A model generated the notes under the pieces. It did no database searches. It was not told the origin of the DNA and saw nothing but the letters and a program-made list of their open reading frames with translations. A DNA stretch of 64,000 bases from Methanobrevibacter millerae (GTDB taxonomy: Archaea; Methanobacteriota; Methanobacteria; Methanobacteriales; Methanobacteriaceae): assembly GCF_001477655.1 (NCBI RefSeq), contig NZ_CP011266.1:1-64000 (forward strand), in the 5' to 3' direction. The translations under genes and the position numbers were made by a program. Shown here piece after piece: positions 1 to 64,000 of this stretch; the first letter of the stretch is position 1; every line of letters begins with the position of its first letter.

Positions 1-12
1 ATGGGTGGGAAT

Positions 13-1167
13 ATGGCAAATATTTTTGAAAACATTCAGAATGAAAATGTAATATTTAAGGATAAAAAGCCTTTGGATCATAGGTTTTTACCTGAAAGAT
101 TATTACACAGGGAAGAACAGGTAACGCAAATAGCGAGATATTGGGTTGATGCTTTAAATGATGTAACTCCATCAAACATTACGATTTATGGTAAAACCGG
201 TACTGGTAAAACTGCTGCTGCAAAATTCGCTCGGTCTCAACTTTTGGAGTTTTCAGCAGATCAAGATGTTTTTATTAAAATTGAATATATAAGATGTACT
301 GATTATACTACTGAATATCAGGTAATAGCTCAATTGTGTCAAAAGCTTGGACGTGATGTTCCGCACAGGGGATGGACTAAAGCTGAAGTTGTCAATACTT
401 TCAGAGATATATTCAGGACAAATGCGTTTGGAAAAAAACTTATTTTAATTGTTATTTTAGATGAAATTGATATTTTGCTTAATAAAGATGGAGATGGAAT
501 ATTATATACATTAACAAGGACAGACAATGTTTCAATTTTATCTATCAGTAACTTTTTGGATTTCAAAGGACTAATCAAATCAAGGGTTACCAGTAGTTTA
601 AATGATAAGGAAATTGTATTTCCTCCTTATGGAGCTAACCAATTGACAGATATTTTAAATGAAAGGGCAAATATGGCCTTCAATGAAGGTGTCGTTGAAA
701 GTGATGTGATTCCATTGTGCTCTGCAATGGCTGCCAAGGAAGAAGGTGATGCTAGATTTGCTTTAGATTTATTAAAAACTTCAGGTTTCATAGCTGAAGA
801 GGAAGGATCAAATACTATTAAAAGTGAACATGTCAGAATGGCTAAAGACAGAATAGAACATGATAAATTTGTTGACGTCGTAAAGACTCTTCCAACTCAA
901 CAGCAAAGGGTTTTAGAAGCTATTTTAAGATTAACTAATGATAATGAAGAAATCACTTCAGGTAAATTATATGAAGCTTATAGTGAAGTATCTAAAAAAG
1001 ATGCTGTTACTTACAGAAGAATATTTGATTTTATCAATGAACTAGAAATGTTAGGTATCATTTCCACAAACACCATTTCTCGTGGTCGTGGAAAAGGAAG
1101 AACTAACATTATTAAACTTCAATGTGATGAAGATTTGCTTGAATCAAGTTTATATTCATCTATTTAG
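13..1167 (+). CDS. cdc6: Orc1/Cdc6-type replication initiator
   Basis: Archaeal origin-recognition and helicase-loading AAA+ ATPase. From the chosen start (384 aa) the Walker A motif GKTGTGKT lies at about residues 60-67 and Walker B LDEID at 149-153. A sensor-1-like SISN follows, then a sensor-2-like [10 protein letters not shown] near residue 242, and a C-terminal winged-helix region containing [11 protein letters not shown]. The frame is open from base 1, but ATG at 13 is preferred because GGTGG at 5-9 is a ribosome-binding site for it. The gene converges on pyrB and their 3' ends overlap by 8 nt. An initiator gene often lies near an origin, but origin-like repeats are not visible here and would have to lie to the left of the window. 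The family assignment is firm. Confidence 0.95.
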
Positions 1168-2107
1168 GGTTGTTTTTAATTAATGTTTTTAAAATTGCCA
1201 TTCTTACTGGAACGGCATTGGCTGCCTGGGTGAAATACTTATTATATTTGGTATCATCCACATCACCATCTATTTCATCGATTCTAGGTAAAGGATGCAT
1301 TACAATCAGGTCTTTACCTTCCAGCATTTTTTTGTTAATAATATAAGCACCTTTGATTTCTAAATAATCATCAATATCTGCAAAACGCTCTTTTTGAATT
1401 CTTGTAACATATAAAACATTTACTTTATCGATGACATCTGAAATATTGGATGTTTCAGTGTAAGACATTCCTGCTTTGTCTAAGTCATGAAGTATTTCTT
1501 GAGGCATTTTCAATTTATCCGGTGATACGAAGTAAAGTTCAACGTTATCATATAATGTCAGAGCATTTGCTAGGGAGTGAACTGTACGTCCATATTTTAA
1601 ATCACCAATTAATGCAATTTTTATGTTGTCAATATGTCCAATTTCTTTTTTAATTGTGTACAAGTCAAGCAATGTTTGTGTTGGATGTTGACCAGCACCA
1701 TCACCAGCATTAATTACAGGAACATCTACAATATCTGATATGAATTTTGAAACTCCTTCCATTTCATGTCTTATTACCAATGCATCACAGTATCCTTCAA
1801 ACATTTTTGCGGTGTCTGCTATACTTTCACCTTTGGATACACTTGAAGAACCTGTGTTTTCAAAACCAATACATTCACCACTCAAACGTTTCATTGATGT
1901 TTCAAATGACATTTTTGTTCTTGTTGATGGTTCAAAAAACATTAATCCTAATATTTTTCCTTTTAATTCTTCTGAAATTTCTCTGGATTTAGCAATATCC
2001 TCTAATTTTGATGCTTCGTCTATAATATAATCAATATCTGATTTATTTAAATCTTTAATTGATATTATGTTTTTCAATTCAAAAATTTTAATCAACCCTT
2101 TTTTCAA
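1160..2107 (-). CDS. pyrB: Aspartate carbamoyltransferase catalytic subunit
   Basis: Condenses carbamoyl phosphate with aspartate in the committed step of pyrimidine synthesis. The carbamoyl-phosphate signature FFEPSTRT is at residues 57-64, SSVSKGES supplies the mobile-loop lysine, HPTQTLLDL is at 141-149 and HPLPR is near the C terminus. Length is normal for the family. The start is uncertain: the longest frame uses TTG at 2107 and overlaps the upstream gene by 20 nt, whereas homologues usually begin at the [10 protein letters not shown] block, which would put a TTG start near 2077. It is last in the run hisG-flavodoxin-pyrB. The regulatory subunit pyrI is not in the window. Confidence 0.95.
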
Positions 2108-2582
2108 TTAAATTATTAATGTTATTTGCAAATTCTTCTATTTTATGTTTATTTAAAATAGGTACATTATCATTTTTTTCGATAATTTTTTTTGATTTTC
2201 TTCTTTGAATGTAATTTCCTATATCTGTATTTATTTCATATCCGAAGTTTGAATACACAAATGAGGATTCTATGATTTCCTGTGAAAATACTTTGTCCAA
2301 ATTTGTCATCATATCTAAATTTTCATCACTATTCACATATAATGCATGAGGTTTTTCAATGAGTGTTTTGATATTTCTTGAAACATATCTTTTGAACGAT
2401 CCTTGAACCTTTCCATTATACGTTGATGCCCCTAATATAATAAAGTTATATTTTAAAAGGCATATATCCTTGACATTTTCAATAGAAATCAACACTACCT
2501 CTGATTTAATTAATTCTTTTAATATTTTGGCGGATTTTTTTGTATCATCAATTAATGTTGAATAAATTATTGCAGTTTTCAT
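2088..2582 (-). CDS. Flavodoxin-fold protein
   Basis: A 164-aa single-domain protein. The N terminus [19 protein letters not shown] has the shape of a flavodoxin FMN-phosphate loop, and [21 protein letters not shown] matches the flavodoxin_5 / HemG-like group, which binds FMN and carries electrons. It has no membrane segment or signal peptide. It overlaps hisG by 4 nt (ATGA) and pyrB by up to 20 nt, so the three are probably cotranscribed, although the context does not reveal its redox partner. It could be a protoporphyrinogen-oxidase-like flavodoxin, but methanogens generally use other heme or siroheme routes, so only the fold is claimed. Confidence 0.75.
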
Positions 2583-3439
2583 ATTATTCTTTCAATAGGT
2601 ACAACAAGAATGTCTTTTGCACCAGCATTCCTCAAATCATTTACAAGTTCAAAAACTTGATCTTCATCAATAACAGCTTGTATTGCAACGGTTTTTTCTT
2701 TAGATAAAACTTCAGATATAGTAGGACCATCCATAGCTGGCATAAGTTTTCTTACTTCATCTAAATCCTTGCTTTTCACATTCATCATTATAAGTTTTTT
2801 ACCATAGGCATCAATTACTCCTTTGATGCTTCTATTAACAGCTTCAACTAATGTTTTTTTATTTTCTAATGATTTTTCATTTGTTATTAATACAATTGTA
2901 CTTTCCAATATTGTATCAATGATTTTCAAATGATTCATTTTTAATGTAGTTCCTGTACTTGTTAAATCAGTAATTAAATCTGCTACGCCAATAAATGGTG
3001 CGATTTCTGTAGATCCACTTAATTTAACAATTTTTGGATTTAAATCATGATTTTTCAGATATTTTCTTGTTAATGTAGGAAATTCTGTTGCTATTACCAT
3101 ATCAGATGTTAAATCATCAATTGAGTTAATTTCTGAATCTTCAGGTGAAGCTAAAACAAGTTTTGTTTGTCCAAATTTTAAATCTAACAGCTGAACAACT
3201 TCACTTTCACTTTCTTTTATCAGGTCAATACCACTTATTCCCATATCAACAATTCCATCAGATACAAATTCAGGAATATCTGATGCCCTTGCAAACATTA
3301 TATCAATATTTTTATTATGAGTTTTTGATATTAATTGTCGATTATTGTTATCTTTTAAACCTAATCCTGCTTTTTCTAAAATATCTATAGATGGATTGCT
3401 AATTCTTCCTTTTGATGGAACAGCTATTTTTAATTTCAT
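2579..3439 (-). CDS. hisG: ATP phosphoribosyltransferase, long form
   Basis: First enzyme of histidine synthesis, joining ATP and PRPP. At 286 aa it is the long form: the catalytic double domain begins MKLKIAVPSKGRISNPS and includes DMGISGIDLI and the PRPP loop TDLTSTGTTL. It ends in the ACT-like regulatory domain (about residues 210-286, TVAIQAVIDEDQVFELVNDL) that gives histidine feedback and removes the need for HisZ. The start is supported by GGTGTTGAG just before ATG. It heads the run hisG-flavodoxin-pyrB with a 4-nt overlap to the next gene. Confidence 0.96.
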   Translation of the reverse strand: MKLKIAVPSKGRISNPSIDILEKAGLGLKDNNNRQLISKTHNKNIDIMFARASDIPEFVSDGIVDMGISGIDLIKESESEVVQLLDLKFGQTKLVLASPEDSEINSIDDLTSDMVIATEFPTLTRKYLKNHDLNPKIVKLSGSTEIAPFIGVADLITDLTSTGTTLKMNHLKIIDTILESTIVLITNEKSLENKKTLVEAVNRSIKGVIDAYGKKLIMMNVKSKDLDEVRKLMPAMDGPTISEVLSKEKTVAIQAVIDEDQVFELVNDLRNAGAKDILVVPIERII

Positions 3440-3535
3440 CTCAACACCAATTTTTCTTTATATATATTTTTAACATTATGTGTTTAAAATACTTTTTTTT
3501 ATTATTTTTTTAGGCATTCCTTAATAATTCCAAAA

Positions 3536-3600
3536 TATTTAAATATATATTGTTTATATAAAGATATTTAGCTTATGATTAATTGAATTTTAATCATAAG
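3536..3600 (+). promoter_or_regulatory. Histone promoter and 10-bp leader inverted repeat
   Basis: Two TATA-like boxes (around 3536-3550 and TTTATATAA at 3553-3561) precede a perfect inverted repeat, CTTATGATTA at 3572-3581 and TAATCATAAG at 3591-3600, with a 9-nt spacer. Depending on which TATA box is used, the repeat either straddles the start site as an operator or forms a hairpin at the very 5' end of the histone mRNA. Confidence 0.5.
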
Positions 3601-3630
3601 AATTGATTGAATTTTAGTGAGGTGAAAAAT

Positions 3631-3843
3631 ATGGCAGAAATACCAAAAGCTCCTATTGCTAGAATCATTAAGGATACTGGTGCTGAAAGAGTAAGTGAAG
3701 ATGCAAAAGTTGAATTAGCTGAAGCATTAGAAGAAATTGCACGTAACATTGCTATTAAAGCAAATGAAGCTGCAAGATTAGCTAAACGTAAAACTATTAA
3801 AGCTGAAGATATTAAATTCGCAGTCAATGAATTAGACTTATAA
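3631..3843 (+). CDS. Archaeal histone
   Basis: A 70-aa protein starting MAEIPKAPIARIIKDTGAER and consisting of one histone fold (alpha1, RVS loop, long alpha2 rich in Ala/Glu, RKTIKAEDIKFA alpha3). Such proteins dimerise and wrap DNA in HMfB-like superhelices. The start at 3631 rather than the in-frame upstream codon at 3607 is fixed by the strong ribosome-binding site GAGGTGA at 3619-3625 and by family length. dadD follows after 42 nt in the same direction and may be cotranscribed. A long inverted repeat lies in the leader. Confidence 0.97.
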   Translation: MAEIPKAPIARIIKDTGAERVSEDAKVELAEALEEIARNIAIKANEAARLAKRKTIKAEDIKFAVNELDL

Positions 3844-3885
3844 TTTTTTTTATAAGTCATACTTTTTTTATTTTTAGGTGTTATT

Positions 3886-5190
3886 ATGGCAGATAATACG
3901 ATTTTAATTAAAAATGCAGTTATTTTGGATCCTAATACGGATTATGATGAGAAAAAGGATTTATTAATTAATAATGATTTAATTTCAGAAATTTCAGATA
4001 ATATTTCTGATGAAAATGTTGACAAAGTAATAGATGCAACAGGTAAAATTTTACTTCCGGGTTTTATTAATACACATACACATTTATCCATGACATTGTT
4101 TAGAGGATTAGCTGATGACCTGGCTTTAGATGAATGGTTAAATGATAATATATGGCCTATGGAAGCAAATCTTAACGGTAATTATTGTTATATAGGAGCT
4201 CTTTTAGGAGCTGTTGAACTAATCAAATCAGGTACTACAACATTCTCTGATATGTATTTTTATATGGAAGATGTTGCAAAAGCAGTTGAAGAATCAGGTA
4301 TTAGAGCTGTATTGTCATATGGAATGATTGATTTCGGTGATGAGGAAAAAAGAAAAGCTGAAATTGAAAAGAACATGGCTCTATTTAAAAATTGTCATGA
4401 TGCTGCTGACGGAAGAATTAAAGTATTTTTCGGACCCCATTCTCCATATACCGCTTCAGAAGAATTGTTAAGAGAAGTCCGCAAATTGGCTGATGAGAAT
4501 GACATGAAAATTCATATTCATGTAAGTGAAACTCAAAAGGAAATTAATGATGTTTCCAGTGAAAAAGGATTAAGGCCATTCGAATACTTGGATTCTATAG
4601 GATTTTTAGGTCCTGATGTTTTATGTGCACATTGTGTATGGTTAAATGACAATGAAATTGATATAATTAAGAAAAATGATGTTAAAATTTCACATAATCC
4701 TTGCAGTAACATGAAATTGGCATCAGGTATTGCACCTGTATCAAAATTACTAGAAAATGATATATGTGTTTCTATTGGAACTGATGGAGCATCATCCAAC
4801 AACAATTTGGATTTAATCGAAGAATTAAAAACTGCCAGCTTGCTTCAAAAGGTTTCAACTCTTGACCCTAAGGTTTTAACATCAGATGAGGCTATTGCTA
4901 TCGGAACAATCAATGGTGCAAAGGCTCTCGGTTTGGAGGATGAAATTGGATCAATCGAAGTCGGCAAAAAAGCAGATTTAATATTAATTGATACAAATAA
5001 TGCTAATATGATTCCAGACAGTTCTAATTTAAGTTCCAATATTATTTACTCTGCAAACGGATCTAATGTAGATACTACTATTTGTAATGGTCAAATATTG
5101 ATGGAAAATAAGAAATTAACTACATTGGATGAGCAGGAAATTTATGATAAAGCTAGAAAAGCAATTGAAGAACTCAAGGCTCTTTTATAA
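3886..5190 (+). CDS. dadD: 5'-Deoxyadenosine / SAH / MTA deaminase
   Basis: A 434-aa amidohydrolase-superfamily enzyme. In methanogens this family deaminates 5'-deoxyadenosine, S-adenosylhomocysteine and methylthioadenosine to inosine derivatives, salvaging radical-SAM and methylation by-products. Visible metal and substrate motifs are INTHTHLSMTLFRGLADD (HxH), HVSETQKEI, CAHCVWL, SHNPCSNMKLASG and IGTDGASSNNN (catalytic Asp). Length and motif order fit the family. It follows the histone gene closely and starts behind AGGTGTTATT. The exact substrate preference cannot be read from sequence. Confidence 0.92.
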   Translation: MADNTILIKNAVILDPNTDYDEKKDLLINNDLISEISDNISDENVDKVIDATGKILLPGFINTHTHLSMTLFRGLADDLALDEWLNDNIWPMEANLNGNYCYIGALLGAVELIKSGTTTFSDMYFYMEDVAKAVEESGIRAVLSYGMIDFGDEEKRKAEIEKNMALFKNCHDAADGRIKVFFGPHSPYTASEELLREVRKLADENDMKIHIHVSETQKEINDVSSEKGLRPFEYLDSIGFLGPDVLCAHCVWLNDNEIDIIKKNDVKISHNPCSNMKLASGIAPVSKLLENDICVSIGTDGASSNNNLDLIEELKTASLLQKVSTLDPKVLTSDEAIAIGTINGAKALGLEDEIGSIEVGKKADLILIDTNNANMIPDSSNLSSNIIYSANGSNVDTTICNGQILMENKKLTTLDEQEIYDKARKAIEELKALL

Positions 5191-5203
5191 AAAAAGATGA
5201 TTA

Positions 5204-5223
5204 TTGAAGCTATCTAGCTTCAA
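5204..5223. terminator. Hairpin between convergent dadD and tfrA
   Basis: A perfect 9-bp inverted repeat, TTGAAGCTA (5204-5212) and TAGCTTCAA (5215-5223) with a 2-nt loop, overlaps the last codons of tfrA and follows dadD. It is placed to act for both converging transcripts. Confidence 0.5.
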
Positions 5224-6853
5224 ATTTAATTTTATTTTTGTTTAAAACAATACTTCTTTTCCATGCATCATTACTTTCAGGGAAATCGCTTCTGTAGTGA
5301 GCTCCTCTACTTTCACGACGTAATATTGCGGATTTAACAACTAAAATACAGATTTCAACCATATTTATTACTTCTAAAGCTGTTAACAATTCATTATTAT
5401 ACTGACTTTTATCAGATACATCAAGTTTATCCAAATCTTTCTGCATTTCTTGAAGTTGTTTAAGTGCTTCATTCAATTTTTTCTCTTCACGCACAATAGA
5501 TACTTTTTCCCACATTAGTTTTTTGATGTTTTCTTTAAATTCATTAGCTTTAATGGAACCTGGCTTTATTAACCCTTCAATTCTTTCTTTTTCGGCCAAA
5601 ACCATTTCATCATTGGTTTTTATTTCTGTTTCTTTCGCGATTTTGGCCGCATTTTCACCAGCTATTTTTCCGAATACTTGGGTGTCTGCAAGTGCGTTCC
5701 CGCCTAGACGATTAGCTCCGTGAACTCCACCGCAAACTTCTCCGCAAGCAAACAAATTAGGAAGTGAAGTTGAAGCATCAGTATTTATTTTGATACCGCC
5801 CATAAAGTGATGTGCTGTTGGAGCAACTTCAATTGGTTCGTTTTTAATGTCAACACCAACATTTTCAAATTGCAGAACCATGGTTTCCAGTTTTTCATCA
5901 ATAACATCATCGTCAAGATGTGAAATGTCAAGATAGACTCCTCCGTGTTCGCTTCCTCTTCCTTCAATAATTTCCTGATAGATTGATCTTGCTACAACGT
6001 CACGTGTTGACAGTTCCATTTTTTCAGGTGAATATCTTGCCATGAAACGTTCGCCATCTTTATTTAATAGCTTACCCCCTTCAGCCCTTACTGCTTCTGT
6101 TACTAATACTCCTTTTTTGGATTCAGGGGTAACCATTCCTGTTGGGTGGAATTGAACCTGTTCCATATCAATTAGGTTTGCACCAGCTCTATATGCTATT
6201 GCAAAACCATCTCCATTTTTTTGAAAGGTATTGGAAGTTACAGGGTATAGTTGTCCGGCTCCGCCACTTGCAAAAATTACGGCTTTTGATTGGAAGTATA
6301 TAATGCTGGAATCCTTTAAGTCAAATCCGGTTGCTCCTATTACTTGAACGCCCTCCTGAATAAGGGAAGTTATCATTACTTCTTCAATGCATTCTATATC
6401 TCTACTAATTATCTCTTCTTTTAAAGCATTTAAAAGTTCAGCACCAGTACGGTCTCCCTGAAAGCAAGTTCTTCTGTATGTCTGACCGCCAAATGGCCTT
6501 TGATTTATTTCACCGTTTTCCTGTCTGTCAAATAATGCACCGTAGTTTTCCAAATCAATTAATCTTTTAGGGGATTCATTTACTAAAATATCGACTAGCT
6601 TTTTATCATTTAGAAAACTTCCACCTTTTAAAGTGTCTTTAATATGTGCTTCTATTGAGTCGTCTTTATCAACAGCTTTGAAAACAGCATTATATCCACC
6701 TTCAGCCATTCCGGTACAACCGGATCTAAAGGATAATCCTTTTGACACAATTGTTGCTTTAAGACCAGCATCATCAACTTCAATAGCTGCTCTTGAACCA
6801 GCACCACCTGATCCTATTATTAACACATCTGTTTTAATAGTTTTAACTTCCAT
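5210..6853 (-). CDS. tfrA: Thiol:fumarate reductase (CoM/CoB) subunit A
   Basis: Flavoprotein subunit that reduces fumarate to succinate with coenzyme M and coenzyme B thiols, giving CoM-S-S-CoB in methanogens with an incomplete reductive TCA cycle. About 547 aa. The N-terminal FAD motif is DVLIIGSGGAGSRAA, followed by SGCTGMAEGG, the fumarate-reductase block RPFGGQTYRRTCFQGDRTG, HPTG, GGVHGANRLGGNAL and the C-terminal HYRSDFPE. ATG at 6853 is preferred over the in-frame start at 6868 because AAAGGT sits just ahead of it. Subunit B (tfrB) is not adjacent, as is usual in Methanobacteriales. The gene is divergent from ribK. Confidence 0.93.
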   Translation of the reverse strand: MEVKTIKTDVLIIGSGGAGSRAAIEVDDAGLKATIVSKGLSFRSGCTGMAEGGYNAVFKAVDKDDSIEAHIKDTLKGGSFLNDKKLVDILVNESPKRLIDLENYGALFDRQENGEINQRPFGGQTYRRTCFQGDRTGAELLNALKEEIISRDIECIEEVMITSLIQEGVQVIGATGFDLKDSSIIYFQSKAVIFASGGAGQLYPVTSNTFQKNGDGFAIAYRAGANLIDMEQVQFHPTGMVTPESKKGVLVTEAVRAEGGKLLNKDGERFMARYSPEKMELSTRDVVARSIYQEIIEGRGSEHGGVYLDISHLDDDVIDEKLETMVLQFENVGVDIKNEPIEVAPTAHHFMGGIKINTDASTSLPNLFACGEVCGGVHGANRLGGNALADTQVFGKIAGENAAKIAKETEIKTNDEMVLAEKERIEGLIKPGSIKANEFKENIKKLMWEKVSIVREEKKLNEALKQLQEMQKDLDKLDVSDKSQYNNELLTALEVINMVEICILVVKSAILRRESRGAHYRSDFPESNDAWKRSIVLNKNKIKFEAR

Positions 6854-6949
6854 TTTAATACCTTTCATAATCTTTATTGGTATTACTTTTAATTTTTATA
6901 ATTAATATAAATATGTTAAAAAATATAATTAGACATAAGAGGTTATTTG

Positions 6950-7324
6950 ATGAAACTTAGGGGAGAAGTTACAACTGGTTTGGGAAAAGCTGCTTTTTTT
7001 CTATCTCAGGATTTTTACGTTAATAATTTTATAAAAAATTGTGGTTTTAAGCCTTATCCTGGAACATTGAATATTCTAGTCCCTGAAAATCATTTAGAGC
7101 AAATCAACGAAATTAAAGATAATTGTAATGATATCATTAAACCTGATGAAGGGTTTGGTGCTGTAAAATACATTGAAGCTATTTTGAATGATGATGTTAA
7201 TGGGGCTATCGTTTTTCCGGCAAAAACAGAACATACTGAAAATTATTTGGAATTCATTGCTGAAATAAAATTAAGAGATGCACTTAATTTAAAAGACGGT
7301 GATATTGTAAGTATTGAGTTTTGA
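6950..7324 (+). CDS. ribK: CTP-dependent riboflavin kinase
   Basis: The archaeal enzyme (DUF120, MJ0056 family) makes FMN from riboflavin using CTP rather than ATP. It is a single 124-aa domain with the characteristic LRGEVTTGLGKAAFFLSQ start, FKPYPGTLNILVP (nucleotide and flavin binding) and a C-terminal LRDALNLKDGDIVSIEF. It lacks the N-terminal wHTH found in some homologues. ATG at 6950 is chosen over TTG at 6947 because AGAGGT is at 6938-6943. It lies just upstream of the FMN riboswitch and ribB, so flavin genes cluster here. Confidence 0.92.
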   Translation: MKLRGEVTTGLGKAAFFLSQDFYVNNFIKNCGFKPYPGTLNILVPENHLEQINEIKDNCNDIIKPDEGFGAVKYIEAILNDDVNGAIVFPAKTEHTENYLEFIAEIKLRDALNLKDGDIVSIEF

Positions 7325-7367
7325 TACCACAAAGTATTTTATATATAATTGATATATTATTTTAATA

Positions 7368-7497
7368 CGTTCTCAGGGGCGGAGTGAAATTCTCCACCGG
7401 TGGTGATTTTAATATAATAAGTCCACGAGCACGAGGTTAATGTGTTGATTTGGTGAAATTCCAAAACCGACGGTGACAGTCCGGATGAAAGAGAATA
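7368..7497 (+). promoter_or_regulatory. FMN riboswitch (RFN element) upstream of ribB
   Basis: The conserved RFN aptamer is readable along its length: P1 TTCTC (7370-7374) pairs with GAGAA (7491-7495). Between them lie AGGGGCGGAGTGAAATTCTC, CACCGGTGGTGAT, AGTCCACGAGC, TTGGTGAAATTCCAAAACCG and CGGTGACAGTCCGGATG in the canonical order. A TATA box at about 7337-7350 puts the start site near the first aptamer base. The aptamer is followed by a T-run (7506-7514) and then the ribB ribosome-binding site AAGGAGA (7537-7543), so either termination in the T-tract or occlusion of that site could be the output. Confidence 0.93.
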
Positions 7498-7550
7498 AGT
7501 AGATTATTTTTTTTAAAAACCCTGGTTCTAGTACACAAGGAGACATTACT

Positions 7551-8237
7551 ATGAATCAAGAAACTGATTTAGAAAAAGGATTTGAAGCCTTAAGACAAGG
7601 TAAATTTATTTTAGTATATGATAATGATGACAGAGAAGGCGAAATCGATATGATTATCGCTTCTGAATTTGTAACTCCAAAATCTATTGCTACAATGAGA
7701 AATGATGCTGGAGGATTAATCTGTAATTGTATTAGCTCTAAATTTTGTGATGAAATCAATTTACCGTTTATGGTCGACATTATGGCAGCAGCTACTGAAA
7801 AATATCCTAATTTAGCTGAACTTGCTCCTAATGATATTCCATACGATGAAAGATCATCCTTTTCAATTTGGGTAAATCACAGAAAATCATTCACTGGTGT
7901 AACAGACCATGACAGAGCAATGACCATTAGCGAAATGGCTAAAATGTTTAAAGATGGAAAATTCGATGAATTCGGTAAAACATTTAGATCTCCAGGACAT
8001 GTCTGTCTTTTAAGAGGAGCAGTTGACACTGTTAAAAACAGAAGAGGACACACAGAAATTGGTCTTGCAATGTGTGAAATGGCTGGTGTTACTCCTGTTT
8101 GTGTCGTTTGTGAAATGATGGATGGTGAAACCGGTCAGGCAACATCATTTGATGATGCTAAAAAATATGCTGAAGAAAATGATTTGGTTCTCCTTAGAGG
8201 AAACGACATCATTAAAAAATATTTAGAAGAATACTAA
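7551..8237 (+). CDS. ribB: 3,4-Dihydroxy-2-butanone 4-phosphate synthase
   Basis: Converts ribulose 5-phosphate to the four-carbon precursor of riboflavin plus formate. The 228-aa protein is a stand-alone RibB without a fused RibA. Signature residues are present: DNDDREGEIDMIIASE (metal-binding glutamates and acid loop), MRNDAGGLICNCI, a FTGVTDHDRAMTI block like the bacterial substrate loop, SPGHVCLLRG and RRGHTEIGLAMCEMAG. The ribosome-binding site AAGGAGA is 7 nt upstream of the ATG. It is controlled by the FMN riboswitch just upstream and converges with the next gene (4-nt overlap). The bacterial-style control suggests possible transfer of the leader or of the whole unit. Confidence 0.95.
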   Translation: MNQETDLEKGFEALRQGKFILVYDNDDREGEIDMIIASEFVTPKSIATMRNDAGGLICNCISSKFCDEINLPFMVDIMAAATEKYPNLAELAPNDIPYDERSSFSIWVNHRKSFTGVTDHDRAMTISEMAKMFKDGKFDEFGKTFRSPGHVCLLRGAVDTVKNRRGHTEIGLAMCEMAGVTPVCVVCEMMDGETGQATSFDDAKKYAEENDLVLLRGNDIIKKYLEEY

Positions 8238-8253
8238 CTATACATGTTAGTAT
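8231..8253. terminator. Inverted repeat at ribB 3' end
   Basis: ATACTAAC (8231-8238) and GTTAGTAT (8246-8253) form a perfect 8-bp stem with a 7-nt loop across the ribB stop codon, between convergent genes. It lacks a strong T-run, so assignment as a bidirectional terminator is tentative. Confidence 0.4.
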
Positions 8254-8659
8254 TATCCATTCTTTTATTTTGAATGTAGTTGATTATAAATTGGGTAATC
8301 TGTTGTATTTTGTATGAGTTATAAATGCTGAATGCAACGTATTTACCATCATGCATACTTATTTTTAAACCGTCGCGTATCTCTTTTGTAGGCTCTATTC
8401 CAGATATCTTATCCCATCTAACCCTTAGGGTTTTGCTTTTTAAAGCTTTTTCAAAGTGGATTCCATCATCCAGGATTTTAACTTTTTTTACAACACGGCG
8501 ATTTTTATCAGACCCAATCTGAATATCTCCGTTTTCGTCAAAAACATAATCCGGAATCAAACAGTTGGCTTTCCATCCTTGACGAATTTTTCTTGCAACC
8601 TGATGTCTGTCTTTTTTGGTTAGTTTAACTCCCTGTTCTGGGCTTAAGTTAAGTGCCAT
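8234..8659 (-). CDS. Conserved hypothetical protein, possible PH-like fold
   Basis: A 141-aa soluble protein that I do not recognise. The N-terminal half is basic (LTKKDRHQVARKIRQGWK). The second half (about residues 50-135) alternates short beta-like stretches, such as KKVKILDDGIHFEK, TLRVRWDKISGIEPTKE, GLKISMHDGKYVAFSIYNS, and then a final helix QQITQFIINYIQNKR. That pattern resembles bacterial PH-like or GRAM-type domains, but this is only a shape comparison. It shares one base with the stop codon of the upstream gene, and its ribosome-binding site GGTGAT lies inside that gene's last codons, so the two are translationally coupled. Confidence 0.6.
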   Translation of the reverse strand: MALNLSPEQGVKLTKKDRHQVARKIRQGWKANCLIPDYVFDENGDIQIGSDKNRRVVKKVKILDDGIHFEKALKSKTLRVRWDKISGIEPTKEIRDGLKISMHDGKYVAFSIYNSYKIQQITQFIINYIQNKRMDNTNMYS

Positions 8660-10149
8660 TATATCACCTTATTTTTTATTTCTTCAAATGGAATTATACG
8701 ATTAAATTTAACTTCCTGTGCCATTTTAGCTATTTTATCAATGTCTAGAGATTCCTCTACCAAGTCAAGAGCAGCTTTTGTAAACAAATCATACCTGATT
8801 TCTATTTCAGGTGTAAAGCCTCTTGTCTCTAGTTTTAGTTTTCCGACACTCAATACCTCATCGACATTGGAATTATTTTTAATATACGGAACTACATTTT
8901 CAAATATGCTTTCATTATATACTTTATTCAATAAGATTCCCTTAACATCCACATTGAATTTGCTTAACATGTTTGCATGCGCTACCAAATCAACAGCGGC
9001 AGATTCGATTCCTCCCTTATTAACTCCTGATATTAATAGCATTGGAATATTTGATGACATTGCTATTTCAGCTGCAGAAAATGGGACTTTTTCATTTAAT
9101 AAACCTGTAAATACACTCATTACTCCTTCAATCAATACAATGTCATAATCAGATGAATTCAATTTAGCTACTGTAGATTCGATGTCACTCCAGCCTAAAT
9201 GACCAATCTTTATTGAACTGAAATCATTCATATAGTCTTTTGTCAAATACAATCCAGGTATAATGTCGCGAACGTCAGGCCCTACTTTCAGTAGTGCAAC
9301 TTTATATCCCCTTTTTCTTAACGCACCTGCTAAGCCTGTTAAGATAAACGTTTTCCCGGAATCTGATCCGTTACTTCCAATCATTAGGAATTTAGGTTTT
9401 TCGTTAGCTTTTCTTTGAGGTATTTTTATGCCTGTGCCGATTCCGATTTCAGATTGAATATGTTCTTTAACTTTTTTATTTCTATTGTAAATGTCTTCTA
9501 TATCATCTGCATCTATTTGATTGAGCAAATTTTTGACCAAAACTGGATTTTCGTCAAGTATGTTATGAATCATAGTTCCAATGACATTTCCATCATCATT
9601 GCATGCTCCGGAAAATATGTTGTAATCTCCTGATTTGTTTGTATCGCCATAATTCATTCTTTGGACTTTAGAATAGAACAGCGGTTTAGCATCTCCAACA
9701 ACCTTTCCATAGGTGTGTGTATGAAAACCGTTAACGTCTTCATTTTGATTTTTTGTTAAAAATGAATTGTCATAAACCTTTGCCACTACCCTATCGCTTG
9801 TAATTAACGGTGAAAATTCAACATCAATTAATCCAAGACCTTCTTTAACAATAGGGACTTCTGACTTTCTTCCGATATCTATCTGGTTTGAAAGCAGTTG
9901 AAATCCTGCACATATTCCAATAATAGGTTTTCCCATTTTTGCCATTCTTAGGATTTCCTTGTTTAAATCCATATTGATGTCATTTGATTCGATTAATGTT
10001 CCTCCAGGTATAATTAATGCATCAAGTTCTTCACTTACTTTATTTCCATTAACTAAACCATTTTCCTTAACAATATCTGTTGGTAAATTTCCAAATTGCT
10101 CAAAACCAGGAACAGCACCTTTTACATAAGCAAGTCCAATTTTTGTCAT
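8659..10149 (-). CDS. CobB/CobQ-related protein: glutamine amidotransferase then P-loop domain
   Basis: A 496-aa two-domain protein. Residues 1-200 are a class I glutamine-amidotransferase-like domain with LIIPGG, nucleophile elbow GICAGFQ (Cys80) and a late His in GTMIHN (His195). Residues about 252-450 are a dethiobiotin-synthetase-like P-loop domain (MIGSNGSDSGKTF, 258-268; KVGPDVRD; DIVLIEGVMSVF). This is the reverse of the usual CobB, CobQ and CfbB order, where the ATPase comes first. It probably amidates a carboxylate of a corrinoid, tetrapyrrole or related cofactor, but the substrate is not evident. RBS GAGGTT precedes the ATG. It is coupled to the small gene downstream. Confidence 0.75.
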   Translation of the reverse strand: MTKIGLAYVKGAVPGFEQFGNLPTDIVKENGLVNGNKVSEELDALIIPGGTLIESNDINMDLNKEILRMAKMGKPIIGICAGFQLLSNQIDIGRKSEVPIVKEGLGLIDVEFSPLITSDRVVAKVYDNSFLTKNQNEDVNGFHTHTYGKVVGDAKPLFYSKVQRMNYGDTNKSGDYNIFSGACNDDGNVIGTMIHNILDENPVLVKNLLNQIDADDIEDIYNRNKKVKEHIQSEIGIGTGIKIPQRKANEKPKFLMIGSNGSDSGKTFILTGLAGALRKRGYKVALLKVGPDVRDIIPGLYLTKDYMNDFSSIKIGHLGWSDIESTVAKLNSSDYDIVLIEGVMSVFTGLLNEKVPFSAAEIAMSSNIPMLLISGVNKGGIESAAVDLVAHANMLSKFNVDVKGILLNKVYNESIFENVVPYIKNNSNVDEVLSVGKLKLETRGFTPEIEIRYDLFTKAALDLVEESLDIDKIAKMAQEVKFNRIIPFEEIKNKVI

Positions 10150-10263
10150 AAAATAACCTCAAATAGTGATATGATTTTTATAATTTTTAAAGTTTATTTA
10201 GACATGCATTTCAAGTGTAAAATTCATTGATGAAATAAAATTGTTTTCTTTTAATTTACTGGT

Positions 10264-10301
10264 TAATAAAAAAATAAAGTGGTTAGGGATTTAAAACCCT
10301 T
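10264..10301 (-). terminator. Terminator after gatA
   Basis: On the minus strand, AGGG and CCCT arms at the gatA stop codon are followed by a T-rich tract (complement of 10264-10280). Confidence 0.5.
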
Positions 10302-11673
10302 AATTTTGAGTATTTTCAAATACAGCCATAGCTTTAACGATTTTTTCATCATCTAATGGTTTAGCTTGTATTTGGAGACCTACTGGAATGTCGTTAACAG
10401 TACCTGCCGGTATACTTGCTGCAGGAATTCCTGCAAGGTTAGCAATAACAGTCAATACATCATATGCATACATTTCCATTGGGTCTAATTTTTCACCGAT
10501 TTCGTGTGGAAGTTTTGGCACGGTAGGACCTACAATCAAGTCAACATTTTCAAGCATTGCATTGATTTCATCACGAATAAGAGACCTTGCTTTAAGTGCT
10601 TTTTTGTAGTATTTTCCACTGAATTCAGCTTGTGCAATGTGGGAACCGATTTTAATTCTTCTTAAAACTTCATCTCCACAAACTTCCTCTATTCTGTAAC
10701 CGTAATCTCTTCCGTCATATTTTCTTGTAGCTGAGAAGAACTCAACATAGTTAATTAAGTAATATGTAGGTAAACATAAGTCTAAGTGATCAAAAGATAC
10801 TTCTACAAGTTCAGCACCTGCATCAACCAATTTGTTAATAGCCTTATTAACGGTTTTATTGATTTCTTCATCGGTCACTTCAATGAAATCTTTACAAATA
10901 GCTATTTTCATGCCTTCAAGGGATTTGTCTTCTAAACATTCTGTGAAGTCAGGTTTATCCCAGTCTATGGTTGTACATTCGGTTTCATCATAATCAACGA
11001 TAGTATTTAATGCAAGAGCTATACCGCTGACATCACGTGCAAATGGACCGATTTGGTCTAAACTCATGGATAAGTCAAGTAAACCTTGTCTTGAAACGGC
11101 ACCATATGTTGGTTTAAATCCGATTACACCACAATGGGAAGCCGGGTTTCTTATGGATCCACCAGTATCTGAACCTAATGCAATATCACACATTTCAGCC
11201 GCAACAACTGCTGCACTACCACCTGATGAACCACCAGGAATTCTGCCTAATGCATTAGGGTTTTGAGTTGGTCCATAATAAGAAGTTTCAGTTGAACTAC
11301 CAGCTGCAAATTCATCCATGTTTGCAATTCCAATAATTATTCCATCTTCTGCTAATATATAATCGACTACAGTTGCATTGTAACTTCCTAAATAATTTTC
11401 CAATGTTTTTGAAGCTGCAGAAATAATCAAGTCTTCTACATTAATATTTGCCTTAATACCAAATACCAAACCTGCTAAGCTTCCAACTTCTTCTCCATTA
11501 GCTATTTTAGCATCAATTTCTTCTGCTTGTTTTAATGCATTTTCTTCGTTTAATTCAATAAAAGCATTAATGGAGTCATTTTTTTCTTTAATAACTTTAA
11601 GGAAGTTTTCAACATTTTCCTTAGCGGTTAATTCTCCACTTTTGATGGAATTTAATTTTTCAATAACATTCAT
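10300..11673 (-). CDS. gatA: Aspartyl/glutamyl-tRNA amidotransferase subunit A
   Basis: Amidase subunit of GatCAB, which converts misacylated Asp-tRNA(Asn) (and in bacteria Glu-tRNA(Gln)) to the amide form. At 457 aa it carries the Ser-cisSer-Lys triad: Lys74 in FGIKANINV, Ser149 in the amidase signature PGGSSGGSAA, and Ser173 in GSDTGGSIRNPAS. In archaea Gln-tRNA is normally made by GatDE, so the likely role here is Asn-tRNA. That fits the aspS-type enzyme encoded near 60 kb in the same window. RBS AAGGTG precedes the ATG. No gatB or gatC is adjacent. Confidence 0.95.
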   Translation of the reverse strand: MNVIEKLNSIKSGELTAKENVENFLKVIKEKNDSINAFIELNEENALKQAEEIDAKIANGEEVGSLAGLVFGIKANINVEDLIISAASKTLENYLGSYNATVVDYILAEDGIIIGIANMDEFAAGSSTETSYYGPTQNPNALGRIPGGSSGGSAAVVAAEMCDIALGSDTGGSIRNPASHCGVIGFKPTYGAVSRQGLLDLSMSLDQIGPFARDVSGIALALNTIVDYDETECTTIDWDKPDFTECLEDKSLEGMKIAICKDFIEVTDEEINKTVNKAINKLVDAGAELVEVSFDHLDLCLPTYYLINYVEFFSATRKYDGRDYGYRIEEVCGDEVLRRIKIGSHIAQAEFSGKYYKKALKARSLIRDEINAMLENVDLIVGPTVPKLPHEIGEKLDPMEMYAYDVLTVIANLAGIPAASIPAGTVNDIPVGLQIQAKPLDDEKIVKAMAVFENTQN

Positions 11674-11765
11674 TAAAACACCTTAGATAAATATAATAAA
11701 TATAAATATATTTTTCAATATTTATATAACTTGTTTTTTTAAATATGTTATTTTTATTTTCATTG

Positions 11766-11831
11766 TTATCACTTATAACTTATAACTGATAATTTAATTC
11801 AATTTTTAATTATAACTTATAACTTATAACT
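11766..11831. repeat. TATAACT heptamer direct-repeat cluster
   Basis: TATAACT is repeated head to tail: two copies at 11774-11787 and three at 11811-11831. The first pair is flanked by TTATCA (11766) and TGATAA (11787) in inverted orientation. The same TTATCACTTATAACT string recurs at 22425-22439. The cluster ends just upstream of the TATA box of the next gene. Confidence 0.6.
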
Positions 11832-11869
11832 ACAAACTTTTATATATTAACAAAAATTTATTATTAAAT

Positions 11870-12664
11870 ATGAAAAAGGCTGTTGTATTTGATAATTCAG
11901 GAACATTGATTGAGCGGTATCGAGTTATTAAGGATGTTATTTCAGGGAATTTATTTACAGATATTAATTCTCTTGATTTAATTGATCAAACGGATTCTCT
12001 TGCATTGGTAGTCCTTCAGTATAATACTAATAAATTGATGGATTTAGATTCTAATACATTACTTTCAGATGTAATAAAGGAATATGATATAGATTTTGAT
12101 GTAAGCTTCACCAATTTTGAAACCACAAAAGAGGATGTCAAGGAAATATTATACAATGAAAACTCAGCAATAATATCAGACATCACAGACGGATTTCCAA
12201 TATTGAGAGAGAAGGTTCCACACATGCAACTGTGCAACGGATCTGCTGTAATTTTGGATATGGATGTTGGAATAATTGCATATACTATTACCTCTGCAGG
12301 CAAATTATTTGACGGAGTAATTGACACGGTAAGTGAATTAAAGTCTCAAGGCTGTGAAATCGTATTGGCATCAGGCGACAGAAAAGGAGCAATTAACAGA
12401 TTGGCTGATATGATAGGTGTAAAAAAGGAAAATGCTCATGGCAGTATATCCACTCGAGGAAAATGTGAAATCGTTAAATCACTTCAAGATGATGGATATA
12501 AGGTAATGATGGTTGGTGATGGTTTAAATGATGTTTTAGCATTCAAACAAGCTGATGTTAGTGTTTTAACAATTGAACAGCAAGAGGAAGTATCTCCTAA
12601 ACTTATGGATAAGACTGATTATATCGTTGAAAGCATAAAAGAAGTTAAGGAAATTGATTTTTAA
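11870..12664 (+). CDS. Soluble P-type-ATPase-like HAD phosphatase
   Basis: A 264-aa cytosolic protein related to MJ0968, a soluble HAD enzyme that resembles the catalytic P-domain of P-type ATPases. HAD motif I is VVFDNSGTL (residues 5-13, nucleophile Asp8; the usual second Asp is Ser, as in P-type pumps). Motif II is VLASGD, the motif III lysine is in GKCEIVKSL, and motif IV is VGDGLNDVLAF. There are no membrane segments. No ribosome-binding site precedes the ATG, but TTTATATA at 11839-11846 lies about 26 nt upstream, so a leaderless transcript is likely. Its 3' end overlaps the convergent gene by 4 nt. The substrate is unknown. Confidence 0.8.
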   Translation: MKKAVVFDNSGTLIERYRVIKDVISGNLFTDINSLDLIDQTDSLALVVLQYNTNKLMDLDSNTLLSDVIKEYDIDFDVSFTNFETTKEDVKEILYNENSAIISDITDGFPILREKVPHMQLCNGSAVILDMDVGIIAYTITSAGKLFDGVIDTVSELKSQGCEIVLASGDRKGAINRLADMIGVKKENAHGSISTRGKCEIVKSLQDDGYKVMMVGDGLNDVLAFKQADVSVLTIEQQEEVSPKLMDKTDYIVESIKEVKEIDF

Positions 12665-13383
12665 ATATACTTTTCAATAACCTTTTTGCTTTTTAAAACA
12701 TTATTAAAGTCATTCAGCTCAATGATTCCTCTTTTGACTTTTTTAAGTAATTCCAAATCAAGTGTTCCATCACCTAAAGGAACATGCTGGTCTTTGATAC
12801 CATCATTGTCATTCAAATGACAGTAGGTAATGTCTTTTAATTCCAATAATTCTTCGTTGTTTTTAGTTGTATTCCCATGACCTAAGTCAATTGTTATTCC
12901 ACAACCGCATTCACTTTTAAACATTTCCAGTTCTTCTATTGTATTTCCGAGAAACACTGGTCTTATTGGCATATTTTCAACAGAGATAATTACGTTTTCA
13001 GCATAATCGACTAATTCTGATATGCTTTGGCATGCATATTCTAAAGCCTGTTTTCTAAGTGGAGGGTCGTTTCGCCCAATTTTTCCTGCATGGACAGTAA
13101 TTGCATGTGCATTGATGCTTTCAGCATAATCTATACATTCCTTCATTTGCTTTACACTTTCAGCTTTAATGCCTTCGTTCAAGCTAGCTATGTTTATGTC
13201 CACTGTTGGAGCATGAATTGATACTTCAAGTCCACTGTCTTTATAAGCTATTGTATTGTCTTTTAAAAAGAATGGTGATTCCCCAAGAATTTCTATCATT
13301 TCAAAGTCATGGTCATGGGCTGCCTTGATTATTTTGTAGTTATCGTCCATAAACATGCACAATGTTGTAAATCCGACTTTCAT
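12661..13383 (-). CDS. Xylose-isomerase-like TIM-barrel protein
   Basis: A 240-aa protein of the AP endonuclease 2 / sugar isomerase superfamily (PF01261). Family features are MKVGFTTLCMF at strand 1, LEVSIHAPTVDINIAS, HAITVHAGKIG, VIISVENMPIR (metal Glu), ITIDLGHGNT (metal Asp/His) and CHLNDNDGIKDQHVPLGDG (metal His). This set of His, Glu and Asp ligands points to a metal-dependent enzyme, either a sugar-phosphate isomerase or epimerase or an endonuclease IV relative. Its length is short for endonuclease IV, so an isomerase-like role is more likely. It is divergent from the PadR gene across a 40-nt shared promoter. Confidence 0.8.
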   Translation of the reverse strand: MKVGFTTLCMFMDDNYKIIKAAHDHDFEMIEILGESPFFLKDNTIAYKDSGLEVSIHAPTVDINIASLNEGIKAESVKQMKECIDYAESINAHAITVHAGKIGRNDPPLRKQALEYACQSISELVDYAENVIISVENMPIRPVFLGNTIEELEMFKSECGCGITIDLGHGNTTKNNEELLELKDITYCHLNDNDGIKDQHVPLGDGTLDLELLKKVKRGIIELNDFNNVLKSKKVIEKYI

Positions 13384-13385
13384 AT

Positions 13386-13410
13386 TTATATATTATGTTA
13401 TGATATATAA
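13386..13410. promoter_or_regulatory. Divergent TATA pair / candidate PadR operator
   Basis: TTATATAT (13386-13393) and ATATATAA (13403-13410) form an 8-bp inverted repeat around TATGTTATG. Each arm can be the TATA box of one divergent gene, and the whole is a plausible PadR binding site. Confidence 0.4.
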
Positions 13411-13423
13411 TAAATGTTGATAT

Positions 13424-13849
13424 ATGTCAAAATTTTACATATGTGATACAATGAAAGAACTAAATGAAAGTCATATTAAAATTTTAAAACATTTTTCCAA
13501 TGGTTTGACTCATAATCTAATTCTATGGATTATTTCAAAGGAATCAATTCATGGATATGGAATCATGAAAAGATTAGATGAGTTTTTTGATTTTTCAAAT
13601 GAAAATTGTGAGCTTAAAGCTACATCTAGTAAAGTATACCCTATTTTAAGAAAAATGGAGGATAAGGGTCTTATCAGAGGAGAATGGCAAATTGTCAATA
13701 ATAAGCGGGTAAAGTTTTACTCTATAACTGAAGACGGTGAAATTGTTCTAAACCACATTAAAAATAATATGAAACGTGTTTTGGAAAATCCGTCATGGTT
13801 AGATTACCTTGAAGATATGACTGGAAGAGAAATTTCGAGGGAGAATTAA
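13424..13849 (+). CDS. PadR-family transcriptional regulator
   Basis: A 141-aa winged-helix repressor. The PadR signature is clear: LILWIISKESIHGYGIMKRLDEFF, then SSKVYPILRKMEDKGLIRGEW (recognition helix and wing) and RVKFYSITEDGE. PadR proteins usually repress an adjacent efflux system, and the genes for an ABC-2 exporter follow after 1 nt. An internal ATG at 13451 is a credible alternative start: it is preceded by GTGATACA, and the TATA box at 13403-13410 would place the start site between the two ATGs. Confidence 0.9.
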   Translation: MSKFYICDTMKELNESHIKILKHFSNGLTHNLILWIISKESIHGYGIMKRLDEFFDFSNENCELKATSSKVYPILRKMEDKGLIRGEWQIVNNKRVKFYSITEDGEIVLNHIKNNMKRVLENPSWLDYLEDMTGREISREN

Positions 13850-13850
13850 A

Positions 13851-14897
13851 ATGACAAACGCAATTGAAACTAAAAATCTCACGAAAGTTTATAAAAATTT
13901 CACTGCGGTCAATTCCTTAAATCTAGAAATTCCTGAAAAAAGTATCTTTGGGATGCTGGGTCCTAATGGTGCTGGAAAAACAACAACAATTAAAATGTTA
14001 ACTTGTTTAATCCAACCGACATCCGGTAAGGCTACAGTTGGTGGCTATGATGTCCAAAAGAATCCTGATGAAGTTAGAAGGCTTTTGGGAATGGTTCCTC
14101 AGCAAGTCAGTTTATACAAGGATTTAACGGTTATGGAAAACTCTCAACTATGCGCCGATTACTATGGAATAAACCCTAATGAACGTGATTCTCGTATTGA
14201 GGATTTGATGGAACTTGTTGATATTAAATATGCAAGGGACAAACGAATATCTCAGTTATCTGGAGGCCAAAAGCAAAAAGCTTCTCTTGTAGCCAGCTTA
14301 GTTCACAGGCCTGAAATTTTATTTTTGGACGAGCCTACAATAGGACTTGATCCAACAACTAAAAGAACTTTGTGGGATTTGATTCGTGAATTGAATGATA
14401 ACGGCCATACAATTATCCTGTGTTCTCATGACATGCATGAGGTAGACATGCTGTGTGATAATGTGGGAATAATTAACACAGGAAATCTTGTTGCTTATGA
14501 TACGCCACAAGGTCTTAAAGATTCACTTTTAGAGTCAAATAAAAAAGAGATATCTGATACATTATCTCAAATTTCATCTGAAAGCAATGTTACAACATCA
14601 ACAAAAGAGGATGTTGAAAACTTATCTTTAAGAAAGATGTCTTTTTTACTTGAAAGCAATGATCAAGCTATTATCAACGCTTTGAAATCTAACGAATCTG
14701 TTAAAAGTATTGAGATAGCACATAATGGTCGTGTAAATCTAAGGGTTGACTATTTTGATGATAATGCGATAAATAGTGTATTGAATAGTGTAATGTCTTC
14801 TAATGGTGTAATCAAATCTATTTCTACTGAGGAACCGTCTCTAGAAGATGTTTTCATTAAATCTACTTCCGAGGTGAATGAAGATGATCGAGCTTAA
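13851..14897 (+). CDS. ABC-2 type exporter, ATP-binding protein
   Basis: A 348-aa nucleotide-binding subunit of a DrrA/CcmA-like drug or polymer exporter. Walker A GPNGAGKTTT lies near residues 38-47. The signature LSGGQKQKASL, Walker B ILFLDEPTIGLDP and H-loop ILCSHDMHEVD are all intact. The last 110 residues are the DrrA-type C-terminal extension (SIEIAHNGRVNLRVDYFD ... EPSLEDVFIKST). It lies between the PadR gene (1 nt upstream) and the permease (overlap), forming one operon. Confidence 0.93.
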   Translation: MTNAIETKNLTKVYKNFTAVNSLNLEIPEKSIFGMLGPNGAGKTTTIKMLTCLIQPTSGKATVGGYDVQKNPDEVRRLLGMVPQQVSLYKDLTVMENSQLCADYYGINPNERDSRIEDLMELVDIKYARDKRISQLSGGQKQKASLVASLVHRPEILFLDEPTIGLDPTTKRTLWDLIRELNDNGHTIILCSHDMHEVDMLCDNVGIINTGNLVAYDTPQGLKDSLLESNKKEISDTLSQISSESNVTTSTKEDVENLSLRKMSFLLESNDQAIINALKSNESVKSIEIAHNGRVNLRVDYFDDNAINSVLNSVMSSNGVIKSISTEEPSLEDVFIKSTSEVNEDDRA

Positions 14898-16044
14898 GAA
14901 ATTCGGATGGATGATTAGAAAAGAATTAATCTCTCTTAAAAGACATCCTGCTCGTCTGGTTTCTATTTTAGCATTTCCAATAATCATGATTTTACTTTTT
15001 GGATATGGTATGGGTGGAGATTTAACGGATTTGCCAATAGTTGTTGTTAGTCAATCCAGCGGAGACTTGACAGATTTAACTTTGGACACTATTAAATCAA
15101 CTGATACATATAAGGTTGTTAAAGTTATGGATGACCAGGATAAAGCGGAAAAAATGGTTGATAATGGAGAGGTCAAGGCTGCCATTATAATGCCTAAGGA
15201 TTATGATGACGATAACTCGTCGAACCAAAAATCAGTAACGCTTTATTTGGATTCATCAGACCAGATGGCATCACAGATTCTGGATTCATCAACCCAGGCA
15301 ATATTTTCCAAATTATCTAACATGGTTGCTGCAGGCTCTGTAACATCAGTTAGTCAAAATTCTACATCAAGCCCTTCAGTTTCACATCAGTTAAATAATT
15401 TTAAAGATGATATAGGTCTTCATATTAACAGAATTTATGGAAATATTAAATATATCGACTTTTTGGTCCCAGCTATTTTGGGAATGACCATAATGTTTAG
15501 TTGTATGATGGGTATGGGTGCCACTATTGCTGGTGAAAGGGAAACAGGTGAACTTGCACGTTTATTCATGACACCGACTTCTGTTTCAACGGTTATTGGT
15601 GGAAAAATTGCATCAAAGTTACTCATTGAACTTGTTCGGGCACTGATTTTGATATTTATGGCTATACTGCTTTTCAATGTCAGCATTAAGGGAGGAGTTC
15701 TGGCCACATTCATTGTTTTGGTCTTTGGAGCATTATGCTTTGTTGGCTTTGGTATAATGCTTTCTTCCAGAACCCAAACTCAAGAGGATTATGCTCAAAT
15801 AGTTATGCCGTTTTCAATGCCGATGATGTTTGTTTCTGGGGTATTTTATCCAATTGAAACCATGCCGTGGATTTTACAGAAATTAGCTTATATTTTTCCA
15901 TTAACATATTTGAATGATGCTATGCGTGGTGTCATGCTTAAAGGACAAACTTTAGGTGATGTCTGGTTAGATTTAGCTATTCTTGTAGGATACACAATCG
16001 TATTCTTTATAATTGGTGTTAAAAGATTTAATAGGGATGTTTAG
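14884..16044 (+). CDS. ABC-2 type exporter, permease
   Basis: About 386 aa, with the ABC-2 membrane topology: one N-terminal helix (LVSILAFPIIMILLFGYGMG), a large extracytoplasmic domain of about 170 residues containing DLPIVVVSQSSGDL, then about five C-terminal helices including the typical ERETGELARLFMTPTS cytoplasmic loop and a final FFIIGVKRFNRDV. ATG at 14884 is chosen over 14878 because GAGGTGA at 14871-14877 then has normal spacing. The gene overlaps the ATPase gene and pairs with it. Its substrate is unknown. Confidence 0.92.
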   Translation: MIELKKFGWMIRKELISLKRHPARLVSILAFPIIMILLFGYGMGGDLTDLPIVVVSQSSGDLTDLTLDTIKSTDTYKVVKVMDDQDKAEKMVDNGEVKAAIIMPKDYDDDNSSNQKSVTLYLDSSDQMASQILDSSTQAIFSKLSNMVAAGSVTSVSQNSTSSPSVSHQLNNFKDDIGLHINRIYGNIKYIDFLVPAILGMTIMFSCMMGMGATIAGERETGELARLFMTPTSVSTVIGGKIASKLLIELVRALILIFMAILLFNVSIKGGVLATFIVLVFGALCFVGFGIMLSSRTQTQEDYAQIVMPFSMPMMFVSGVFYPIETMPWILQKLAYIFPLTYLNDAMRGVMLKGQTLGDVWLDLAILVGYTIVFFIIGVKRFNRDV

Positions 16045-16054
16045 GAGGTTTTAT

Positions 16055-17260
16055 ATGTATAAAAAATTATGTTTAGCTATTGTTGTTCTATTGATGTGTT
16101 TAACTCCAATTGCAGCAAACGATTGGATTTCTTTTGGCTATGATTATACGCATCATGCATTTGTAACAGATGAGTCTGATTTCGTCACAAATTTATGGAC
16201 CTTTAACTTCGGTTCACCAATTTTTTCATCTCCTGCAATATCAAATGAATACCTATACTTATCTTCAAGTAATGGTCAATTAAAATCAATAGATATGGAA
16301 GAAGGTAGAGAAAATTGGAGCTTTGATTTAAAATCTGATACTAATGCATCACCAATTGTTAGTAATGGTACTTTGTATATAGGTAGTGAGGATTCTTTTA
16401 GTGCAATTGATGTAGATAGCCATAAGCTAATATGGGAACATTCAACCTCCGCACCTATTTCCTCATCAGCATATCTTTATGAGAATATAGTCTATGTCGG
16501 ATGTGATGATGGTCATTTATATGGATTTGATAATGATACCGGTGATGTAAAATTTGATGTTGACTTGGATGGAAAACTGCAATCTTCACCTATTGTTGTT
16601 AATGATACAGTTTATATAGGTTCAAGCAATGGAAAGTTATACGCTGTTGGCGTTGATTCTAAAAACGTGGATTGGGAATATACAACTGGTGATTCAGTAT
16701 ATTCATCTCCGGCATATGGTGATGAAAAAATATTTATTGGTTCTACTGACGGCAATTTATATGCAATAAATGAAAGCAATGGATCTTTAGTTTGGAAGGC
16801 AGACTTAAACAATAAAGTCTTTAGCTCTCCAACTATTGATGAACATGACAATAATGTTTTTATAGGATCTGATGAAGGAAATTTAACATGTCTTGATATT
16901 CGTGACGGAACTGTTAAATGGAGTCATTCCGTAGGTTCTCCTGTTCAATCAACTCCGGCACTGAAAGAAAATTTGGTTGCATTTACAAGCAATGGCGGTA
17001 GTGCTTATGTTTTAAATAAATATACGGGACTTGAAGAATTCAGTTATAATCCAGGAACTATTTTATTTAACTCTCCAATCACATCTTCACCTGTAATTAA
17101 TGGAAATAGTTTATTCATATCAGGAAATGATGGATATGTATATTCTTTAAATATAGATAAGCATGAAGTTCCAGCTTCAGTATTTCTGTATTATTCAATA
17201 GCTGTTTTATGTATAATACTTGTTGTTGCAATTGTGGTAATAAAAAAATTTAGAAAATAA
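16055..17260 (+). CDS. Membrane-anchored PQQ-like beta-propeller surface protein
   Basis: 401 aa from ATG 16055, which follows AGGAGGT at 16043-16049; the frame extends upstream to 16013 but that part overlaps the permease. It has a signal peptide (KKLCLAIVVLLMCLTPIAAN), about eight beta-propeller blades with the PQQ-like signature (LYIGSEDSFSAIDVD, VYVGCDDGHLYGFDND, IFIGSTDGNLYAINES, VFIGSDEGNLTCLDI), and a C-terminal helix VFLYYSIAVLCIILVVAIVV followed by KKFRK. It is therefore displayed outside the cell and anchored at its C terminus. It is the last gene of the PadR-exporter operon. No enzymatic residues were recognised; a scaffold or sensor role is an inference. Confidence 0.85.
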   Translation: MYKKLCLAIVVLLMCLTPIAANDWISFGYDYTHHAFVTDESDFVTNLWTFNFGSPIFSSPAISNEYLYLSSSNGQLKSIDMEEGRENWSFDLKSDTNASPIVSNGTLYIGSEDSFSAIDVDSHKLIWEHSTSAPISSSAYLYENIVYVGCDDGHLYGFDNDTGDVKFDVDLDGKLQSSPIVVNDTVYIGSSNGKLYAVGVDSKNVDWEYTTGDSVYSSPAYGDEKIFIGSTDGNLYAINESNGSLVWKADLNNKVFSSPTIDEHDNNVFIGSDEGNLTCLDIRDGTVKWSHSVGSPVQSTPALKENLVAFTSNGGSAYVLNKYTGLEEFSYNPGTILFNSPITSSPVINGNSLFISGNDGYVYSLNIDKHEVPASVFLYYSIAVLCIILVVAIVVIKKFRK

Positions 17261-17296
17261 TTAGGCATTAGTCTAATTATATTTTATTTTTTTAAA
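17259..17296 (+). terminator. Terminator after beta-propeller gene
   Basis: AATTAG (17259-17264) and CTAATT (17273-17278) flank an 8-nt loop and are followed by a long T-rich tract. Confidence 0.5.
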
Positions 17297-17416
17297 ATCT
17301 TTTTAAAAAATGCTTATCTGTGATATATACTATCTTTTTTGATTAAATTAATTATACGATAAGTATTTAATTAAATAAAATTAATTATATAAATATACCT
17401 AATGGAGATTTTTTAG

Positions 17417-18964
17417 ATGTATGATATCGATACCTTAAATAAGAAATATATGAATCTTTCTGATGAGATTTATATTTTTGATACAACTTTAAGGGATGGA
17501 GAGCAGACACCTGGTGTTGCTCTTACAGTAGATGAAAAGATTCAAATCGCTCAAAAACTCAATAACTTGGGTGTAGATAAAATTGAAGCCGGTTTTCCAG
17601 CTGCTTCTTTGGGTGAATTCGAAGCTACCAAAGAGATTAAATCTTTGGATTTTGATTCAACTGTTGTAGGATTGGCACGTTCTGTCAAAAGTGACATTGA
17701 TTCAGTATTGGATGCTGATTTAGATTATATTCATACTTTTATTGGAACATCTCCGTTGCATAGAGACTATAAATTAAAAATGTCTAAAGAAACTATTATT
17801 TCAACTGCGGTAGGTGCTGTTGAATATGCTAAGGATCATGGTTTGACTGTAGAATTTTCTGCTGAAGATGCTACTAGAACAGAAAAGGACTTTTTATTTG
17901 AATTTTTCAATGAAGTTATTGATGCCGGTGCAGATTTTATTGATATTCCTGATACTGTGGGTATTTTAACACCAATTTTCACCAAGGAATTAATAACTTA
18001 TGCAAAAAGTAATTTCAGTTGTCCTATAAGTGTTCATTTTCACAATGATTTTGGTTTAGCTACCGCAAATACTCTAACAGCAATTGAATGTGGCGCTAAT
18101 CAGGCTCATGTAACAGTAAATGGTATTGGTGAGCGTACTGGAAACACATCACTAGAAGAACTTGTTATTATTCTTTATTCTGCTTATGGAATAGATTTAA
18201 AAATCAATAACTCACAATTATATAGTCTATCTGATTTTGTCGGTAGATTGACTGGTATTAAAATGCCAGTAAATAAACCAATTGTTGGGGATAATGCATT
18301 TGCCCACGAATCAGGTATTCATGTTCATGGTATTTTAAATAATTCATCTACTTATGAACCCATTTCACCAGAATTAGTGGGTCATTCAAGAAAAATTATT
18401 TTAGGAAAGCATACGGGTGCAAATGCTTTAAAATCTAAATTACATGATTATCACATAGAATTAAATGATGAACAATTTGAAAAGGTTTTTTCTCAAATTA
18501 AATCTTTAGGTGATAAAGGTAAGTGTGTTACTGATGACGATTTGAAAGCTATTGCTTTAACTGAATTAAGTTCCGCTCGTGAAACTCCTATTAAATTAAA
18601 AGGATTGGGATTATTATCTGGTGCAATTGTTTCTCCAACTGCCACCGTTAAATTAGAAATTAATGGTGTAGAAAAAGAAACTTCCAATACGGGAGTTGGG
18701 CCTGTTGATGCAGCTTTAAATGCAATTCGTGAACTGATTCAAGATACAATGCATATTGAACTTGAAGAATATAATCTTGAAGCTATTAACGGTGGTACTG
18801 ATGCTTTGGCTGATGTATTTGTAATATCTTCAGATAATGAAGGAAATAAATCAACTGGCAGGGCTATTGACGATGATATTGTAATGGCCAGTATATTGGC
18901 TGTTTTAGACTCAATCAACAAATTATTATTAATGAAAAAAACTGAGGAAGAATTAAATTTATAA
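17417..18964 (+). CDS. leuA: 2-Isopropylmalate / citramalate synthase family
   Basis: A 515-aa acyl-CoA aldolase-type condensing enzyme. The N-terminal TIM barrel has FDTTLRDGEQTPGVALT (catalytic Arg and metal Asp), EAGFPAASLGE, ELSAEDATRT-like VEFSAEDATRT, SVHFHNDFGLATAN (metal HxH) and NGIGERTGNTSLEEL. The C-terminal LeuA dimerisation/allosteric domain (about residues 385-505) includes TNTGVGPVDAALNAI-like TSNTGVGPVDAALNA. Methanogens have 2-isopropylmalate synthase (leucine), citramalate synthase (isoleucine) and homocitrate-type paralogues that are hard to separate by eye. LeuA is the best guess and CimA the main alternative. Confidence 0.85.
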   Translation: MYDIDTLNKKYMNLSDEIYIFDTTLRDGEQTPGVALTVDEKIQIAQKLNNLGVDKIEAGFPAASLGEFEATKEIKSLDFDSTVVGLARSVKSDIDSVLDADLDYIHTFIGTSPLHRDYKLKMSKETIISTAVGAVEYAKDHGLTVEFSAEDATRTEKDFLFEFFNEVIDAGADFIDIPDTVGILTPIFTKELITYAKSNFSCPISVHFHNDFGLATANTLTAIECGANQAHVTVNGIGERTGNTSLEELVIILYSAYGIDLKINNSQLYSLSDFVGRLTGIKMPVNKPIVGDNAFAHESGIHVHGILNNSSTYEPISPELVGHSRKIILGKHTGANALKSKLHDYHIELNDEQFEKVFSQIKSLGDKGKCVTDDDLKAIALTELSSARETPIKLKGLGLLSGAIVSPTATVKLEINGVEKETSNTGVGPVDAALNAIRELIQDTMHIELEEYNLEAINGGTDALADVFVISSDNEGNKSTGRAIDDDIVMASILAVLDSINKLLLMKKTEEELNL

Positions 18965-18991
18965 ATTTATTAACATTAGGAGCATAAAAAC

Positions 18992-19258
18992 ATGGAAGAA
19001 AATACAATTTTCATTGGAAATAAACCAGTAATGAATTACGTTTTGGCTGTTGTAACACAATTCAACGAATATGACTCTGTAACTCTAAGGGCTAGAGGAA
19101 AAGCTATTAGCCGTGCAGTCGACACTGCTGAAATTGTAAGAAACAGTTTTGTTCAGGAAGCTGATGTTGCTGATATTCAAATTTCAACAGAAGAAGTTGA
19201 AAACTACAATAATGAAAAAACTAATGTTTCCATTATTGAAATCAGATTAGTAAAATAG
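18992..19258 (+). CDS. albA: Alba DNA/RNA-binding chromatin protein
   Basis: An 88-aa Sac10b-family protein that coats DNA and RNA as a dimer. [19 protein letters not shown] is the family N-terminal block, whose lysine is an acetylation site in crenarchaeal Alba. It is followed by [22 protein letters not shown] and a C-terminal beta hairpin EIRLVK. RBS AGGAGC is well spaced before the ATG. Together with the histone at 3.6 kb the window encodes two chromatin systems. It converges on the PHP gene with no gap. Confidence 0.96.
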
Positions 19259-19918
19259 TTAATCAAACTTTTTCAATACTTTATATTCAAATAGGTATTT
19301 TGATAGTTTGATGTTGGAAGTGCCTTTTCCAAAGGCTTCTACTTTTCCCTTTTTTATTGATTTTAAAACGCTGTCTATGTCCTTTTCACAATCTATTTTT
19401 GAATAGCAGTCACCTACGAACTTAAAGTAATGTGCATCGCTTGCACCAAGTGAAGGTAAATTTTCATTTTTTGATAGATTTTTTGCTTTATTATTGCAAT
19501 ATCCTACTATAAATCTCGCATTTTTTGTTTCTATTGCATCAATTTTTAAATCTTTATAATCCGCTTTGCACAATAGGCCATGCCTGTAAAAACAGTATGG
19601 ATGAGGTATTATTGCAAGCGCACTCTGGTCATGAATCAGGTCTATAGTTTCTGCTGCAGGAAGGTCCCTATCGATTTTTTCTTCACATCCAAATCCTAAA
19701 ATATGTCCTTCAATGGAAGATATCTCAATTGATGGAATTACAAGCAAATCATCTTTTTTTGTTAATCTTCTTGCTTCTTTAGATCCATCGACAGTATTAT
19801 GATCGCTTATTGCAATTATATCAATATTTCTGCTTTTAGCTACTTTAAAAATATCTTTCAATTTGGATTTAGAGTCCGGTGAATATTCGCTGTGAATATG
19901 TGAATCCATCTTATACAT
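19259..19918 (-). CDS. PHP-domain metal-dependent phosphoesterase
   Basis: A 219-aa protein whose N-terminal DSHIHSEYSPDS supplies the PHP motif I metal ligands. It continues with IAISDHNTVDGSKEA (motif II), VIPSIEISSIEGHILGFG (motif III), IPHPYCF and GASDAHYF (motif IV). This matches stand-alone TrpH/YciV-like phosphoesterases. ATG at 19918 is preferred: GAGG lies 6 nt upstream inside the end of the preceding gene, giving an 8-nt overlap and probable translational coupling. The longer frame from 19930 would start at TTG. The substrate is unknown. Confidence 0.85.
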   Translation of the reverse strand: MYKMDSHIHSEYSPDSKSKLKDIFKVAKSRNIDIIAISDHNTVDGSKEARRLTKKDDLLVIPSIEISSIEGHILGFGCEEKIDRDLPAAETIDLIHDQSALAIIPHPYCFYRHGLLCKADYKDLKIDAIETKNARFIVGYCNNKAKNLSKNENLPSLGASDAHYFKFVGDCYSKIDCEKDIDSVLKSIKKGKVEAFGKGTSNIKLSKYLFEYKVLKKFD

Positions 19919-20969
19919 TGTATGCCTCAAGAGTTTTTATTAAACCTACAGTTCCTGTCATCATCACATCCCCTCCTGGGCATGCATGATGCCAGTCTAG
20001 ATTTGTCTTTTCGATTAGTTCACGTTTTGGGCCACTTACTATGATTTTTTCTATTTTTGAAATTGGATTTATTACATGTGCACCGTGGCCGTGATCGTTA
20101 TAGACTTCTTCGTTTGTTATCACTCCATCCGCTAGGCGTTTTAGATAATTTTCCAGGCTTTCATGTGTTAGGGATGATGTGTGATGTTCAAATATTCCTT
20201 GAATTTTACCGTTTTCTATTGATGCTGCTGTAGTGTGGCCATTACCTATATCAATAGCAATAAAACTGTTTAATGTGGATGCTATTTCATCGTAGCACAT
20301 TCCAGCTATTGATGCAAATTTTGTGTCCATTAATAAAGGCTGAATGTCTATTCCTTCGCTTGCTATTGATCTTTCCACTGCTTTCATTCTTGTGTAGTAA
20401 TCTGGAACATTTCCTTTAAATGCAAATTCTTCTGGTTTTATAGGTTTTTCTAGTTTTTGACGGAATTTTTCAAATCTAAAATCTCTGTCTCCCATGTTTT
20501 CATTGTATCCATGGTCTTGTACGGCTATTGCAATTTCATCAAAATCGAATTCCAAATCATATCCAAGAAGGAATTTTGATAATTTTGTAATGTTGATATC
20601 TCCAAGTGTAATTTTACTGTAATCCTTATATTCTTTTTCAGGAGAAGCTATTTCTATTCCTAATGCTTCAACTTGTGATATTTTATCTCTTATTGTTTTT
20701 GCGGGAGTTTCTTCCATTACAACATTATATCCTTTTTCCATATGTTCCTGTAATGTTTTTTTGATTTTTCCTCCACCCATTATTTCACCGTCAAAGTAAA
20801 TATTGTTTTCAATTTCCCTTATTTTTTGAGAAATCAATAAATGTGGGGACGGTAGAACTAGTTTAATGGAGTTTTCAAGTTCTTTTTCATCATCATATAT
20901 CATGATATCTTGGGTTCCGGTACCTACATCAATAGCTAAAATTCTCATGATGACTTTTTTATTTTTCAT
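19911..20969 (-). CDS. DUF1786-type ASKHA-like ATPase
   Basis: About 352 aa, or 345 if the start is the inner ATG at 20948. Two phosphate-binding-loop-like segments mark an actin-like ATPase fold: LAIDVGTGTQDIMIYDD at the N terminus and FIAIDIGNGHTTAASIENG near residue 245. The family (DUF1786) is known mainly from methanogens and some bacteria and has sometimes been annotated as pyruvate-formate-lyase activating enzyme, a role not supported by any CxxxCxxC motif here. A conserved TNLDWHHACPGGDVMMTGTVGL stretch closes the protein. It overlaps the PHP gene and is divergent from trpB2 over 71 nt. Confidence 0.7.
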   Translation of the reverse strand: MKNKKVIMRILAIDVGTGTQDIMIYDDEKELENSIKLVLPSPHLLISQKIREIENNIYFDGEIMGGGKIKKTLQEHMEKGYNVVMEETPAKTIRDKISQVEALGIEIASPEKEYKDYSKITLGDINITKLSKFLLGYDLEFDFDEIAIAVQDHGYNENMGDRDFRFEKFRQKLEKPIKPEEFAFKGNVPDYYTRMKAVERSIASEGIDIQPLLMDTKFASIAGMCYDEIASTLNSFIAIDIGNGHTTAASIENGKIQGIFEHHTSSLTHESLENYLKRLADGVITNEEVYNDHGHGAHVINPISKIEKIIVSGPKRELIEKTNLDWHHACPGGDVMMTGTVGLIKTLEAYNV

Positions 20970-20986
20970 TTTATTAATATATTAAT

Positions 20987-21022
20987 AGTACAATTATGTA
21001 CAACAAAGTTTTAAATAGTACA
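20987..21022 (+). promoter_or_regulatory. Three TRP-box-like operators in the trpB2 promoter
   Basis: AGTACA at 20987-20992, TGTACA at 20997-21002 and AGTACA at 21017-21022 are spaced 10 and 20 bp apart, so they lie on one face of the helix. TGTACA is the published consensus bound by TrpY, which represses the trp operon and trpB2 in Methanothermobacter. The third copy abuts the probable TATA box TTTTAAATA (21009-21017), so occupancy should block TBP/TFB. Confidence 0.75.
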
Positions 21023-21040
21023 TTATAATAATATATTATC

Positions 21041-22342
21041 ATGAATTATAAGATTACTTTAGATTCTGATGAAGTGCCAAAGCAATGGTATAATATTCTT
21101 GCTGATTTACCTACTCCACTTCCGGAACCAAAAAACAGTGAGGGAAAAAATCAAATTGCAGATTTGCAAAAAGCTTTTACCAAAGCAGGATTAGAACAAG
21201 AATTTGCAACTGACAGATATATTAAAATTCCTCAGGAAGTACGTGAACTTTATATGCAAATGGGAAGGCCTTCTCCTTTATATAGGGCCACTAGGCTTGA
21301 AAAATTCTTAAATACTCCCGCTAAAATTTATTACAAAAGAGAGGATACTTCTCCTACTGGATCACATAAATTGAATTCAGCCATTCCACAAGCATATTTT
21401 GCTAAAAAAGAAGGTGTTGAAAGATTAACTACTGAAACTGGTGCAGGTCAATGGGGAACTGCTTTATCATTAGCTTGTAATATGCTTGATATTGAATGTA
21501 CTGTTTATATGGTTAAAGTCTCATTTAACCAAAAGCCTGACAGGAAAAACATTATGAACATCTATAATGGTAATGTCTTTGCTTCACCAAGTGAAAATAC
21601 TGAAATTGGTCGACAAATCTTAAAAGAAAATCCAGATCATCCTGGATCTTTAGGTGTAGCTATTTCTGAAGCTATGGAAGAAGCACTTCTTAATGAAAAT
21701 GTTAAATATTCCTTGGGCAGTGTTTTAAATCATGTAATGTTACACCAAACTATCATTGGTCAGGAATTAAAAGCACAGCTTGAAAAAGCTGAAGAAGAGC
21801 CTGATGTAATGATTGCTTGTGCTGGTGGTGGAAGTAATTTAGCTGGATCTTTGTTCCCATTCATTAAAGATAAAATAGATGGTAACTCTGATACAGAGTT
21901 TATTGCTGTTGAACCTAGTGCTTGTCCTACTTTAACTGAAGGTAGCTATGACTATGACTTTGGCGATGTTAATGGCTTTACTCCAATGCTTAAGATGTTT
22001 ACTCTTGGTCATGACTTTGTAGCTCCATCTGTTCATGCTGGAGGATTAAGATATCATGGTATGTCTCCTATAGTTTCACTTTTAACTAAAGAAGGCTACA
22101 TTTCCCCTAGGGCAGTCCATCAAAAAGATGTATTTGATGCAGGAATTACCTTTGCTCGCTGTGAAGGAATTGTTCCAGCACCTGAAACTACTCATGCTAT
22201 TAGGGCTACAATTGATGAAGCACTTAAATGTAAACAGACTGGTGAAGAAAAAACTATTGTCATGAACTTTTCAGGTCATGGAATGTTAGACTTAAAAGGA
22301 TATGCTTCATACTTTGAAGGTACAATGCAAAATGCAAAATAG
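21041..22342 (+). CDS. trpB2: Tryptophan synthase beta chain, TrpB2 type
   Basis: A 433-aa PLP enzyme of the archaeal/thermophile TrpB2 clade, longer than TrpB1 (about 400 aa) and with the diagnostic N-terminal extension ([17 protein letters not shown]). The PLP lysine is Lys110 in [11 protein letters not shown], with [10 protein letters not shown] and the glycine loop [10 protein letters not shown] also intact. TrpB2 makes tryptophan from indole or serine, alone or with TrpA. There is no obvious ribosome-binding site before the ATG, and the TATA box is 24-31 nt upstream, so the mRNA is probably nearly leaderless. No other trp genes are adjacent; control is likely by TrpY. Confidence 0.93.
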
Positions 22343-22378
22343 AGTGATTTTCACTCTTTTATTTTTTTACTTTTTTTG
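22342..22378 (+). terminator. Terminator after trpB2
   Basis: GAGTGA (22342-22347) and TCACTC (22351-22356) form a tight hairpin that is followed by three T-runs. Confidence 0.7.
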
Positions 22379-22386
22379 TTATAAGT

Positions 22387-22446
22387 AATAACTTATAACT
22401 TATAACTATTATTTTTTCTCTAACTTATCACTTATAACTAATAACT
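22387..22446. repeat. Second TATAACT heptamer cluster
   Basis: The run AATAACT-TATAACT-TATAACT occupies 22387-22407, and TATAACT-AATAACT occupies 22433-22446, all in 7-nt register. TTATCACTTATAACT (22425-22439) is identical to 11766-11780. It is the left edge of the roughly 560-nt gene-free region before parA. Confidence 0.6.
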
Positions 22447-22570
22447 TATTTGTGAAAACAAATACTTTATAAGGTTGAAGTTATAAAATATAACTTAATA
22501 GTTAAAACTTAAAAATTTTAACTTATTTGTAATAACTTAAATGTTAAAAGTTATTTCATATAACTTATTC

Positions 22571-22890
22571 ATGTTAACTTAAAATTTATCACTTTTAAGT
22601 TTGAAGGTTTAACTTATACAATATAAGTTATTTCTTCTTCCTTAGAAGTTAAAACTTAAAAATTCGAAGTTATTCATGTTAACTTATAATTTATCTCATT
22701 TAAGTTATCAGGTGTAAGTTTTTTCTTATGCCTTTTAACTTAAAAGTCAAATTAACTTATAATTTATCTCAGTTAAAGGGTGTAACTTTTCAGTTATACC
22801 TTTTAACGAAAACTTATGTTAACTTATAATTTATCTCATTTAAGTTAGAAGGTGTGATGTTTTAGTTATACCTTTTAACTTAAAATCGTT
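22571..22890. repeat. Four degenerate iterons upstream of parA
   Basis: A 65-70 nt unit recurs at 22571, 22676, 22751 and 22816. Its core is TTAACTTATAATTTATCTCA, then TTTAAGTTA, an AGGTGT segment, and CCTTTTAACTTAAAA. Within a unit, AACTTA and TAAGTT form inverted repeats. The flanking 22447-22570 stretch holds looser copies of the TTAACTTA motif. There is no coding capacity. The array ends about 18 nt before the parA start codon and contains that gene's ribosome-binding region, so it is both leader and candidate centromere. Confidence 0.65.
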
Positions 22891-22907
22891 AATTAGGAGA
22901 ATTATTG

Positions 22908-23684
22908 ATGAGTGAAGTAATAGCAGTAATGAATCAAAAGGGTGGATGTGGAAAAACAACTACTGTAGTTAATACCGCAACATCTTTAGCTGTGATGGGA
23001 AAATCAGTTTTAGTAGTGGATATGGATCCTCAAGCAAATGCAACAACCAGTTTTGGTATTGATAAAAATGAGTTAGAAAATACAATTTATGATGCAATCA
23101 TAGGGGATATTAATGTTAAAAAAGCTACAATTCCTACATTTATAAAAAACTTATTCATTATACCTAGCAACATCTCATTAAGTGGTGCTGGTGTTGAGCT
23201 ATCTCAAAAAGAAAATTATCATATTATCTTAAAAGAAACACTTAATGATGTAATGCCGTTATTTGACTACATATTCATTGATTTACCTCCTTCATTAGGT
23301 GTTTTAACTGTTAATGCATTAGTCGCCTCAGATAGTGTATTGATTCCTATTCAAGCCGAATATTATGCACTTGAAGGGGTTGCTGATTTAATTAATACTA
23401 TTAAACTTGTAGAACAAAGACTTAAAAGTCCTACTCCAATTAAAGGTATTTTACTTACTTTATATGATAAAAGAACAAGATTGAGTAGGGATGTTCACAA
23501 AGAACTTAAAAATTACTTTGGTAAAAGCAATCTGTTGTTTAAAACTATTATACCAAGAAATATCAGATTGGCTGAAGCACCAAGTTTTGGAAAACCATGT
23601 TTAATATATGATCCAGAAAGTACTGGAACTAAAGCTTATTTAAAATTAGCAAAAGAAATTTTAGAAAGAGACGGAAGTGATTAA
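22908..23684 (+). CDS. ParA/Soj/SegA-type partition ATPase
   Basis: A 258-aa deviant-Walker ATPase: MNQKGGCGKTTTVVN (residues 8-22), VVDMDPQANAT, YIFIDLPPSLG, PIQAEYYALEG and a typical C-terminal TKAYLKLAKEIL. Such proteins bind DNA as ATP dimers and move partition complexes. At this length and without an N-terminal HTH it is of the small chromosomal Soj/SegA type rather than the plasmid P1 type. ATG at 22908 is used, with RBS AGGAGA at 22895-22900. It is coupled to the next gene (1-nt gap) and preceded by a 500-nt repeat field. Confidence 0.93.
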   Translation: MSEVIAVMNQKGGCGKTTTVVNTATSLAVMGKSVLVVDMDPQANATTSFGIDKNELENTIYDAIIGDINVKKATIPTFIKNLFIIPSNISLSGAGVELSQKENYHIILKETLNDVMPLFDYIFIDLPPSLGVLTVNALVASDSVLIPIQAEYYALEGVADLINTIKLVEQRLKSPTPIKGILLTLYDKRTRLSRDVHKELKNYFGKSNLLFKTIIPRNIRLAEAPSFGKPCLIYDPESTGTKAYLKLAKEILERDGSD

Positions 23685-23685
23685 A

Positions 23686-24303
23686 ATGGCTCGTGGGCTT
23701 GGTAAAGGATTAAATTCTTTAATACCTGAGATTTATGATGAGGATTTTGACAGTAATTCTGCTCAATCATTAGAGGATATTTTGAATGAACAATCTAGTG
23801 AAGAATCTACTGTTGAAGAAAAAAATGAAGAAATCTTGGATGAAAATTCTGAAGAAAAAATAAGTGAAGATTCAGATGATTTAGAAGAAATAAGTGAAGA
23901 TACTGTTGATGAAGAAGAATCTGATGTAGAGGATGTTGTTGATGATGATAGACAGGAAGACGAAGAAGAACATAAATCAGAAGAAACGACAAATGAAGAA
24001 ATCCAAGAAGAAAGCCCTTTGGATATTAGAGAATCCGAAGATGTATCTGGCGATGAAAGCGATAAAGACAGTTTACCAAATCCACAAGAAATCAAAAGAC
24101 AGGAAAATATAGCTGAAGTATTGGGCATTGTTGATAAAAATCCAAGGATTACTTTATGGTCATCAAGATCTGCTGCAGTATTCAGGTATTTAAGAAAAAC
24201 AGAGCCAGAATTTAGTATTAGTCGTGAAGCATCAATATTGATTGATGAAGCCGTATCTAAAAAATATCCTGAAATTTGGGATTTGTTTGAAGATTTAAAA
24301 TAG
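23686..24303 (+). CDS. SegB-like partition partner: ParB-style tail, acidic linker, RHH-like end
   Basis: A 205-aa protein in three parts. Residues 2-14 (ARGLGKGLNSLIP) match the extreme N terminus of bacterial ParB, the segment that stimulates ParA ATPase. Residues about 16-130 are an extremely acidic, low-complexity linker. Residues about 153-205 (PRITLWSSRSAAVFRYLRK, then ISREASILIDEAVSKKYP) have the strand-helix-helix pattern of a ribbon-helix-helix DNA-binding domain. The ParB CTPase and HTH domains are absent. Archaeal SegB proteins likewise pair an N-terminal ParA-activating tail with an RHH domain. The gene is 1 nt downstream of parA. Confidence 0.72.
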   Translation: MARGLGKGLNSLIPEIYDEDFDSNSAQSLEDILNEQSSEESTVEEKNEEILDENSEEKISEDSDDLEEISEDTVDEEESDVEDVVDDDRQEDEEEHKSEETTNEEIQEESPLDIRESEDVSGDESDKDSLPNPQEIKRQENIAEVLGIVDKNPRITLWSSRSAAVFRYLRKTEPEFSISREASILIDEAVSKKYPEIWDLFEDLK

Positions 24304-25422
24304 TTATTGAAAATTCTCTAATAAACTTTGATAAGCCCCGTCTATTTTAATATACTTTTCAGCCCTATCTACAACCACACCTAATTTTTTTAATTCATTT
24401 TTGTTTTTGAAAGGTATTTTTTTTCTAATAGAAATTATTTTTCTAGCAGATTTTATACCGATACCAGGTACTCGTATCAATTCAACAAATGGTGCTGAGT
24501 TAATTTCTACAGGAAATATATTCATATTTTCTGCAGCTAAAATCTTAGGATCTTGAGTTAATGACAATTGATTATTTTCATTAAATACAAGTTCATTAAG
24601 TTTAAAATGATAATCATTCAATAAACTATCGGCGTTATATAATTTTGCAGTTCTATTTGTACTGCAAGCTTCTTTATTTTCGAAATCTGTCTCTTGTATT
24701 GGTGAGAATGCGGAGAAATATGTACGTTTTAATTTGGTTTTATTGTATATCTTTTCCATTCTATGTAAAATTTCCCTATCACTTTCATCATTCGCACCGA
24801 CAATCAATTGTGTTGTATGGGTAGAGTTTGGATATGTTGTACTTTTACCATGTAAACTGTCAATCCAGTGCAATCTTTTTAATATATCCTTATTATAATC
24901 TTTTGTAGATGACAGTTCGGCAAGACCTGATGGTGTAGCAGCTTCAATATTAATACTGACTCTATTAGCAAGTGCCATAGCTCTTTTAATAGAATCTTTG
25001 GAAGCTCCCGGAACAATTTTTAAATGTATATAATCATCATATCCATAAACTTTTCTTAAGATTCTAATAGTTTCTATTGTTTTTTCCATTGTGATATCTT
25101 CATCTCTATCAACACCTGAACTTAAAAACAAACCGTTTACAATTCCTCTATTATAATAATTAAGAAATGCCTTTGCTAGTTCTTCAGGTGCAAGTTCAAG
25201 TCTTGTAAAATTTCTTTTGGACTGGTTAATGCAGTACTTGCAGTCATTTTTACACTTATTAGTTAAAAGTGTTTTGAAAAGTGGAATTTTACAACCATTA
25301 TGTCCTGTTGCTTCATAAATTCCAGGTAAATTAACTTGAGAGCTCTTGTTATGATTTACATAATCACATAAATCATACTGCGCAGAATCAGTTAATATTT
25401 TCATCTTCTCTAAAGTACTCAT
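24304..25422 (-). CDS. Radical SAM protein with C-terminal helix-hairpin-helix (DNA modification/repair type)
   Basis: A 372-aa protein. The radical-SAM cluster ligands are Cys57, Cys61 and Cys64 in NKCKNDCKYC, and further barrel motifs are LFLSSGVDRDED and VSINIEAATPSGLAEL. The C-terminal RVPGIGIKSARKIISIRKK is a helix-hairpin-helix followed by a second LKKLGVVVDRAEKYI, implying DNA contact. This matches the family usually called putative DNA modification/repair radical SAM protein, often found beside a uracil-DNA-glycosylase-like partner, which is not adjacent here. It is convergent with the partition operon. Confidence 0.82.
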   Translation of the reverse strand: MSTLEKMKILTDSAQYDLCDYVNHNKSSQVNLPGIYEATGHNGCKIPLFKTLLTNKCKNDCKYCINQSKRNFTRLELAPEELAKAFLNYYNRGIVNGLFLSSGVDRDEDITMEKTIETIRILRKVYGYDDYIHLKIVPGASKDSIKRAMALANRVSINIEAATPSGLAELSSTKDYNKDILKRLHWIDSLHGKSTTYPNSTHTTQLIVGANDESDREILHRMEKIYNKTKLKRTYFSAFSPIQETDFENKEACSTNRTAKLYNADSLLNDYHFKLNELVFNENNQLSLTQDPKILAAENMNIFPVEINSAPFVELIRVPGIGIKSARKIISIRKKIPFKNKNELKKLGVVVDRAEKYIKIDGAYQSLLENFQ

Positions 25423-25631
25423 AGTATAATATTTATATTTTATAGTATATTTAATTTATATATGATTTTTTTATATGTTTCAATTTAAAATATTATTTCT
25501 AATGGCTTTAATTTTAATTCCATCCTTACTTTTGATGTTTTTTACATATATTATAGATTTTTTTTTCTAAGATTTTTTCTGTTTGTTCGTTTTCTGTCAA
25601 ACAATTTTTTTTATTCTTGAATCCTATTTTA

Positions 25632-25805
25632 TATAACTTTGTTATAATTTTATCATGTTTATTTTTTTAAATTTTCTAAACAGTCCTATAAAAACTATCA
25701 AATAGATATACAATGATTAATTTCTTTGAAATTCATGCTTTGACTGTATACCTTTATATATGATGAAAAATAACATAACTGTGGCTATTGAAAATATGAT
25801 AGCTA
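25632..25805 (+). promoter_or_regulatory. Cassette 1 control region
   Basis: The 25423-25854 gap has no gene. In order it carries the palindrome TATAAC-N3-GTTATA (25632-25646), an imperfect inverted repeat ATGTTTATTT (25655) with AAATAGATA (25700-25708), the TATA element TTTATATATGATGAAAA (25753-25769) and a hairpin TGGCTAT/ATAGCTA (25782-25805) that begins about where transcription should start. The same elements in the same order precede the two paralogous small genes at 42.9 and 47.6 kb. Confidence 0.65.
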
Positions 25806-25854
25806 AGTTTAGGAAAAAAATTATTATACTAATATATTTACTTTGGTGATTTTG

Positions 25855-26634
25855 ATGATAAAAAAATTCATGATTATTATATTATTTGCATTTTTCATGA
25901 TCTCAGCAGTTTCTGCTAGTGAGATTGATGAAGCAGTATTTAGTGATCATGCTGAAGTTAAAATTCAAGAGTTCGCTAAAGTTAACCAAATTGATGTTGG
26001 AGAAGAAATTACAGTTGATGACATTGTTGAAGATGATGTTGTCATTGGGGAGGATAATCATGCTCCAACCAAATATAATCAAGAGTATAATGATTGTATA
26101 ATTAATAATCCTGAAAGTTATAACGAAATTGAAAATAATCAATATAATTATACTAATATTAAGGCTTTGATAGTTGAAACTTGGGATAATGATACGAATT
26201 TAGATTTACATGATTCAATTGTTTCTGTTCATATTTTTAATGATTTCTTAGATAATTTTGAAGTTATTTGTTGTATGAAACTTGATTCAAGTTTTAAAAT
26301 TATTCATTTTAGTCATGATTTATCTAACTTTAAAAATGAAATCAATAAGTTTAAGGTATTGACTCATGAAGATCTCATATTTTATAATAATTATTATAAT
26401 GTATTGACTTCTGATGTTGAAAAATGTATTATTTCATCAAGTGATAAATTACATACTAAATTTGCATTTTCAATTGATAATTCTGTCGTTGGTGGTGCAG
26501 ATAGTTTTATTTATAATATTTTAAATTCTAATTTTTCAAACTTTAACTCATTTTCATTGTCTTTTTTTCAAACATTTTCTAATTTTGCGATAATTTTTAA
26601 TACTAATTATTATGAATACTTTTTTTCCGAGTAA
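25855..26634 (+). CDS. Small secreted adhesin-partner protein, cassette 1
   Basis: 259 aa from ATG 25855, with RBS GGTGAT at 25845-25850. The family is not recognised. There is a signal peptide (IKKFMIIILFAFFMISAVSAS), then an acidic Asn/Asp-rich region (EITVDDIVEDDVVIGED). The most conserved block (about residues 160-235) holds FKVLTHEDLIFYNNYYNVLT and DKLHTKFAFSIDNSVVGG. The C terminus is Ser/Phe-rich (NFNSFSLSFFQTFSNF). It has no anchor or sorting tail, so it should be released or bound to something else. It lies 14 nt upstream of the adhesin. Paralogues occupy the same position at 42952 and 47607. Confidence 0.7.
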   Translation: MIKKFMIIILFAFFMISAVSASEIDEAVFSDHAEVKIQEFAKVNQIDVGEEITVDDIVEDDVVIGEDNHAPTKYNQEYNDCIINNPESYNEIENNQYNYTNIKALIVETWDNDTNLDLHDSIVSVHIFNDFLDNFEVICCMKLDSSFKIIHFSHDLSNFKNEINKFKVLTHEDLIFYNNYYNVLTSDVEKCIISSSDKLHTKFAFSIDNSVVGGADSFIYNILNSNFSNFNSFSLSFFQTFSNFAIIFNTNYYEYFFSE

Positions 26635-26648
26635 AGCATGGTGTAATT

Positions 26649-29600
26649 ATGAACAAAAAGATTTTATATGGATTAATATTATTAATAACTTTATCATTAA
26701 GCTTAGGAGTTGTTTCTGCAAGTGATAACTTTGCAAATGAAACTATTGGCGTAAGTTTAGAAACTCCCGCTAATGATATTCAATTAGAGGCAAGTGGATT
26801 TAATCATGCTTCTGAAATTCAGGGAATTGAAAATACAAATTCAAATTCTTCAAATTCTAATCTATTGGGAGTTTCCAATGAGGATGTTTTAGGTAAAACT
26901 ATAACTCCGAGTGGAACTACTTTCAAAGATATTCGTGATGCAATAGGTAATTCAACTGACGGAGACATTATTGATTTGGGCGGTCTTACTTACACTGGAC
27001 TTTCAAATAAAAACCTTGATTCTCAGGGTAAAAATATCACAATACAAAATGGAATCATCGATGGATCAATGCTTAATAATACCGATCAGGTTGATTATTC
27101 GAAAATTACCCTTAAAAATATGCATTTTAAAAATTTTAATTATTATATGCCTGGTCAAACACCAAGAATATTTGCATTTTCAAATTCTATTTTAGAAAAT
27201 GTGAAGTTTTCTAATTGTACTCAATATAATTTTAAAGGATTTTTTGCAAGTTTCAACTTGGTAAATGCTACAAACATGTCATTTGATGGCATTACTTCCG
27301 GAACTTGTGTTGCAGATATAAAAAGGTCTACTTTTATTAATGTTAACTTTACTAATTCAAGGGTTACAAATGATACAAAAGAACATGATATTGGACAGTT
27401 CACTGTAATGGGTGACAGTACTCTTATTGATTGTAATTTTATTAACACCACTTCCCAGCAGCATGCCGGTGCAATTTGTATGGGAAAAGGAATGAATATT
27501 GTAAAAAACACTAACTTTATTAACTGTACTGCATGGGTTGGTGGAGCAATTTATGCACATGGTGACTTTAGCGAAAATAAAAAATTTTTAATTGAAAATT
27601 GTACCTTTATTAACTGTTCAGCAGAAGAAGAGGGTGGTGCATTAGGTCTTTCTCACAATAACATGGAGGTTAAAGATTGTAAATTCATAAACAACACCGC
27701 TACCAAAGGTGCAGGTATTATGATTGGTGGTATTTACTATCCTGATGCCATTGATGGTGATAATACTCATGGACATAACATAACTATTGATAACTGTTAT
27801 TTTGAAAACAATATTGCAAGTCTAGAAGGTGGGGCTGTGCACATCAGTGGAGATAACAACACTGTTACCAATTCACAATTCTATTACAATGAAGCTCCTG
27901 AAGGCGGTGCTGTACATATCACCGGTGACAATGCAACCGTTATTGATTCTGTCTTTGATGATAACTTAGCACTTGATGGAAAAGGTGCTGCTGTTTATGT
28001 AGAAGGAAATTATTCTTCTATAGATAACTCTACTTTCACCAATCACGAATCTGAAAGAGGAACTGTTTATATTATAGGAAACTACTTTAACTGTACTGAC
28101 TCTGAGTTCATTAACAACACTGCAACCCGTGGTGGTGCTGGATTGTATATGGATGGAGACTATTCTTATGTAAATAATAACTTATTTAATAACAATAATG
28201 CTACTGTTCATGGTGGTGCAATTCATACTCACGGCAGCTATATTCAAATCTTGAATTCAGACTTTATTTCAAACCATGCGATTCCTAATCCTGCAGATAT
28301 TGATCAAGGTTTAGGTGGAGCAATTTATATTAGGGGAGATAATAATAGGATTGCTTTTTCTCATTTCAATTTAAACACTGCTCGTAATGGTTCTGCTGTT
28401 TACAATAGGGGAAATAACTTGTCTTTTGAAGATGATGATTTTGAAGAAAATCAGGCATGGAGTTATTTATTACCTACTACCGCAAACCCTGAATTAAGCT
28501 ATTACAGTGAAACTAACACTGTTAAAGTTGAAATTATTTACATTGGTGGAGATAACATTATCAATGCGATTCACAATGATGGTTCTCCGAAAAATGTGTT
28601 TTTTTATAATGTAACCTATGACCATTCCACAGGTAAAAAAACAACCACTGCTGATGAAATTCATCCTAGGGATGGAGTAGAAAACAGTGAAGACGGTAAA
28701 TGGTTATATCAAGATTCTCGTGAAGATTTACAAACTGTAAATGTTGACATTGTTAACAAAGAGACTGGTGAAGTTGTATACAAAAATCATGACTCCAATT
28801 TGTTAGGCTATTCAGTCTATGGTGATACTGGTTCTAAAACTGGTCTTTATGGTAATATTACTGTCTATTTGACTGGTTTAAATCCGGGTAATTACACTGT
28901 AAATGCTCTACACCCAGAAGATTTATTATATAAAGAAATTTCTAATTCAACTAAATTCGAAATTATTCCTCTTGCTGATTTAGCAATTGTTAAAGAGGTT
29001 TCAAATAAGACTCCTAACTTTGGCGATATAATTACATGGACCCTTAAAGTTACAAACAATGGTCCTAACGATGCAACTGGTGTTTATGTAACTGATTCAT
29101 TACCTGCTGGATTGATATATCTTGACAGTGACGGTAATTATGACGTGAATACTCATACTTGGACTATAGGTGATTTGGCTGTTGGCAGCACTGTTGTCTT
29201 AAATATCAGAACAATTGTAAATATTTCGAATACTACTATTTTGAATGTTGCTGTTGTTGATTCATCTACTTATGACCCTAATAAAACTAATAATGAGGCT
29301 AACAATACTACTAAAGCAAATCCTTCTGCTGATTTGAGTGTCGTTAAATTAGTTTCAGATAAAATTATTATTAATGGTGATACTATAACCTGGACTATTA
29401 TAGTTACTAATAATGGTCCTGATACTGCAGTCAATGCAAAAGCATATGATGTATTGCCTAAAGACTTAATATTTGTAGAATCTGATGGTAATTATGATGC
29501 TAATACTCATATTTGGACTATAGGTGATTTAACAAAAGGAGCTTCTGCAACTTTAAAAATCAAAACAATAGTTAACACTACCAATACAAAGATTGTCAAC

Positions 29601-32342
29601 AATGTTCATGTAAACAGTTCTACTCCAGAATCAAATGAATCAAACAACAATGCTTCTAATGATACTGAAGTACTTGTGCCTGGTTTAAATGTGAAAAAAA
29701 TTACTTTGGATAAGTTAGTTACAGTCGGTAATCAGGTTAAATTTGAAATTGTTGTCACAAATACTGGTAAAACAACTTTAAATAATGTGTTTGTTGAAGA
29801 GTCTTCCTATGATGGTTTAACCTTTGATCATGCTCAACATCAAGATCATTGGGTTCAAAGTATTGTAAATGGTAAGAACAGATGGACTTTAAACACATCT
29901 TTAGTACCTGAAGAAGTTGCTGGTTTAATAGTTGTATTTAACACTACAAATGTCGGTAACTTTACTAATGTTGTTGTTTCTGGTTCTGATGAGACTGAAA
30001 ACAAGACTACTAATAATACTACTAAAGTCGTAGAAGGTAAATTGGATGTTAAAAAGATTACTATTAACCCTGTTGTTTTAGTCGGTGACCAAGTCACTTT
30101 TGAAATCATTGTTAAAAATATTGGGGAAGTTACATTAAGCAATGTGTTTGTTGAAGAGTCATCCTATGATGGTTTAACATATGATTCATTTGTTAAAAAT
30201 GGATATTGGACTAATTCTGTTGTAAATGGTAAAAACAGATGGACCTTAAATACTAACTTAGCTCCAAATGAAGCTATTGGATTATTTGTAGTATTTAACA
30301 CTACTAAAACTGGTAACTTTACTAATGTTGTTGTTGCTGGTTCTGATGAGACTGAAAACAAGACTACTAATAATACTACTAAAGTTGTAGGCGGTAAATT
30401 TGATGTTCAAAAAATCACTTTAACTCCTATTGTGCATGTCGGAAACCAAACTTCATTTGAAATCATTGTTAGAAACACTGGTGAAGTTGTTTTGCATGAT
30501 GTGGTTTTAGAAGAAACTTCATATGACGGTTTAATTTATGATTCATTTGTCAATACTCCTTTATGGACTCATTCAGTTGCAAACGGTAAACATATTTGGA
30601 CTTTAAACAAAGCATTAAATGTTGATGAAGTCGCTACCTTAATTGTTAACTTTAATACTATTGAAGTTGGTAACTTTACCAATATCGTAACTGTAAATTC
30701 CAATGAAACTGGAAATAAAATTGCAAACAATACTACAACTGTTTACAATCAAACTACTCCGGATCCTCAATCCAATAGGACTAAAGAACCTAACATATCT
30801 ATTCAAAAAATTGCTTTAGATAAAGTTGTAATTATTGGAAATCAGGCAATATTTGAAATTATTGTTACTAATACTGGAAATGTAGTATTGCATGATGTAA
30901 CTGTTACTGAAGACTCATTCACTGGTTTAATTTATGATTCTTGGTATGATAGCACTGGGTTATGGCAAGAAGACGGAAGATTAAAATGGATTATGAAGTC
31001 TCCATTATACACTGGTGAAATTGTTTCATTCTACGTAGTATTCAACACTACCACTACTGGAAGATTCACTAATGTTGTCTCTGTTGATTCCAATGAAACC
31101 AACAAAAAATCTGCTAATGATACTGTTGAAGTAATTAAACCTGATTTCGCGGTTGAAAAAATTTCTATTAACAGATCAGTTTTAGTAGGCGAACAAGTAA
31201 TGTTTGAAATCGTTGTTCATAATTTAGGACAAGTTGACTTAACTAATGTTGTTGTTCGTGAAGATATATTTACTGGTTTAGTCTATGATTCATTCATTGA
31301 TCATTCAGGTTTATGGGCTAAAAACGGTGATTTGTCATGGAATTTAACTACTCCTTTACGTGCTGGTGAATATGAAGAATTCTTCGTAGTATTCAATACA
31401 ACCAATGCAGGTAATTTTGTTAATGTTGTTGTTGCAGATTCAAATGAAATTCCAAACAAAACAGACAACGATACCGTTGAAGTATTGAATCCTTCTTTAG
31501 ATGTTCAAAAAATTACTATTAACAGAACTGTTAATGTCGGCGAACAGGTAATGTTTGAAATCGTTGTCCACAATACTGGAAAGGTTATCTTAAATGATGT
31601 GACTGTCAGTGAAAATTCATTTTACGGCTTAACATATGACTCTTTCATTGACTATTATGATGTATGGACTAAAAACAGTGACTTGTCATGGACATTAAAC
31701 GCTCCATTGTATGCTGGTGAGTATTTAAGCTTATTTGTAGTATTCAACACTACCAAAGCAGGTACATTCACTAATGTTGTTTCAGCTTCAAGTGACAAGA
31801 CAAAAGATAAACCTGCCGAAAACACTACAACTGTAACAGAAAATCCTAAAACTCCAATGGCTGATTTAGCTATTGCTAAAGTAATCTATTCTCAAGAGGG
31901 CAATAAAATAATCTGGGGAATTTATGTCGTAAACCAAGGTCCGGATAAAGCAGTAAATACAAGAGTTACCGATGTATTGCCGAAAACATTAAAATATGTT
32001 AATTCAGTAGTATCAAAAGGAACTTATGACTTAAACACAGGAGTATGGTTTATTGGTGATATGGAAAACGGTGAAGAAGCAACAATGATAATTGAAACAA
32101 TCGCTTTAACAACTGGTTTAATTACCAACGAAGCAAATGTAACCAGTGACACTTTCGATCCAGACATGAGCAACAACTATGACAATGAATCTGTAACAGT
32201 TAACGATGTACCTGAAACTCCTCAACAGCCTAAAGAAAATGTTGGGCCAGTTCATGTAACTCCAGCTACAGGTAATCCATTAGTTATGGTATTACTTGCA
32301 TTGATTGCTTTGGGAACTGGTGCTTTGAGAAGAAGAAAATAA
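26649..32342 (+). CDS. Giant adhesin-like protein 1 (beta-helix head, DUF11-like repeats)
   Basis: 1,897 aa, exported and cell-surface. It has a signal peptide (LILLITLSLSLGVVSAS). Residues about 95-615 form a right-handed parallel beta-helix of Asn-rich rungs such as GGAIHTHGSYIQILNS and GGAVHITGDNATVIDS. Two DUF11 domains follow (ADLAIVKEVSNKTPNFGD, ADLSVVKLVSDKIIINGD), then six related Ig-like repeats of about 120 aa (LDVKKITINPVVLVGDQVTF type) and a final DUF11. The C terminus TPATGNPLVMVLLALIALG plus RRRK is a sorting- or anchor-type tail. N-x-S/T sites are dense, suggesting heavy glycosylation. The repeats are nearly identical to the next adhesin at DNA level. Its ligand is unknown. Confidence 0.88.
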   Translation: MNKKILYGLILLITLSLSLGVVSASDNFANETIGVSLETPANDIQLEASGFNHASEIQGIENTNSNSSNSNLLGVSNEDVLGKTITPSGTTFKDIRDAIGNSTDGDIIDLGGLTYTGLSNKNLDSQGKNITIQNGIIDGSMLNNTDQVDYSKITLKNMHFKNFNYYMPGQTPRIFAFSNSILENVKFSNCTQYNFKGFFASFNLVNATNMSFDGITSGTCVADIKRSTFINVNFTNSRVTNDTKEHDIGQFTVMGDSTLIDCNFINTTSQQHAGAICMGKGMNIVKNTNFINCTAWVGGAIYAHGDFSENKKFLIENCTFINCSAEEEGGALGLSHNNMEVKDCKFINNTATKGAGIMIGGIYYPDAIDGDNTHGHNITIDNCYFENNIASLEGGAVHISGDNNTVTNSQFYYNEAPEGGAVHITGDNATVIDSVFDDNLALDGKGAAVYVEGNYSSIDNSTFTNHESERGTVYIIGNYFNCTDSEFINNTATRGGAGLYMDGDYSYVNNNLFNNNNATVHGGAIHTHGSYIQILNSDFISNHAIPNPADIDQGLGGAIYIRGDNNRIAFSHFNLNTARNGSAVYNRGNNLSFEDDDFEENQAWSYLLPTTANPELSYYSETNTVKVEIIYIGGDNIINAIHNDGSPKNVFFYNVTYDHSTGKKTTTADEIHPRDGVENSEDGKWLYQDSREDLQTVNVDIVNKETGEVVYKNHDSNLLGYSVYGDTGSKTGLYGNITVYLTGLNPGNYTVNALHPEDLLYKEISNSTKFEIIPLADLAIVKEVSNKTPNFGDIITWTLKVTNNGPNDATGVYVTDSLPAGLIYLDSDGNYDVNTHTWTIGDLAVGSTVVLNIRTIVNISNTTILNVAVVDSSTYDPNKTNNEANNTTKANPSADLSVVKLVSDKIIINGDTITWTIIVTNNGPDTAVNAKAYDVLPKDLIFVESDGNYDANTHIWTIGDLTKGASATLKIKTIVNTTNTKIVNNVHVNSSTPESNESNNNASNDTEVLVPGLNVKKITLDKLVTVGNQVKFEIVVTNTGKTTLNNVFVEESSYDGLTFDHAQHQDHWVQSIVNGKNRWTLNTSLVPEEVAGLIVVFNTTNVGNFTNVVVSGSDETENKTTNNTTKVVEGKLDVKKITINPVVLVGDQVTFEIIVKNIGEVTLSNVFVEESSYDGLTYDSFVKNGYWTNSVVNGKNRWTLNTNLAPNEAIGLFVVFNTTKTGNFTNVVVAGSDETENKTTNNTTKVVGGKFDVQKITLTPIVHVGNQTSFEIIVRNTGEVVLHDVVLEETSYDGLIYDSFVNTPLWTHSVANGKHIWTLNKALNVDEVATLIVNFNTIEVGNFTNIVTVNSNETGNKIANNTTTVYNQTTPDPQSNRTKEPNISIQKIALDKVVIIGNQAIFEIIVTNTGNVVLHDVTVTEDSFTGLIYDSWYDSTGLWQEDGRLKWIMKSPLYTGEIVSFYVVFNTTTTGRFTNVVSVDSNETNKKSANDTVEVIKPDFAVEKISINRSVLVGEQVMFEIVVHNLGQVDLTNVVVREDIFTGLVYDSFIDHSGLWAKNGDLSWNLTTPLRAGEYEEFFVVFNTTNAGNFVNVVVADSNEIPNKTDNDTVEVLNPSLDVQKITINRTVNVGEQVMFEIVVHNTGKVILNDVTVSENSFYGLTYDSFIDYYDVWTKNSDLSWTLNAPLYAGEYLSLFVVFNTTKAGTFTNVVSASSDKTKDKPAENTTTVTENPKTPMADLAIAKVIYSQEGNKIIWGIYVVNQGPDKAVNTRVTDVLPKTLKYVNSVVSKGTYDLNTGVWFIGDMENGEEATMIIETIALTTGLITNEANVTSDTFDPDMSNNYDNESVTVNDVPETPQQPKENVGPVHVTPATGNPLVMVLLALIALGTGALRRRK

Positions 32343-32351
32343 ACATTTATG

Positions 32352-32380
32352 GGGAATGTATTTTCCCTACTTTTTTTTAT
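32352..32380 (+). terminator. Terminator after adhesin 1
   Basis: GGGAA (32353-32357) and TTCCC (32364-32368) form a hairpin followed by a run of eight T. All four adhesin genes end with this GGGAA/TTCCC design. Confidence 0.7.
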
Positions 32381-33128
32381 TTTAAATTTTCGATTAGATT
32401 ATATAAATTTATATAATTTAAAAATCTATTTTATACTATCTATTGAATAGTTTGTAATTATCTTTCTATTAAATAGTATATGTTTTCGCTTTATATTACA
32501 ATGACTTAAATCGAATTAAAATAACAAAAATTATAGTTTTGTCTATAATTATATTGGATATTATGTTAATTGTATTATCCACGAAACGCATAGTATCATT
32601 AGAATAAGGGTAAATAAATCATTTATAATCTTTTATGATCGTATTAACGGTTAAATTTGGTTTTATGTTGGTTATAATTTATAATCTTATAATTAATGAT
32701 TATTTATTCTTTTTATTAATGGTATTGAATAACTAATTTTATTTTACAATAGATTTTTCTAATTGATATTTTTTATACTCTTATTTTCTTATCAAATAGA
32801 TTTAAAAGTGTTATTTTCTATTAGGAACGCTAATTTAATATAATGTTTATATATGAGGAAAAATTAAGTAATAATTGTTATTTTAATTTCGATTTGACTA
32901 ATGTTTATTGTATTATAACAGCCGATAATAATTAGTTTACTATTTTTTTAAAAGGTAATATGGACTGTCAAGCACATAACTTTAAAATTAAATTTTATTG
33001 TTATTGAGTGGATTGAGACAAGATTGTATTAGTAATTTTATGCAGTTTTTTATTCATAAATTTAAACTGCAATTCAATATTTCTATTATCATATTGTCCA
33101 TATCAAAAAATATCTTTGGTGAGATTTA
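32381..33128 (+). promoter_or_regulatory. Long gene-free leader of adhesin 2
   Basis: No gene is seen in this 750-nt stretch. It holds two CTATT-N-AATAG palindromes (32440-32450, 32466-32476), an inverted repeat AATTATAG/CTATAATT (32529-32550), the cassette half-site ATCAAATAGAT (32791-32801) and the cassette TATA element TTTATATATGAGGAAAA (32846-32862). A hairpin TGCAGTTT/AAACTGCA lies at 33041-33071. The start codon is 267 nt downstream of that TATA element, about where the small partner gene stands in the other cassettes, suggesting a deleted partner or a long leader. Confidence 0.5.
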
Positions 33129-36100
33129 ATGAATAAAATAATGAAAATCATTATTGCATGTTTGATGTTAATAATTATTTTCTCTATAGGATCGGTTTCT
33201 GCAGAAGAAATCGTTGACAGCGATTTCACTGATGTTTCGCAGATATCAGGTGAAGTTGCTACTGTGGAGGATAATCAGATTATAAATGATGTCAATCAGG
33301 AAATTGTTTATTCCAATTACAGTAATAATGAAAAAAGTCAGGTTCCTATTTCAAGTGGTGAAGTAGGTGAAAATCTAAGAGAAAATCTATTGGGATTAAG
33401 TTTGGATGAAGAGAATGCTCTTCAATATGGAGATATAATAACTTTCAGCGGAGATCATTTCAGAGACCTTCGTGATGCTATAGAGAAAGCTGAAGACGGA
33501 GACACTATCGATTTAGAGGGAAAAACTATTATTGCAGATTCTATGGGTGGTAATTCAAGATTAACTACTCATAAGCATTTGACCTTTATTAATGGTGTTA
33601 TAAATTCAGCTAATGTAACCACTATTTCTGCCGGAATGCGTAGTGAATTTTATAACTGTATTTTTGAAAATGTGACTTTTATCAATTATAGGGAAGCTTA
33701 TACATATGGAATGATTATATCCGATTGTGAATTAAGGCATGTTACTTTTCAAAATTTCACCGTCGATGTAGCCGGATTTGTAGTAAGAAGATGTAATTTA
33801 ACTGATGTTAATTTTACTGAATGTCATTCTTTGCTGGAAGAAGATGAAGATGATTATGAAACTGGTGCTATGATAGTAGCATATAATTCTAACTTTGATA
33901 ACTGTAACTTTGTAAACTGTACTACTAACAGACACTCCGGTGCGATTTGTATTGCTGGAGAAAATGGTAATGCTGTAAATATTACGAATTCTAATTTTAT
34001 TAATTGTAGAGCAGGTATTGGTGGAGCAATCTATGTTCATGGTAATGAAGCTATTAATGAAAATTTCCACAGTAACATTATAAACTGTACATTCATCAAT
34101 AATACTGCAACTGAAAGAGGGGGAGCTATAGGTTCCAGTCAAAATTATTTGGTTGTTGAAAATTGTCTATTTGAGAATAACACTGCAAAGCGGGGATCAG
34201 CTTATATGCTTGCAGGTATTGATCATGGTCTGGATGGAATTCCCGAAGGTCATTATAATTCAATAATCAATAGTACCTTTAAAAACAATGTCGGTACCGA
34301 AGAGGGTGGAGCAGTCCACATCACAGGTAATAATAACAAAGCAATAAACTGTACTTTTTTGGATAATTATGCAACCGAAGGAAATGGTTCAGCTATTTAT
34401 GTTCATGGTAATAATTCATCAGTCATTGATTCAGAATTCTATCATCATGAATGTTCAAGAGGTACTGTTTATATTATAGGTGACAATACAATAATAGATA
34501 ATTCAATATTTGAAAATAATACTGCATCAAGAGGTGGAGCAGGTGTTTATGTTGATGGAAATAATACTTTAATCAGTAATTCTATTTTTAACAACAATAG
34601 TGCTGTTTACCATGGGGGTGCTCTTCATTCTCATGGGGATAATCTTACAATAACAAATTCTAACTTTACTTCAAATACAGCTATTGCCTCTACAGATGAC
34701 ATTGAGCAGGGTTTAGGTGGTGCTATTTTTATTAAAGGAGATAATTCAGATATTTCATTTTCATTTTTTGAAAACAATGTTGCACGTAACGGGTCAGCGA
34801 TATATAACAGGGGACAAAACTTAACAATTGAAGATGACACATTCATTGAAAATCAGGCATGGAGTTATCTTATCACTGGAATAACAAATGATAAACGTTT
34901 CTATTATGACCCTGAAGCTAATGTAACTATTGATGTTACTCATATGGGTGGAGACAATATTATCAATGCTATCTATAATGACGGAAGTCCGAATAATATT
35001 TTCTTTAAAAATGTGACCTATGAACTTTCTCTTAATAACAGAACTAATTCAGGGCCTGATTTAGTTAATCCGGTTGATGGTGTTGAAAAAAGTGAAGGCG
35101 GTACTCTTGTTTATCAGGATTCTCGTGAAGACAATCAAAACATTACAATTGTCGTTACTCATATGGAAAGCGGAAAGGTTGTAATCAATGTTACTTCCAA
35201 AACAGGTATTTTAGGTAATTTAACTGTCTCTAAAAAAGGTCTTCTTCCGGGAAATTACTCTGTAAATGTCACTCACATTGAAGACGGATTGTATAAATTT
35301 ATTACAAATATGACTTACTTTGAAATTTTGCCGGTGGCTGATTTGGCTGTTGAAAAATTGGTTTCAAATAAAACATGTAATCTGGGTGATGAAATTATCT
35401 GGACTATTAAGGTTACAAATAATGGTCCAAATAATGTAACTGATGCTTATGTGATTGATAAGCTGCCTGATGGATTAATATTCAATGGTGCTGATGGTAA
35501 ATATGATGAAACTACTGGAAGATGGGACATTGGTACATTAAATGTTGATGATGTTAAAATTTTAGCAATTAAAACTATAGTAAATATTACTAATACCACT
35601 TTTGTGAATGTTGCAACCATAAACAGCAGCACTTATGATCCAAATCAAACAAATAATGTCGCTAACAACACTACAAAATCTAATTCCATTGCTGATTTAA
35701 GTGTAGTCAAATTAGTTTCCCAAAAGATATCTGTTATTGGAGATACAATTACCTGGACTATTAAGGTTACTAACAATGGCCCAGATACTGCTGTAAATGC
35801 ATATGCAATTGATGTTCTTCCTTCAGATATAGCATATGTAAGTGATGATTCAAACGGTAAATATAATTCAAATAATGGAAGATGGGATATTGGTAATTTA
35901 AAAAAAGGAGATTCAGCCACTTTAAACATTGTAACAAAAATCACTAATGACATGACCACTGTTGTCAATAATGTTTTTGTAAACTCCAGCACTCCCGATT
36001 CCAACATGACCAATAATAATGCTTCAAACGATACAAGAGTTCTTGAATCCAATTTCATTGTTGAAAAAAATACAATTACTCCTATAGTATCTGTAGGCGA

Positions 36101-38702
36101 ACAGGTAAAATTCCAAATTGTGGTTAGAAACACAGGTTTAACTAATTTAACAAATGTATTCGTGGAAGAATATTCTTATGATGGTTTAGAATTTGATCAT
36201 GCCTTAAATCAGTCTCTTTGGACTCATTCAATTGTGGATGGAAAGAATAGATGGACTTTAAAAGACATATTGTGCATTAACCAGGTTACATTATTGACTG
36301 TAGTCTTTAATACTACAAAAGTTGGTAATTTCACTAATGTTGTTGTTGCTGGTTCTGATGAGACTGAAAACAAGACTACTAATAATACTACTAAAGTCGT
36401 AGAAGGTAAATTGGATGTTAAAAAGATTACTATTAACCCTGTTGTTTTAGTCGGTGACCAAGTTACCTTTGAAATTCTTGTTAAAAACATTGGAGAAGTT
36501 ACTTTAAGTAATGTATTTGTTGAAGAGTCATCTTACACTGGTTTAACATATGATTCATTTGTTAAAAATGGATATTGGACTAATTCTGTTGTAAATGGTA
36601 AAAACAGATGGACCTTAAATACTAACTTAGCTCCAAATGAAGCTATTGGATTATTTGTAGTATTTAACACTACTAAAACTGGTAACTTTACTAATGTTGT
36701 TGTTGCTGGTTCTGATGAGACTGAAAACAAGACTACTAATAATACTACTAAAGTTGTAGGCGGTAAATTTGATGTTCAAAAAATCACTTTAACTCCTATG
36801 GTGCATGTCGGAAACCAAACTTCATTTGAAATCATTGTTAGAAACACTGGTGAAGTTGTTTTGCATGATGTGGTTTTAGAAGAAACTTCATACAATGGGT
36901 TAATTTATGATTCATTTGTAAATACTCCTTTATGGACTCATTCTGTTGTTAATAATAAACATATATGGACTTTAAACAAAGCATTGAATCTTAATGAAGT
37001 AGCTACTTTAATTGTTAACTTCAATACTACTGGAGTTGGTAACTTTACTAATGTAGTAACTGTAAATTCCAATGAAACCGGCAATAAAGTTGCAAACAAT
37101 ACTACAACTGTTTACAATCAAACTACTCCGGATCCTGAATCCAATAAGACTAAAAACCCAAACATCGAAATTGTAAAGGTTGCTTTGGATAAAGTTGTAA
37201 TCATTGGTAATCAGGCTGTATTTGAAATCGTTGTTACCAATACTGGAAATGTAGTATTGCACGATGTAACTGTAAGTGAAGATTCGTTTACTGGTTTAGT
37301 ATATGACAGATGGTATGATTACAGCGGATTATGGAATGAAAATGGACAATTAAAATGGATAATGAACTCTCCATTATACACTGGTGAAATTGTTTCATTC
37401 TACGTAGTATTCAACACTACCACTACTGGAAGATTCACTAATGTTGTCTCTGTTGATTCCAATGAAACCAACAAAAAATCTGCTAATGATACTGTTGAAG
37501 TAATTAAACCTGATTTCGCGGTTGAAAAAATTTCTATTAACAGATCAGTTTTAGTTGGCGAACAGGTGATGTTTGAAATCGTTGTTCACAACTTAGGACA
37601 AGTAGATTTAACTAATGTTGTTGTTCGTGAAGATATATTTACTGGTTTAGTCTATGATTCATTCATTGATCATTCAGGTTTATGGGCTAAAAACGGTGAT
37701 TTGTCATGGAATTTAACTACTCCTTTACGTGCTGGTGAATATGAAGGATTCTTTGTAGTATTTAATACTACTGCTGCAGGTAATTTTGTTAATGTTGTTG
37801 TTGCTGATTCAAATGAAATTCCAAACAAAACAGACAACGATACCGTTGAAGTATTGAATCCTTCTTTGGATGTTCAAAAAATTACTATTAACAGAACTGT
37901 TAATGTCGGCGAACAGGTAATGTTTGAAATCGTTGTCCACAATACTGGAAAGGTTATCTTAAATGATGTGACTGTCAGTGAAAATTCATTTGATGGATTA
38001 ACTTATGATTCATTTATTGATTACTATGGTGTATGGACTAAAAACGGTGATTTGTCATGGACTTTAAATGCTCCATTATATGCTGGTGAGTATTTAAGCT
38101 TATTTGTAGTATTCAACACTACCAAAGCAGGTACATTCACTAATGTTGTTTCAGCTTCAAGTGATAAAACAAAAGATAAACCTGCTCAAAACACTACTAC
38201 AGTAATAGAAAATCCTAAAACTCCAATGGCTGACTTGGCTATCGCTAAAGTAGTTTATGCAACCGATGGAAATAAAGTAACCTGGGGTCTTTATGTTGTA
38301 AATAATGGTCCAGATAAAGCAGTAAATGCAAGAGTTATTGATGTATTACCAAAAACTTTACAATACATTAGCTCAGTTGTATCAAAAGGATATTATGATG
38401 TAAACACTGGCTTATGGTTTATTGGTGATATGGAAAACGGTGAAGAAGCAACAATGATAATTGAAACAATCGCTTTAACAACTGGTAAAATCACAAACGA
38501 AGCTAATGTAACCAGTGACACATTAGATCCTGACATGAGCAACAACTACGACAATGAAACCGTTGTTATTAATGAGGTACCTGAAACTCCTAAACAACCT
38601 AAAGTTGAGCCAGTTAATGCAACTCCAGCCACAGGTAATCCATTAATCATGATTTTACTAGCATTAATTGCTTTAGGAATTGGAACTATAAGAAGAAAAT
38701 GA
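33129..38702 (+). CDS. Giant adhesin-like protein 2 (beta-helix head, DUF11-like repeats)
   Basis: 1,857 aa with the same plan as adhesin 1: a signal peptide (IIIACLMLIIIFSIGSVSA), a parallel beta-helix (about residues 95-600, for example GGAIYVHGNEAINENFHS, GGAGVYVDGNNTLIS), two DUF11 domains, six Ig-like repeats, one DUF11, and the tail TPATGNPLIMILLALIALG with RRK. The head diverges from adhesin 1 while the stalk is almost identical at DNA level, so the stalks are exchanging or recently duplicated. RBS GGTGAG precedes the ATG. Unlike the other three adhesins it has no small partner gene upstream. Confidence 0.88.
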   Translation: MNKIMKIIIACLMLIIIFSIGSVSAEEIVDSDFTDVSQISGEVATVEDNQIINDVNQEIVYSNYSNNEKSQVPISSGEVGENLRENLLGLSLDEENALQYGDIITFSGDHFRDLRDAIEKAEDGDTIDLEGKTIIADSMGGNSRLTTHKHLTFINGVINSANVTTISAGMRSEFYNCIFENVTFINYREAYTYGMIISDCELRHVTFQNFTVDVAGFVVRRCNLTDVNFTECHSLLEEDEDDYETGAMIVAYNSNFDNCNFVNCTTNRHSGAICIAGENGNAVNITNSNFINCRAGIGGAIYVHGNEAINENFHSNIINCTFINNTATERGGAIGSSQNYLVVENCLFENNTAKRGSAYMLAGIDHGLDGIPEGHYNSIINSTFKNNVGTEEGGAVHITGNNNKAINCTFLDNYATEGNGSAIYVHGNNSSVIDSEFYHHECSRGTVYIIGDNTIIDNSIFENNTASRGGAGVYVDGNNTLISNSIFNNNSAVYHGGALHSHGDNLTITNSNFTSNTAIASTDDIEQGLGGAIFIKGDNSDISFSFFENNVARNGSAIYNRGQNLTIEDDTFIENQAWSYLITGITNDKRFYYDPEANVTIDVTHMGGDNIINAIYNDGSPNNIFFKNVTYELSLNNRTNSGPDLVNPVDGVEKSEGGTLVYQDSREDNQNITIVVTHMESGKVVINVTSKTGILGNLTVSKKGLLPGNYSVNVTHIEDGLYKFITNMTYFEILPVADLAVEKLVSNKTCNLGDEIIWTIKVTNNGPNNVTDAYVIDKLPDGLIFNGADGKYDETTGRWDIGTLNVDDVKILAIKTIVNITNTTFVNVATINSSTYDPNQTNNVANNTTKSNSIADLSVVKLVSQKISVIGDTITWTIKVTNNGPDTAVNAYAIDVLPSDIAYVSDDSNGKYNSNNGRWDIGNLKKGDSATLNIVTKITNDMTTVVNNVFVNSSTPDSNMTNNNASNDTRVLESNFIVEKNTITPIVSVGEQVKFQIVVRNTGLTNLTNVFVEEYSYDGLEFDHALNQSLWTHSIVDGKNRWTLKDILCINQVTLLTVVFNTTKVGNFTNVVVAGSDETENKTTNNTTKVVEGKLDVKKITINPVVLVGDQVTFEILVKNIGEVTLSNVFVEESSYTGLTYDSFVKNGYWTNSVVNGKNRWTLNTNLAPNEAIGLFVVFNTTKTGNFTNVVVAGSDETENKTTNNTTKVVGGKFDVQKITLTPMVHVGNQTSFEIIVRNTGEVVLHDVVLEETSYNGLIYDSFVNTPLWTHSVVNNKHIWTLNKALNLNEVATLIVNFNTTGVGNFTNVVTVNSNETGNKVANNTTTVYNQTTPDPESNKTKNPNIEIVKVALDKVVIIGNQAVFEIVVTNTGNVVLHDVTVSEDSFTGLVYDRWYDYSGLWNENGQLKWIMNSPLYTGEIVSFYVVFNTTTTGRFTNVVSVDSNETNKKSANDTVEVIKPDFAVEKISINRSVLVGEQVMFEIVVHNLGQVDLTNVVVREDIFTGLVYDSFIDHSGLWAKNGDLSWNLTTPLRAGEYEGFFVVFNTTAAGNFVNVVVADSNEIPNKTDNDTVEVLNPSLDVQKITINRTVNVGEQVMFEIVVHNTGKVILNDVTVSENSFDGLTYDSFIDYYGVWTKNGDLSWTLNAPLYAGEYLSLFVVFNTTKAGTFTNVVSASSDKTKDKPAQNTTTVIENPKTPMADLAIAKVVYATDGNKVTWGLYVVNNGPDKAVNARVIDVLPKTLQYISSVVSKGYYDVNTGLWFIGDMENGEEATMIIETIALTTGKITNEANVTSDTLDPDMSNNYDNETVVINEVPETPKQPKVEPVNATPATGNPLIMILLALIALGIGTIRRK

Positions 38703-38709
38703 TAATTTA

Positions 38710-38746
38710 CTGGGAAAAATTAATTTCCCAGCATTTTTTATTTTTA
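38710..38746 (+). terminator. Terminator after adhesin 2
   Basis: CTGGGAAA (38710-38717) and TTTCCCAG (38724-38731) form a perfect 8-bp stem followed by T-rich sequence. Confidence 0.75.
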
Positions 38747-38884
38747 CATGTAGATAATCTATTTCAATATAACTAAGTTTTTAATTCTACTTTTATTATA
38801 TGGTAGTTACTTTTAATAATTTTAAAGATTTTCTTTATACTATTAAAATAATTCATCGTTTATTCAATTAGGGTGATGGTAATT

Positions 38885-38931
38885 TTTTTGAAAAAATATA
38901 ATGTAAAAGAAATTTAATTTAAAATTTCTTT
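38885..38931 (-). terminator. Terminator after purD
   Basis: A perfect 10-bp stem, AAAGAAATTT (38906-38915) and AAATTTCTTT (38922-38931), overlaps the purD stop codon. On the minus strand it is followed by a T-rich tract. Confidence 0.6.
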
Positions 38932-40224
38932 CATGTGCTCAACACGCTTGTCTACTAAAGCTTTTGTTCCTACATCGCTTCTGTGGTATACATTACCTTT
39001 AACATGTTCACATGCTTTTTCAGCTATTTTTTCGGCTTCAGTAATGCTTTCACCACTAGCGACTATACCGAGAGCTCTGGAACCTGATAGGCGAATTCCA
39101 TCTTCTTCAAGACTGACTGCAGCATAAAATACTTTTGCGCCCATACCTTCAATAGCTTCTTCGTCAACTTCAATGACTTCACCTGCATGTTCTGTTTCTG
39201 GGTATCCGTCAGGTACGATGTATTTGCACACGCTTGCCTTATCTTCAAATTCCACTTCACCTAAGGTGCCGTCAACAATGTCTTTACAAACATCAACCAA
39301 TGGAGTTTTAAGTAAAGGTAATACATTCATAGCTTCCGGATCTCCAAATCTTGCATTGTATTCAATCAAACGTGGACCGTCAGCAGTTAACATAAATTGG
39401 CCATATAAGATACCTTTGTATGGTTCAGCTTCTTCAGCTATAGCCTTAATAGTATCTTTCATTATTTTTACTGCACTATCATAATCATCCTGGGTTAAAA
39501 ATGGTAGGAGTCCGTTTGAATCTGAGTATGAACCCATTCCTCCGGTAATTGCACCTTTGTCTCCTTCAAATGCATGAGGATGGTCTTGTGCTGCAGGCAT
39601 TGGGGCCAAGTGTTGGCCATCACAGAATGCCTGTATGGTAAACTCTTCACCGATTACTCTTTCTTCAATAATTACCTGTGCAAATCCACCCATTGCATTG
39701 TCAATAACTTCTTTTGAATATTCTTTTGCTTCATTGTTATCTTTGAGGTGGTCTCCAACGATTTTAACTCCTTTTCCACCGGTCAATCCTACAGGCTTGA
39801 CTACAACATCACGGTCAAAATCGTCTAAAAATGCACTTAAATCATCGTAATTATCGAATACTCTGTAGATTAAAGATCCGTCAATTTCATAGTCTTCAAA
39901 TAATTTTCTCATGAATGACTTATCGGTTTCGATTCTTGCCGCACTTTTGCAAGGTCCTACACATTTGATTCCATTCTTTTCAAGTTCATCAACGATTCCT
40001 TTTTCAAGAGGAGCTTCCGGACCGATAAATGCAATTTCAATATCGTTTTCTTTAGCGAATTGAGCTACTTTTTCAACTTCTCCCTCATCGCCTTGCTTAA
40101 ACTCTGCAATTTTACTCATTCCAGGGTTTACTTTACTCATATAACAGTATAACTCAACATCATCCTTTAAAGCATCTGCTATGGCATGCTCACGAGCACC
40201 TGTTCCAACAACTAAGACTTTCAT
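38914..40224 (-). CDS. purD: Phosphoribosylamine-glycine ligase
   Basis: Second step of purine synthesis, joining glycine to phosphoribosylamine with ATP. A 436-aa ATP-grasp enzyme: N-terminal [19 protein letters not shown], then [15 protein letters not shown], the ATP-grasp lid [52 protein letters not shown] and a C-terminal domain ending [15 protein letters not shown]. Length is normal. RBS AAGGAGAA precedes the ATG. It stands alone between the adhesins and the MATE operon and is divergent from the latter. Confidence 0.97.
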
Positions 40225-40264
40225 AATAAAATTCTCCTTATTTATAGACTATATTTTTAAAAAT

Positions 40265-40313
40265 ATTTAAATACTAACACTTGCATATACAAGAGTATAA
40301 TTGCATATGCAAG
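40265..40313 (+). promoter_or_regulatory. MATE-MarR operon promoter with two palindromic operators
   Basis: A TATA-like TTTAAATA (40265-40272) is followed by CTTGCATATACAAG (40280-40293) and TTGCATATGCAA (40301-40312). The second is a perfect 12-bp palindrome and the first differs by one base; their left ends are 20-21 bp apart. They cover the expected start site, a position suited to repression by the MarR protein encoded in the operon. Confidence 0.7.
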
Positions 40314-40324
40314 AGAGGTAGATT

Positions 40325-41698
40325 ATGGAAAAAAATTCTAATATTGAAATGATTACAGGTGATCCTAAAAAGGCAATTAACAAACTATCACTTCCAATTA
40401 TTGCCAGCATGTTTTTGATTTTTGCAAACAACATTATTGACAGTATTTGGGTTGCAGGTCTTGGGCCTGAACCTTTGGCCGCACTGGGTTACATTACACC
40501 CCTATTCATGATTCTTGTCGGGTTTGGAAATGGTATCGGTGCCGGTGGTAATTCATTGATTTCACGTTACATTGGTGCTGAAGACAGGCATTCAGCAAAT
40601 AACGCGGCAATACATAACCTGATTTTGAGTGTCATAATATCTATCATAATTTCTATTGTATTCATTTTTTCAATGAAACCGCTGCTCATGATGATGGGTG
40701 CTGAGAGCGTAATCGGTTATGCTACAGAGTATGGTTTCATTATATTCGTATGGACATTTGCACTGTTGATGCCACCTATTGTCGGTGGAGCATTCAGGGC
40801 AGAAGGAGATATTAAAAGGGCTACAATACCAATAGCTTTAGCAGCTATTATCAACATGGTTTTAGACCCTATTTTCATTTATACATTTAATATGGGGATT
40901 GCTGGAGCCGCTTGGGCAACTGCTCTTGGACCGTTCATAAGTCTTCTTTTGATGTTCTACTGGATATTTGTCAAAAGGGATACCTATCTATCGTATAATT
41001 TAAAAGACTTTACAAATGACTTTTCAATGTATAAGGATATTTTGGTTGTAGGTATTCCTGCCAGTTTGGAACAGTTGGTGCTTTCCATCTTGACGATATT
41101 TGTAAATTATATGCTTACTATCGTATCAGGGTCTGTTGCTGTGGCGGTATATACTGCAGGATGGAGAATAATCAACATCGGTATGCTTCCTGCAATCGGT
41201 GTTGGAACAGCAGCAATTTCTGTTGCGGGCGTTGCATTCGGTGCTAAAAAATATGAAAACCTGAGGGTAACTGCAAGATATGCCGTAAAGGTTGCTTTGA
41301 TTGCATCAATTATTGTGTGTATAATCCTTAATGTGTTCGCAAATCAGATTGCTTTCATATTTTCTTACTCTGAAAACAGTGCACAGCTGGCTCCAGCTAT
41401 TGCCGGGTTCCTGCAGATTATGTGTCTATTTATATTATATGTACCCTTTGGGGCAAGTGCAGGTAATGTATTTCAGGGTGTCGGTAAAGGAACAATATCA
41501 TTTCTTTTAACTACATTTCGGGAATTTATCTTGGTTTTAATATTTGCATATCTTTTAGGCTTTGTCTTTAATATGGGAGAGTTTGGAATATACTGTGGAA
41601 TGCTTTTAGGTGGTGGAATAGGTTCTTTGATATGTTATGCATGCATTGAACTGTACATTAATAGATTGATTAGGAGGAGTGATGCTAATGGAATTTAG
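40325..41698 (+). CDS. MATE-family efflux transporter
   Basis: A 457-aa, roughly 12-helix multidrug and toxin exporter of the NorM/DinF superfamily, likely cation-coupled. Recognisable family segments are KAINKLSLPIIASMFLIFAN near the start, GNGIGAGGNSLISRYIGAED, PPIVGGAFRAEGDIKRA, ALAAIINMVLDPIFIY and the second-half repeat ALIASIIVCIILNVFANQ. RBS GAGAGGT is at 40313-40319. It overlaps the MarR gene and shares its promoter, so export is probably induced when the repressor binds a drug-like ligand. The substrate is unknown. Confidence 0.93.
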   Translation: MEKNSNIEMITGDPKKAINKLSLPIIASMFLIFANNIIDSIWVAGLGPEPLAALGYITPLFMILVGFGNGIGAGGNSLISRYIGAEDRHSANNAAIHNLILSVIISIIISIVFIFSMKPLLMMMGAESVIGYATEYGFIIFVWTFALLMPPIVGGAFRAEGDIKRATIPIALAAIINMVLDPIFIYTFNMGIAGAAWATALGPFISLLLMFYWIFVKRDTYLSYNLKDFTNDFSMYKDILVVGIPASLEQLVLSILTIFVNYMLTIVSGSVAVAVYTAGWRIINIGMLPAIGVGTAAISVAGVAFGAKKYENLRVTARYAVKVALIASIIVCIILNVFANQIAFIFSYSENSAQLAPAIAGFLQIMCLFILYVPFGASAGNVFQGVGKGTISFLLTTFREFILVLIFAYLLGFVFNMGEFGIYCGMLLGGGIGSLICYACIELYINRLIRRSDANGI

Positions 41699-42101
41699 TA
41701 GAGATTTGCCGACGACTCCATATATTTCTTTGATATACAGATTTCATGCTAAATTTTTAAACAATAAGGTTAAGGATGTTAATATAACTTATGGACTTTA
41801 TCCTTTTTTAATTGAAATTTATAAGCATGATGGTATAAGTCAGGAAGATTTGGCTAATCTGTTTTATTTAAATGAAAGCACTGTTACTAGAAATCTAAAT
41901 AAACTTGAAAAAAGAGGATTCATTAAAAGAACACGTGAAAAAGAAAAAATCATATCTCTAACTGATGATGGTGTAGCAATTGCCAAAAAAGTTATGGATT
42001 ATGATGAAAAATGGGATGATTTGATTAAAAAAGACTTATCTGAAGATGAATATATAAATTTTAAAAAGACTTTAATTAAGGTTTGTGAGGCAATAATATG
42101 A
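41688..42101 (+). CDS. MarR-family transcriptional regulator
   Basis: About 137 aa; starts at 41679 and 41682 are also possible, but 41688 gives the best distance to GGAGG (41673-41677). The winged-helix core is KHDGISQEDLANLFYLNESTVTRNLNKLEKRGFIKR, followed by the wing EKEKIISLTDDG, the classic MarR pattern. Flanking helices for dimerisation are present. It overlaps the MATE gene upstream by about 11 nt and the nitroreductase gene downstream by 4 nt. It probably binds the two TTGCATAT-type palindromes in front of the operon. Confidence 0.92.
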   Translation: MEFSRDLPTTPYISLIYRFHAKFLNNKVKDVNITYGLYPFLIEIYKHDGISQEDLANLFYLNESTVTRNLNKLEKRGFIKRTREKEKIISLTDDGVAIAKKVMDYDEKWDDLIKKDLSEDEYINFKKTLIKVCEAII

Positions 42102-42631
42102 ATCAAACTATTGAGGATTTAATATCAAGAAGAAGCATACGAAAATTCAAGGATGAACAGATATCTGATGAAGATTTAAATACAATTTTGGAAGCAGGTA
42201 CTTATGCTCCTACTGGACGCGGTGCACAAAGTCCAAAAATTGTTGTTATTCAAAATCCCGAAACCATTAAAGAATTTTCAGCATGGAACAGAAGTTTCTT
42301 TCCAATGGAAGTTCCTGATGATGTAGATCCGTTTTACGGTGGAAAAACTTTGCTGATTGTATTGGCAGACAGTAAACTTCCAACATATGTTGAGGATGGA
42401 GCCAGCGTATTGGCTGTATTGGTCAATGCAGCTCATGCAGTTGGTGTTGGGTCATGCTGGATTCATCGTGCAAGGGATGAATTCGCATCTGCCAAAGGAA
42501 AATCTTTGTTAAAAGAATGGGGAATTCCAGAAAGCTATGAAGGAATAGGGCATGTTGTATTAGGTTATCCTGATATGGAAATGCCCAAACCGGCTCCAAG
42601 AAAGCCTGATTATATTGTTTTTGTAGATTAA
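42098..42631 (+). CDS. Nitroreductase-family flavoprotein
   Basis: A 177-aa FMN-dependent NAD(P)H oxidoreductase. The family N terminus ISRRSIRKFKDEQISDEDL is followed by ILEAGTYAPTGRGAQSPKIVV (FMN contacts), then DGASVLAVLVNAAHAVGVGSCWIHRARDE and GIGHVVLGYPD. Such enzymes reduce nitroaromatics or quinones. Being coupled by a 4-nt overlap to marR and mate, it probably belongs to a xenobiotic or redox-stress response unit. Confidence 0.93.
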   Translation: MNQTIEDLISRRSIRKFKDEQISDEDLNTILEAGTYAPTGRGAQSPKIVVIQNPETIKEFSAWNRSFFPMEVPDDVDPFYGGKTLLIVLADSKLPTYVEDGASVLAVLVNAAHAVGVGSCWIHRARDEFASAKGKSLLKEWGIPESYEGIGHVVLGYPDMEMPKPAPRKPDYIVFVD

Positions 42632-42723
42632 TTTTTAATCTACAATATATTTTTTTTCAATTATTCCACTATTTTTATTTGGTATTTTCCAGATTTTGTT
42701 TGTATTTATTAGAACAAAATTAT

Positions 42724-42907
42724 TATAACTTTGTTATATTTTGAAGATGTCTATTTTTTTAAATTTTTCTAAACAGTTCGACAATAAAATTATCAAATAG
42801 ATACTTTTTGGTTAATTTATAAGAAATTTATAGTAAAAATGTATACATTTATATATGATGAAAATTAACTATATCTTAAGCTATAAAAATAATATTTCTA
42901 ATAGCTT
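42724..42907 (+). promoter_or_regulatory. Cassette 2 control region
   Basis: The gap 42632-42951 has no gene. It has the palindrome TATAAC-N3-GTTATA (42724-42738), an inverted repeat ATGTCTATTT (42747-42756) with AAATAGATA (42795-42803), the TATA element TTTATATATGATGAAAA (42848-42864), and a hairpin AAGCTAT (42878-42884) / ATAGCTT (42901-42907) starting about 25-30 nt after the TATA box. Confidence 0.68.
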
Positions 42908-42951
42908 GATGGAAAAAATTTCTATAATATATATTGACTTTGGTGATTTCG

Positions 42952-43752
42952 ATGATAAAAAAATTCATGATTATTATATTATTTGCATTTTTCATGATTT
43001 CTGCAGTTTCTGCTAGTGAAATTAATGAAACGGCAATTAATGATCTTGCTGAATCTCAAATTCATGAATTCATTGAAGTTAATCAGATTGATATTGGGGA
43101 GGAAATAACAATTGATGATATCGTTGAAAAAGATGTTGTCATTGGGGAGGAAAATATTGCTCCAATGAAATCTAATTATGAATATAATGATTCTTATATA
43201 ATTAACAGTCATGAAAATTATAACGAAATTGAAAATAATCAATATAATAATTCCTATATTGATGCTTTGATTAACGAAAATTTGGATAATGTTACTGTTT
43301 TGGAATTAAATAATTCAATAGTTGTTCCTGTCTATATAAGTGATAATATGTTTATGAATCACTTTATTAGTTGTATGGAACTTAACTCAATTTTTGAGAC
43401 CATTGATTTTGGTGAAGGTTTATCAAAATTCAAAGATGAAATTGATAAGTTTAAAGTATTGACTCATGACGATCTTATATTTTATAATGAATATTATCAT
43501 ATATTGACTCATGATGTTGAAAAAAACATAGTATTATCAGATGATAAACTCCACACTAAATTCATGTTTTCTATAGATAATTCAATCGTGGGTAGTGCAG
43601 ATTGTTTTATTTATGGTATTTCAAATTCTATTTTTTCAAACTTTAACTCATTTTCATTGTCTTCGTTTCAAACATTTTCTAATTTTGTGCAAATTTTTAT
43701 AAATATTAATTATTATGAACATGCCTTTTTTCCAAGTAAAACAATCGAATGA
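42952..43752 (+). CDS. Small secreted adhesin-partner protein, cassette 2
   Basis: 266 aa from ATG 42952, behind RBS GGTGAT; the frame is open to 42934. It is close to the cassette 1 paralogue throughout: the same signal peptide (KKFMIIILFAFFMISAVSAS), then INQIDIGEEITIDDIVE-like VNQIDIGEEITIDDIVE, SCMELNSIFETIDF, FKVLTHDDLIFYNEYYHILT and DKLHTKFMFSIDNSIVGS, ending in a Ser/Phe-rich tail. It has no anchor or recognised domain. The adhesin gene begins 128 nt downstream, with an extra palindrome in that gap. Its function is unknown; the conserved pairing suggests it helps secretion, assembly or ligand binding of the adhesin. Confidence 0.7.
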   Translation: MIKKFMIIILFAFFMISAVSASEINETAINDLAESQIHEFIEVNQIDIGEEITIDDIVEKDVVIGEENIAPMKSNYEYNDSYIINSHENYNEIENNQYNNSYIDALINENLDNVTVLELNNSIVVPVYISDNMFMNHFISCMELNSIFETIDFGEGLSKFKDEIDKFKVLTHDDLIFYNEYYHILTHDVEKNIVLSDDKLHTKFMFSIDNSIVGSADCFIYGISNSIFSNFNSFSLSSFQTFSNFVQIFININYYEHAFFPSKTIE

Positions 43753-43823
43753 ATAAAAAAGAGATAATTTTTTAAATATTTTATTAATAAGAAGTTTTAA
43801 CGTATTAAAATTATTAATTTGAC

Positions 43824-43837
43824 ATATCAGGTGATAT
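43824..43837 (+). promoter_or_regulatory. Palindrome between partner and adhesin 3
   Basis: ATATCA-GG-TGATAT, within a longer stretch (ACATATCAGGTGATATTTAG) that is repeated at 48549-48568 before adhesin 4 but is absent before adhesin 1. It is a candidate second operator or internal promoter element. Confidence 0.45.
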
Positions 43838-43880
43838 TTAGTTAAAAGGAAAATTTTATATTTAATCAAATGGTGTAATT

Positions 43881-46800
43881 ATGAACAAGAATATATTTAT
43901 TTATTTATTATTTGTGCTAGTAATTTTGTCTGCTGCAGTAGGTGCAGTCAGCGCTAGCGAAAACATAACCGAACCTGCACTTTTAAGTGTTGGAGAAGGT
44001 TATATTGCTCAAGATGATACTTTAAGCTCATCGATCGAAAGTGTAGACAACAATGAGGAAGTTTTATCCTTATCAAATGAAGAAATTATAGAAGATGATA
44101 ATGGAACCTTGGCACTATCCAATGAAAAAAGTGTCGAAGATGATAATGAGGCTTTGAGCTTATCTGATGAAGATAATGCTGAAGTTTTACAGTATGGAGA
44201 ACGTGTGTATACAAAAGAGAAGGGAGCAGATCATGTTCAGTTATCTAATGGATATACAGGATATTGTATAGAAAGGGAAATGACTTTTCCACAAAAAGAT
44301 ACTGAGTATTATACAGCTCCAATAAATACTATAACTCATATTAAAAGACAGGGCGAACGTATTGATAATAAGCTAAGATTGGCTGTTGTCTATTATGGAG
44401 ACAAGCCAGGATTTGATGAAAAAATCCGTACTAATTATGCATTAAGCTTTTCTCGTACTCAACACTTAATTTGGTATTTAAGTCAATTTGACGATTATAA
44501 ACCATATGCTTTCAACAATTTGGATCCGCAATTAAAGGATGCCTATGACGATGTTATCAATAAGCATAATAGTGGACAATACTGGATAAATGAGGATTCA
44601 CATACCTTTAATAATGGTACACATGAAATAACTTATGATTTCTTATATCTCAAATCCACTAGTACCTATCAGTCATTATTTGCCTATAAGAAAACCATAA
44701 AAGAAATTCCTCAAACTCCTGAAATCCCTAAACATCCGGGCATGATAGTTGATAAGAAGTCTTTAACACCTAACGTTAAAGTTGGTGAGCAGACTAAGTT
44801 CTTGATTACTGTCACAAACACTGGTGATGTTGATTTGAGTAATGTCTTTGTTGAGGAGCAAATTCCTAACGGTTTGACCTATGCTGATTATGAAGATAAA
44901 TCATCTTGGAGAAAGGACGGTAATACTTTCTATTATAATAATGTTTTAGGTGTTGGTAAATCTGCTAGCTTTACTATTGCATTCAATACTCATATTAATG
45001 GTACTTTTGTCAACTGTGTAGTTGCAGGTTCTGATGAAACTGATAATAAGACTACCGAAAACAAGACTACTGTTAAAAAGCCAGGTATGGATGTAAATAA
45101 AAAGTCTTTAACTCCTAATGTTAAAGCTGGTGAGCAGACCAAGTTCTTGATTACTGTCTGGAATACTGGTGAGTTGGATTTAGGTAATGTTTTTGTTAAA
45201 GAGAACATGCCTGCTGATTTGGAGTATGCTGATTATACTAACAAGAATCTTTGGAGAAAAGAAGGTGACATTTTCTATTATAATAATGTCTTGAGAGTTG
45301 GTGAGTCTGCTGATTTCACAATTATTTTCAATACTAACAAGACTGGTAGCTTTACCAATGTTGTTGTTGCAGGATCCAATGAAACTGAAAACAAAACAAC
45401 TGAAAACAAGACTACTGTTAAAAAGCCAGATATGAAAGTTGAAAAGATTACCCTTGATTCTCTTGTTGTTGTGGGTGAACAGGTAACCTTTGAAATTGTA
45501 GTCAGCAATACCGGTCAAACAGATTTATCCAATGTATTCGTTGAAGAATCACAGTATGACGGATTAACATTTGACCATGCAGTGCCAAACAGACACTGGA
45601 GTGAATCCGTTGTTAACGGTAAGCACAGATGGACTTTAAATTCCAATTTGCTTGTTGGGGAAAGAATTGCTCTTAACGTAGTCTTCAATACAACCAGAAC
45701 TGGTACATTTACCAATGTTGTTGTTGCAGGTTCTGATGATACAGAAAATAAGACTACTGAAAACAAAACCAAGGTTATTGAGCCTAAATTGGACGTCGAG
45801 AAAATTACTTTAACTCCAATGGTACATGTCGGTGATAATACCTCATTTGAAATTGTTGTTAGAAACAGTGGTGACGTAATATTAACTAATGTATATGTGG
45901 AAGAAACTTCATATGAAGGTTTAACCTATGATTCATTTGTAAGAAACAGTGAATGGACTTATTCAACCGTAAACGGCAAACACAGATGGACCTTAAACAA
46001 AGAATTACATCCACATGAAGTTTCACAGTTCATTGTCATATTCAAAACAACTGAAGTTGGTACTTTCACTAATGTAGTAACTGCAGGATCAGACAACACT
46101 ACTGAAAAACCTGCTAGAAACACTACTATTGTTTACAATGAAACTCCTGAAGACCCAATGTCTAACTCAACTAGAAATCCTGATTTGAGCATTGAAAAAA
46201 TCGCTATAGAAAAACTTTTAACTGTTGGGCAAAAAGCACAATTCGAAATCGTTGTTCATAATACTGGTAATGTTGCATTATCTAAAGTAACTGTATATGA
46301 AGAATCATATACTGGTTTAACTTATGATTCATGGAATGATAACTCTGGAATGTGGTCTAAAAACAGTGATTTGAGCTGGACTTATAATGGTGTATTCTAT
46401 CCTGGAGAATATGCAACATTCTTTGTAACATTCAATACAGCTAATCCTGGAGACTTTACCAATGTTGTATCTGTTGACTCAAATGAAACTCCTAAAAAAC
46501 GTGCAAACGATAATGTTGTTGTCATTGAACCTTCATTAAGTGTTGAAAAAATCACACTTAATAATACTGTCAATTTAGGCGAGCAAGTAACATTTGAGAT
46601 TATTGTTCATAATACTGGAAGCACTGTTTTGACTAATGTTGTTGTAAGAGAAGATCAGTTTGAAGGTTTAAAATATAATTCATATGTTGATTATACAGGA
46701 AATTGGAAATACAATGGAGATTTAACCTGGACTTTAAACACTCCGTTGAAACCTGATGAATATTCCGGATTCTTTGTAGTATTTGACACTACCAGAGCCG

Positions 46801-47219
46801 GTGACTTTGTAAATATTGTTGTTGCAAAATCTAATGAAGTTCCAAAAACTCCTGCTCGCAATACTACTAAAGTTATAACTCCAGAAAATCCTGTTCCTGA
46901 GACTCCAGAAAATCCTATTCCTGAGACTCCTAGTGAACCTAGTGTTCCTGTGACTCCGGAGAATCCTGTTCCTGAGACTCCTAGTGAACCTAGTGTTCCT
47001 GTGACTCCGGAGAATCCTGTTCCTGAGACTCCTAGTGAGCCAAGTGTTCCTGTGACTCCGGAGAATCCTGTCTCTGAAACTCCTAGTGAGCCAGATAAAC
47101 CTGCAACTCCGAAAACTAAAGCACAAAGCAAAGAATTGCCTGCAACAGGTAATCCATTAGTCATGGTATTGCTTGCATTAATCGCTTTAGGAGCTGCAGG
47201 ATTGAGAAGAAAAGACTAA
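43881..47219 (+). CDS. Giant adhesin-like protein 3 with thioester-like head and LPATG tail
   Basis: 1,112 aa. After a signal peptide (LFVLVILSAAVGAVSAS) and an acidic Ser/Glu-rich spacer, residues about 104-270 form a head with GYTGYCIERE (Cys129) and RTQHLIWYL (Gln194). This arrangement matches the Y-C-phi and T-Q-x-x-phi-W signature of thioester (TQXA/TED) domains in Gram-positive adhesins. Six Ig-like repeats follow (VDKKSLTPNVKVGEQTKF and LDVEKITLTPMVHVGD types), then a Pro-rich 17-aa tandem repeat and the tail ELPATGNPLVMVLLALIAL with RRKD, an LPxTG-like sorting signal. The protein probably binds a surface covalently through the thioester; this is inference. Confidence 0.85.
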   Translation: MNKNIFIYLLFVLVILSAAVGAVSASENITEPALLSVGEGYIAQDDTLSSSIESVDNNEEVLSLSNEEIIEDDNGTLALSNEKSVEDDNEALSLSDEDNAEVLQYGERVYTKEKGADHVQLSNGYTGYCIEREMTFPQKDTEYYTAPINTITHIKRQGERIDNKLRLAVVYYGDKPGFDEKIRTNYALSFSRTQHLIWYLSQFDDYKPYAFNNLDPQLKDAYDDVINKHNSGQYWINEDSHTFNNGTHEITYDFLYLKSTSTYQSLFAYKKTIKEIPQTPEIPKHPGMIVDKKSLTPNVKVGEQTKFLITVTNTGDVDLSNVFVEEQIPNGLTYADYEDKSSWRKDGNTFYYNNVLGVGKSASFTIAFNTHINGTFVNCVVAGSDETDNKTTENKTTVKKPGMDVNKKSLTPNVKAGEQTKFLITVWNTGELDLGNVFVKENMPADLEYADYTNKNLWRKEGDIFYYNNVLRVGESADFTIIFNTNKTGSFTNVVVAGSNETENKTTENKTTVKKPDMKVEKITLDSLVVVGEQVTFEIVVSNTGQTDLSNVFVEESQYDGLTFDHAVPNRHWSESVVNGKHRWTLNSNLLVGERIALNVVFNTTRTGTFTNVVVAGSDDTENKTTENKTKVIEPKLDVEKITLTPMVHVGDNTSFEIVVRNSGDVILTNVYVEETSYEGLTYDSFVRNSEWTYSTVNGKHRWTLNKELHPHEVSQFIVIFKTTEVGTFTNVVTAGSDNTTEKPARNTTIVYNETPEDPMSNSTRNPDLSIEKIAIEKLLTVGQKAQFEIVVHNTGNVALSKVTVYEESYTGLTYDSWNDNSGMWSKNSDLSWTYNGVFYPGEYATFFVTFNTANPGDFTNVVSVDSNETPKKRANDNVVVIEPSLSVEKITLNNTVNLGEQVTFEIIVHNTGSTVLTNVVVREDQFEGLKYNSYVDYTGNWKYNGDLTWTLNTPLKPDEYSGFFVVFDTTRAGDFVNIVVAKSNEVPKTPARNTTKVITPENPVPETPENPIPETPSEPSVPVTPENPVPETPSEPSVPVTPENPVPETPSEPSVPVTPENPVSETPSEPDKPATPKTKAQSKELPATGNPLVMVLLALIALGAAGLRRKD
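46921..47100 (+). repeat. 51-bp tandem repeat encoding a Pro-rich wall spacer
   Basis: Units start at 46921, 46972, 47023 and 47074 (last one partial), each encoding a 17-residue ETPSEPSVPVTPENPVP-type segment. The repeat is nearly exact and lies just before the LPATG tail, as in Gram-positive wall-spanning regions. Copy number may vary by slippage. Confidence 0.85.
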
Positions 47220-47225
47220 ACATTA

Positions 47226-47258
47226 ATGGGAATATTTATTTTCCCATTCTTTTTTTTC
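47226..47258 (+). terminator. Terminator after adhesin 3
   Basis: ATGGGAA (47226-47232) and TTCCCAT (47241-47247) are followed by a run of T. Confidence 0.75.
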
Positions 47259-47384
47259 ATGAATTAATCATTAATTATTCATGAATAGACTATTTTTAAT
47301 ATATTGTATATTTTTTGTCAAGAATTTTATTTGCTATATTTTATTTTATCAAGTTTTTGTTTGTATTTATTCGAACAAAAATAT

Positions 47385-47559
47385 TATAACAGAGTTATAA
47401 TTTAATAATGTCTATTTTTTTAAAAATTCATTTAAAAATTGATAATATTTTATATCAAATAGACATATAAAGCATATTTTTTCATGATTTTTTTATTATT
47501 TTGTATATATTTATATATGATGAAATTTATTATAATAATTAAGCTATAAAAAATAGCTT
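47385..47559 (+). promoter_or_regulatory. Cassette 3 control region
   Basis: The best-preserved copy, in the gene-free stretch 47259-47606. It has the palindrome TATAAC-N3-GTTATA (47385-47399) and a perfect 10-bp inverted repeat ATGTCTATTT (47408-47417) / AAATAGACAT (47457-47466). The TATA element TTTATATATGATGAAA (47510-47525) follows, then a hairpin AAGCTAT-AAAAA-ATAGCTT (47541-47559) that begins about 30 nt after the TATA box. Confidence 0.7.
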
Positions 47560-47606
47560 GATTTGAAAAAAGTATTATACTAATATATAACAAAATGGTG
47601 ATTTTG

Positions 47607-48407
47607 ATGGTTAACTATAAAATAAAATATATGATTATGATTGTGTTAGCAATTTTCATGATCCAGGCGGTTTCTGCTAGTGGGATTAATGAAACAGTTA
47701 ATACAGATATGCATGAAATCATAATAGATGAAGTTACCATTGAAGAAACCACTCAAATTACTACGATAAATGAAAGATCTATGGATGATATTGATGAATG
47801 CGAAAATACTTTTAATAAAGTAACTTCGGAATATATTCGTCCAGAATCTAATAATTCAAGTATAAATTCTTTTGAAAAATCTTTTGAAGTTGAAATTTCA
47901 AGTAATCATTATGATGAAACTTATTTTGATTATGTATTGAATGATTCATTGAGTATTGATTTGGATTCAGATTTAAATGTCACAACACCTACATCTATTT
48001 ATATGGATTTTGATTTCAATAATGAATTTGAAGTTTTAATTTGTATAAAACTTGGTTATATTTTTGAATCTTACGATTTTGGCCGTTGTGTGTTTAAAGT
48101 TTATGAATTTAAGAAATCTGATATTTTAATTCATGATATTCTAGCATTTTATAATAATTATTGTCATGTTTTGACTCATGCTGTTAATAAAGACGTTGTC
48201 TTAAGCAAGGATAAATTAAATAGTAAATTTGCATATTGTATTGATAATTCAATTGTAGGTATTTCTAATGATTTATCTAACACTGTTCTTAATTCTAATT
48301 TTTCAATCTTAAGCTTTACTTATTGTATTTTTCTTATAAATTCACATTCGAATACTTTTTCACAATATTTAACAAATGATATGTATATGTCTTTTTTCAC
48401 AATTTAA
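47607..48407 (+). CDS. Small secreted adhesin-partner protein, cassette 3
   Basis: 266 aa from ATG 47607 (RBS GGTGAT at 47597-47602); an upstream ATG at 47595 overlaps that site. It is more diverged than the other two but clearly homologous: a signal peptide (KYMIMIVLAIFMIQAVSAS), an acidic middle, LICIKLGYIFESYDFG, ILAFYNNYCHVLTHAVNKDV and DKLNSKFAYCIDNSIVG. It ends at SFFTI, just before a CAATCGAATGA string that in cassette 2 is still coding, so the C terminus is a few residues shorter. No anchor, no known domain. Adhesin 4 begins 193 nt downstream. Confidence 0.7.
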   Translation: MVNYKIKYMIMIVLAIFMIQAVSASGINETVNTDMHEIIIDEVTIEETTQITTINERSMDDIDECENTFNKVTSEYIRPESNNSSINSFEKSFEVEISSNHYDETYFDYVLNDSLSIDLDSDLNVTTPTSIYMDFDFNNEFEVLICIKLGYIFESYDFGRCVFKVYEFKKSDILIHDILAFYNNYCHVLTHAVNKDVVLSKDKLNSKFAYCIDNSIVGISNDLSNTVLNSNFSILSFTYCIFLINSHSNTFSQYLTNDMYMSFFTI

Positions 48408-48563
48408 CAATCGAATGAATGAGGTATGTTAATTTATATTTAATTTAATTATGCAAAATATTCACAAATTAGTTAATAACAATCGAATGAGAGATATGTT
48501 CTTTTATAATTTAATTATTTTTGTATCGAAAAAAAAATAATCAATTTACATATCAGGTGATAT
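48406..48563 (+). repeat. Imperfect duplication and palindrome before adhesin 4
   Basis: AACAATCGAATGA occurs at about 48406 and again at 48478, each followed by similar AT-rich sequence (units of about 40 nt). Then ATATCA-GG-TGATAT at 48550-48563 repeats the element found before adhesin 3. No gene is seen in 48408-48600. Confidence 0.45.
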
Positions 48564-48600
48564 TTAGTTAAAAAAGTATATTTTTAAAATAGGGGATATT

Positions 48601-51600
48601 ATGAACAAAAAATCGATTTTTTATGGATTAATTTTATTACTCACTTTATCATTAACGTTGGGTGTAGTTTCTGCAAGTGATAATTTTGCAAATGAAACTG
48701 TTGGTGTAAGTTTAGAAACTCATGTTAATGATGTTCAATTAGAAGTGAACAATGAAGAAGTATCGAAAATGGATTCTGATACTTTATCGGACACAAAAAA
48801 AGAAAATGTATCAGAAATGGATTCTGATACTTTGTTGGAATCAAAAAATGAAGATGTTGTTTTAGAAAATGATGAATCAATTTTAGGATTAAAAAATTCA
48901 TTATCTTTAAATGATGAACTTTTAAAGTATGGTGAAATTGTAACCACTCAGACTCCAGGTCCGGATAATGTCCTTATGAGTAATGGATATACCGCTTATT
49001 GTGTTAATACAATACGTGACCCTCCGGGTGTTGGTGCTAGATATTCTGTTCAGCCAACTAGTATTGTATATCATAGTTGGAATAATAAACCTGTTTCCAA
49101 TTTAGTTAAATTGGCTATAGTTTACTATGCTGATAATCCGGCTTTTCATGATAAGATTTCTATTGGATCTGGACAAAATAGATATTCTTCACGATTGCAA
49201 CATTTAATTTGGTATTTTGCGGGTTATATTGATAGTGGTAATTATGATAATTCTGTGTATTTGAATGAGTTATATAATAAAGATAGGAATTATTTGTATT
49301 CTGCATATTTTGATATTTTCAATAGAAACAAAAATGGTGAAATGATTCCTGATCATTATACTTTCAGGTATAATAGTACTCATAATGTAACATATGATTT
49401 TGTTGCTTTTCAATCGTCATCTGATTATCAAAATCTTTTAGGTTATAAGAAGTTTTACACTACATTGCCAACTTCTTATGAAATTCAAAAAGTCACTCTC
49501 ACACCAAAAGTCCTATTAAATGATAAGGTTATTTTTGAATTAATATATAAAAATACTGGCGACATTGATTTGGACAATGTATTCATCGTTGAAGAAAATT
49601 GGGATGACGGTTTGGAATATGATTCATTTATTGACTATGGAAATATTTGGATACATTCAATCAATAATGAAGGAAAACATGTGTGGACTTTAAAAGAAAA
49701 ATTACCTGCATATACTTCTAAAAGTTTGCATGTTATTTTTAATACTTTAAAAGTTGGTAATTTTACTAATTACATCTCTTCCGGAGATAAAACAACCAAT
49801 AATACTACTACTGTTTACAATCCGGGAATGAAAGTAACCAAGAAATCTTTGACTCCTAGCGTTAAGGTGGGTGAGCAGACTTTATTCCTGATTACAGTAG
49901 AAAACACTGGCCGTATTGATTTGGGTAATGTGTTTGTTGAGGAGCAAATCCCTGATGGTTTAACTTATGCTGATTACCATGATAAGTCATTATGGAGAAA
50001 AGACGGCAATACTTTCTATTATAATAATGTTTTGAAAGTTGGCGAGTCTGCTAATTTCACAATCATTTTCAATACTCATATTAATGGTACTTTTGTTAAC
50101 TGTGTTGTTGCCGGTTCTAATGAAACTGAAAATAAGACTACTAACAACACTACTACTGTTAAAAAGCCGGGTATGGACGTTAATAAGAAGTCATTAACTC
50201 CTCGTGTGAAATCTGGTGAACAGACTAAGTTCCTGATTACTGTTTGGAATACTGGTGAAATAGATTTAGGCAATGTTTTCGTTAAAGAAACTATGCCTGC
50301 TGATTTGGAATATGCTGATTATACCAATAAGAATCTTTGGAGAAAAGATGGAGATATCTTCTATTACAATAATATTTTAAAAGTGGGAGAATCTGCTAAT
50401 TTTACAATCATTTTTAATACTAATAAGACTGGTAGCTTTACTAATTGTGTAGTTGCTGGATCTAATGAAACTGAAAATAAAACTACTGAAAATAATACTA
50501 CTGTCTACAAACCAGGTATGGAAGTTACTAAAATTAGTTTAACTCCTAACGTTAAAGTAGGCGAACAAACATTGTTCATGATTATCGTTAAAAACACTGG
50601 CGATGTTGATTTAGGCAATGTGTTTGTTGAAGAGCAAATCCCTGATGGTTTAACATTCGCAGATTATAATGATAAAACAAAATGGGGAAGAAATGGAAAC
50701 ATATACACTTATTTAAGTGATTTAAAAGTTGGTGAATCTGCTAACTTTACTATTGCGTTTAATACTCATGTTAATGGTACTTTTGTTAACTGTGTAGTTG
50801 CTGGTTCTAATGAAACAGACAATAAGACCACTAATAATACTACTACTGTTAAAAAGCCAAACATGGAAGTAACTAAAAAGTCTTTAACTCCTAGCGTAAA
50901 TGTCGGAGAGCAGACTTTGTTCTTGATTACTGTAAGAAATACTGGTGAAATCGATTTGGGTAATGTGTTTGTTGAAGAGCAAATTCCTGACGGTTTGACT
51001 TACGCTGATTACACTGATAAGACTCAATGGAGAAAAGTTGGTAATATATTCTATTACAATAATATTTTGAAAGTTGGTGAATCTGCTAACTTTACTATTG
51101 CGTTTAATACTCATGTTAATGGTACTTTTGTTAACTGTGTAGTTGCTGGTTCTAATGAAACTGAAAATAAGACTACTAACAACACCACTACTGTTAAAAA
51201 GCCAAATATGGATGTTAAAAAGATTAGTGAAACTCAGCATGTTTATGTTGGAGATAAAGCAATATTCACTATTGTTGTTACAAACACCGGTGAATTGGAT
51301 TTAACTAATGTATTTGTTAAAGAACAAATCCCTGATGGATTAACCTACCTTTCATTTAATGGTAGAAACTGGAATAAGGTTGGTGATGTTTTTAACTATA
51401 ATGGTATATTAGCTCCAGGTGCAGACGCTTCATTTAACATTGCATTCAATACAACCAGAACTGGTACTTTTACTAATGTTGTTGTTGCAGGTTCTGATAA
51501 AACTGAAAATAAGACTACTAACAATACTACTACTGTATATAAGCCTGATTTGAAGGTTGAAAAAATCACTATCGACCCTATTGTTGTTGTAGGCGATCAG

Positions 51601-53586
51601 GTAAGATTTGAAATTGTAGTTAGCAATATTGGTCAAAAAGCTTTATCTAATGTGTTCATAGAAGAATCACAGTATGATGGCTTAACATTTGACCATGCAA
51701 TAATTAATGGTCACTGGAGTGAATCTGTTGTTAACGGTAAGCACATATGGACTTTAAATTCCAATTTGCTTGTTGGTGAAAAAATCGCTCTTAATGTGGT
51801 CTTCAACACTACCAGAACAGGTACATTTACCAATGTTGTTGTGGCTGGTTCTAATGAGACTGAAAACAAGACCACAGAAAACAAGACTAAAGTTGTAGAG
51901 CCAAAATTGGACGTTCAAAAGATTACTTTAACTCCGATGGTTCATGTCGGTGATAAAACTTCATTTGAAATTGTTGTAAGAAATACTGGCGATGTAAAGT
52001 TAACTAATGTATATGTGGAAGAAACCTCATATGCTGGTTTAACCTATGATTCTTTTGTCAAAAACTCTGAATGGACTTATTCAACTGTAAACGGTAAGCA
52101 CAGATGGACATTAAATAAAGTGTTGTATCCTCATGAAGTTTCACAGTTCATTGTCGTATTCAACACTACTGAAGTTGGTACATTTACAAATGTTGTAACT
52201 GCAGGATCAGATAACACTCCTGAAAAACCTGCTGAGAATACAACAATCGTATATAACGAAACTCCAGAAGATCCAATGTCCAATTCAACTAGAAATCCGG
52301 ATTTGTCTATTGAAAAAGTAGCTTTAGATAAACTTTTAGTTGTTGGCCAAAAAGCTCAATTTGAAATCATCGTTCAAAATACTGGAAACGTTGCTTTATC
52401 AAAAGTTACTGTTTATGAAGAATCATTTGATGGTTTAACTTATGATTCATGGGAAGACTTCTCTGGCATGTGGAGTAAAAACAGTGATTTAAGCTGGACT
52501 TACAATGATATTTTATATCCGGGAGAATATGCATCATTCTTTGTAACATTCAATACAAATAGAATAGGTGATTTCAATAATATTGTATCTGTTGACTCAA
52601 ATGAAACTTCTAAAAAACGTGCAAACGATAATGTTATTGTTATTGCCTCTTCATTGAGTGTTGAAAAAATTACTCTTAATAAAACAGTTAATTTGGGCGA
52701 ACAAGTAACATTTGAGATTATTGTTCATAATACAGGCAGCACGGATTTAACTAATGTTGTTGTAAGAGAAGACCAATTTGAAGGTTTAAAATATAGTTCA
52801 TTTGTAGATTATACTGGAAATTGGAAGTACAACGGTGATTTAACCTGGACTTTAACAAATCCATTGAAAGCGGGTGAATACTCCGGATTCTTTGTAGTAT
52901 TTGATACTACTCGTGCCGGTGACTTTGTAAACGTTGTTGTTGCAAAATCTAATGAGGTTCCAGAAACTCCTGCTCACAACAACACAAAAGTTATAACTCC
53001 TGAAAACCCGTCTTACAACCCTTCAATGACTGTTGACAAATACACTATCAACAGAACTGTTTATTTGGGTGAACAGACCATGTTTGAAATTGTTGTAAGA
53101 AACACTGGTGACGTTGACTTGAAAGATGTATTTGTAATTGAAGCATACTTCGACCAAGGTTTAACTTACAGTTCATTCTATCCAACAAAAGGCATATGGA
53201 CTCATATAATTAATAATCAAAATTTCGATCAATTTAATTTAAGAGGAACATTGAGAGTTGGAGAATCTGCAAGTTTTATTGTAGTATTTGATACTTCAAG
53301 TGAAGGCTTAAAAACTAACATCGTTACGGCTGGATATGACAACACTGTTTATGTGAATTCATATAATGAAACTGAAGTAATTTATAAGCATGTTCCTGAA
53401 ATTCCACTCATTGAAATTCCTGAGGAACCTGGTAAACCAGTAAACAATGAAACTCCTGATGAGCCAGCTAAACCGGTTACTCCAGAACCACAAAACAACG
53501 AATTGCCTGCAACCGGTAATCCATTAGTCATGGTATTGCTTGCATTAATCGCTTTAGGGGCTGCAGGATTGAGAAGAAAAGACTAA
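48601..53586 (+). CDS. Giant adhesin-like protein 4 with thioester-like head and LPATG tail
   Basis: 1,661 aa. Signal peptide and first 50 residues (LLLTLSLTLGVVSASDNFAN) closely match adhesin 1, but the head (about residues 109-285) is of the adhesin 3 type: GYTAYCVNT (Cys134) and RLQHLIWYF (Gln200), the candidate thioester pair. Eleven Ig-like repeats of about 110-120 aa follow (VTKKSLTPSVKVGEQTLF and LDVQKITLTPMVHVGDKT types), longer than in any other adhesin here. A Pro-rich segment (EIPEEPGKPVNNETPDEPAK) leads to ELPATGNPLVMVLLALIAL with RRKD. The protein is therefore a mosaic of parts shared with the other adhesins. Confidence 0.85.
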   Translation: MNKKSIFYGLILLLTLSLTLGVVSASDNFANETVGVSLETHVNDVQLEVNNEEVSKMDSDTLSDTKKENVSEMDSDTLLESKNEDVVLENDESILGLKNSLSLNDELLKYGEIVTTQTPGPDNVLMSNGYTAYCVNTIRDPPGVGARYSVQPTSIVYHSWNNKPVSNLVKLAIVYYADNPAFHDKISIGSGQNRYSSRLQHLIWYFAGYIDSGNYDNSVYLNELYNKDRNYLYSAYFDIFNRNKNGEMIPDHYTFRYNSTHNVTYDFVAFQSSSDYQNLLGYKKFYTTLPTSYEIQKVTLTPKVLLNDKVIFELIYKNTGDIDLDNVFIVEENWDDGLEYDSFIDYGNIWIHSINNEGKHVWTLKEKLPAYTSKSLHVIFNTLKVGNFTNYISSGDKTTNNTTTVYNPGMKVTKKSLTPSVKVGEQTLFLITVENTGRIDLGNVFVEEQIPDGLTYADYHDKSLWRKDGNTFYYNNVLKVGESANFTIIFNTHINGTFVNCVVAGSNETENKTTNNTTTVKKPGMDVNKKSLTPRVKSGEQTKFLITVWNTGEIDLGNVFVKETMPADLEYADYTNKNLWRKDGDIFYYNNILKVGESANFTIIFNTNKTGSFTNCVVAGSNETENKTTENNTTVYKPGMEVTKISLTPNVKVGEQTLFMIIVKNTGDVDLGNVFVEEQIPDGLTFADYNDKTKWGRNGNIYTYLSDLKVGESANFTIAFNTHVNGTFVNCVVAGSNETDNKTTNNTTTVKKPNMEVTKKSLTPSVNVGEQTLFLITVRNTGEIDLGNVFVEEQIPDGLTYADYTDKTQWRKVGNIFYYNNILKVGESANFTIAFNTHVNGTFVNCVVAGSNETENKTTNNTTTVKKPNMDVKKISETQHVYVGDKAIFTIVVTNTGELDLTNVFVKEQIPDGLTYLSFNGRNWNKVGDVFNYNGILAPGADASFNIAFNTTRTGTFTNVVVAGSDKTENKTTNNTTTVYKPDLKVEKITIDPIVVVGDQVRFEIVVSNIGQKALSNVFIEESQYDGLTFDHAIINGHWSESVVNGKHIWTLNSNLLVGEKIALNVVFNTTRTGTFTNVVVAGSNETENKTTENKTKVVEPKLDVQKITLTPMVHVGDKTSFEIVVRNTGDVKLTNVYVEETSYAGLTYDSFVKNSEWTYSTVNGKHRWTLNKVLYPHEVSQFIVVFNTTEVGTFTNVVTAGSDNTPEKPAENTTIVYNETPEDPMSNSTRNPDLSIEKVALDKLLVVGQKAQFEIIVQNTGNVALSKVTVYEESFDGLTYDSWEDFSGMWSKNSDLSWTYNDILYPGEYASFFVTFNTNRIGDFNNIVSVDSNETSKKRANDNVIVIASSLSVEKITLNKTVNLGEQVTFEIIVHNTGSTDLTNVVVREDQFEGLKYSSFVDYTGNWKYNGDLTWTLTNPLKAGEYSGFFVVFDTTRAGDFVNVVVAKSNEVPETPAHNNTKVITPENPSYNPSMTVDKYTINRTVYLGEQTMFEIVVRNTGDVDLKDVFVIEAYFDQGLTYSSFYPTKGIWTHIINNQNFDQFNLRGTLRVGESASFIVVFDTSSEGLKTNIVTAGYDNTVYVNSYNETEVIYKHVPEIPLIEIPEEPGKPVNNETPDEPAKPVTPEPQNNELPATGNPLVMVLLALIALGAAGLRRKD

Positions 53587-53593
53587 GCATTAA

Positions 53594-53630
53594 TTGGGAA
53601 AATTTAATTTCCCATTCTTTTTTATTTTAA
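53594..53630 (+). terminator. Terminator after adhesin 4
   Basis: TGGGAAA (53595-53601) and TTTCCCA (53608-53614) are followed by a T-run. Confidence 0.75.
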
Positions 53631-53769
53631 TATGTGTATGTAATCATACATTTTAATCAAAAATCATAAGGATGTTATTATTTTTAAAAGTATCTTTGAT
53701 TTAAAATGATGTTGGTTTGCTTAATGCATATTTAATTAATCATATAATTAACTAAATTGTATTTTTAGA

Positions 53770-53804
53770 AAAAAGGAAAATTTAAGATGAGCATAAACTC
53801 ATCT
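53770..53804 (-). terminator. Terminator after argS
   Basis: AGATGAG (53785-53791) and CTCATCT (53798-53804) overlap the argS stop codon. On the minus strand the hairpin is followed by a T-rich tract. Confidence 0.6.
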
Positions 53805-55503
53805 ACATTTTTTCGGGAGCAGGTACTCCTAGGATATTTAAAGCGTTTTTGATTGTTGTTTTTGATTTGTCAACTAGAATCAATCTTGTATCTTCAACAT
53901 CAGATCCGATTACCTGTTCTGATTTGTAGAATTTATTGAATGATCCTGCTAAATCCTGACAGTATTGTGTGATGTTGTGAACTCTTTTCTTGTTAGCACA
54001 GTCTTCAACAACCTGTGGGAATTTAGCTATTAGTCTTACTAAATCCTGTTCAGTTTCATTAGGAACCCAATTTTCATCAATTTCAAGTGAAGAAATGTCT
54101 TTTCCTGATTTGTTTAATAATTTGCAAGCTCTTGCATGTGCATATTGTATTGAAGCGCAGCCTCTCTCAAAGCTTAATGCCTCATCCCATTTGAATGTCA
54201 GGTGTTTTTCCGGGGATAGCTTTGCAATGAAGAATCTGATAGCTCCAATTCCGATTTTTTCAGCCATTGGTGCAATTTCTGCATCTGTCAAATCAGGATT
54301 TCTGGATTTGATTTCTTTTGTTGCTCTTAAAATTGCTTCATCAACTAAATCGTCAACTGATACGAATTTTCCTTTTCTGGTTGACATGGATCCTTCAGGT
54401 AGTGTAATGAATTCATAAAATATTACTTCAGGAGCCTTTTCCTTTAATATTTCTTCAAAAATCACTTTCATCTGTTTTGAAGATAGTTTGTGGTCTGAAC
54501 CTAATATGTCTAATACCACATCACCTAATGTTGCCTTATATCTGTGATATGCCAAATCTCTTGTTGAGTAAAGTGAAGTACCGTTTGATCTTCTTAAAAC
54601 GAATTCCTTTTCAATATTGTAGAATTTCAAATCGATGTAGTCAACATCTTCATGGGATACGAATCCCTCTTTTTCAAAGTAGTTGACAAGGTCACTTACT
54701 TCTCCGTTTCTGATGAAAGTTCCTTCCCATACAAAGTCGTCATGATGTATGTTCATTCTGTGAAGTGTGTCCTTTATTCCTGAAACGCAGCTTTCCACAA
54801 CATGTTCAAAGGTTTTATTCAATTCCTCATCTTCACCCTTTTCGTATTTTTGAATGAGTTCGCTTACTTTTGTATTGGCCGCTTCGTTTTCATCAACTTC
54901 CTTATTTGCTAAGAAGTATAGTTTACCGATTTTTTCATCTATCTTTTCTCCTTCCTGGTCTTCGATTTTCAGACCCATTTCAGTTATACCATAAACGATT
55001 ATTGCAATTTGGCGCCCCATGTCATTTACATAGTATTGGGTTTCAACTTCACGTCCTGCCAGTTTCAATAGTCTTGCAAGTGAATCTCCAAAGATTGAGT
55101 TACGAACATGTCCGATATGCAATGGTCCGTTAGGATTTGCGGAGGTATGTTCCAATATAATCTTTTCATCAACTTTATCCAATTTACCGTAACTGTCATC
55201 TACCTTTTCAAGTAACAATTTTGAGAATTTTGAATAGTCAATAAAGAAGTTAACATAAGGGCCGAAGTTTTGAACTTTTTCAAATATGTCCGGAACTTCA
55301 ATTTTAGAGACCAGATCTTCAGCAACAAGATTAGGAGCAGTTTTTAATTTTTTTGTAAGTGCAAAAGCTATTGTACTAGCTAAATCTCCTAATTTTGGGT
55401 CTGGTGGAAATTCCAAACGGAAATTTCTATCTATATCTTCATCATATTGATCTAATGCCTTGTTTAAAGCATCAATTGCTTGTTTTTCAATTTCAAAATA
55501 CAT
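53803..55503 (-). CDS. argS: Arginyl-tRNA synthetase
   Basis: A 566-aa class Ia synthetase. The HIGH box is in ANPNGPLHIGH (HIGH at about 129-132), the KMSKS-equivalent is GSMSTRKGKF, and an N-terminal Add1 domain precedes the catalytic core (FRLEFPPDPKLGDLAST). The C-terminal anticodon-binding DALR domain includes YAHARACKLLNKSG and SFNKFYKSEQVIG. RBS AAAGGTGAA precedes the ATG. It is the last gene of the run cbiC-hemL-signal peptidase-argS, with an 18-nt gap upstream and a hairpin terminator at its end. Confidence 0.97.
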   Translation of the reverse strand: MYFEIEKQAIDALNKALDQYDEDIDRNFRLEFPPDPKLGDLASTIAFALTKKLKTAPNLVAEDLVSKIEVPDIFEKVQNFGPYVNFFIDYSKFSKLLLEKVDDSYGKLDKVDEKIILEHTSANPNGPLHIGHVRNSIFGDSLARLLKLAGREVETQYYVNDMGRQIAIIVYGITEMGLKIEDQEGEKIDEKIGKLYFLANKEVDENEAANTKVSELIQKYEKGEDEELNKTFEHVVESCVSGIKDTLHRMNIHHDDFVWEGTFIRNGEVSDLVNYFEKEGFVSHEDVDYIDLKFYNIEKEFVLRRSNGTSLYSTRDLAYHRYKATLGDVVLDILGSDHKLSSKQMKVIFEEILKEKAPEVIFYEFITLPEGSMSTRKGKFVSVDDLVDEAILRATKEIKSRNPDLTDAEIAPMAEKIGIGAIRFFIAKLSPEKHLTFKWDEALSFERGCASIQYAHARACKLLNKSGKDISSLEIDENWVPNETEQDLVRLIAKFPQVVEDCANKKRVHNITQYCQDLAGSFNKFYKSEQVIGSDVEDTRLILVDKSKTTIKNALNILGVPAPEKM

Positions 55504-55521
55504 TTATTCACCTTTAAATAA

Positions 55522-55944
55522 TTATAATCCTCTTAACCACAATGAAATGTTACCAATCCATGGAATTACGATAGGCTTATCTCCCCATTTAAGCACTCTT
55601 GACTCGATTTGGTCTGAAGTTACATAGTATGGGTCTGACCGGTTGTTATTGTCTCCTTTTATCTCATACATCGTCGTTCCATTTATCTCTTTTATATCAA
55701 TGATTCTGTGAATGACCGGCTGGTTAAACCATTTTGCATCATAAACAACAATATCTCCTTTTTCAACACTTTTTCGGTCGAATTCATGCAATCCAAGGAA
55801 ATCTGCCTTTTCTATTACTACTATATCTCCTCTATAGAATACAGGCTCCATACTTCCTGAAACAACGACATTCAAGTGTTGGGCGGCGATTAAAACAATT
55901 GCAAGAATTATGATGTATGATGCAATCTCTTTGTAATCTACCAT
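55522..55944 (-). CDS. Archaeal signal peptidase I
   Basis: A 140-aa S26B-type protease. An N-terminal membrane helix (SYIIILAIVLIAAQHL) leads to the catalytic Ser31 in VVVSGSMEPVFYRGD, His79 in QPVIHRI and Asp in IKGDNNNRSDP. The archaeal/ER form uses Ser-His instead of Ser-Lys, which fits. It removes signal peptides on the outer face of the membrane and would process the adhesins and partner proteins in this window. RBS AAGGTG precedes the ATG. It is 9 nt from hemL and 18 nt from argS. Confidence 0.92.
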   Translation of the reverse strand: MVDYKEIASYIIILAIVLIAAQHLNVVVSGSMEPVFYRGDIVVIEKADFLGLHEFDRKSVEKGDIVVYDAKWFNQPVIHRIIDIKEINGTTMYEIKGDNNNRSDPYYVTSDQIESRVLKWGDKPIVIPWIGNISLWLRGL

Positions 55945-55953
55945 TTTAACACC

Positions 55954-57228
55954 TTAATATTTATTTTTCTTGTTGAATGCCACAGCCAGTGCAATTTCAA
56001 TTGCATCGGAGGTGTCCTGCAAATCTGCCATGCTGTGTGCACTTGAAATAAAGTTACATTCAAATTGGCTAGGTGGTATGAACACGCCTTCTTTTAATAA
56101 AGCTCTAAAGTATCTTAAAAAGCTTTCAGTATCAGACTTTTGAGCGTCAGCATAATTATAAACTTCAGCAGGATTCAAATAAATCTGAAACATTGATGCA
56201 AGTCCTACACATTGAATATTGTATTGCTCATCATCGATTATTGATTCAATGTTTCCTCTCAGGAAATTTCCTTTCCTTTCTAAGTCTTTATAGAATTTAT
56301 CATCCAATTGTGATAGTGTAGATAATCCTGCTTGGACAGAAATTGGGTTACCACTAAACGTTCCTGCTTGATAAACCGGTCCTTGCGGAGCTATCAATTC
56401 CATAATTTCTCTTTTACCACAGAAAGCGCCCATTGGAAGACCTCCACCGACAATTTTTCCCAATGTTGTCAAATCTGGAGTGACTCCATAATATTGCTGA
56501 GCACCACCTCTGGAAGCTCTAAAACCGGTAATAACTTCATCAAATATTAATATTATATCATTTTCTTCAGTTATTTTACGTACAAACTCTAAAAATCCAG
56601 GTTTTGGTTCAATACATCCAACATTACCCATAACCACTTCCATTATCAGGCATGCAATGTTTTCACCTTCCTTTTCAATCATTTCACTTAAGGCTTCCTC
56701 ATCATTAAATGGAACTGATAATGTATTTTTTGTTGTGTCTGTTGGAATACCGGCGGAATCAGGCAAGCATGCTGCACCGGATCCTCCTTTAACCAAAACA
56801 TAATCGTGAGCTCCGTGATATGCTCCTTCAAACTTGATGATTTTGTCGCGACCTGTAAAGCCACGGGCTAATCTTATTGCACTCATGGTAGCTTCGGTTC
56901 CGCTGTTACAGAATCTGACCATTTCAGCACAAGGTATCCTGTCAACAACTTCGCGGGCAAGTTTAATTTCATTTTCAGTCGGAGCACCGTATGCCGTACC
57001 GATAGTTAACTGATTGGAAACTTCACGTACAACTTTAGGGTTTGCATGTCCAAGTATTAACGGACCGTAAGCCAGACAGTGGTCAATATACGTATTTTCT
57101 TCACTATCTGTTATCTTACAACCACCAGCACTCTTAACAAAAAATGGATAAGGCTTGAATGCACGTACCGGTGAATTAACTCCTCCTGGGAAGTATTTTT
57201 TAGATTCATTAAATAATTCTTCAGTCAT
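55954..57228 (-). CDS. hemL: Glutamate-1-semialdehyde 2,1-aminomutase
   Basis: PLP enzyme that makes 5-aminolevulinate for tetrapyrroles (F430, corrinoids, siroheme). 424 aa: [12 protein letters not shown] near the start, [37 protein letters not shown] and the PLP lysine (about Lys258) in [21 protein letters not shown] at 57228 is chosen because AAGTGAT is directly upstream; the longer frame to 57267 overlaps cbiC by about 30 nt. It follows cbiC by 8 nt, so two tetrapyrrole genes are paired. Confidence 0.96.
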
Positions 57229-57236
57229 TTTATCAC

Positions 57237-57866
57237 TTATAAATGTTGGATTAATGAGTTTACACAAGCAACTGCTATAGGTGTTCCACCTTTAGGGCCT
57301 TCGGTAATGACATTAGGGATATTTGAATTTCTTAAAGCTTCTTTAGAATCAGCAGCTCCAACAAATCCGACAGGAACTCCAACTATTGCTTTAAGATTAA
57401 TTTCACCTTTTTCATATAAATCCATTGCTTCAAAAACAGCTGTTGGAGCATTTCCGGAAACGACAATACCTTCAAAGTCATTTTCGCTGGCATATCTGAT
57501 TGCTGCAGCAGCCCTGGTTATTTGATGCTCTTTAGCTATTTTCTTAACTTCTTCATTTTTGATATAACATTCAACTTCACCATCATAACGGGTTATTCCA
57601 TATTTAACCATGTTAATGTCAGTTAAAATTGTTTCGTTATTTCTCAATGACTTCATCGCAACATCAACAAAATCATCGCTTATATGAACAAGCTTTGCAT
57701 ATTCTGGGTCTGCAGTTGAGTGAACGATACGCTCAACGATGTCTTTTTCAGCAGGTTTCAAATCTTTAATTTCATCACCAATAAGGCCTCGGATAATCTC
57801 TCTACTTTTAGTAGCGATATCATAACCTTGTTTAGTTGATGCACCCATAAACATTTGGTCTGTCAT
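57237..57866 (-). CDS. cbiC: Cobalt-precorrin-8 methylmutase
   Basis: Moves the C11 methyl to C12 during corrin synthesis, giving cobyrinate. At 209 aa it is the normal size. The catalytic His49 lies in [13 protein letters not shown], and [31 protein letters not shown] and [17 protein letters not shown] are the family's conserved blocks. It heads the operon leading to hemL. An inner ATG at residue 5 is an alternative start. The CobB/CobQ-like protein at 8.7-10.1 kb is the only other possible corrinoid gene in the window. Confidence 0.95.
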
Positions 57867-58009
57867 ATTATAATTATATGTAAAAAAATAGTTAAAATAT
57901 TTTAGTATTTTACTTATTTAATGAAAAATTCTAACCCAATCATAAAAGAAGTAAAATTCTTTTTAGTTAAATCTGAGTATTTTATATACTTTTTTACTAA
58001 TTACCAATC

Positions 58010-58162
58010 ATGTTAACTATTAAAAATGATTTAAAAATATATTTGAACTCAATGATGAATACTTTTAGAATTGATGAGAGAGGTGCTTTTCTGCTGTCCT
58101 TTGAATTGAAGCTGAAAGACCAGGAATTTTTGAACTATTGTCATCTCGATATGGATTTATGA
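58010..58162 (+). CDS. Small hypothetical ORF, possibly leaderless or a remnant
   Basis: A 50-aa frame starting MLTIKNDLKIYLNSMMNTFR and ending LNYCHLDMDL; no family recognised. TTTATATAC at 57981-57989 lies about 26 nt upstream of the ATG, the spacing expected of a leaderless archaeal transcript, and there is no ribosome-binding site. It sits in the 350-nt space between cbiC and the flavoprotein gene. It may be a real small protein or the decayed start of a larger gene; nothing convincing continues after the stop. Confidence 0.3.
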   Translation: MLTIKNDLKIYLNSMMNTFRIDERGAFLLSFELKLKDQEFLNYCHLDMDL

Positions 58163-58217
58163 TTTTTAAATGCCTTGAGAGAATATCTTTTAATGATATT
58201 TGTTTTATTTTTAAATA

Positions 58218-59405
58218 TTATTTTTCACTCACAGATTTTCCAGCTAAAAAACCTGTTGAAAATGCTATTTTTAGATTGTATCCCCCTGTAGGTCCATCCA
58301 AGTCAAGCACTTCTCCTGCAAAATAAAGATTAGGTGTCGTTTTTGATTCCATGCTTTTTGGATTGATGTTTTTCAGGTCAATTCCACCAACAGTAACCTT
58401 AGCCAAATCCTTGTTGAAGTCAACAATTTCAAATGTAAACCTTTTGAGACTCTCAACTAATCTGTTTTTACTTTTCTTATTTATTCTGCTTAATTGGGTA
58501 TCAGAAGCTATATTTGTCTTTTTTAAAAAGTATTCAATGAATGCGTTTGTCAAATAATCTTTTAGATAATTTTTGATTTGAGTTTTTCCCCTGTTTTGAA
58601 AATCCTTATTGAATGTATCTTTCAAATAATCTCTTGAATAGTCAGGAACTAAATCAATAGCTATTTCACATGACAAATCATACTCATCATCTAAAATATC
58701 ATAATCAAGATCTTTTGATATTTTGCTGCTTAAATCAATGATTCCGGGGCCTGTCAATCCAACATGGCTAATAAGCACATTACCTTTAACTTTTGATTTT
58801 TTATATGAACATTCAACATTTTCAAGGGTAATGCCAGCTATTGAGCTTAAGTCCTCTTTTGTTATTAATGGTGAAAGACCATATTTTATTTTAGTTACTG
58901 GCATATCGGTTAAAGAATAGTTATTGGAATTACATCCGGTTTGAGGGTATGTTACTCCACCCGTGGCTATTATTATTTTTTTAGCTTTGATTTCATCGTT
59001 TATAATAAAATTATCTGAAATTTTTTTAACTTCATAATTATATAGGATTTCAACATCGTTTAAATGCCTTTCGAGTCCGTTTAAAACGTCAATTGATTTT
59101 TCACTTTCGGGAAACATTCTATTGTTATCCTCTTCAATAAAGTCAAAATCAAAAAGATTAAACAAATCCTCATTAGTGAAGGTATAAAAAGAGTGTTTTA
59201 AGAAATTTCTTTCATCAAAAAAAGTTAATAGCTTTTTAAGTGGCTTATTGTTTGTAATATTGCATCTTCCCCCACCGGTCAAAAGCAATTTAACACCAAG
59301 TGAGGAGTTTTTTTCAAGCAATATTACTTTTAAGTCCTTTGAACAAGCAATTGCTGCAGTTATTCCAGCAGGACCGCCACCTATAATAGCTATATCATAT
59401 TCCAT
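58218..59405 (-). CDS. HI0933-family FAD-dependent oxidoreductase
   Basis: A 395-aa flavoprotein. The N-terminal dinucleotide motif is YDIAIIGGGPAGITAAI, followed by the family hallmark LLTGGGRCNITNN, KIIIATGGVTYPQTG and the C-terminal LYFAGEVLDLDGPTGGYNLKIAFSTG. This is the BaiN/YhiN group, whose physiological substrates are mostly unknown. It lies 6 nt downstream of aspS with no clear ribosome-binding site of its own, so it is probably cotranscribed and translationally dependent on aspS. Confidence 0.9.
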   Translation of the reverse strand: MEYDIAIIGGGPAGITAAIACSKDLKVILLEKNSSLGVKLLLTGGGRCNITNNKPLKKLLTFFDERNFLKHSFYTFTNEDLFNLFDFDFIEEDNNRMFPESEKSIDVLNGLERHLNDVEILYNYEVKKISDNFIINDEIKAKKIIIATGGVTYPQTGCNSNNYSLTDMPVTKIKYGLSPLITKEDLSSIAGITLENVECSYKKSKVKGNVLISHVGLTGPGIIDLSSKISKDLDYDILDDEYDLSCEIAIDLVPDYSRDYLKDTFNKDFQNRGKTQIKNYLKDYLTNAFIEYFLKKTNIASDTQLSRINKKSKNRLVESLKRFTFEIVDFNKDLAKVTVGGIDLKNINPKSMESKTTPNLYFAGEVLDLDGPTGGYNLKIAFSTGFLAGKSVSEK

Positions 59406-59411
59406 TTTTAT

Positions 59412-60731
59412 CTATGGAGTTAATCTGTGTCTGTCTCTTGGGAAGAGTACACATTCACGAATGTTTTCAGATCCTGTAAGTACCATAGTCAATCTGTCAG
59501 CACCTACACCCCATCCTGCATGAGGAGGCATTCCGTATTCGAATGCTTTTAGGTAGCTTCCAAATCCGTCAGGGTTCAAATCTCTTTCCTCAATTTGTTT
59601 TACAAGTAAATCGTACTGGTGTACACGAGTAGCTCCAGAGGATAATTCCAGGTTATTATACATTAAGTCGAATGCATGTGCATATTTTTCGTCATCTTCA
59701 AATGGCATTACATAAAATGGCTTTATTGCGGAAGGCCATTTGGTCAAAAAGTAGAATCCTCCCATGGTATCACCTAATGCTTTTTCAGCGTCACGGGACA
59801 AGTCTTCTCCCCAATCCATTTCAACACCTTTTGAGTTGATGATGTCAACCGCTTCATCGTAAGTTACTTTAGGGAATTCTCCATCAGCTTCAGGCAATTC
59901 ATGACCTAAGATTTCCAATTCTTCTGAACAGTTTTCATTAATATCGCTTATGACTTTAACAAGCATGTCGTTTAATACTTTCATCATGTCCTCATCATCC
60001 ATAAATGAAGCTTCTGCATCAATGGAAACAGCTTCATTCAAGTGTCTTAAGGTATCATGCTCTTCTGCTCTGAAAATCTGGCCGATTTCAAATACTTTAT
60101 CCATTCCACTACCCATCATCATTTGTTTGTATAACTGTGGTGATTGACCGAGGAATGCTTCTTTTTCAAAGTAGGTAATAGGGAATAATTCTGTTCCACC
60201 TTCAGTAGCTGATGCTACAAGTTTTGGAGTATTAATTTCATAAAATCCGTTTTCATAAAAGAAATCTCTGATGGTGTGGAACATTTGTCCTTTAATTTTA
60301 AATATTGCGGACACGTTTTCTTTTCTTAAATCCAAGAATCTTGAATTGAGTCTGGTATCAATTTCAGCTTTTACCTTTTCTGTTGGATCCATTGGTAAAG
60401 GCTGGTTAGATAAGTTTAGCATTTTAATTTCTTTAGGAATTATTTCAACACCGTTAGGTGCTTTTCCAGCTTCCTGAACAGTACCTTTAACTGCCACAAC
60501 AGATTCTTTTCTGAAAGCTCTTAACTCTTCTAATATTTCAGCATCCACTTTTTTGGAAGGTGCTGTGATTTGTACTCTACCGGTTACATCACGGATTATT
60601 ACAAAGATGATTCCACCTAAGTCACGGATTTCATGAACCCATCCCATGATTGTAACATCTTCTCCAGCGATTTCTGGAGTTGTATCTTTAGCGTAATTAG
60701 TTCTTCTCCAATCATTTAATAAACCTTGCAA
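59412..60731 (-). CDS. aspS: Aspartyl-tRNA(Asp/Asn) synthetase
   Basis: A 439-aa class IIb synthetase with an N-terminal OB-fold anticodon domain ([23 protein letters not shown]) and the catalytic core: motif 2 around [36 protein letters not shown], and motif 3 [15 protein letters not shown] ending [17 protein letters not shown]. The length and lack of the bacterial GAD insertion are typical of the archaeal type. Archaeal enzymes are often non-discriminating and supply Asp-tRNA(Asn) to GatCAB; gatA is in this window. It is followed after 6 nt by the HI0933 flavoprotein. Confidence 0.96.
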
Positions 60732-60872
60732 TTAATTCACCTCAGGTTATAAAAATAAATTTTCAATATGTATTTAAATATATAATTAATCTTTAATAAA
60801 ACTATGTTAAAAATATGATTTTTTCAATATGTAATGTTAAAGAATTAAAAAAATAAAAAGAGGAAATATTAT

Positions 60873-61643
60873 TTAAAAGTATTTATCCACATCAATATAT
60901 TTCAAAACAATATTTCTTAAGAATTTATTTGCCAATAAAGCAAATATCAAGCCTAAAACTGTGAATATTATAATTTCATATCCGGAAAATAATTGGTAGC
61001 TGAACTGGAGTCCTGATGAAATTTCCACACATGTATTTGACAGCAATCCAAATACAAATCCTATTATTATTCCAGTAAGGCCTGAGTTGAGGATGTCTTC
61101 GAAAAATGATGCGAAAAATCCGACACCAATAAATAAAGCTATTATCAATGCGATAGGATATCCAATTGTTCCCTGACCGGTTAAGCCAATAATTAATGAA
61201 AGTATTATTCCTAAAACAAATGAAACTATAAATCCTAAGATTGATACAATTATTAGCTTTTTGAAATTGATACTTTCAATTATTCCATTTGATGAATTTA
61301 TATCAGCGTTTATTGCTTTTCCACAGTTGGAACAGAATACTGCATCATCTTCGTCCAATATATCATTACAATGTGGGCAACGTTTAATCTCTTCAGATGT
61401 TTCTTTTTCAGTTATTTCATCTTTATCATATTCTTTAGTTTCTTCAGTTTTTTCTTCTTCATCTGATGCTTTTTCATCTTCGTTTTTTGCTTCTATCTTA
61501 TATCCGCATTCTGAACAAAAAACAGACTCTGGATCAAGCTGAGCTGCACAGTTTGGGCAAATAACTTTTTTTTCTAATTTTTCACCACAGTTTGGGCAAA
61601 AATTTGAAGATGATTCTTCACCACAGTTTGGACATTTAACCAT
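60873..61643 (-). CDS. Zinc-ribbon multi-pass membrane protein
   Basis: About 256 aa. Three double-Cys zinc ribbons: CPNCGEESSSNFCPNCG, CPNCAAQLDPESVFCSECG, and after an acidic Glu/Lys linker CPHCNDILDEDDAVFCSNCG. About four transmembrane helices follow in the second half (LIIVSILGFIVSFVLGIILS, IGYPIALIIALFIGVGFF, GIIIGFVFGLLSNT, IIIFTVLGLIFALLAN). ATG at 61643 is chosen because AGGTG lies upstream; the frame runs to 61655. The architecture is common in Methanobrevibacter, with unknown function. Confidence 0.75.
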   Translation of the reverse strand: MVKCPNCGEESSSNFCPNCGEKLEKKVICPNCAAQLDPESVFCSECGYKIEAKNEDEKASDEEEKTEETKEYDKDEITEKETSEEIKRCPHCNDILDEDDAVFCSNCGKAINADINSSNGIIESINFKKLIIVSILGFIVSFVLGIILSLIIGLTGQGTIGYPIALIIALFIGVGFFASFFEDILNSGLTGIIIGFVFGLLSNTCVEISSGLQFSYQLFSGYEIIIFTVLGLIFALLANKFLRNIVLKYIDVDKYF

Positions 61644-61753
61644 ATTTAAAAACACCTGTCTGTATTAATTTTCGTATTACTATAAAATTTTATATAATAT
61701 TAAATATAAATTTTTATGTGTATAAATTATATATATTTTAGGTGATTTTTCTT

Positions 61754-62842
61754 ATGAAAATAAATTCTCAAATAATATTTCTCATAGCTATCGTTGGAAT
61801 TATCGCCGCAGGAGTTGTAGGTGCTACTTTATTAAACAACGGTTCTATGAAACAGGTAGACTTCGATGGTATAAAGGTTAATGTACCGTCTGATTCAAAT
61901 TTTGTAAAAACGGCTGATGGTTATGCTGATTCTAAATACGGTATTACTATCCACACATTTAAGAATAATGATTCAATGGTTAACTTTTTAAAAGGCGTTA
62001 CTGGAGCATCCGTAATATCTCTTAAAAATCAACCGCCACAATCTGTTGCATTTGTACAGGGAGATAATACTAATATTCTACTTACAAATGGTGCAGAAGG
62101 TATTTCCATTGGAGCAAAAGACCAGAGTTTAGTCACTGACATGTCAAACAGTGTTGTTTTCTCAAACCACCAAAAAAGTGTAAAACCTAAAGTTGCTGTT
62201 CCGGGTATTGCTCCGCCGCCTCATTTAGAGTTTAATTTTGATTTTGATAAGATTAATGCTTTAGTGCTTCAAGTTAATAATGAGATATTTAATATGGCGA
62301 TACTTCAACAGAACATTAATACTACTATCAATGATTATAATGCTGCTGCAAATAACAATACTTTAGACCAATATACTGCTAATGAATTTGTGCAGAATCC
62401 AACCACTGGTAGTGCTGTTGTTAATAATAATGCTCAGCAACAGAACACTTCACTTATGGATAATCCTCAAGCTAGTACTTTACTACAATCCGCAGGTTCC
62501 GATTCTCAAGTATCAAGCGATTCTTCTAGTGCTTCTTCTAGTGCTTCTCAAGATTCATCAGTTCAATCCAGTTCCAATGGCGCTGTTTCTGCTCCTAGTT
62601 CCACCCCTACATCTGCCGGTGATAGTTCTTCATCATCCGATAATCAACAACTAGAAAAATTATCTGTAGATGATATTTATGCTTTTGCTATGCAAAAATA
62701 TCCTGGAAAAACAATTGATAAAAAGGATATTAAAGATAAAGGTGATTATTATACTGTAGTAGTTAAGGATCCTTCTGGTGGAAGTCAAAAAGTTAAATTT
62801 AATGCATTCACTGGAGAATATGAAGGAAAAGTATCATCTTAA
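61754..62842 (+). CDS. Membrane-anchored exported protein with Ser/Asn-rich linker
   Basis: 362 aa from ATG 61754 with RBS GGTGAT at 61741-61746. An N-terminal helix (QIIFLIAIVGIIAAGVVGAT) anchors it. Residues about 30-135 are a globular domain beginning VDFDGIKVNVPSDSNF, then an Asn/Gln/Ser-rich linker (about 185-300). A small C-terminal domain (SVDDIYAFAMQKYPGKTIDK, YYTVVVKDPSGGSQKVKFNA) has a PepSY-like look. The family is not recognised. It is cotranscribed with the next gene (9 nt after the stop), suggesting a joint cell-envelope role. Confidence 0.7.
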   Translation: MKINSQIIFLIAIVGIIAAGVVGATLLNNGSMKQVDFDGIKVNVPSDSNFVKTADGYADSKYGITIHTFKNNDSMVNFLKGVTGASVISLKNQPPQSVAFVQGDNTNILLTNGAEGISIGAKDQSLVTDMSNSVVFSNHQKSVKPKVAVPGIAPPPHLEFNFDFDKINALVLQVNNEIFNMAILQQNINTTINDYNAAANNNTLDQYTANEFVQNPTTGSAVVNNNAQQQNTSLMDNPQASTLLQSAGSDSQVSSDSSSASSSASQDSSVQSSSNGAVSAPSSTPTSAGDSSSSSDNQQLEKLSVDDIYAFAMQKYPGKTIDKKDIKDKGDYYTVVVKDPSGGSQKVKFNAFTGEYEGKVSS

Positions 62843-62854
62843 AGAGGTATTTTG

Positions 62855-63577
62855 ATGTTTTGTCCTAAATGTGGTGAAGAAATAAAAGACGGTTCAAAGT
62901 TCTGTAAACATTGTGGAAGTGAAATTAAAAAAAATAATAATGCAAATTCAACTACAACCACTGTTACTAAACAACCTAACAATGATGATAGAAATAAAAA
63001 GATTATCATTGGTGTTTTAGTTGCAGCTATCGTAATTTTAGCGGTAGTATTTGTTGGATTTGGAACTGGCCTGTTCAATGGTGATTCAGGCAATGCTAAT
63101 GCTAATGCTCAACCGCAGCAGTCAAATGTTCAAAATTCAAAATCTGTTTCCATGAATAGCTTTCCTGTAAGCGAAGCTCCGGCTTTAGCTCAGGCTATTA
63201 AAAATTCTGGCGGTAACTTCCCGGTTAGCTTCCAGTCACTTTCCCTATCAAAAGCGCAATGTTTGTATGTTTTATCCAAATCAATTACTTCCATTGCGAA
63301 TGGACATCCTGATGCTACAATATCTATAGGTCAGTATTCATATGCTCCACATCCTAGCGGAAATGATAATTCACAGACGATTGCCCGTGAAAATTATGTG
63401 GACATGTGTAAAAGATTCTCATCATGGATGGAAAGCAATAATGCCGCTCCGAATTATGTCGGTGTTTTCACAGGTGGAGTACCTGACATTTCTCCTACAA
63501 AAATGTTGGACATCTGTGTGAGTATTCTAATAGATTATGGAAACACTCATAATTTGCCGGCTTCCGTAAAACTTTAA
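62855..63577 (+). CDS. Zinc-ribbon membrane protein with pseudomurein-binding-like repeats
   Basis: 240 aa from ATG 62855, RBS AGAGGT. A cytoplasmic zinc ribbon (CPKCGEEIKDGSKFCKHCG) leads to one transmembrane helix (IIIGVLVAAIVILAVVFVGF), then an outside Asn/Gln-rich spacer. Two segments resemble pseudomurein-binding repeats: ALAQAIKNSGGNFPVSF followed by LSLSKAQCLYVLSKSITS, and MCKRFSSWMESNNAAPNYVG followed by SPTKMLDICVSILIDYG. It therefore may bridge membrane and pseudomurein wall, with the zinc ribbon inside as a protein- or metal-sensing end; that role is inference. It is last in its operon. Confidence 0.75.
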   Translation: MFCPKCGEEIKDGSKFCKHCGSEIKKNNNANSTTTTVTKQPNNDDRNKKIIIGVLVAAIVILAVVFVGFGTGLFNGDSGNANANAQPQQSNVQNSKSVSMNSFPVSEAPALAQAIKNSGGNFPVSFQSLSLSKAQCLYVLSKSITSIANGHPDATISIGQYSYAPHPSGNDNSQTIARENYVDMCKRFSSWMESNNAAPNYVGVFTGGVPDISPTKMLDICVSILIDYGNTHNLPASVKL

Positions 63578-63610
63578 GTGATTTTATATCACTTTTTTTT
63601 CTATTTTTTA
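63576..63610 (+). terminator. Terminator after the envelope operon
   Basis: AAGTGAT (63576-63582) and ATCACTT (63588-63594) are followed by a run of eight T. Confidence 0.7.
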
Positions 63611-63622
63611 AATTTTAAGAGG

Positions 63623-64000
63623 TTAATCCTCTTTGAATTTATTTTTGTCTAAAGTCTTTACAACACGTGCTGGTGTTCCAACTGCAACTGCATAATCAGG
63701 TACATCTTTTGTAACAATTGCTCCTGCACCTACAATTGCATATTTTCCTACTGTAATTCCAGGTAATATGCTCACACCAGCTCCAATCCAAGCTCCTTTT
63801 TTGATTAAAATCGGTTTGCAGATTAGGATTTGTCTGTCATATTCATCATGGTTGTTTGAAAGCAGTTGAACATTTCCCGCAATCATTACATCGTCTTCTA
63901 TTGTTATTCCACCTCTGGCCATTAAAAGACTGTTTGAATTAATGAAAACATTGTTTCCGATTTTTATATGATCAAATGCAGCTCCAGCTATTGGTGCTAT
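63623..64000 (-). CDS. Hexapeptide-repeat acyltransferase, N-terminally cut by window edge
   Basis: The frame is open to base 64000, so only the C-terminal 125 residues are seen; the internal ATG at 63922 is not the start. The left-handed beta-helix rungs are evident (IKIGNNVFINSNS, ITIEDDVMIAGNVQ, ILIKKGAWIGAGVSILPGIT, VGKYAIVGAGAIVTKDVP), with catalytic-type His in LSNNHDEYDRQ and the C-terminal AVGTPARVVK. This matches maltose/galactoside O-acetyltransferase-like enzymes, which acetylate sugars or surface glycans. Confidence 0.85.
   Translation of the reverse strand: MAPIAGAAFDHIKIGNNVFINSNSLLMARGGITIEDDVMIAGNVQLLSNNHDEYDRQILICKPILIKKGAWIGAGVSILPGITVGKYAIVGAGAIVTKDVPDYAVAVGTPARVVKTLDKNKFKED

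Follow-up and report, generated by a model that had tools for sequence, protein, structure and literature searches.

Introduction

Thioester domains (TEDs) have been reported 'exclusively in Gram-positive bacteria' (PMC4450167). Solved TED structures show the thioester between the Cys of a [YFL]C-Phi-zeta motif and a later Gln located within Phi-Q-zeta-Phi-Phi on strand Q; TQxxPhiW is a helix motif, and its Gln and Trp were demonstrated via mutagenesis not to be essential for the bond (PMC4450167, PMC6194298). The Gram-positive thioester-isopeptide-ester (TIE) adhesins combine a TED with a tandem isopeptide-type stalk, a Pro-rich region and an LPXTG-type tail. In 2025, DUF11 was identified as the isopeptide domain CLIPPER, which has a Lys-Asp-Asn triad (PMC12617251).

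Among archaea, the alpha2-macroglobulin/TEP-type proteins of Halobacteria and Methanomicrobia (PMC8416519) share with the proteins described here a predicted internal thioester, but their CxEQ motif, in which Cys and Gln lie three residues apart, is unrelated. A single LPxTG adhesin has been reported in M. ruminantium M1 (PMC2812497). A search across 5.39 million open papers yielded no report of a TED-type domain in archaea, and in the methanogen-adhesin and genome papers searched these proteins were not linked to thioesters or thioester domains.

Organization of the adhesin 3 and adhesin 4 genes

The window, i.e., the whole stretch of DNA analyzed (64,000 nucleotides), corresponds to bases 1-64000 of the chromosome of Methanobrevibacter millerae SM9, a pseudomurein-walled methanogen of the rumen, whose chromosome is a single contig of 2,543,538 bp (PMC4987999). 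The genes of adhesin 3 (43881..47219, 1112 aa) and adhesin 4 (48601..53586, 1661 aa), like all of their features given below, are on the + strand. Both ORFs were recovered where the earlier note had placed them, and the relatedness of their heads was confirmed (39% identity). The two proteins have the same architecture: a probable signal peptide, a thioester-domain head (aa 96-280, 44166..44720 in adhesin 3; aa 100-292, 48898..49476 in adhesin 4), a stalk of DUF11/CLIPPER repeats, a Pro-rich spacer and an ELPATG tail. The hydrophobic N-termini ending with ...VSAS were read directly off the sequence.

Immediately upstream of each of adhesins 3, 1 and 4, a secreted protein of approximately 270 aa is encoded (at 42934-43752, 25843-26634 and 47595-48407, respectively), and the three are paralogues. 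The other two show 67% and 39% identity to the first, and none was assigned to a Pfam or NCBIfam family. An orthologue (68%) in a relative is also encoded directly upstream of a thioester adhesin, which suggests that the secreted protein and the adhesin form a conserved gene pair.

The heads resemble bacterial thioester domains

The trimmed head of adhesin 3 matched the Pfam TED profile PF08341 with 28.5 bits (E=2.2e-6), above the gathering cut-off of 22 bits, and this match did not surface when the full-length 1112-aa protein was scanned. Adhesin 4 stayed below the cut-off, with 14.1 bits at full length and 18.0 bits after trimming. In the Pfam scan, 17 of 25 archaeal heads matched TED at E<=1, with most single-sequence scores below the cut-off; the NCBIfam TQXA model (TIGR03934) was weakly matched by six family members.

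Searches of the PDB with the family profiles placed TEDs at the top. The best match was 4c0z (E=1.1e-4 and 2.6e-5); 5dcq, 5a0l, 5a0d and 5a0g came next (E 0.1-0.3). The Cys, the TQxxIW and the late Gln of the archaeal heads aligned on the corresponding motifs of 4c0z. Searching the PDB with a single sequence returned no TED, and the profile-profile comparison (hhalign) with nine clostridial TEDs, mostly of Class II, gave a weak result (59% probability). The Pfam TED profile run against the genome DNA found no match, but the control was equally silent, so this search was uninformative.

Only seven columns were invariant in the alignment of 25 heads (A2); three of them hold the Cys, the TQ-motif Trp and the late Gln within Q[NSKT][FLY][FL]. 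All three TED motifs were present in the archaeal heads in the correct order and with the correct spacing: [YFL]C-Phi-zeta as YCIE in adhesin 3 and YCVN in adhesin 4, TQxxPhiW as TQHLIW and LQHLIW, and Phi-Q-zeta-Phi-Phi as YQSLF and YQNLL. The likeness of the heads to TEDs exceeds chance. What the earlier note had claimed, a methanogen protein that combines a thioester domain of Gram-positive type with a stalk and an LPXTG-like tail, was right in kind.

AlphaFold2 modelled the adhesin-3 head with pLDDT 87.3 and pTM 0.85, and a short member from the same genome with pLDDT 94.3 and pTM 0.90. The modelled order of elements is four short strands, the third of which ends with the Cys, a helix, the TQ helix, another helix and a beta-hairpin with the Gln beside its last strand. 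In the adhesin-3 model the Cys is in strand 31-34, helix 97-108 begins at the TQ motif and the late Gln is just ahead of strand 171-180. As far as the model goes, this order matches the published TED order minus the beta-sandwich of Class II. At the level of the fold, support from Foldseek was between weak and absent: for the adhesin-3 model the top three PDB matches were all TEDs, though weak (E 0.02-0.04, TMq 0.29-0.45), and for the higher-confidence model of the short member no TED was found. The Foldseek search against viral models gave no match.

Among the described classes, Class I TEDs (PF08341; TQXA, TIGR03934; Cpa TED2, 4C0Z; SfbI, 5A0L; CpTIE, 5A0G) share with adhesins 3 and 4 the three motifs in order, a comparable layout with the domain N-terminal on a stalk, and the lack of a long insertion ahead of the last hairpin. 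The spacing between Cys and late Gln is 135 and 143 residues in adhesins 3 and 4, versus 152 in SfbI and 129 in CpTIE. The archaeal domains differ from Class I in their source outside the reported Gram-positive range, low identity, internal position in some copies, the absence of a clear alpha0 helix in the model and weak Foldseek similarity. Class II TEDs (BaTIE, 6FWV; EfmTIE86, 6FWY) have the three motifs in common and were the top Foldseek matches to the adhesin-3 model, whereas the archaeal domain is of only about 185 aa and its model is devoid of the 75-residue beta-sandwich insertion.

The missing Foldseek match for the better model and the mostly subthreshold single-sequence Pfam scores would fit an archaeal surface domain with no relation to TEDs, in which the Cys is free or in a disulfide and the motifs arose by convergence. 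We regard this as improbable: TEDs came first in the Pfam and PDB sequence-profile searches, and the motif combination in its right order recurs in clostridial relatives. Moreover, a single ectodomain Cys was present in 20 of the 28 short (<=542 aa) members scanned, so in most of them there is no disulfide partner and a disulfide is unlikely. Adhesin 3 has one other Cys, at position 379 in the stalk.

The late glutamine is the predicted partner of the cysteine

The motifs and residue numbers of the earlier note were exact: Cys129 (44265..44267) and Gln194 (44460..44462) of adhesin 3 are 65 residues apart, and Cys134 (49000..49002) and Gln200 (49198..49200) of adhesin 4 are 66 residues apart. 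Its assignment of the thioester to these pairs was wrong. The predicted bonds, judging from the alignments, are Cys129-Gln264 (YCI...YQSLF; Gln264 at 44670..44672) and Cys134-Gln277 (YCV...YQNLL; Gln277 at 49429..49431). Both the Cys and Gln264 are invariant in A2, and Gln264 aligned to the QNLL of 4c0z, 5dcq and 5a0l; the assignment in adhesin 4 follows the alignment and the PDB profile match.

Among 60 non-redundant homologues, 50 had both the Cys and the late Gln, two had the Cys only, none had the Gln only and eight had neither. The Gln of the TQ motif was kept in only 32 of the 50 homologues with Cys and Gln; another 17 have S, T, H, A, R, N or F at this position and one has a gap there. 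It is therefore variable across the archaeal family, as in bacterial TEDs. Hence, the late Gln tracks the Cys, and Gln194/Gln200, predicted to be non-bonding, does not. The conserved 65-66-residue spacing of the Cys129/Gln194-type pair in both adhesins is what speaks for a thioester at the TQHLIW motif, a version that we consider hardly credible in view of these counts and of the solved TEDs, in which this Gln does not form the bond and its mutation leaves the thioester in place (PMC4450167, PMC6194298). Because the bonding Gln is predicted to be the late one, the distance from the Cys to Gln194, which had been offered as a refutation test, concerns the wrong residue, and the correction changes which residue should be mutated.

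The co-occurrence of Cys and late Gln has to be read with the tree. The relatives lacking both residues form essentially one clade (100/98 support), so their joint loss represents approximately one main evolutionary event rather than eight, and for this reason the Fisher p-value of the co-occurrence is no evidence. Within the larger clade around these relatives, some members retain the Cys with the Gln lost.

Predicted isopeptide-type stalks

The stalks of adhesin 3 (44748..46880) and adhesin 4 (49477..53391) strongly matched PF01345 (DUF11) in 6 and 11 stretches, respectively. The repeats had been described as Ig-like; the repeat stalk itself stands, with DUF11/CLIPPER as its more precise identity. 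As in CLIPPER (PMC12617251), most of the repeats contain a Lys, an acidic residue at +33 and an Asn at +86 to +90. The acidic residue is usually Glu, so the triad is mostly Lys-Glu-Asn instead of Lys-Asp-Asn. Since Lys and Asn are kept together with the usual Glu at +33, the formation of isopeptide bonds in these predicted isopeptide domains is plausible from the residues present. The survey of DUF11/CLIPPER proteins found recognizable partner domains rarely in archaea (PMC12617251), whereas here the partner head domain was identified.

Apart from the head Cys, the cysteines of adhesins 3 and 4 occur only in FVNCVVAG-type stalk motifs (e.g., aa 379, 501, 616, 731 and 846). This Cys is situated one residue past the Asn of the would-be CLIPPER isopeptide bond.

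The tails and the genomic sortase

A Pro/Glu-rich repeat spacer in adhesin 3 (46881..47132) and a Pro-rich spacer in adhesin 4 (53392..53499) lead to the sorting-like tails (47133..47216, with the TGNP site at 47145, and 53500..53583, with the TGNP site at 53512). Both tails consist of ELPATGNP, a hydrophobic helix and RRKD. Their sequence, ELPATGNPLVMVLLALIALGAAGLRRKD, contains the LPXTG motif, the hydrophobic helix and the basic end. The Pfam Gram_pos_anchor profile PF00746 did not reach significance for either tail (13.6 and 10.4 bits, E=0.065 and 0.7, cut-off 20). Of the LPXTG-type tail noted earlier, the layout was retained, but not a Pfam-significant anchor.

A search of the genome for a sortase, also proposed beforehand, identified a single gene (C1:2130958-2131680, 240 aa, PF04203 with 56.7 bits). 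The motifs GHRT, LITCDP and ENRLII supply the catalytic His, Cys and Arg.

The subthreshold Gram_pos_anchor scores leave some room for a tail that is no sortase substrate but anchors the protein in the membrane or is recognized by another sorting enzyme, and most tails in the family read x-T-G-N-P or x-T-G without LP. This seems to us a possible reading, though the less probable one, given that the genome encodes a single sortase with His, Cys and Arg and that adhesins 3 and 4 and an M. ruminantium M1 relative carry the full LPATG/LPRTG, hydrophobic stretch and basic end.

Across the genome, the T-G-N-P(L/I) tail pattern had 19 sites versus none for the reversed control. These sites likely mark a set of tail-sorted surface proteins, including adhesins 1 and 2 of the window, whose tails have PATGNP and not LPATG.

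Distribution and paralogues of the domain

Searches with a two-sequence alignment detected heads in 40 of the 139 genomes of the family. In Methanobacteriota, there was a match in 73 of 152 genomes and in 4 of 20 genera, a count which includes the paralogue lacking Cys and Gln. The head domain belongs to a large archaeal family that is apparently undescribed.

The genome of M. millerae SM9 contains six copies with Cys and Gln and one without them near C1:1654500. The six are adhesins 3 and 4, a 533-aa protein (C1:490408-492009) and three adhesins of approximately 2000 aa, all with the T-G-N-P tail. In the three large adhesins the domain is not at the tip but is flanked by a beta-helix-like region on one side and the DUF11 stalk on the other. 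The paralogue clade without the Cys and the late Gln (GFILDY...NESDYFAYK) comprises nine further loci besides the copy near 1654500. Next to the TED gene, several genomes have a further, divergent TED-like gene; its late Gln is changed to Ser with a Cys two residues on (SDCLAYK), and the first Cys is kept in some of these genes and lost in others.

Both the internal position of these three copies and the persistence of a paralogue clade without Cys or Gln, a sign that the scaffold can serve a purpose even when the bond is absent, bear on how the domain works. The heads might be genuine TED homologues in which the thioester is an internal clamp or mechanical fuse, or which bind non-covalently, with no covalent capture of a partner; such capture has been proven for few TEDs only, e.g., SfbI and FbaB (PMC4450167). 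We consider this role rather unlikely, as almost every other lineage has kept Cys and late Gln even though the rest of the domain has diverged to 20-25% identity.

A giant ORF in one relative (L173) contains two thioester-like domains, each with a [YF]C motif and a late RQNLIL, and ends with ELPRTGNP...RRKRE; it may correspond to the one LPxTG adhesin described in M. ruminantium M1 (PMC2812497). In another genus of the family, a thioester-like head was found on a 692-aa protein of YYTNKTIQEPYNTTET-type repeats (L170, L171).

Among Clostridia, similar domains were genuine but rare, occurring in 3 of 391 sampled genomes, and showed the same combination of three motifs. Misbinning of archaeal DNA as the source of two clostridial contigs (L046/L047) was rejected on the basis of their content: one TED ORF has an FtsK/SpoIIIE-type gene as its neighbour and the other ends with a bacterial VPQTG-type tail. 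No relatives were found in viral contigs and plasmids. A transfer of the domain between archaea and bacteria is likely, and the tree leaves its direction unsettled.

Proposed mode of action and meaning

With DUF11 now known as the isopeptide domain CLIPPER, adhesins 3 and 4 appear as archaeal counterparts of the Gram-positive TIE adhesins, with a predicted thioester at the tip, a CLIPPER stalk, a sortase-anchored tail and covalent capture of a partner. We assign this reading a probability of roughly 0.74. The adhesins differ from Gram-positive TIE proteins in the DUF11/CLIPPER nature of the stalk, in which Glu mostly replaces the catalytic Asp, and in the pseudomurein wall; no ester domain was found in adhesins 3 and 4.

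Each adhesin would form a fibre that is secreted and tipped with a minimal thioester domain, borne on the DUF11/CLIPPER stalk and Pro-rich spacer, and the LPATG-type tail of the fibre would presumably be attached to the pseudomurein wall by the single sortase of the genome. In the folded head, Cys129 (Cys134) and Gln264 (Gln277) would form a buried thioester with the loss of ammonia. A nucleophile on the surface of a partner, most simply a Lys amine, could then attack the thioester, which would leave an isopeptide bond between the partner and the Gln. Thioester formation, the reaction with a partner, the nature of this partner and the anchoring of the tail are what we infer from the architecture, the TED homology, the linked conservation of Cys and late Gln, and the existence of a sortase gene.

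A more speculative idea, which we hold to be doubtful at present, is that the thioester adhesins of gut methanogens bind covalently to their H2-producing bacterial or protozoal partners. If true, inter-domain hydrogen transfer in the rumen would be partly held together by covalent bonds. The finding widens from two adhesins to the methanogen family, and with a conserved pair of predicted bond-forming residues across gut methanogens, attachment to hydrogen producers or host surfaces becomes testable with one protein and one mass measurement.
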